In this document: positions 1 to 24,953 of the stretch, one piece after another | How positions within the stretch are numbered: position 1 is the stretch's first letter | How the letters are laid out: the number at the start of each line of letters is the position of its first letter | Origin: a virus | Reading direction: 5' to 3' (one strand) | Virus record (IMG/VR): IMGVR_UViG_3300049739_000011 | Coordinates: 1 to 24,953 of that record | DNA: 24,953 nucleotides | Program-made: the position numbers and the translations under genes | The notes under the pieces: model-generated | Seen by the model: only the letters and a program-made list of their open reading frames with translations | What the model was told of the DNA's origin: nothing | The model's database searches: none

Positions 1-57
1 ATGAAACTTAAAGAACAGGCTATTGAAGCCAGACAAAGAAAAGAGGAACAACAATGA
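1..57 (+). CDS. C-terminal end of an upstream gene (partial)
   Basis: An open frame enters at base 1 and ends at the TGA of 55-57, giving 18 Lys/Glu/Gln-rich residues. It overlaps the next start codon by ATGA, which implies translational coupling. Base 1 happens to be an ATG, but this is more likely an internal Met of a longer protein cut by the window edge. In related phages a portal or small head-completion gene can precede the scaffold region. Nothing here identifies which one this is. Confidence 0.5.
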   Translation: MKLKEQAIEARQRKEEQQ

Positions 58-1502
58 AAAAAATTAAATACGCAGTAGGCTCAGTAGCTCAAGCAGCAGC
101 AGAGGGCGCTGACTCATTGTTGTCTGAAGCTCGTAAAGATGTAGTGGCTGCTCGTGGCCCTGAACGCACAACCCCCATAGAAGTTGAAGAAATGGCAGAA
201 GCTGTATCTAAAACAAAGGGTAGCGCAGAATCAGAAGCTCCTGAAGTTAAAATGGAAAACATTAAAGACACTACTAAGCTTGTAAACTCTTTTAAATTTC
301 AAGGCGGAAACAAAAAGATGGACAAGCAGTTCATCATGGAGTCTTTAAACGAAGTGGCTGATACCCCTATCGTTGAGTCCAAGCAATCTATTGCTGAGTT
401 CATTACTGATTTGCACCGCACACAAATGGATGAAGAGTCTAAGCCTTTGTTGGCTTCTGATGACTTTGAAAAGCTTGGTGAGTTTGCAAGCGGTGAAGAG
501 CGTGAAGCTAAAAGTGAAGGTGGGGAAATGGACGGCGATAGTGACGTAGCTCGTTTAATGGAACTGACTGAACAATATAATGAAGAGCGTGAAAAAGCTG
601 AGAACGATAAGCAACGAGCACGTATTGATAAGAATTTTAATCAGTATAAAGATACGTTCAGTGATGAAACTATTTTTCAAACAATGATTAAAATGAATGA
701 AAAAGAAAATTTACGAGAAGGTAAGTTCTTAGGCGGTCTTATGACAGCAGCTAAGTCTATGATGGGTGAATCAGGTAGCTCCTCTTCAGGTGGAATTTTT
801 GGTAAAATGTTTGGAGCCGGTAAAAAGATTATAGCCGAAGGCCAAGACTCAGCAGAAGAATCATCTATTGGAGCGCTAGAAGGCCCTGACCCTATTGAGC
901 CTAACAACAATCGTCAAAACCCTGTAAAAGAAGTAGAAGCTCCGGGAACTGACACAGCTATCGGCTACGCAGAAGGTGGTTCATTGCTAGGCGATTCAAA
1001 GCCGGTTGATACATACGACAACATCCCAGAAGGTGAGAAAGCTGCTGTAGAAGCTTCACAACTTCCAGACAACGAGATGGAAGACAAATACGCAGAGTAC
1101 GTAATGGACGAGTCTCTTGAGGCTGACGAACAAGAATATCTTCTCAAAGCCCTTGAAGGCGATGAGCGACTAGGCGCTATCTTTGATAAAATCATGGATA
1201 CAGCCGGAGAATTTGCAGGTGAAGGAGCCGTTAAAGGCCCCGGCACAGGCACATCAGATTCGATACCCGCAAGGCTGTCGGATGGTGAATTTGTTTTCAC
1301 CAGAAAAGCAACCGACCAGATAGGCACAGAAAAGCTTCAGACTATGATGGATGATGCAGAACGTGCTTACGATGGCGGTTTAATGAAAAAGTACGGCGGC
1401 GGAGGCGTGATGCCTAACTTGATGGATATGGAAGACCCTGATTTAGGAGTCCATACCCAGATGCTTAGTTCTAACGCAATGCCAAGCGTACGCAAACGAT
1501 AA
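54..1502 (+). CDS. Acidic virion-associated protein with GPGTGTSDS/DGEF motif
   Basis: This 482-aa protein starts at ATG 54 after a GAGGAA Shine-Dalgarno and overlaps the previous stop by ATGA. It is rich in Glu, Ala and Ser. A helical N-terminal half is followed by a Gly/Ser linker with a short basic hydrophobic patch near residues 230-265. The C-terminal region has GPGTGTSDSIPARLSDGEF at 395-413 and a Gly-rich tail. I recall the GPGTGTSDS...DGEF motif from many marine phage structural proteins of unknown function. Its place just before scaffold and capsid points to a head or morphogenesis role, perhaps minor head or internal protein. No enzymatic motif is visible. The family association is from memory; the exact role is unknown. 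Confidence 0.8.
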   Translation: MKKIKYAVGSVAQAAAEGADSLLSEARKDVVAARGPERTTPIEVEEMAEAVSKTKGSAESEAPEVKMENIKDTTKLVNSFKFQGGNKKMDKQFIMESLNEVADTPIVESKQSIAEFITDLHRTQMDEESKPLLASDDFEKLGEFASGEEREAKSEGGEMDGDSDVARLMELTEQYNEEREKAENDKQRARIDKNFNQYKDTFSDETIFQTMIKMNEKENLREGKFLGGLMTAAKSMMGESGSSSSGGIFGKMFGAGKKIIAEGQDSAEESSIGALEGPDPIEPNNNRQNPVKEVEAPGTDTAIGYAEGGSLLGDSKPVDTYDNIPEGEKAAVEASQLPDNEMEDKYAEYVMDESLEADEQEYLLKALEGDERLGAIFDKIMDTAGEFAGEGAVKGPGTGTSDSIPARLSDGEFVFTRKATDQIGTEKLQTMMDDAERAYDGGLMKKYGGGGVMPNLMDMEDPDLGVHTQMLSSNAMPSVRKR

Positions 1503-1524
1503 GGCTACCTGTTAGCGCAGCCCC
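1503..1524 (+). repeat. Bulged hairpin repeat, copy 1
   Basis: The sequence pairs GGC (1503-1505) with GCC (1520-1522) and TG (1510-1511) with CA (1518-1519). The bases TACC (1506-1509) form a 5'-side bulge and the loop is six bases. Trailing CC follows, as in the other copies. The flanking AA 1501-1502 and TT 1525-1526 could extend the stem past the CC. It begins immediately after the stop codon of the upstream gene. Confidence 0.5.
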
Positions 1525-1548
1525 TTATTAATACCTAAAATAACCAGA

Positions 1549-1571
1549 GGCCACCTTGTAGTATCAAGCCC
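1549..1571 (+). repeat. Bulged hairpin repeat, copy 2
   Basis: GGC (1549-1551) pairs with GCC (1568-1570), and TTG (1556-1558) pairs with CAA (1565-1567). The 5'-side bulge is CACC (1552-1555) and the loop is six bases. The arrangement matches copies 1 and 3, with stem and bulge kept and the loop sequence different. Confidence 0.55.
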
Positions 1572-1593
1572 TATTCTTTTTCGCGAATCGAAT

Positions 1594-1619
1594 AGCTACC
1601 TTGAAAAGACTCAAGCCCC
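1594..1619 (+). repeat. Bulged hairpin repeat, copy 3, next to scaffold RBS
   Basis: GC (1595-1596) pairs with GC (1615-1616), and TTG (1601-1603) pairs with CAA (1612-1614). The bulge is TACC (1597-1600) and the loop is eight bases. The CCCC run at its end touches the AAAGGAG at 1620-1626, so folding or protein binding here could affect translation of the scaffold gene. Confidence 0.55.
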
Positions 1620-1632
1620 AAAGGAGTGTGAA

Positions 1633-2433
1633 ATGACTGATTTACCCGAAGTACAAGAAGAAGAAGTAGCAAACCCATACAACATGAGAAAAGACTATAC
1701 AGGCGAACAAGATGCCCCTTTTCAAAGTGCTGATGGTGTTTGGCATGAACCTAGACAGGCTACCCGCAAGTCGGCCCCTGACGAAAAAGAGTCAAGTACA
1801 GATTATAAAAAACGATACGATGACCTAAAGAAACACTACGATTCTAAGATTAATGAGTTCAAACAGAAAGAACAAGAACTACAAGCAGAAGCTCGAATGA
1901 CACAGCAAGTTGAACAGGCCGTACGTCACGAGGATAACACTGAAGCAGAACTTGCAGCCGAGTATGTTGAACAAGAAGCTGAAGCACTAGAACCGGCACG
2001 AACAGCTACGCTAGACGAACGTGAAGCCCGGATTGAACGAAGAGAAGCGGAACAAACGCTTGCTTCAAAACATCCAGACTTTGCAGATATTCGTCAAAGT
2101 GAAGAGTTCCACGGTTGGGCCAAAGCACAGCCAGAAGCAATTCAGGACTGGGTGTATAATAATCCAGATAACGTAGGTTTAGCGGTCAAAGCTATCGACC
2201 TTTATAAGATGGAAACTGGCTTAGGAGTTCAATCTTCTAACGGTAAGACAGGAAGTTCACAAACCTCGACCGCTTCGGCAGCAGATATGGTTTCAACAAA
2301 AACAAAAACCATTGATGCTAACGAGCCGAAGATATGGTCACAAAGGGAAATTGCTGCACTGTCTATGGATGCGTATGATAAACATGAACAAGAAATCGAC
2401 GCAGCCATCATGGAAGGCAGAGTAGTAGCTTAA
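1633..2433 (+). CDS. Capsid scaffolding (assembly) protein, T7 gp9-like
   Basis: This 266-aa acidic, highly charged protein lies directly before the major capsid gene, the usual place for a T7-like scaffold. Residues about 55-150 are rich in Glu, Lys and Gln with coiled-coil character. A more ordered segment follows (residues 150-195, with HPDF and WVYNNPDN), then a Ser/Thr linker. The C-terminal helix carries IWSQREI and ends EGRVVA. I recall this ending in marine podophage scaffolds, and a C-terminal helix is the usual capsid-contacting part of scaffolds. The start has AAAGGAG six bases upstream. Expected role: templates procapsid assembly and then leaves. Assignment rests on position, composition and the C-terminal pattern. 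Confidence 0.8.
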   Translation: MTDLPEVQEEEVANPYNMRKDYTGEQDAPFQSADGVWHEPRQATRKSAPDEKESSTDYKKRYDDLKKHYDSKINEFKQKEQELQAEARMTQQVEQAVRHEDNTEAELAAEYVEQEAEALEPARTATLDEREARIERREAEQTLASKHPDFADIRQSEEFHGWAKAQPEAIQDWVYNNPDNVGLAVKAIDLYKMETGLGVQSSNGKTGSSQTSTASAADMVSTKTKTIDANEPKIWSQREIAALSMDAYDKHEQEIDAAIMEGRVVA

Positions 2434-2466
2434 TAACTATTGTCTTTAATTTAAGGAAACATAATC

Positions 2467-3435
2467 ATGGCTCTTAACGTATCAGACCAAGGTTTTAAAC
2501 AAACCACAACCGCCAACAACAACTTTGGCACAAGCACTAACTTCCTACCAGCAATTTACTCCAAGAAGGTTCTTAACTTCTTCCGTAAAGCGTCGGTAGC
2601 TGAAGCAATTACCAACACTGACTATGCAGGCGAAATTTCTGCATTCGGTGATTCTGTTAAAGTTATTAAAGAACCAACCATTTCTGTTTATCAGTATGAG
2701 CGTGGCGCTGACGTAACTGAAACTCGACTGACCGACACTGAGATTTCTCTTGTTGTTGATACTGCGAACGCATTTAAGTTCGTTGTAGATGACATTGAAA
2801 CTTCTATGTCTCACGTAAACTTCAAAGAAGTTGCTGCTTCATCTGCTGCTTACGCTCTGCGTGACGCATTTGATACTGCTGTAATTGCTGCTGGCATTGC
2901 AGGTCTATCTGCTTCTAGCCCGAACCACGTTCTAGGTGCTGATACTGCTGATTCTCTTGGTAGCGGCGTTCTTGACGGAGCAAAAGGCATCGGTTTTCAC
3001 CACGAAGGTTCTGACCCTCTGGATGTACTGGCTAAGTTTGCCCGCCTTTTGGACGAGCAGAATGTACCAGAAGAAGGTCGTTGGGTAGTTGCACCTCCTA
3101 GCTTCTATGAAGAACTGTCTCAGTCTGGCTCTAAGCTTCTGTCTGTTGACTTCAATGCTGGTCAAGGCTCCATCCGTAACGGTCTCGTTACTTCTGGTAA
3201 GCTCCGTGGCTTTAGCATGTACAAGTCTAACAACGTAGCTGCTCCAAACTTGGCTGATGGTCAGATTCTGGCAGGTCACATGTCAGCTATTTGTACTGCA
3301 CAGACTATCACCAGCACTGAGGTCATCCGTGACCCAGATAGCTTCGGTGACATCTGTCGTGGTTTGCACGTATTCGGTGTTAAGGTCATGCGACCTGAAG
3401 CACTCGTTGGTGCATTCTACAACCTAGCTGCATAA
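2467..3435 (+). CDS. Major capsid protein, T7 gp10-like (HK97 fold)
   Basis: This 322-aa protein has the length and style of T7-type capsid proteins. The N-terminus is short, followed by FLPAIYSKKVLNFFRKASV, a charged segment (GDSVKVIKEP), and the VDDIETSMSHVNF helix region. The C-terminal half has WVVAPPSFYEEL and ends in GVKVMRPEALVGAF. Its codon use is visibly more C/T-ending (GCT, TCT, GTT, CGT) than its neighbours', as expected for the most highly expressed gene. AAGGAAAC precedes the ATG. It follows scaffold by 33 bases and is closed by a strong terminator, which fits high-level head production. No frameshifted longer form is evident. Confidence 0.93.
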   Translation: MALNVSDQGFKQTTTANNNFGTSTNFLPAIYSKKVLNFFRKASVAEAITNTDYAGEISAFGDSVKVIKEPTISVYQYERGADVTETRLTDTEISLVVDTANAFKFVVDDIETSMSHVNFKEVAASSAAYALRDAFDTAVIAAGIAGLSASSPNHVLGADTADSLGSGVLDGAKGIGFHHEGSDPLDVLAKFARLLDEQNVPEEGRWVVAPPSFYEELSQSGSKLLSVDFNAGQGSIRNGLVTSGKLRGFSMYKSNNVAAPNLADGQILAGHMSAICTAQTITSTEVIRDPDSFGDICRGLHVFGVKVMRPEALVGAFYNLAA

Positions 3436-3452
3436 GCTAACTTAATAAGTGC

Positions 3453-3480
3453 GGGGGCTGTAAAAGGCCCCCAATCTTTT
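3453..3480 (+). terminator. Rho-independent terminator after the capsid gene
   Basis: A perfect 6-bp GC stem, GGGGGC (3453-3458) with GCCCCC (3467-3472), encloses an eight-base loop and is followed by AATCTTTT. It lies 17 bases after the capsid stop. T7-like phages commonly place a terminator after the capsid gene to keep head mRNA above tail mRNA. The T-run is short, so partial read-through into the tail genes is likely. Confidence 0.85.
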
Positions 3481-3505
3481 AACAAATTTAAAGGCTAAAT
3501 AACCT

Positions 3506-4276
3506 ATGGCAACAACCTACCTAGACTTAACCAATGAGCTTCTCCGAGAGCTAAACGAAGTACCTCTTGAATCAGGTAACTTCTCTACAGCTATTGGCGT
3601 ACAGGCACACGTTAAAGATTCTCTAAACAAAGCGTACTTTGATATTATCAACCAAGAACCTCAGTGGCCTTTTCTAACTGCTGGCGAAAGTGGTGAAGTT
3701 GACCCCATGTATGGCAATGTATATGTAGAGACCGTTGCAGGACAGCGTTATTATGAGCTAAAAGCTTCTAGTGATTCCATCAAAGATGATTACGGTTCAG
3801 TTGACTGGGATAACTTCTATATCACTACAGTAGGCGTAGAAGGCGAAACTGCACCCTACGCAGGCAAAAACTTACGTTTTACAACCACTGAAGAGTGGAA
3901 AAGTTTCCGTCGCGTCGGAGAAAACTTAGACGACGCAGACACACAAGCATACGGCGAACCAGACCGAATTATACGTAGCCCAGACGCACGTAAGTTTGGC
4001 CTAAGCCCAATCCCAGATAAAGCATACCGTGTATGGTTCTATGCTTACAACCTCCCTACAAAGCTTGTAAGCTTCGGTGACGAGATTGTATTCCCAGAAA
4101 TGTACTCTGTTGTATTACTAGCTCGTGCTCGATACTACATCTGGCAGTTTAAAGATAACCCACAAGCAGCAGCATTCGCACTAGATGACTACAAGAAAGG
4201 ACTCGACAGTATGCGCTCTAATCTTATTGAGCCTGCTCCCTTCTATATGACTGACGACAGAATGAGATTCGTATAA
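3506..4276 (+). CDS. Tail tubular protein A / head-tail adaptor, T7 gp11-like
   Basis: This 256-aa protein has a helical N-terminus (TYLDLTNELLRELNEVPL) followed by helices (VKDSLNKAYFDIINQEPQWPF) typical of the gp11-type adaptor ring that docks under the portal. The middle is beta-rich and contains the YELKASSDSIKDDYGSVDWDNF segment. The C-terminal part returns to helices (ARYYIWQFKDNPQAAAFALDDY) that should pack against the first. It follows the capsid terminator and precedes the nozzle gene, matching T7-like order. Ribosome binding is weak: AAAGG sits about a dozen bases before the ATG. The stop is followed after one base by the next start. Confidence 0.85.
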   Translation: MATTYLDLTNELLRELNEVPLESGNFSTAIGVQAHVKDSLNKAYFDIINQEPQWPFLTAGESGEVDPMYGNVYVETVAGQRYYELKASSDSIKDDYGSVDWDNFYITTVGVEGETAPYAGKNLRFTTTEEWKSFRRVGENLDDADTQAYGEPDRIIRSPDARKFGLSPIPDKAYRVWFYAYNLPTKLVSFGDEIVFPEMYSVVLLARARYYIWQFKDNPQAAAFALDDYKKGLDSMRSNLIEPAPFYMTDDRMRFV

Positions 4277-4277
4277 T

Positions 4278-5930
4278 ATGGCAGCTTCCCAACCGTTTGG
4301 TTTCTCGTGTAAAGGTGGTCTTAATACCAACCTTAGCCAGCTTGAACTTCTTCAACAGCCCGGAGCTGCTACAGAGTTAATTAACTTTGAAGTTGACCCC
4401 GACGGCGGGTATCGACGTATTAATGGTTTTATAGCCACAGGTTCTGCTAAGCCTAATGGCACTAACACTATTTTAGGCTTGATGGCTTATGCAGGAGGTC
4501 TTATAGTCTGTAGCGGAACAGGTATTTTTTGGACTGTTGATTTTGTTAGTTGGACACAGATTAACAGAGGAACTATTACTGGGGGAGAAAAAACTTATAC
4601 TGAATTTACTGGCCAATCACTGGTTGCACGTACAGGTCAAGGTCGATGCTCTATTTCAATATACGAAGGAAACTTATCTCCTTACGGCGAAGTAGTTATT
4701 TGTGACGGTGTTAATGCGCCCTTTTATTTTTACGTTAACGGTACTGGCGGCGCAAACGACTCTACTCGTCGATATGTTTCAGGCCCTTTAGTAGACCACT
4801 CTCATCAAACTCTTGGCGCATCCTCAGTGTCTACAGTTCACGGACAGCAGTTAGTAGTTGGAGGGACAGCTACAGACCCGAATGAAATATATACTAGCGC
4901 CCTAAATGACATATCTGATTTTGCAGGCACAGGTTCAAATGCAATAAGACTGGCTGACAAAGTTGTAGGACTAAAAAGTTTCCGTGGTGACTTAATTGTA
5001 TTCTGTAAAAACAGTATCTATAGGGTGGTTAGTTTAGAATCCGCCGATGCACAGACAGCCGTAGTACCTATTACAAAGAACATAGGCTGTTTAGATGCTA
5101 ATAGTATTCAAGAAATTGGCGGCGACTTAGTATTTTTAGCTCCTGATGGTATACGAACACTAGCAGGTACAGCACGTATTGGCGACGTTGAATTGACTTC
5201 TGTAAGTAGAAATATCCAAAACATTATTTCAAAAATTACAAAGGCTGCTGTTCCATACGATATTTCAAGTGTAGTTATACGTAACAAATCTCAATACCGT
5301 TTATTTTATAGTAAAGCTGGCGACTCGCCTGCAATAGCTAGAGGAATTATTGGGACATTTACAGGGCAGGGTTACGAGTGGTCTGAAACTTGTGGTATTG
5401 AAGCTGTTGCAACAACTTCAGAACTTTCAAACACTGGAGGACGAGAACAAGTTTTTCATGGCGATAGACTTGGACAAGTTTATTTTCACGATTTAGGAAA
5501 TAAATTTATTCATGCTGGAATAGACGCTAACATTAAATCAGCGTATCAGTCACCTTCTTTAGACTTTGGTGATATGGGCACACGTAAAACTATTCAGTAC
5601 GTTAAAATTTCAGCGACTCCTGACGACGACAATATTACAGTTGCAGCAGAGCCTAAACTTAGTGTTTCTTTTGATTTTGAAGACACCAATATTCAGCAAC
5701 CTCCAACTTATACACTACCTTCTATTTATCCGGTTGCAGAGTTTGCATTAAGTAGATTCAGTAACGACAGCTTTACATCTTATTTTGGAGCGTCAGACAA
5801 TCCTCTTATACGCCAGCCTGTTCAAGGGAGCTGCTACTCTAGCTCTTATAAAATAAGCAGCGAAGACCAACTTTCACCATACACCATTAATGGTTTATAT
5901 ATTAATTACGTACCCGCAGGCAGGAGATAA
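4278..5930 (+). CDS. Tail nozzle / stabilisation protein (T7 gp12 / P22 gp10-like)
   Basis: This 550-aa, mostly beta-rich protein follows the adaptor gene after one base, so it is probably translationally coupled. The N-terminal pattern CKGGLNTNLSQLELLQQPG, then LINFEVDPDGGYRRINGF, is characteristic of the tail nozzle or stabilisation proteins that cap the short tail with a beta-propeller. Blade-like segments follow, e.g. GLKSFRGDLIVFCKNSIYRV and LVFLAPDGIRTLAG near residues 230-300. At 550 aa it is shorter than T7 gp12 (794 aa) and closer to P22-type gp10 (472 aa). It should form the distal tube and hold the fibres. Role is inferred from pattern and position. Confidence 0.8.
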   Translation: MAASQPFGFSCKGGLNTNLSQLELLQQPGAATELINFEVDPDGGYRRINGFIATGSAKPNGTNTILGLMAYAGGLIVCSGTGIFWTVDFVSWTQINRGTITGGEKTYTEFTGQSLVARTGQGRCSISIYEGNLSPYGEVVICDGVNAPFYFYVNGTGGANDSTRRYVSGPLVDHSHQTLGASSVSTVHGQQLVVGGTATDPNEIYTSALNDISDFAGTGSNAIRLADKVVGLKSFRGDLIVFCKNSIYRVVSLESADAQTAVVPITKNIGCLDANSIQEIGGDLVFLAPDGIRTLAGTARIGDVELTSVSRNIQNIISKITKAAVPYDISSVVIRNKSQYRLFYSKAGDSPAIARGIIGTFTGQGYEWSETCGIEAVATTSELSNTGGREQVFHGDRLGQVYFHDLGNKFIHAGIDANIKSAYQSPSLDFGDMGTRKTIQYVKISATPDDDNITVAAEPKLSVSFDFEDTNIQQPPTYTLPSIYPVAEFALSRFSNDSFTSYFGASDNPLIRQPVQGSCYSSSYKISSEDQLSPYTINGLYINYVPAGRR

Positions 5931-5934
5931 CTAG

Positions 5935-8655
5935 ATGGCAGGCACAAGCTATACACGACAAAGTACAATTTCAGACGGTAACATTATTACTGCGTCTATT
6001 TTTAACAATGAGTTTAACCAACTGCTAAACGCTTTTGCATACGCAAGTAGCGGTACTACAGGCCACTCGCATGATGGCAGTGCTGGTCAAGGCGCAGCAA
6101 TCTCTAAGATTGGCGACCAAGACTTTAAAAATAAAATTGAAGTAAACGATTCTATTAATCGCTGGGATTTTTATGTAGAAAATGGGTCTGGAGTTTCTAC
6201 TTTAACTATGAGATTAACTGGAACAGCTCTTACAGGTGCAACTAACAACACGGTTAGTTTAGGCGCACAAGCTGTTAAATTCTCAAATGTTTACGCTATA
6301 AACGGAGATTTTGAAACTTTAAATGTTGCAGACGACGCAACATTTGTAGGAACTACAGCAGCTAATAAAATTACTTTTGACAAAAGTTTAAACGCACTTC
6401 ATTTTGCTGACAACATGGCTCTTTCGTTTGGGCAGCTTAGTGCGTCGCCCGGAGACCTACGTATTTACCACGATGGAAGTAATAGCTACATTAAAGAGCT
6501 TGGTACTGGGAATTTATTTATTCAGGGTGACACTAACGTCAACATTGGTAGCGCCAACGCTTCGTCATCTTTACAGGTAAGTTCTGCTGGAACAGTATTC
6601 AGAGGAAGCAATACGCTTGTTTCTACGCTAACTAGCACTGGTATGAAGTTTGAAGACGATAAAATTATTTCGTGTGGCGATTCAGACGACTTACAAATCT
6701 ATCACGATGGCAGCAACTCTTTTATCAAAGATGTAGGAACAGGCAACCTAAACATTCTTGGGGGCACCGATGTGTTTATCGGAACCACTAATAGCACAAT
6801 GGCTAACCTTAGTTCTACTGGCTCTGTAGACTTATATCACAACAATAGCAAAAAGTTTGAAACTACTAGCGCAGGCGCATCTATTACTGGTACAGCAACA
6901 GCCTCAACAGGTTTGACTGTTGGTGACGCTACTTCAAGCTTGCAGCTAACTCATGATGGTAATAACAGTTACATTAAACATGTACATTCCGCAGGAACTT
7001 TGCGTGTCCCTACTCGTTCATTTACTGTTCGAAACGCTGCTGACAACAAGACTTTAATTAGAGCAGTTGAAGGCGACACAGCAGAGCTATATCACGATGG
7101 TCAAAAGAAAATAGCGACAGCGGATACAGGGGCTACTGTGACAGGCGCACTCGTTGCTTCAAATAAACTTGGCGCAGGCTTAAAAGATTACGGTGATGGT
7201 AACGGTTCTGTTCCTTTAATACCTACAAAACCTCTTCACGTTTATCATGCAGATAATGATGTCTTGGCTCAAATTGAGTCGGGAGATACAGGAGCAGGCT
7301 TGTCGCTTATAGATTCTACTACTACAGCAGTAATTAGAGCAGATAACGGCGTACTTAAATTGATGGCTGACTTTAGTAATCAAGTTGCTGGCTCTCACAT
7401 TGAGCTTCATGTAGACGGTTCTCAAGTAGCTGAAGTAATTACAACAGGTTTAAATGTTACTGGTACTATAAATGCTACTACTGCTATTGATACTCCTAGT
7501 ATCGAAGTTACAAACCTTAAATCTCGTGACGGCACTGCCGCAGGTTCTATTGCAGACTCTACAGGTATTGTAACTATTGATAACGGACTTGAGTTACCAA
7601 ATGATAAGATAATAAAGCTTGGCGATACCGGAGCTATGGAGATTTTCCATAATGGTCAAAACAGTGTTATCAGAGAGCAAGGCCCCGGAGCTTTAAGCTT
7701 ACGAGGAAACGAAGTAACTATTAAAAACTTTGGTGGAACTAAAACTCTAGCTCATTTAAGACAAGACTTAGGCGTAGAGCTTTACTACAACAACGTTAAA
7801 ACTTTAGAAACTGTTGACGGCGGCGCTGCCGTTACTGGAACTCTGTCTGCTGGCATAACTACTATTTCAGGTGCAGGCGCTGCTACTACAGACCCGACTC
7901 TTATTGTAGACCGAACTGGACTGGTTGATGGCGCTATCCTGAGTTTAAAGGCTGGCGGTACTGCTAACGCAAACTTCTTTTCTACAGGCGGTAACAGAGT
8001 AATCCTTTGTGACAATACTAATAAAGGTATTAAGTTTACCCCCTCGTCTGTACATCCTAGAACTTCTACTAATGGCGCTTTAAATAACACAATAGACTTA
8101 GGTCTGGCTAGTTCTAAGTTTAGGAACGTTTATGCGAATGGCATAGTCTTTGATGAAGTTATAGGCAATGCGAGCAGTAATACCCTTGATGACTACGAAG
8201 AAGGAACTTGGACTCCCGCATACACCGCAGTAACTGCTTCGCCTTCTGTTACCTATGACTCCGGTACTGGTGGACACTACACAAAAGTAGGTCGTTTAGT
8301 AACACTTACTGGTCGTATTAGAACAGATGCTGTAGATAATTCGCCCGGCGGTACAGACGCAGCCGGTGGTCTTAGAATTTCAGGACTTCCGTTTGTAGTT
8401 TCTAGTAATGTTAATGAGCTACAAAACGGCACTTTACATGTGGGGCAAATTAAAACTTTTACATCAGGGAGATTCCCAGCAGGAGGGTACGCAGTTCGAG
8501 CCTCTAGTCAAATTGCACTTACACGACGAGGAAGTTCGTCAGGTAACATGGTAAACCTAGACGCTTACAATACAGGCGGTTCAAACTTTACACTAGCTGC
8601 CGGAGCCAATTCAAACGAAATAGTCTTTTCAGCAGTATATTACACAGACGAATAA
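5935..8655 (+). CDS. Tail fibre / receptor-binding protein with YHDG repeats
   Basis: This 906-aa protein starts at ATG 5935 after AGGAG. The N-terminus (SYTRQSTISDGNIITASIFN, then GHSHDGSAG) resembles the virion-attachment segment of marine phage fibres. The body is Gly/Ala/Thr/Ser/Asn-rich beta structure with at least seven copies of a [YTF][HY][DN][GN]-type motif at residues 178, 256, 301, 339, 386, 571 and 617. Each is usually followed by SxSxIK or K-K-x-E-T. A C-terminal module begins LDDYEEGTWTP at 751-761 and runs to the end as a likely receptor-binding beta-sandwich. No intramolecular chaperone signature or glycosidase motif is seen. Its place after the nozzle gene and before the lysis cassette fits a fibre. 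It probably acts as a trimer. Confidence 0.85.
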   Translation: MAGTSYTRQSTISDGNIITASIFNNEFNQLLNAFAYASSGTTGHSHDGSAGQGAAISKIGDQDFKNKIEVNDSINRWDFYVENGSGVSTLTMRLTGTALTGATNNTVSLGAQAVKFSNVYAINGDFETLNVADDATFVGTTAANKITFDKSLNALHFADNMALSFGQLSASPGDLRIYHDGSNSYIKELGTGNLFIQGDTNVNIGSANASSSLQVSSAGTVFRGSNTLVSTLTSTGMKFEDDKIISCGDSDDLQIYHDGSNSFIKDVGTGNLNILGGTDVFIGTTNSTMANLSSTGSVDLYHNNSKKFETTSAGASITGTATASTGLTVGDATSSLQLTHDGNNSYIKHVHSAGTLRVPTRSFTVRNAADNKTLIRAVEGDTAELYHDGQKKIATADTGATVTGALVASNKLGAGLKDYGDGNGSVPLIPTKPLHVYHADNDVLAQIESGDTGAGLSLIDSTTTAVIRADNGVLKLMADFSNQVAGSHIELHVDGSQVAEVITTGLNVTGTINATTAIDTPSIEVTNLKSRDGTAAGSIADSTGIVTIDNGLELPNDKIIKLGDTGAMEIFHNGQNSVIREQGPGALSLRGNEVTIKNFGGTKTLAHLRQDLGVELYYNNVKTLETVDGGAAVTGTLSAGITTISGAGAATTDPTLIVDRTGLVDGAILSLKAGGTANANFFSTGGNRVILCDNTNKGIKFTPSSVHPRTSTNGALNNTIDLGLASSKFRNVYANGIVFDEVIGNASSNTLDDYEEGTWTPAYTAVTASPSVTYDSGTGGHYTKVGRLVTLTGRIRTDAVDNSPGGTDAAGGLRISGLPFVVSSNVNELQNGTLHVGQIKTFTSGRFPAGGYAVRASSQIALTRRGSSSGNMVNLDAYNTGGSNFTLAAGANSNEIVFSAVYYTDE
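6466..7794 (+). repeat. Degenerate YHDG-type protein repeats in the tail fibre
   Basis: Seven recurrences of a short motif lie at residues 178-181 (YHDG), 256-259 (YHDG), 301-304 (YHNN), 339-342 (THDG), 386-389 (YHDG), 571-574 (FHNG) and 617-620 (YYNN). The first two are part of longer near-copies, where the motif is followed by GTGNL and a GDTNVNIG or GGTDVFIG strand 78 residues apart. The others are 38-47 residues apart except for one 185-residue interval. They look like stacked beta units of a fibre shaft. Confidence 0.75.
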
Positions 8656-8658
8656 TTA

Positions 8659-8678
8659 TACTTAGTGGATTCTAAGTA
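8659..8678 (+). other. Perfect 7-bp inverted repeat between fibre and small-protein genes
   Basis: TACTTAG (8659-8665) and CTAAGTA (8672-8678) flank a six-base loop directly after the fibre stop and just before the AGGAG at 8684-8688. The stem is AT-rich and has no T-run, so it is not a convincing terminator. It may be an mRNA processing or stability hairpin, or chance. Confidence 0.35.
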
Positions 8679-8683
8679 CGGAC

Positions 8684-8688
8684 AGGAG
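8684..8688 (+). promoter_or_regulatory. Ribosome binding site fixing the 8695 start
   Basis: AGGAG lies six bases upstream of ATG 8695 and decides the start of the 85-aa protein. Confidence 0.8.
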
Positions 8689-8694
8689 ATAAAA

Positions 8695-8952
8695 ATGAGT
8701 TTAGTAAAAGAAGTAGTTGAAGATAAAATTGAAGTAGTTGGTGAGTACAAATCTGTACAGGTTCGTACTGCAACTGTAATTAAAGAAGACGATGTAGAGC
8801 TTAATCGTTCTTTTAGCCGCAAAGTAATTTCAGCAGGCGACGACTACAGTGGTGAATCAACTGAAGTGCAGGCTATCTGTGCAGCAGTACACACAAGCGA
8901 AGTAGTTGCAGCTTACGCAGCTTATCTTGCATCTCAAGCTGAAGAAGACTAA
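8695..8952 (+). CDS. Conserved small protein downstream of the tail fibre (85 aa)
   Basis: I chose ATG 8695 over the in-frame GTG 8665. AGGAG at 8684-8688 sits six bases before this ATG, whereas the GTG falls inside the inverted repeat and lacks a ribosome site. The 85-aa product is acidic: the N-terminal half looks beta-rich (EDKIEVVGEYKSVQVRTATVI), then RSFSRKVISAGDDYSG, then an Ala-rich helix (VQAICAAVHTSEVVAAYAAYLASQ). I recall similar small proteins next to fibre genes in marine phages, with no known function. Fibre assembly factor or minor virion protein is possible but unsupported. Its stop overlaps the next gene's AAGGAG. Confidence 0.8.
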   Translation: MSLVKEVVEDKIEVVGEYKSVQVRTATVIKEDDVELNRSFSRKVISAGDDYSGESTEVQAICAAVHTSEVVAAYAAYLASQAEED

Positions 8953-8956
8953 GGAG
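8951..8956 (+). promoter_or_regulatory. Ribosome binding site fixing the 8963 start
   Basis: AAGGAG overlaps the stop codon of the 85-aa gene and is six bases before ATG 8963. This rules out the longer reading that begins at a TTG near 8906. Confidence 0.85.
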
Positions 8957-8962
8957 CGACCT

Positions 8963-9133
8963 ATGACCGTTGAAGAAGGCAAAGAAGTAGTAGACATTGC
9001 AGCAGCATCCACAGGTGTTATGGCCTTAGCAGCTTGGCTTCCGCCTATTGCTTCTGTCTTCACTATTGTATGGTTAGGGATTAGGATTTTTGAGTCAGAG
9101 ACAGTACAGGGATTATTAAACAAGGAGAAATAA
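8963..9133 (+). CDS. Small holin-like membrane protein (56 aa)
   Basis: Starting at ATG 8963 gives a 56-aa protein: a short acidic N-terminus (TVEEGKEVVD), a hydrophobic stretch from about residue 12 to 40 broken by Pro-Pro at 27-28, then a charged tail (RIFESETVQGLLNKEK). This could be one long or two short membrane segments. Size, topology and position fit small phage holins such as the T7 gp17.5 type, which act in the inner membrane to time lysis and release the endolysin. I recall very similar IVW...RI(Y/F)E...TVQ.LL tails in marine phage holin candidates. A virion-associated small membrane protein is the alternative. Its stop TAA directly abuts the next TTG start. Confidence 0.7.
   Translation: MTVEEGKEVVDIAAASTGVMALAAWLPPIASVFTIVWLGIRIFESETVQGLLNKEK
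9122..9127 (+). promoter_or_regulatory. Ribosome binding site supporting a TTG start
   Basis: AAGGAG sits six bases before TTG 9134 and inside the 3' end of the holin-like gene. The TTG begins right after the TAA at 9131-9133, so translation is probably coupled. Confidence 0.75.
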
Positions 9134-10174
9134 TTGCAATTTTATATTTTGACATCGACGGATTATGATGCACTTGTAAGACACTTTGACGCTAACCACA
9201 GTAATATTCAACCAGAAGATGCTGTGGTAGTTATAAACAGTTTAGATGAAAATTATATTGAAGTAGCTAGAGAGTTTTGCATAGAAAATAAAATTGAATA
9301 TTATATTACAGAGAGCAACGGAACGCCGGCAAAAGGAAAAAACTCTGTACTATATCTTTTTGAAGAGTCTAAAAACGATTACTGCGTAATGATAGACGGC
9401 GACGATGTTTTAACTCCTCATGGCGTTTGGATGTATAAGCAACTAGCTAAATCAAAGACTCCTCCAGACGCAGTATGTTTGATAAATCAAAACTCTTTAA
9501 GGTTTATAGATGACAAAGTTGAGGCTATAAATCCTTTTACTGTAAGTTACTCTACGCTGCTCAAGTCTGATTACTATACAATGTTTAGAGAAGAAGTAGG
9601 ACTAAGCCAAGAGAAGTCTATGTACTTCCAAGACTTACACTATAAGTTTTACACCCAACACCAGAAATATTCGCAGGGCCGTGAAATGCACTGTCGTGTA
9701 ACATGGCTCAGCAAGAAAGCATCTAAGTTTAAATTTCACGAAGGGTTAATTATTGGTGAAGATACTTTACAGATGTTTAAGTTAAAAAACGAAGCAGTAC
9801 TTGGTAACTTAACTTTTTATACTACAGACGAAAAACCTGCAACTTATCTGTACGACGAAAGAACCGCAGGAACTGTAATGATAGAGTCTGAGTTTGGCAC
9901 TGATTACGAGTGGATGGATGCTTACTTAGTTGAGCTAGAGAAAATGGAAAAAGCTGGAGAGCTACACGAAAACATTAAGCTCCCTCAACTCAGGATAGAT
10001 TATCCAATTAATTACGTAGGAGAAGATTACAACTTAACTACTCCTTATGTACACAAAGTAAAAACGGTAGCTGTTAAGCTTCCTCGAAATGCTAAGAAAA
10101 GCGCTGTACAAAGAAACTATAAATTTTTAAAAACAATACAAAGCTCCACAGCAAAGGAACACATAAATGTCTAA
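9134..10174 (+). CDS. GT-A-type glycosyltransferase-like protein with TTG start
   Basis: This 346-aa protein starts at TTG 9134. The spacing to AAGGAG is ideal, and the first in-frame ATG (residue 86) would cut off the nucleotide-binding half. The N-terminal part alternates strands and helices (VVVINSLDENYIEVAREF, then IEYYITESNGTPAKGKN). DGDD follows at residues 88-91, matching the DxD metal/sugar-nucleotide motif of GT2-like enzymes. The C-terminal half is less typical, with WLSKKASKFKFHEGLIIGEDT near residue 195-215. It would transfer a sugar from a nucleotide sugar. The acceptor could be fibre, capsid, modified DNA or host surface glycan; I cannot tell. It sits between the holin-like gene and the internal-core genes and overlaps the next gene by eight bases. 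Confidence 0.7.
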   Translation: MQFYILTSTDYDALVRHFDANHSNIQPEDAVVVINSLDENYIEVAREFCIENKIEYYITESNGTPAKGKNSVLYLFEESKNDYCVMIDGDDVLTPHGVWMYKQLAKSKTPPDAVCLINQNSLRFIDDKVEAINPFTVSYSTLLKSDYYTMFREEVGLSQEKSMYFQDLHYKFYTQHQKYSQGREMHCRVTWLSKKASKFKFHEGLIIGEDTLQMFKLKNEAVLGNLTFYTTDEKPATYLYDERTAGTVMIESEFGTDYEWMDAYLVELEKMEKAGELHENIKLPQLRIDYPINYVGEDYNLTTPYVHKVKTVAVKLPRNAKKSAVQRNYKFLKTIQSSTAKEHINV

Positions 10175-13100
10175 ATCAACTAGAGCCTCTAAAGCTTTAA
10201 AAAAATTACAAGCTAAACGTCTTAAATTTAATGCTGGCGGATATGGCGGTATCGGCGGCGGTGCTCCTATGGATGAAATCATTGTAACAGGAAGCAGAGG
10301 CGGCTCCGGTGGTGGTGTAGACATGAGTGGCTACGAGCCTAGAGGCCCTGCTAGGGGTGGCATGGGCGGCCCCGGCCCTAAAGCTCCTTCAGGCGCAGGT
10401 AATTCTGGCGGCAAGAAAACTGACTCAAAGAAAACAGAAAAAGAAAAGAAAGAAGAAAAAGAAGAAGAAGAAACTTTAGACGAAAAGCTAGGCAAGCCTA
10501 ACCCCAAAGACTATCCGGGCGGCAGAACAAGTAAATCTTATAAAGACGACTTGGCTGCATGGGAAGAAGAAAACAATCCTAAAGACGCTGTGCTTGTAAG
10601 CGAAGGTAAAGATGGTTCAGCTCCTGTATATGAGTCACAAGGTCAAGAGCCTTTAACTTCAGAAGAGCAAGCTGTAGAAGAAGAATCCGACAAAAGCACA
10701 GGAAACGCTGACGCTCGTTTTGGCAACAACAACAGCTCAGTGTATGAGCAAAAGCCTCTTCCACAAAAAGGCGAACGTAAAGACAGTGACGTAGACCGTG
10801 GCGTTTCAGGAGACCCTGACTATCGACCTTCCGGCCCCGGTGCTGTAGGTCAAGATGGTTCTACGCAGGCTGAATATGACGAAAACATGGACATGTCTGT
10901 TGAAGGCGAAAGCATGTTTGCAAAGCTTTGGTCAGGCATTAAAGACATAGCAATGATGTCTCCTACTATTAGAGTGGGGGCTTCTATTATTGACGGCACT
11001 CTCTTTAACGATGTAGGTGAGTTTATTGGCTCATGGGATGAAAACCCTTGGAACCCTGCAAACTGGGAAAGCGGAGACCCACCGGAGTGGACAGTTAGTC
11101 TGCCAGACGGCTCTGAAATTTTAAGTGGTGGTGGATATAGTAACATGGGTGGAACACAAGGTAGAGGCGGTTCCGGTGGAGCGCCCTTTTCTACGGCAGG
11201 TCAATCTCCTGCTGGAAGCGAAACAACAAAGGTAACTAGCGTGGCAAATAATCAAGAAGAAAGTACAGGTTACGGTGGCGGCTATGGTCGTCAAACTCGA
11301 ACTGGCTCTGTAGACGGAGACAGAAACGTAGGCGAAGGGTCGGTTGATGTTACAGGAACCGGAAAATCTGGAGAACCGCTTGTAAAAGTAACTGGGCCGG
11401 GCTATGATACTCCTGAAGTTGAAGTAGCAAAAACTGGGGCTGGTGATATTATTCCAGCTGCTCCAGACCCCTCTTCTTTTAGAGGCGGCAGAACAAATCC
11501 AGAATATGTTAAAGCTAATGCTGAGTGGAACGAAGAGTTTGGCGATGCGGCAGAAAGACAAGAACTGACTACAACTTCAGAAGAAGAGACTCAAACTCTT
11601 GACGATGCTTCAACGCTTGAAACAGAAGATGTTGTAGCTGACGAAGTCAAAGCAGCTCAAGCAGGAGGAAAGCCTCGCAAACCCCTTCCCTCTGATTTTT
11701 CTGGCCCCGGCGGTGGTCAAGCATTTCAAATGGCTAACGAACAATATGAAGCTGATTTAGCTCGCTGGAAACAAGGCATCGAAGTTAATAATGTTAGAGA
11801 CAACACAGCCGCTAAAATGGAGGCAGAAACAGTAGGTACGCCAGACGCTGTTGTAGGAGCTGAAGGCACAGTAAGCGATGAAGCTCAAGCAAAGGTAGAC
11901 GACGCTGAGCTTACAGAAAGAGCTGAAGCTGCTCAAAGAGATAAAGAAGCAGAAGAAGCAGCTTTAGCTGAAGAAGTAGTTTATGATGTTAATAAAGATT
12001 CTTATGTTAAAAAAGTAACTGGTGAAGTAGCTACAGTAGCTGAAACAAAAGAAGCTGAAGCAAAAACTCGTGAAGCTATCACAGGCGAGCCTGCTCCAGA
12101 CGGCGAAGCTGCTGAAATTATGAGCATGTATGAGTACAACCAGCTTGAAAAACGTAAGATTAGTAAAGACAATGTAGTTAAGAACCTAAGAAACCAAGGC
12201 TTAAAAGACGAAGAAATTGCTAAGCGTCTTGCAGATAATCCTCAGTTAATTGCTGATGAAATGGAAAGCCTTCCAGAAGATATTAAGACTACTTTGTCTG
12301 GCTTGCCTCAAGAAGCTTTGATGAGTGCTCAGATGGAATCTTTGATGGCAGGCATGGAAGATGGCGAGATACCTGCATGGGCTAGACCAGCTCTTGCTAA
12401 GGTTGAAGGTAATTTAGCTAAGCGTGGTATGAGTGCTTCTAGCATTGGTCGTGATGCTTTGTTTAATGCTATTATTCAAAGTGCTATGCCTATTGCTCAA
12501 AACAATGCTGCCGCTATTCAAACCGCTACGTCTCAGGACAAGCAAATCGCAGCAGACTTCTTGTCTAAAAATGCAGAGTTCGAGCAACAAATGAACTTGG
12601 CTAACTTGAGCAACGACCAGCAAATGCGCCTAGCTAATCTGTCTGCTCTAAACCAAGCATCTTCAGACAACTTAAATGCCGCACAGCAAACAGAACTAGC
12701 TAACCTCAACTCTCGTTTGCAAACTAACTTACTTCAGGGTAAGATTGCAGCAGAGATGAATGTTGCACAGTTGAATGCTGACCAACAACGAGCTGTTGTA
12801 AATGCACAAACTAACGCTGGAATTGATTTAGCTAAGTTTAATGCGGCGCAACAAGTTGAGTTGACTAACAGCAAGTTTATGCAAACAATGGTAACTACTG
12901 AATTTAATGCTGACCAGCAAGCCGCTATGCTAAACGCTTCTTCAATGGCTTCACTAGACTTAGCTAATTTGGATAAGAACGCTAAACTTGCAGTTCAAAA
13001 TGCACAGGCTTTCTTGCAGATGGATATGGCTAATTTAAGTAACGAGCAGCAAGCAACTATATTATCAGCCCAGCAGAAACAACAAGCTATGTTAAGTGAC

Positions 13101-13673
13101 CAGTCTGCGACAAACGCAGCTAGACAGTTTAACGCAGCCAATCAACAGCAAGCTGACCAGTTTATGCAGAATCTTAATACACAGATTAATCAATACAATG
13201 CGTCAGCAAACTCAGCTAGAGAACAATTCAACACTACTGAAAAGAACCGTATTGCAGCTTTAAACGCAGGCAATAAACTACAAGCTGAACAGTTTAGCGC
13301 ACAGCTCGAAGCGGACATTGCGAAGTTTAACGAGACTCAAGATTTAGCACGAGACCAGTGGAATGCTTCAAACGCACAGGCAGTTGAGCAATCTAATACT
13401 CAATGGCGACGACAAGCTAACATGGCAGATACCGCAGCAGAAAACGCTGCTAATATGCAAAACGCTCAAATGACTTTTAACTTAACATCGCAAGAACTAA
13501 CACAAGTTTGGCAACAACTTAGAGATGAAGCAGCGTATATTCGTCAGGCTTTTGAAAATGAAAAGCAGCGTAAAGCTCAACTAATTGCAACAGCAATCGG
13601 CAATGAAAAAGTAGCTGCCAGAGATAGTGGCGATGCGTATGCTTGGGTTGACGGTTTCTTAACTAAGACATAA
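10167..13673 (+). CDS. Large internal/virion structural protein with hendecad coiled coil
   Basis: This 1168-aa protein overlaps the previous gene by eight bases and has AAAGGAAC before its ATG. The N-terminal half is low complexity: a Gly-rich start, a Lys/Glu tract near residues 80-105, acidic linkers, and three diverged PxPxx[FY]xGG modules at residues 110, 432 and 505. A helical segment with MSASSIGRDALFNAIIQSAM follows near 755-775. Residues 813-1096 are an almost uninterrupted array of 11-residue units rich in Asn, Gln and Ala. The C-terminus is charged and helical. I recall NADQQ-type proteins in marine podophages, unassigned in function. Being first in the ejection-protein block, it may form a helical part of the internal core or a tail appendage. 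No catalytic motif is visible. Confidence 0.8.
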   Translation: MSKSTRASKALKKLQAKRLKFNAGGYGGIGGGAPMDEIIVTGSRGGSGGGVDMSGYEPRGPARGGMGGPGPKAPSGAGNSGGKKTDSKKTEKEKKEEKEEEETLDEKLGKPNPKDYPGGRTSKSYKDDLAAWEEENNPKDAVLVSEGKDGSAPVYESQGQEPLTSEEQAVEEESDKSTGNADARFGNNNSSVYEQKPLPQKGERKDSDVDRGVSGDPDYRPSGPGAVGQDGSTQAEYDENMDMSVEGESMFAKLWSGIKDIAMMSPTIRVGASIIDGTLFNDVGEFIGSWDENPWNPANWESGDPPEWTVSLPDGSEILSGGGYSNMGGTQGRGGSGGAPFSTAGQSPAGSETTKVTSVANNQEESTGYGGGYGRQTRTGSVDGDRNVGEGSVDVTGTGKSGEPLVKVTGPGYDTPEVEVAKTGAGDIIPAAPDPSSFRGGRTNPEYVKANAEWNEEFGDAAERQELTTTSEEETQTLDDASTLETEDVVADEVKAAQAGGKPRKPLPSDFSGPGGGQAFQMANEQYEADLARWKQGIEVNNVRDNTAAKMEAETVGTPDAVVGAEGTVSDEAQAKVDDAELTERAEAAQRDKEAEEAALAEEVVYDVNKDSYVKKVTGEVATVAETKEAEAKTREAITGEPAPDGEAAEIMSMYEYNQLEKRKISKDNVVKNLRNQGLKDEEIAKRLADNPQLIADEMESLPEDIKTTLSGLPQEALMSAQMESLMAGMEDGEIPAWARPALAKVEGNLAKRGMSASSIGRDALFNAIIQSAMPIAQNNAAAIQTATSQDKQIAADFLSKNAEFEQQMNLANLSNDQQMRLANLSALNQASSDNLNAAQQTELANLNSRLQTNLLQGKIAAEMNVAQLNADQQRAVVNAQTNAGIDLAKFNAAQQVELTNSKFMQTMVTTEFNADQQAAMLNASSMASLDLANLDKNAKLAVQNAQAFLQMDMANLSNEQQATILSAQQKQQAMLSDQSATNAARQFNAANQQQADQFMQNLNTQINQYNASANSAREQFNTTEKNRIAALNAGNKLQAEQFSAQLEADIAKFNETQDLARDQWNASNAQAVEQSNTQWRRQANMADTAAENAANMQNAQMTFNLTSQELTQVWQQLRDEAAYIRQAFENEKQRKAQLIATAIGNEKVAARDSGDAYAWVDGFLTKT
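10494..11777 (+). repeat. Three diverged PxPxx[FY]xGG...W protein modules
   Basis: Residues 110-137, 432-458 and 505-537 share the pattern P-x-P-x-x-[FY]-x-G-(x)-G, then a Tyr or Phe and about 7 residues later Ala-x-Trp in a charged helix. Copies 1 and 2 also share GGRT exactly; copy 3 has GPGGGQ there. The copies lie in otherwise disordered-looking sequence at nucleotides 10494-10577, 11460-11540 and 11679-11777. Confidence 0.65.
12603..13454 (+). repeat. Hendecad (11-residue) array in the large structural protein
   Basis: Residues 813-977 and 987-1096 divide into 15 and 10 consecutive units of exactly 11 residues, separated by one nine-residue break (978-986). Typical units are [NQKE][LF]N-A-x-Q-Q-x-x-x-x in the first block and Q-[FYW]-N-x-x-x-x-x-x-A-x in the second. 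This periodicity favours a right-handed or nearly straight coiled coil. Confidence 0.8.
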
Positions 13674-13705
13674 TAAACAACTAATTTTAACTAAAGGTAA
13701 TAAAG

Positions 13706-14968
13706 ATGGGGATTCTTAGCAAAGCGTGGAAAAAATTTAGAGGTGGAGTTAAAAAAACTTTCAAGGCAATTGGAAGTGGAATTAAATCAGCCTTTAAAAA
13801 GTTCGGTAAATTTATGAACAAGATTGGAATTGTTGGTCAACTTGCCATGTCTTTTATTCTTCCGGGAATAGGAGGGATGTTAGCCAAAGGTTTTTCTGCT
13901 ACTATTGGAACGGCGTTTAAAGGTGTAACTGGGTTTTTAGCTCAAGGCGGTAAGCTTGCACAAACAGCCGGTAAAATTCTTGAATCAGGCGCTAAGTTTG
14001 CAAAGGCAGGAACATCAGCTTTTAAAACAGTTACTGATGGAGTTTCTAATTTTTTGGGTGAGTTTACTAAGACTGCACTAAAGAAAATTCCCGGCATGGA
14101 AACTTTGTTCCCTAATCTTTCTAATGCTTCGGATAGTTTTTTTGTAGACTCAGCTACAGGAAAGTCTGCTTGGAGTACAGTGCAAACAGGTATTGATAAA
14201 AACATTACTGCTATTACTGAAGCTTTTAATGGTGGCCTTGAAGAGTTTGGAAATGCTAAGAAAATATTTACAGCTAAGCAGCAGGACATTGTTGACAAGG
14301 CTATAAACTTAGTTGGCGACGGAACTATTCCCGGCAGCACTGCTAAGACATCTAGTCTTTTAGACCCTAAAGGCATGGAAGGCGGTATAGATAATACTAC
14401 AAACAAATATTTTGAAAACTTTAAACCTACCGGCACAGTTGACTTTTCAAATCTGGGAGATGTTTCAGGCGGTATAGATAATATACAAAACGCTATAGAC
14501 TCTTACTCAGCGACTGGTAAAAGCCCTATTGAGTTTCAAACAAAAGCTGTAGAAAAAACTTTTGGCGAGAAACTAGCTTCACTTCCCGGCGATGCTATGG
14601 ATGCTGTAAAAGATAAGTACACAGAATTTAAAGACGGAAGGACTATAGGTCGAGCACTTACAGACGAAGCTTTAGATTACGGTGTTGAAACAGTTACAGA
14701 TGTAGGAGCGCAGTTAAAACAAGACATTAAAACACGCTTGTCTCAAGAAGCCGGAATTGTAAAAGTTCCAGAACCTGCTGAATCCTATGGCACTTATGTT
14801 GAAGCTTATCAGTCTGCCGGTATTCGAGACTATGGTTCTCCTGAAATAAATGATAGAGCAATGCAAATGTCTCTTAACCCATCACAATACGTGCAGCAAA
14901 ACCCTTACGGATATGGTGCTAATATTTATCAAGAACAAATGAACATTAGACGAGGAGGCACCGTATAA
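13706..14968 (+). CDS. Internal virion protein with cationic amphipathic N-terminus
   Basis: This 420-aa protein has AAAGG before the ATG and lies 32 bases after the previous stop. Residues 1-40 are Lys-rich with regularly spaced Phe, Trp and Ile (KKFRGGVKKTFKAIGSGIK), like a membrane-active peptide. A hydrophobic Gly-rich segment follows (about 42-72: VGQLAMSFILPGIGGMLAKGF), then amphipathic helices to about residue 135. The remainder is soluble-looking, with a Tyr/Gln-rich C-terminus (YVQQNPYGYGANIYQEQ). Very similar N-termini recur, from memory, in marine podophages without assigned function. By position and character it could play the T7 gp14 role of forming the outer-membrane end of the ejection channel. 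That is inference. It overlaps the next gene by TAATG. Confidence 0.75.
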   Translation: MGILSKAWKKFRGGVKKTFKAIGSGIKSAFKKFGKFMNKIGIVGQLAMSFILPGIGGMLAKGFSATIGTAFKGVTGFLAQGGKLAQTAGKILESGAKFAKAGTSAFKTVTDGVSNFLGEFTKTALKKIPGMETLFPNLSNASDSFFVDSATGKSAWSTVQTGIDKNITAITEAFNGGLEEFGNAKKIFTAKQQDIVDKAINLVGDGTIPGSTAKTSSLLDPKGMEGGIDNTTNKYFENFKPTGTVDFSNLGDVSGGIDNIQNAIDSYSATGKSPIEFQTKAVEKTFGEKLASLPGDAMDAVKDKYTEFKDGRTIGRALTDEALDYGVETVTDVGAQLKQDIKTRLSQEAGIVKVPEPAESYGTYVEAYQSAGIRDYGSPEINDRAMQMSLNPSQYVQQNPYGYGANIYQEQMNIRRGGTV

Positions 14969-15564
14969 TGGCTACACTTACTTTAGAAGACTACCAAGCT
15001 GAAAGAGCTAAAATGGGACGAGCTGTTCCCGGACAGTCTTTAACAAATGACCCTGATGCTCCCGCACCTTATGAGAAAGCTCCAAAGTTTACAAACATTC
15101 ACGAGATTAATCAATACTTGTGGGACTTTGTAACTGATGAAGAAATATATCCGGGGCTTATGAGAGGGCTTCAATCCGGTGTTCCAGTAATGAAGATGGT
15201 GCAAACTATTTTGTTTAATGAGTTTCAAGAAGGTACAATGAATCCTGACTTGATGCTTATGGCTGCTGAACCTTTAGCTTATATGTTAATTGCGCTTGCT
15301 GAGCGTTTAGATATGGATGTTGATATTGACGGAGAAGGCGAAGAAGAAGACATTTTTGGAGCCAAGATGAACGAAGGTAAAATGGAAGAGCTTAAAGCTA
15401 AAGCGTCTGGATTAGGCATTGGAGGAAACTCCGTTATTACTCCAGAAATGCTAGATGAAGCAAAAAGACTTCCTAGTTTGCTAGAAGAAAAACCCCAAGA
15501 AGAAGCACTAGAGCCTGAAGCTTCACAACAACCCAGCCTAATGGCTCCACCTGAAGGACAATAA
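14968..15564 (+). CDS. Acidic virion-block protein of unknown function (198 aa)
   Basis: The start ATG 14968 overlaps the previous stop (TAATG) and has GAGGAGG at 14952-14958, a strong ribosome site. The product is acidic and mostly helical. A compact middle segment (IHEINQYLWDFVTDEEIYPGLM through LMAAEPLAYMLIALAERLDMDVDI, about residues 43-120) may be a folded domain. An acidic linker and a Pro/Glu/Gln-rich tail follow. The LMAAEPLAYMLIAL stretch is hydrophobic but short. I do not recognise a family. Embedded between ejection-type genes and tightly coupled, it is probably a virion protein or an assembly partner of its neighbours. Confidence 0.75.
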   Translation: MATLTLEDYQAERAKMGRAVPGQSLTNDPDAPAPYEKAPKFTNIHEINQYLWDFVTDEEIYPGLMRGLQSGVPVMKMVQTILFNEFQEGTMNPDLMLMAAEPLAYMLIALAERLDMDVDIDGEGEEEDIFGAKMNEGKMEELKAKASGLGIGGNSVITPEMLDEAKRLPSLLEEKPQEEALEPEASQQPSLMAPPEGQ

Positions 15565-15566
15565 AC

Positions 15567-17246
15567 ATGGCACAAGATTCAATTGCGTATGGCGAAAGCT
15601 TACTGTCTGGTATTCGAGAAAGAAATGACAAGATAGCTAGACAAAATAAAAAAGAAGCTAAAAGAGATAAGTGGAAAGCTTTAGGTATGCAAGCAGCTAT
15701 TGGAGTTGCTGAGAGTGCCTTAAAATCTAAGCATGAAAAATTTTTAAATTCAGAAGCAGCACTTGCTCGTCAAACAGGCATGAATAAAGCTATTACAAAC
15801 GGTCAAACTACTCTTAATGATTTAGAAACTATAAAAAGTTATGCGGGTGGACAAGACCAATATGTGATGGACACATATACCGCCCCTTTAATTAAGCAGT
15901 ATATGCAAAAACAATATACCGACGGTACTTATAGTACAGCACATTTTAATGCAGTATCTAAAAAACTTGCTGATTTATATAACCCTACAATGGTGGCTGC
16001 TTTTAATAAAGAAGCTAGTGCAACTAAAACCTTTTTTGAAAATAATGATGTTGATTTGTACAACTCTAATAGAGAAAAATTAGCCGGAGCTAAAACAGTA
16101 GAAGATGGGTTTATTAATCTTGTTAAAGGTCTTCCAGTTATTAAGTCTTTAACTGGAGACATAGATAGAGATACTGTGCGGGCAAATCAAGAGGCGTACA
16201 GGCTTGCTGCTGTAGGTGATAAAGATGTACAAGGAAGCTATGAAAAAAGTTTAAAAGGTTTTCAAGAAGTTTTTGATAAGACTCAAAGTTCTGGGCTTGC
16301 TGATTTTGTTATGCAAAATATAAAAGATTCAGAAGGCGCTGTTATACAGTTAAATAAACCACCTTTAGAATATACACACGAGACTAAAGAAAAAGATATT
16401 TATAGTGCTCTTTCTGGCGAAGTAGTCGGCAAAGAAACTTATGTAGTTCAAACTGGTGTAAACTCGATAACAGGTCAAGTTGAATCAGTTGAAGAAATAA
16501 ATGCTGATGGTTCAGTGAAAACAAAAAGCAATACAAATTCTCGTAATTATAATGACGAAGTAGCTGCGATATTAAAGGGCGACACAAAAGATGCCGCTAC
16601 TGTATTTATTAACAATCAATCTGATGAAGATATTAAATTAATCAATGATAAAATTGTAAGGCAGTTAGACGCTACCGACACATCTAAAATGTCTAATGAA
16701 GCTATGTCTACTTTTGGAAAAAATAAAAGTGATATTTTATCTGCTCAGGTTTTTCATGGCGGTTACATAGCTCAACAGCAAAAAATTGGCACAGTAAATA
16801 CAGGTAGACATATTGCGTTTGAACTTTCGCTTATGAACGCAGAGCTTACCGAAAACCAAACAATGAAAACTAACGTAGGTGCAGGAAACATTTTTAACAC
16901 TTTAAAAGCTTATAACAACGCTTTGGATAAGGGAAAGGTTGCTAAAGATACTGTATTTGGAATTATTAATTTTATAGAACAGAACCCAGACGCTATACGA
17001 TTAGAATATGACCGTCTTTCCGACACTGAAAAGGCACGTTTAGTAACAGAGATGGGTGAAGGTAAAGATAAAACAGCGTATGTCTTTGGAGAAAAAATAA
17101 AAGGTTATAATTATTTTCAATCTCTTTATCCTGAAAAGTCGGCAAGTAATCCTGAGCCTGAAAAGAAAAACACTTTTAGAATACTTTTTCAAGCAATAAA
17201 AGAAGCCAATCGAACCGGCGGCGAACTCGTATTAAACTTTAATTAA
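15567..17246 (+). CDS. Putative internal core protein (559 aa), function unknown
   Basis: The gene begins two bases after the previous stop, with GAAGGA upstream. The 559-aa product opens with a Lys/Arg/Glu-rich helix (residues 1-45: RERNDKIARQNKKEAKRDKWK). It continues as a mixed, mainly helical soluble protein with no membrane segment or recognised catalytic motif. Its basic N-terminal helix, mid size and place immediately before the giant virion protein parallel T7 gp15, which forms the middle ring of the internal core and periplasmic tunnel. This comparison rests on order and size only. A 13-base gap leads to the giant gene, so the two are probably made together. Confidence 0.75.
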   Translation: MAQDSIAYGESLLSGIRERNDKIARQNKKEAKRDKWKALGMQAAIGVAESALKSKHEKFLNSEAALARQTGMNKAITNGQTTLNDLETIKSYAGGQDQYVMDTYTAPLIKQYMQKQYTDGTYSTAHFNAVSKKLADLYNPTMVAAFNKEASATKTFFENNDVDLYNSNREKLAGAKTVEDGFINLVKGLPVIKSLTGDIDRDTVRANQEAYRLAAVGDKDVQGSYEKSLKGFQEVFDKTQSSGLADFVMQNIKDSEGAVIQLNKPPLEYTHETKEKDIYSALSGEVVGKETYVVQTGVNSITGQVESVEEINADGSVKTKSNTNSRNYNDEVAAILKGDTKDAATVFINNQSDEDIKLINDKIVRQLDATDTSKMSNEAMSTFGKNKSDILSAQVFHGGYIAQQQKIGTVNTGRHIAFELSLMNAELTENQTMKTNVGAGNIFNTLKAYNNALDKGKVAKDTVFGIINFIEQNPDAIRLEYDRLSDTEKARLVTEMGEGKDKTAYVFGEKIKGYNYFQSLYPEKSASNPEPEKKNTFRILFQAIKEANRTGGELVLNFN

Positions 17247-17259
17247 AGGACAAGTTTAA

Positions 17260-20200
17260 ATGGCAATAGAATATAAAGATGGTAAGATTGTACGTACTGG
17301 CGATGACGGAATGTCACACACCTACGAAGAAATTTATGGTGGAACTCCTGCTGCTCCTGAACCAGAAATGTCAATTACTGATTATGAAAATAACCCGCAA
17401 GTAATAGAAAAATTTGAAAGGCTTACAGGTTACTTAGCAGAACAAAAAGGTTTAGGAACCACGATTGTTGATGTAGGCGCTGCTCTAGGTAAAGACAATA
17501 TTGCAGAAACTATGCGAGACTTTCAAAATAGATTAGGTACAAAAATTGCAGCAATCCAAAACCTTAAAGATGCTCCTCAAGAAATTAAAGACGATTTAAA
17601 TTTTCTTTTACAAAACTGGGAAAAAGCATCTCCTGAAGGTGCTGCGGAATGGACAGAATCTGTTTATCATAACATGGCTGATTTTCTAATTAACCCTGAA
17701 ACGTTTGCTGCTATTGGCGCAGGTATAGCTACATCGCCTGCTGGCGGTACCGGTGGTATTGCTACAAAAGTAGCTACAACAGCTGCTAAAACAGCGGCGA
17801 CAAGAAAGCTTTATTCTGTGCTTTCAGCTACTACCGCAGCGTCTGCAAAAAATCCTAAAACAGCTATTGCTGCTTTCTCCGCTTTATATGGCGGAGCAGA
17901 CGACTTGTTAATGCAAGACCTTGAAATTACTACTGGCGCTAGAAAAGAAATAGACTTAGGCCAAACCGCACAGACAGCTTTTATTAGTGCAGGCGCAGGT
18001 GTAGGTCTTTATGGTGCCGGTCAGTATATTGCAAAAGGATATAAATCTCTTCGTAACAGCACAGACACTCCTCAAACTAAATCTACTGTTAAAGAAGACT
18101 CAGAAAGTTTTGACAACGCTAGACAATTAGATTTGTTTGATGACGATGTTGATGAGAAAATTTTAAACGGTTTAGATACCCCACGTTTAGACGCTGACGC
18201 TCCTGAAGGAACACAAGGAACTTTGTTTGATTTTGATTCTCCTGTGGGTGTTCCGGTAGTTAAATTTGTAGATGATTTGGGTGGTGGAGAAGCCACAAAA
18301 AAATCTATTCTTAGTGAAATACGTAACATAGCTAACAGCCAAGAAACTCGTAAAGTTAAACGTAGTGCTATTCGACAGGTGCTATACAAAAGTGCTGCTG
18401 AACTAACGGCAAACTTTTATGGTAAAACAGCAGGAACACTGACTCCTTTTAGAGCTGTGTCCGGTACAGCAAGAATACTACAACAAAAACTTCACCATGA
18501 TTTTGGAATCGAAGGCGACATATTGAAGCCGGGCCAGAAGCAAGAAAAAGTTGTAGGTCAAGATTTGTTTGAAGTTCAGCGAGAAATTACTGGACGCTAT
18601 AATGAAAGGTTTAGAGCTATTGTAGATGAGTTATCTTCAACTCAGTTTAAGACTAAGTTTGCAGATAACGTTAATGCTGCGCTAAGTTTAAGTGTTAGAA
18701 GCTCTAAACCTATTACGCATGAAGGTTTTGACGAAGCCACGAACAAAGCAATTAATAGGGCTGCCGGTGAAATTAAAGAGCTTTATTTAGATATGGGTAC
18801 AAGACTTAAAGACATTGGAGTTATTGATAAGCTTGTTGATAACTATACTCCTCGTATGTGGAGCCGAAGCGCTATTGAAAAGAACCCTGAAAAATTAATT
18901 GCGTTGCTTGTAGAAAAAGGTGGCATGAATGAAAAGGGCGCTCGTGCTACTGTAAAAAATATGCTCAATGTAAAAAATCAAATTGAAGGCGGTAACGGTA
19001 GTGGGCATTTCTTTTCTGCAAAACGTAAAATAAATGAAATTGGTGACGATGCAGATTTTGAAGAGTTTTTAAACACAGATGTTTTAGGAACTCTGCACGC
19101 TTATACATTTCAAACAGGAAAGCAGATTGCTAAGCATCGTGTGCTTGGAGTAACTAATTTTGAACAGTTTAGTAAGTTTTACATTAATAGAATTAGAAAA
19201 GAAGTTACAGACGCTGGAGAAACGTTTACAGAAAAAGATGCAAAAAATCTTGAAAGACTTTATAGAACTCAAACCGGAGAAGGGTTAGAGCGCTTTGGTA
19301 TTAAAGCTCAAACTGCTGGCGATGCTTATAGTTTAGTTAATCGTGTAGCTTATCTAGGTCTTGCTACTGTGTCAAGTTTAACAGAAATCATGCTTAACAT
19401 TAGTAAAGCTGGAGTACGTAATAGCGTTAAAGGTCTTGGAGACGCTTTACAAATGTCACACAAGCGTGTTACTGGCGACCTTGAAACTACTCTTAAAAAT
19501 AAACACGGTTTAACCGCTGCCGAAGCTTTTGCTGAAATGCGTAAGTTTAGTATTTACGTTGACCAAGAAATGGGACAGCTAGGCGATAGACTTACTGGCG
19601 ATGCTCTTATAAATGAAACAATGCAGAAAGCAAGCAACAAGTTCTTTAGAGTCAATATGCTTGACCAGTGGACTAAGTTTGTACAGAATGTTTCATTTCG
19701 AAGCGGTAAAAATTTAATTAACGAAAACATTGAAAAGCTTTCTAAGTATGGCGATAATCCTTTAGATAGTCGAGGTAAAACATTAGCCGGTGAGTTAGCA
19801 GAGCTTGGTATTGATTATAAAAAAGGTGTTACTTGGTGGAAAGCCGGAGCAAAACTAGATGATGATTTTTATCAAAAAGATTTATTAGCAGGTACAGCAC
19901 GTTATGTAAACGGTGTTGTTCTTCAGCCTACTGGTCTTGCAGGCAACAAACCTTACTTGTTAGCTAATCCAAAAACATCTATCTTGTTTCAGCTTCTTAG
20001 CTACCCGGCAGCTTTTTCTAATACTATTATAAAAGACATGGGCAAAACACTTACTAAAAGTCCTTTGCGTGGTGGTGTAGGTAGAATAGCACCAGCGGCT
20101 TTATTAATGACTGGTATGGCTCGATGGACTAACTACTTGAGAACTGGCGGCGACAGCGAAAAAAACAAAGACATGGATGAAATTATATACGATTCAGTAG

Positions 20201-23200
20201 CTCGATGGGGCGGCAACGGTCTTCTTATTGATTCTGTTAATCGTGCTAGGGATGCTGCTAAGTATACTAATAACTCCGCAGCTTATCTTACTTTACCTTT
20301 AGGGCCGCTTGGTTCAGACGCTATGAGTTTATATCAGCAAGGGCTTCTTCCAACTCTAGGCAACAAGGTTCCTGTGCTTTCTGGTTCGTACTTTGGTAAA
20401 GAAATCTTAGGAGACTACAAAGTTCGTCAGTATAAGAAAGATTTAAGAAAGGCACAAAGCAAATTATCTGATGCGCTTATCCCTGATTTTAAAGGTACGA
20501 CTACTGGCATTGGTTCCTCGCGCAAAGAGTTTAAATTTGGCGGTATTGCAAAAGCAGTACAAGGCTCCGTTATGGATGTACTTGGAAAGAAAACTGAGGT
20601 TGCCGAATCTTTTAAAGATAACATGGTATCTCCACTAGCTAATGCAACAGACAATTTAATAAAGCCTGAAAAACTTCAAGAGATTTCTAGGAAGATTGAA
20701 GCAGAATATTCAGGAGCACTAAACTCTGAAAATACTTTAGCAGGAGAAAGTTTAGCTGAAGCATATATTATAAACGAAATTAAAAAACGTAACATTTATG
20801 CTGAAGATATTGTAAACATGCCAAAACTAAAGAAAGCTTTAGAATCTGTAGATTTAGAAGATGCTAAATATAAATTTGCTGAAGCTCGTCGTAAGGAAAT
20901 AGCGACAGATGACGAACACGCTATAGCTTTGGATACTATTCAGGAGCTGGCATCAGACCACGATGCGAATGCAAAAATATCTACAGCAGTTAAAGGCTCT
21001 GTTGCAGAGATTAAAAATGTATACAACAGCTTAAAGGTAAACTTAACTAAGCAAGAGTTAGATACAGTGGCTGAGGCTAACTATGATGAAGCAGCTATTA
21101 AATCTCTTCACGACTTTGTAATTTCTCGTGTTAAGCATCCTTCTATTGCTGGAGACTTCGTATCTGACACAGGCGCTGAAAAAATATCTAGAGATATTCT
21201 GTTTAAAATTGCAGCGCAAGGAAACATAGATATATCTAAGTTTAATCCTCCTAAAATAGCAGCAAAAGAAAACGAATCTATTGTTCCTCTTTCTGGCGAA
21301 GCACGTACAGAAGCTGTAGATAAATTTTTAACTGGCTCTAAAGTTAAGAAGATTATTTATCGAGCTAGAAAAAGTTACAGTAATCGAGAGTTTTTTATGT
21401 CTTTTGCAATGCCAAGAGAAATGGGAACTCACATGGGTAATCAAGGTGCTGCTGATAACATCAGACTTAGAGACCTTATTTTTGATTACTGGGACGGTAA
21501 CGAAGCTAGAGATTTATACATTGGAAATAAAAACCAACTTACGCAGCCTGAAACTTTCCAACTTTATGGCGAATTAATTAAAGAAGCTATCCAAAGAAAA
21601 AAGGGAACTCCAAACTTTGATGATTACATTATTGAAGAAGGCGTTGTTAATATTAAGAACCCTTTGGTCTATAAACCTTTTGATGAGCAAGTTGAAAATG
21701 CTGGACAAACTTGGGACATTGTTGAAATCTTTACATCTCCCGACGGCCCTCAAGAATTTTTGACAAACATTAAAGCTTCTGGAACTAAGATTACATCTGA
21801 GTTAGTAGACGAGTTAGAAATTTTAATTGATAAAGCTTATGACGTAAAAACAAAAACTGCTGAAAGCGCTTTAGACAAAGTAGAAAAAGAGTTGATGACC
21901 ATTGAGGTTAATATTGATACTCAAAACATGCTTAAAAAACTAGGCTTCGACGGCATTGAATATCAAAACAAATTGGAAAAAGGTTATATTAACGATGATG
22001 ATATTTCATATATTGCATTTGACCCTGAACAATTTAAAACTTTAGACTCTGCTGGTTTTGACCCTAAAGATGCTAGACATAGATACATGTCAGGAAGTAA
22101 AGTAATTGCTAAAGAAATTGCAAAGTATTTTGCTCCTAAAAGAGAATCGGGCATGTTTAGTGTAGCACAGAAAGAAGCAGCTAACCTTGGTAAAAAGCCT
22201 GTGCAAGGCGATGTCATGTTAAAAAGACTCAAGGATAGAATGGCTCAAGTTAGAACTGATGCGGAAGAAATAAAGTGGACTGGACTAGAAGAAAAGTTTG
22301 CAGGTCAAAAAAATGTAACTCGTGAAGATTTAATTAAGCATATAGATGAAAACGAGTTTGACCTTGAAGTTTCTGTTGGCCGTGTTAGCGAAAAAGAAAA
22401 ACTTAGTAATCAAGCAACCCTCGATAATGCTGTAGACGATATGCCTATAGATGATGTAGCTGACGACTTTGGCACAACTAGAGATGAACAGTTTGATAAC
22501 TGGATGGAAGAAAACCACGGTTTTGAAAGTTCGTTAATGGATGACATGTTGGACGCAGGAGATGACGAAGCTTTTGAAGAAATGTATGATGAGCTTTTCA
22601 GTCAGTTTCTTCGTGAAACTGGTGAAGATATAGATACCGGCGTACCCGCAGGCGCTGACTTTAAATCTAATCGAATGCACCTTGACTATTCTTTTGAAGG
22701 CGTAGACACTAAAAATTATCGTGAGGTTGTTCTTTCACTTCCTGAAAGATTTAAAAGGGTTGCGCTTGATTACCAACACGACCATTTTCCAACTATTAAA
22801 AACCCGGTAGTTCATGTTAGGCTTTCTGATATTGAGCCTTCTAAAACTAACAAAAAAACATTGTTAATTGACGAAGTTCAATCAGACGCTCATCAACAGG
22901 CATCTCGAAAGCCTAAAGGTAAGCAGTATCAAACAGAAGGTACAGAAGTATCAAGTCAACGACAAGCAGAACTGTCTGATGAAATAGATGCTTTAGATGC
23001 AGAAGTAGAAAAACTAGAGAAGTTATTGCCGTCTATTACAGACCCTGCTGAGTATAAAAAGACAGAATTAAAAATTAAAGAGCTTAAAGATAGGAGCAAC
23101 GCACTTGATGAACAGTTAGCTCAAGACGACGATGGATACTTTAATATTGATTTCAGTGACGAAGACGTAGCAGTACCAGATTTACCATTTAAAGATGATA

Positions 23201-24582
23201 AGCGTTGGGGCTTGTTGGGTTTAAGACAGGCAATGAAAATTGCTACTGACGAAAACTATGACCAAGTAGCTTTAGTAACTGGTGCAATACAAGCAAAAAG
23301 AAATGCAAAACTAGTTACTGCTGAACAAGGCGCTACTCTGTATAAAAACCCTTTCTTTGAGGAAGGCGGTACTGAGCCTCAATGGGTTCTTGAAGGACAG
23401 TCAAAAGTAAACAAAACGCTGTATCAAAACTTTAAAACTTTTGAAGACGCTGAAAAAGGACTTGCTAAAGCTATAGGTAAGAAAGACGCTGAAAAATTAT
23501 TAAATAGTAAGCAAGAAAACGGTGAGTACGTTTTACAAGAACCAGTTGAGTTTAGAAAAGGTGGAGATAAGTTCTTTAGTTTTTATGACAAGACACTTAT
23601 CAAACTTCTTAATGATAGGTTTGGAAAGAAGTATGGAGTACAGGTTAAGTATGAACCGTACGTTAGAGGCGATGAAATAGTAGAGCTTCCTACACTTGAG
23701 ATTACTCCTAAGATGCGTAAGGATATTGATAAAGGATTACCTATGTTCTCTGAAGGTGGATATGTCGTAGCAAAAGGCGACACCCTTTCAAAAATCGCAA
23801 GAGATAATAATATAACTGTAGCAAGACTTGCAAAACTTAATGACATTAAAGATTTTAATAAGATTTTTGTAGGTCAAGGTTTAACGTTAAGCGCTGAGCC
23901 TACTAAAAGCATAGCAAAACAAGTTGAGCAAGTACAGCAAGCTGAGCCTGTTAAAGCTGTTATGCCGAAGCAAACCAGTAAGAAACCTTTAGTACAGTCG
24001 AGCCGACAAAAAACTGTAGATGCTCTTCGTAAAAATTTAGCAAACCCTAACTCTAGTTCTAGCATAACAAGGAAACAAGTTGCTGAACAAAGAGGCGATG
24101 GCTTGTTAAATAGCCAAGTGTTTAAAAACTTAGCGACGTATGTTAATCCTTTTGGTAAAGATAAAACAGAAGCAGATTATAGTTCTGAAGTTATTGAACA
24201 GTTAAAAATAGCTGCAAGAAACGCAAGGAAAGACGGTCGAACAAATATTGACTACGCTGACTACAGTAAAGAATCTAATGTTCGTGCTCAAGCAGGAATG
24301 CCTCAACAGCGTACTAGAGACCGGCTTTTAACTAGAGCCTTTAAAGGTCAGCTAACTCCTACTGAAGAAGCAGCATTTTCTGTAGGTGGCGCTCAACTTC
24401 AGGTAGAGGAAGATGACGTATTTGTAACTGACATATATGATTTTTCAAAGCTTACAGATGAAGAACGGACTACAGAACAGCGTGACCGATACTCATACTT
24501 GAGAGACTTTATGTCTAAAATACCCGGCAATGAGTTTAGAAGTAAAATTAAAATTGGAACAAGACAGGAGTTTGAACTATAA
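17260..24582 (+). CDS. Giant multi-domain internal virion (ejection) protein, 2440 aa
   Basis: AAAGGA precedes ATG 17260. Visible regions: a helical N-terminus; hydrophobic Ala/Gly-rich segments at about 142-262; DNYTPRMW near 527 within a helical body (about 350-860); a second hydrophobic region (about 888-1050) with NPKTSILFQLLSYPAAF and LTLPLGPLGSDAM, resembling domains in phage polyvalent proteins; an ADP-ribosyltransferase-like region (about 1361-1606); a very acidic linker (about 1720-1800); a DEVQSD/PFKDD domain (about 1868-2165) split by a coiled coil; a LysM repeat (2168-2211); and a basic tail. T7 gp16 (1318 aa) also has membrane-active parts but carries an N-terminal transglycosylase, which I do not see here. 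It is probably packaged and ejected, anchoring to the wall and delivering enzymatic domains. It overlaps the M15 peptidase start by one base (TAATG). Confidence 0.85.
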   Translation: MAIEYKDGKIVRTGDDGMSHTYEEIYGGTPAAPEPEMSITDYENNPQVIEKFERLTGYLAEQKGLGTTIVDVGAALGKDNIAETMRDFQNRLGTKIAAIQNLKDAPQEIKDDLNFLLQNWEKASPEGAAEWTESVYHNMADFLINPETFAAIGAGIATSPAGGTGGIATKVATTAAKTAATRKLYSVLSATTAASAKNPKTAIAAFSALYGGADDLLMQDLEITTGARKEIDLGQTAQTAFISAGAGVGLYGAGQYIAKGYKSLRNSTDTPQTKSTVKEDSESFDNARQLDLFDDDVDEKILNGLDTPRLDADAPEGTQGTLFDFDSPVGVPVVKFVDDLGGGEATKKSILSEIRNIANSQETRKVKRSAIRQVLYKSAAELTANFYGKTAGTLTPFRAVSGTARILQQKLHHDFGIEGDILKPGQKQEKVVGQDLFEVQREITGRYNERFRAIVDELSSTQFKTKFADNVNAALSLSVRSSKPITHEGFDEATNKAINRAAGEIKELYLDMGTRLKDIGVIDKLVDNYTPRMWSRSAIEKNPEKLIALLVEKGGMNEKGARATVKNMLNVKNQIEGGNGSGHFFSAKRKINEIGDDADFEEFLNTDVLGTLHAYTFQTGKQIAKHRVLGVTNFEQFSKFYINRIRKEVTDAGETFTEKDAKNLERLYRTQTGEGLERFGIKAQTAGDAYSLVNRVAYLGLATVSSLTEIMLNISKAGVRNSVKGLGDALQMSHKRVTGDLETTLKNKHGLTAAEAFAEMRKFSIYVDQEMGQLGDRLTGDALINETMQKASNKFFRVNMLDQWTKFVQNVSFRSGKNLINENIEKLSKYGDNPLDSRGKTLAGELAELGIDYKKGVTWWKAGAKLDDDFYQKDLLAGTARYVNGVVLQPTGLAGNKPYLLANPKTSILFQLLSYPAAFSNTIIKDMGKTLTKSPLRGGVGRIAPAALLMTGMARWTNYLRTGGDSEKNKDMDEIIYDSVARWGGNGLLIDSVNRARDAAKYTNNSAAYLTLPLGPLGSDAMSLYQQGLLPTLGNKVPVLSGSYFGKEILGDYKVRQYKKDLRKAQSKLSDALIPDFKGTTTGIGSSRKEFKFGGIAKAVQGSVMDVLGKKTEVAESFKDNMVSPLANATDNLIKPEKLQEISRKIEAEYSGALNSENTLAGESLAEAYIINEIKKRNIYAEDIVNMPKLKKALESVDLEDAKYKFAEARRKEIATDDEHAIALDTIQELASDHDANAKISTAVKGSVAEIKNVYNSLKVNLTKQELDTVAEANYDEAAIKSLHDFVISRVKHPSIAGDFVSDTGAEKISRDILFKIAAQGNIDISKFNPPKIAAKENESIVPLSGEARTEAVDKFLTGSKVKKIIYRARKSYSNREFFMSFAMPREMGTHMGNQGAADNIRLRDLIFDYWDGNEARDLYIGNKNQLTQPETFQLYGELIKEAIQRKKGTPNFDDYIIEEGVVNIKNPLVYKPFDEQVENAGQTWDIVEIFTSPDGPQEFLTNIKASGTKITSELVDELEILIDKAYDVKTKTAESALDKVEKELMTIEVNIDTQNMLKKLGFDGIEYQNKLEKGYINDDDISYIAFDPEQFKTLDSAGFDPKDARHRYMSGSKVIAKEIAKYFAPKRESGMFSVAQKEAANLGKKPVQGDVMLKRLKDRMAQVRTDAEEIKWTGLEEKFAGQKNVTREDLIKHIDENEFDLEVSVGRVSEKEKLSNQATLDNAVDDMPIDDVADDFGTTRDEQFDNWMEENHGFESSLMDDMLDAGDDEAFEEMYDELFSQFLRETGEDIDTGVPAGADFKSNRMHLDYSFEGVDTKNYREVVLSLPERFKRVALDYQHDHFPTIKNPVVHVRLSDIEPSKTNKKTLLIDEVQSDAHQQASRKPKGKQYQTEGTEVSSQRQAELSDEIDALDAEVEKLEKLLPSITDPAEYKKTELKIKELKDRSNALDEQLAQDDDGYFNIDFSDEDVAVPDLPFKDDKRWGLLGLRQAMKIATDENYDQVALVTGAIQAKRNAKLVTAEQGATLYKNPFFEEGGTEPQWVLEGQSKVNKTLYQNFKTFEDAEKGLAKAIGKKDAEKLLNSKQENGEYVLQEPVEFRKGGDKFFSFYDKTLIKLLNDRFGKKYGVQVKYEPYVRGDEIVELPTLEITPKMRKDIDKGLPMFSEGGYVVAKGDTLSKIARDNNITVARLAKLNDIKDFNKIFVGQGLTLSAEPTKSIAKQVEQVQQAEPVKAVMPKQTSKKPLVQSSRQKTVDALRKNLANPNSSSSITRKQVAEQRGDGLLNSQVFKNLATYVNPFGKDKTEADYSSEVIEQLKIAARNARKDGRTNIDYADYSKESNVRAQAGMPQQRTRDRLLTRAFKGQLTPTEEAAFSVGGAQLQVEEDDVFVTDIYDFSKLTDEERTTEQRDRYSYLRDFMSKIPGNEFRSKIKIGTRQEFEL
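21340..22077 (+). other. ADP-ribosyltransferase-like domain in the giant protein
   Basis: Residues about 1361-1606 keep the sequence landmarks of ART-like domains in phage polyvalent proteins as I remember them: IIYRAR at 1365-1370 in place of the usual YHGT, GTHMGN with QGAA at 1389-1398, KNPL near 1466-1469, LGFDGIEYQN at 1561-1570 with Glu1573, and SYIAFDPEQFK at 1583-1593, then GFDPKDAR. The spacing and order are right. The His of the first motif is Arg, so the active form may be of the R-type or it may be inactive. Assignment is pattern-based. Confidence 0.6.
22861..23754 (+). other. Polyvalent-protein-type domain (DEVQSD ... ITPKM)
   Basis: LLIDEVQSDAHQ (1868-1879) is followed, after a coiled-coil insert, by DLPFKDDKRWGLLGLRQAM (1974-1992), YDQVALVTG (to 2008), FYDKTLIKLLNDRFGKKYG (2108 onward) and ITPKMRKDIDKGLPMF (2148-2163). 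This series matches a domain I recall from large phage and mobile-element proteins, where an E-QSD motif and a final ITPxM...G-P-(L/M)-F segment are conserved. Its biochemical activity is not known to me. Confidence 0.6.
23761..23892 (+). other. LysM peptidoglycan-binding repeat
   Basis: Residues 2168-2211 read YVVAKGDTLSKIARDNNIT, then RLAKLNDIKD, then IFVGQGLTLS. This is a complete single LysM: the Y-x-V-x-x-G-D-T-L-x-x-I-A opening, the L-x-x-L-N centre and the I-x-V-G-Q-x-L closing. LysM binds N-acetylglucosamine-containing glycans such as peptidoglycan. It probably positions the ejected protein at the cell wall. Confidence 0.92.
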
Positions 24583-24941
24583 TGGAATTTAAGTACTTTA
24601 AACTAGAAGACTTTAACTGCCAAGAGACCGGCGAAAATAAAATGAACGTGGACTTTATCCACAGACTAGATGAACTTCGGGAGGCTTGTGGCTTCCCATT
24701 CATTATTACTAGCGGCTATCGCAGCCCATCACATTCAATAGAAGCACGTAAGGAGAAACCCGGAACACATGCCCAAGGTTATGCAGCAGACATCAAAGCG
24801 GTTGGTGGCAATCAACGACACGAGATTATTAAACAGGCGCTCGCCCTTGGCTTTAGCGGCGTTGGAGTGGCTCGTACATTTATCCATGTGGACGACAGGG
24901 CTATTCACGATGGTAAAACTCCTGTAGCTTGGTGTTACTAA
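24582..24941 (+). CDS. M15-family peptidase, probable endolysin
   Basis: This 119-aa protein has AGGAG upstream and starts within the previous stop (TAATG). It is a compact M15_3/VanY-like zinc peptidase: the FKLEDFNCQETGENKMN opening, SGYRSPSHS (44-52), and zinc ligands His63 and Asp70 in GTHAQGYAAD. His102 in FIHVD is the third zinc ligand, and the protein ends with Trp117. Phage members cleave peptide bonds in peptidoglycan stems (D-Ala-D-Ala carboxypeptidase or L-Ala-D-Glu endopeptidase) and serve as endolysins. No signal peptide is present, so export would need a holin. The candidate holin is about 15 kb upstream. A virion-associated role alongside the giant protein is the alternative, because the two genes are coupled. 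Confidence 0.88.
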   Translation: MEFKYFKLEDFNCQETGENKMNVDFIHRLDELREACGFPFIITSGYRSPSHSIEARKEKPGTHAQGYAADIKAVGGNQRHEIIKQALALGFSGVGVARTFIHVDDRAIHDGKTPVAWCY

Positions 24942-24953
24942 GTGAGATTGTTG

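Follow-up and report, generated by a model that had tools for sequence, protein, structure and literature searches.

A conserved internal-loop RNA module at the scaffold gene of podophages and its candidate role as a translational operator

Genes and repeated elements of the locus

The DNA analysed in this study (the window) is a virus record of 24,953 bases carrying podophage virion genes, with tail genes also present. The genes around the RNA elements, and the ribosome site of the putative scaffold gene, are as follows.

54-1502, + strand: upstream ORF, with its stop codon at 1500-1502
1620..1626, + strand: scaffold Shine-Dalgarno (SD) sequence AAAGGAG, directly 3' of the compound hairpin described below; the spacing is constant in relatives
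1633..2433, + strand: putative scaffold gene (266 aa), phrog_13678, which has no named function; directly before the coat gene
2467..3435, + strand: major capsid (coat) protein gene, phrog_267 major head protein (E 1.5e-70)

The scaffold gene is presumed to be the regulated gene, and its product the candidate ligand; the coat gene, which starts 33 nt downstream of it, is possibly co-regulated. A GC-rich hairpin that runs into a stretch rich in T (3453-3472), immediately downstream of the coat gene, is likely to be an intrinsic terminator, and one ORF of 2,440 aa (17260-24582) takes up the greater part of the window's right-hand portion. Among annotated phages, the nearest coat proteins were those of HTVC115P, HTVC103P, HTVC104P, ctYwJ313 and HMO-2011, with 44-54% identity.

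The initial annotation described three like elements upstream of the scaffold gene, each read as an independent hairpin with a four-base YACC bulge. The corresponding pattern was found on the + strand at 1503, 1549 and 1594, and both strands of the window were otherwise empty. Dinucleotide shuffling of the whole window gave a mean of 0.007 pattern matches per 25 kb over both strands, and none of 300 shuffles contained three matches. The three elements are therefore real and far beyond chance, and this part of the description stands, but a fourth unit at 1756-1780 had been missed. A looser module scan returned five + strand sites (shuffled mean 0.15), namely the three copies, a site at 1758 in the scaffold ORF and an unrelated one at 17727.

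Relatives were collected by a scan with the coat protein, which yielded 80 viral loci, and by a DNA pattern scan (see below); 84 leaders were analysed singly once near-identical ones had been removed, and four additional scans with coat proteins led to 104 leaders after dereplication. The module descriptor was derived from these same sequences, and for this reason module counts near the scaffold gene are not independent of it, whereas the contrasts of position and strand do not depend on it. Related sequences are present in several alignments, and the E-values of the home-made models are approximate.

Structure and covariation of the modules

By comparison of relatives, the unit was defined as P1-G[CYAC]-P2-loop-P2'-[(C/A)(C/A)]-C-P1', with the internal-loop bases in square brackets. 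The YACC-bulge register was rejected, as it needs a C:G pair that is absent in relatives of copy 1, where C stands opposite A or C (for example GG[CUAC]UUCAG..CUGAA[CC]CC). Judged from the aligned relatives, what is conserved is a 4 x 2 internal loop (CYAC/CC) that a covarying Y-R pair closes. An array of such modules, each of the form G[CYAC]Y/R[(C/A)C]C with a helix on either side, spans the leader and the start of the scaffold coding sequence; it consists of one simple hairpin, one compound hairpin ending at the SD sequence, and one simple hairpin approximately 125 nt into the ORF.

1498..1529, + strand: module 1 (copy 1), simple hairpin; P1 1498-1504/1523-1529, CUAC 1505-1508 with CC 1521-1522, P2 1509-1512/1517-1520, loop 1513-1516
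1549..1619, + strand: compound hairpin of two inverted modules (copies 2 and 3); P1 GG 1549-1550/CC 1618-1619, loop 1 CCAC 1551-1554 with CC 1616-1617, CUUG 1555-1558/CAAG 1612-1615; CAAG 1565-1568/CUUG 1600-1603, loop 2 CC 1569-1570 with CUAC 1596-1599, linker helix 1571-1576/1590-1595
1756..1780, + strand: module 4, simple hairpin in the scaffold ORF; P1 CAGG 1756-1759/CCUG 1777-1780, CUAC 1760-1763 with CC 1775-1776, P2 CCG 1764-1766/CGG 1772-1774, loop 1767-1771

Module 1 was matched by model R1 with 40.2 bits, and the minimum free energy (MFE) fold of 1497-1531 was the same as the fold given above. Its outer helix has 7 bp (1498-1504 with 1523-1529), which the first reading had overlooked. 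Matched changes were seen in relatives both in P1 (AUAAGG/CCUUAU, AUAAAG/CUUUAU, GUAGAG/CUCUAC) and in P2 (UUCAAA/UUUGAA, CUAGA/UCUAG, UCUAU/AUAGA, GGA/UCC). In an alignment of 33 sequences, 94.3% of cells could pair (71.8±1.5 when shuffled), and both sides changed in 11 of the 12 pairs. The stop codon of the upstream ORF (1500-1502) sits in P1 of module 1, with the same arrangement in relatives that have copy 1, so that ribosomes ending the upstream gene would open this hairpin.

Module 4 was indicated by extra matches of model R1 located approximately 250-290 nt downstream of copy 1, within the scaffold ORF, as well as by the window scan and a positional scan (see below). The lengths of its homologues (27-39 nt) differ by multiples of three, as the reading frame requires, and P2 covaries (CCGC/GCGG, UUCCG/CGGAA, UCGC/GCGA, CUUU/AAAG, CCAA/UUGG).

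The reading as three independent hairpins was disfavoured for copies 2 and 3. In the MFE structure of the window leader, copy 2 pairs through its 3' half with copy 3, which contributes its 5' half (UCAAG[CC]CUAUUC..GAAUAG[CUAC]CUUGA), the CAAG of copy 2 pairing with the CUUG of copy 3, and this gives the same internal loop reversed, on the linker helix CUAUUC/GAAUAG. The central 4-bp arms can also pair within each copy, and the CUUG/CAAG arms fully fit both folds in 69 of 78 leaders. L010, L066 and L071, for which the two folds differ, all favoured inter-copy pairing, and no other leaders set the folds apart. With the arms enforced, the inter-copy fold was the lower in energy in 75/76 leaders, by a mean of 4.0 kcal/mol, and it was the exact MFE structure in L066, L077 and L151. 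In addition, the 5' flank of copy 2 pairs with the 3' flank of copy 3 as an outer helix (ACGG/CCGU, AAGG/CCUU, UUCGG/CCGAA), with 4.5 of 5 positions paired against 3.98±0.13 in shuffled sets, a value equalled in 4 of 5,000 shuffles. The outer helix of the window's own compound has just 2 bp (GG/CC). The best reading of copies 2 and 3 is a single compound hairpin, with the loop present in two head-to-head copies about a linker helix. The loop of the linker hairpin (1577-1589 in the window) often contains (A)ACGCGAA or GACG, and is conserved beyond what the stem needs.

In four independent alignments, covariation exceeded that of shuffled versions, for module 1 (0.675 vs 0.237±0.020; 33 sequences), module 4 (0.484 vs 0.150±0.021; 31 homologues), the leaders of CRP-9/CHOED type (0.339 vs 0.178±0.029) and the compound (0.204 vs 0.094±0.013; 18 compounds). 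Values for slid alignments were lower still (≤0.180 for module 1); the slid control keeps the relatedness of the sequences, which is lost in the shuffles. The signal in the compound came from the outer and linker helices, as the CUUG/CAAG arms are invariant in the 18-compound alignment and hence uninformative there. The folding energy of the whole leader was not unusual (z 0.37), so that energy alone is no evidence of structure; the covariation is.

Position and distribution

When 82 loci (666 kb) were scanned by position, modules fell at -150..0 and +100..+150 relative to the scaffold start, and no 50-nt bin outside these ranges held more than one. For all window-clade leaders measured (83/83), the unit precedes the scaffold gene, with the closing C of the last module 13-23 nt from the start codon (median 17), which is in the translation initiation region of the presumed regulated gene, as for an operator. 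This distance was 17-25 nt in 39/39 leaders of CRP-9 type and 13-14 nt in 11/11 of HTVC103P type, and in most groups the last module ends 12-25 nt before the start codon. In nearly all coat-scan loci holding a leader, the motif was found just upstream of the scaffold gene, and never on the opposite strand. The RNA structure is conserved, its position is nearly unique, and its spacing to the ribosome site is kept.

A DNA pattern scan of viral contigs, in which the coat gene was not used, gave the same leader in about 64 of the 77 matches listed, some of which overlap the first set. Thirteen pattern matches in viral contigs lacking homologous genes look like chance. In whole-genome model searches the best match was at the scaffold leader in most phages, and other matches were weak; the few genomes that gave no match reflect models whose description leaves out the double form. 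Model R2 also matched weakly in the coding sequence of phage RNA polymerase genes (L461, MQM1 record 55369-55407; L462, CHOED record 50080-50107).

The module was present directly 5' of the scaffold ribosome site in the Pelagibacter phages HTVC115P, 103P, 104P and 033P, in the SAR116 phage HMO-2011, and in the roseophages CRP-1, -3, -9, -13, -207, -212, -235, -345 and CRP-738 (an AUAC variant). It was also found 5' of this site in Rhizobium phage RHph_N3_19 and Sinorhizobium phage phiM6 (with a variant second loop) and, with A as the first loop base, in Vibrio phage CHOED and Aeromonas phages MQM1 and 1233. The double form with the second loop inverted was seen in HMO-2011, CRP-1/3/212/345, ctYwJ313 and RHph_N3_19, and a single module in CRP-9/13/207/235. 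Most of the 104 dereplicated leaders have the module, including those of rhizobiophage-like contigs, where the inner helix shows matched variation (UUCAC/GUGAA, CCUGCA/UGCAGG, UCGC/GCGA); misses in the rhizobiophage set are due to the simple descriptor of the script, and the double form was seen by eye in those leaders. The scaffold leaders of Slicky01 and P22 were examined and the module was absent, as it was in the distant relatives RHph_TM3_14A and AP45 (31-32% coat identity). On sequence comparison, the module is kept by matched mutations in relatives infecting very different bacteria.

The initial annotation held that the copies were repeated RNA rather than DNA operators, and named missing covariation, or absence from relatives with the same gene order, as evidence to the contrary. 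When this was checked, covariation was strong and the element was present in such relatives; together with the G-U pairs and the strand specificity, this upholds the RNA reading.

Two further sequence features were observed near the array. A conserved CC lies 5-6 nt before copy 2 (1543-1550 in the window; AACCUAGAGG, AACCUUGAGG, AACCAGAGG) and is complementary to the GG of the scaffold SD. Sequestration of the SD by the compound alone was considered and set aside, as in the ensemble the SD pairs only in part with this AACCU(A/U)GA flank; because the SD sequence is fixed, such pairing is beyond the reach of covariation. HMO-2011 and the CRP phages have a non-coding stretch of 230-340 nt between the scaffold and coat genes (for example L201:2691-2960, L209:2190-2460, L200:2707-2955 and other CRP/HMO-2011 loci), of which the window has no equivalent. 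Several of these stretches begin with a sigma-70-like promoter (TTGACA ... TATAAC), and they share the blocks GGCCC..ACCC..AGCCTC and resemble a second structured leader; no Rfam match was obtained for those of the CRP/HMO-2011 loci. In ctYwJ313, an HNH-endonuclease-like ORF is inserted between the two genes (L199:2270-2839).

Candidate functions of the array

The scaffold mRNA keeps the array across phages whose hosts are unrelated, and the ligand is therefore most likely to be phage-encoded. We give about an even chance to the reading that the array is a translational operator of the scaffold(-coat) mRNA, autogenously bound by a head-assembly protein, with the scaffold protein as the first candidate. 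The CYAC/CC loops would be the recognition site of this RNA-binding protein, which, once bound, would hold the SD-proximal hairpin and repress translation initiation of the scaffold gene and of the coupled coat gene. Unassembled scaffold protein would act as the autogenous repressor, and its uptake into procapsid assembly would relieve the repression. The presence of several identical loops would fit a ligand that is oligomeric.

A basic block, KRYxDL, is almost invariant among the scaffold proteins and lies where a helix predicted with confidence (residues 55-146) begins, in a model whose overall pTM is just 0.37. This block could equally serve coat binding or oligomerisation. Control of the head genes by a bound protein, as initially suggested, stays the best explanation; confidence in the mechanism is moderate, because the binding partner is one that we infer and because the Slicky01 scaffold has the block yet a leader with no module, meaning that block and RNA do not co-vary cleanly.

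Binding of the modules by a conserved host factor, such as a ribosomal protein or another host RNA-binding protein, which would enhance or repress head-gene translation, is unlikely though worth consideration. The modules adjoin the SD, and one loop functions, or is at any rate preserved, across hosts of several proteobacterial orders; however, the element is tied to one phage gene across very different hosts, and no second gene with it was seen in the phage genomes. It is rather improbable that the hairpins lend stability to the head-gene section of the late mRNA or serve as a processing mark, such that scaffold and coat messages outlive or outnumber the upstream ones. Stable hairpins located at the 5' edge of the genes in heaviest use, and the overlap of module 1 with the upstream stop codon, would agree with this, but the conserved unpaired loop, the constant SD spacing and the copy in the ORF would all be unneeded.

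There is only a small chance that the array is a cis-acting transcription element, for example a put-like RNA which alters RNA polymerase so that it reads through a downstream terminator such as that at 3453-3472. The put RNAs are paired hairpins that act without a protein ligand, and a terminator-like site does follow the coat gene, whereas the constant SD spacing, the ORF copy and the mid-operon position would be unexpected. A protein-free switch responding to temperature or a ligand, in which alternative pairings of the CUUG/CAAG arms or of the AACCU flank open and close the SD, is very improbable. The arms of copies 2 and 3 can indeed pair either way in most leaders, and the flank partly pairs with the SD, but the inter-copy fold is almost always the lower in energy, leaders of the single-module CRP-9 type have no alternative arms, and the simple modules 1 and 4 would be left unexplained. 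A DNA-level element (operator, origin or packaging site), which a short repeated intergenic motif might suggest, can be dismissed given the covariation including G-U pairs, the restriction to the sense strand, the fixed position at the scaffold start and the in-frame copy inside the ORF.

With regard to the preferred reading of an autogenous operator, the P22 scaffold has been reported to regulate its own synthesis post-transcriptionally. The gene 8 scaffolding protein of P22 is thus similar in that its amount is controlled after transcription, and also in the related coat fold and in the scaffold gene lying directly before the coat gene; it differs in that a 13-nt gap precedes gene 8, with the module absent there, and in that the scaffold lacks the KRYxDL block. 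The T4 proteins RegA, gp32 and gp43 are translational repressors with mRNA operators, which bind the translation start region of phage mRNA and compete with the ribosome, gp32 and gp43 acting on their own mRNAs (PMC3014915). The T4 targets are replication genes and the RegA sites have no clear secondary structure (PMC3014915), in contrast to the covarying internal loop described here, which occurs in up to four copies and also in the ORF. The manA and wcaG motifs, detected by covariation in marine phages, are likewise candidate cis-regulatory RNAs, but are tied to cyanophage metabolic genes, and the word 'capsid' is absent from the main text of that report (PMC2864571). The C-loop motif is also a recurrent internal-loop module between helices, a likeness in kind only, with no membership claimed (PMC3854523, PMC12510878). 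No Rfam 15 family reached its gathering score in the window or in 17 related phage loci, and none was found for 1440-1680 at E up to 10; a literature search, with incomplete coverage, found no description of the module. The module appears to resemble a phage translational operator in its working, and we do not assign it to any named operator family.

More tentatively, the CYAC/CC loop may be a new module for RNA-protein recognition; through it, the scaffold (or coat) protein of HMO-2011-like and related podophages, while free, would sense the state of head assembly and shut off its own translation. On this same tentative reading, one to four copies of the module would serve, a single hairpin could hold it in both orientations, and it would reach into the coding sequence. 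Such an architecture is unusual, with one internal loop used singly, as an inverted pair, and in coding sequence with covariation.

The module offers a compact, testable RNA site for control of the amount of head protein, and is available in cultured phages (CRP, HTVC, HMO-2011, CHOED and rhizobiophages), so that the old question of how a scaffold protein controls its own synthesis could be asked at a defined RNA. It is carried by an abundant group of viruses of ocean bacteria, in which it probably controls the amount of the head-scaffold protein.
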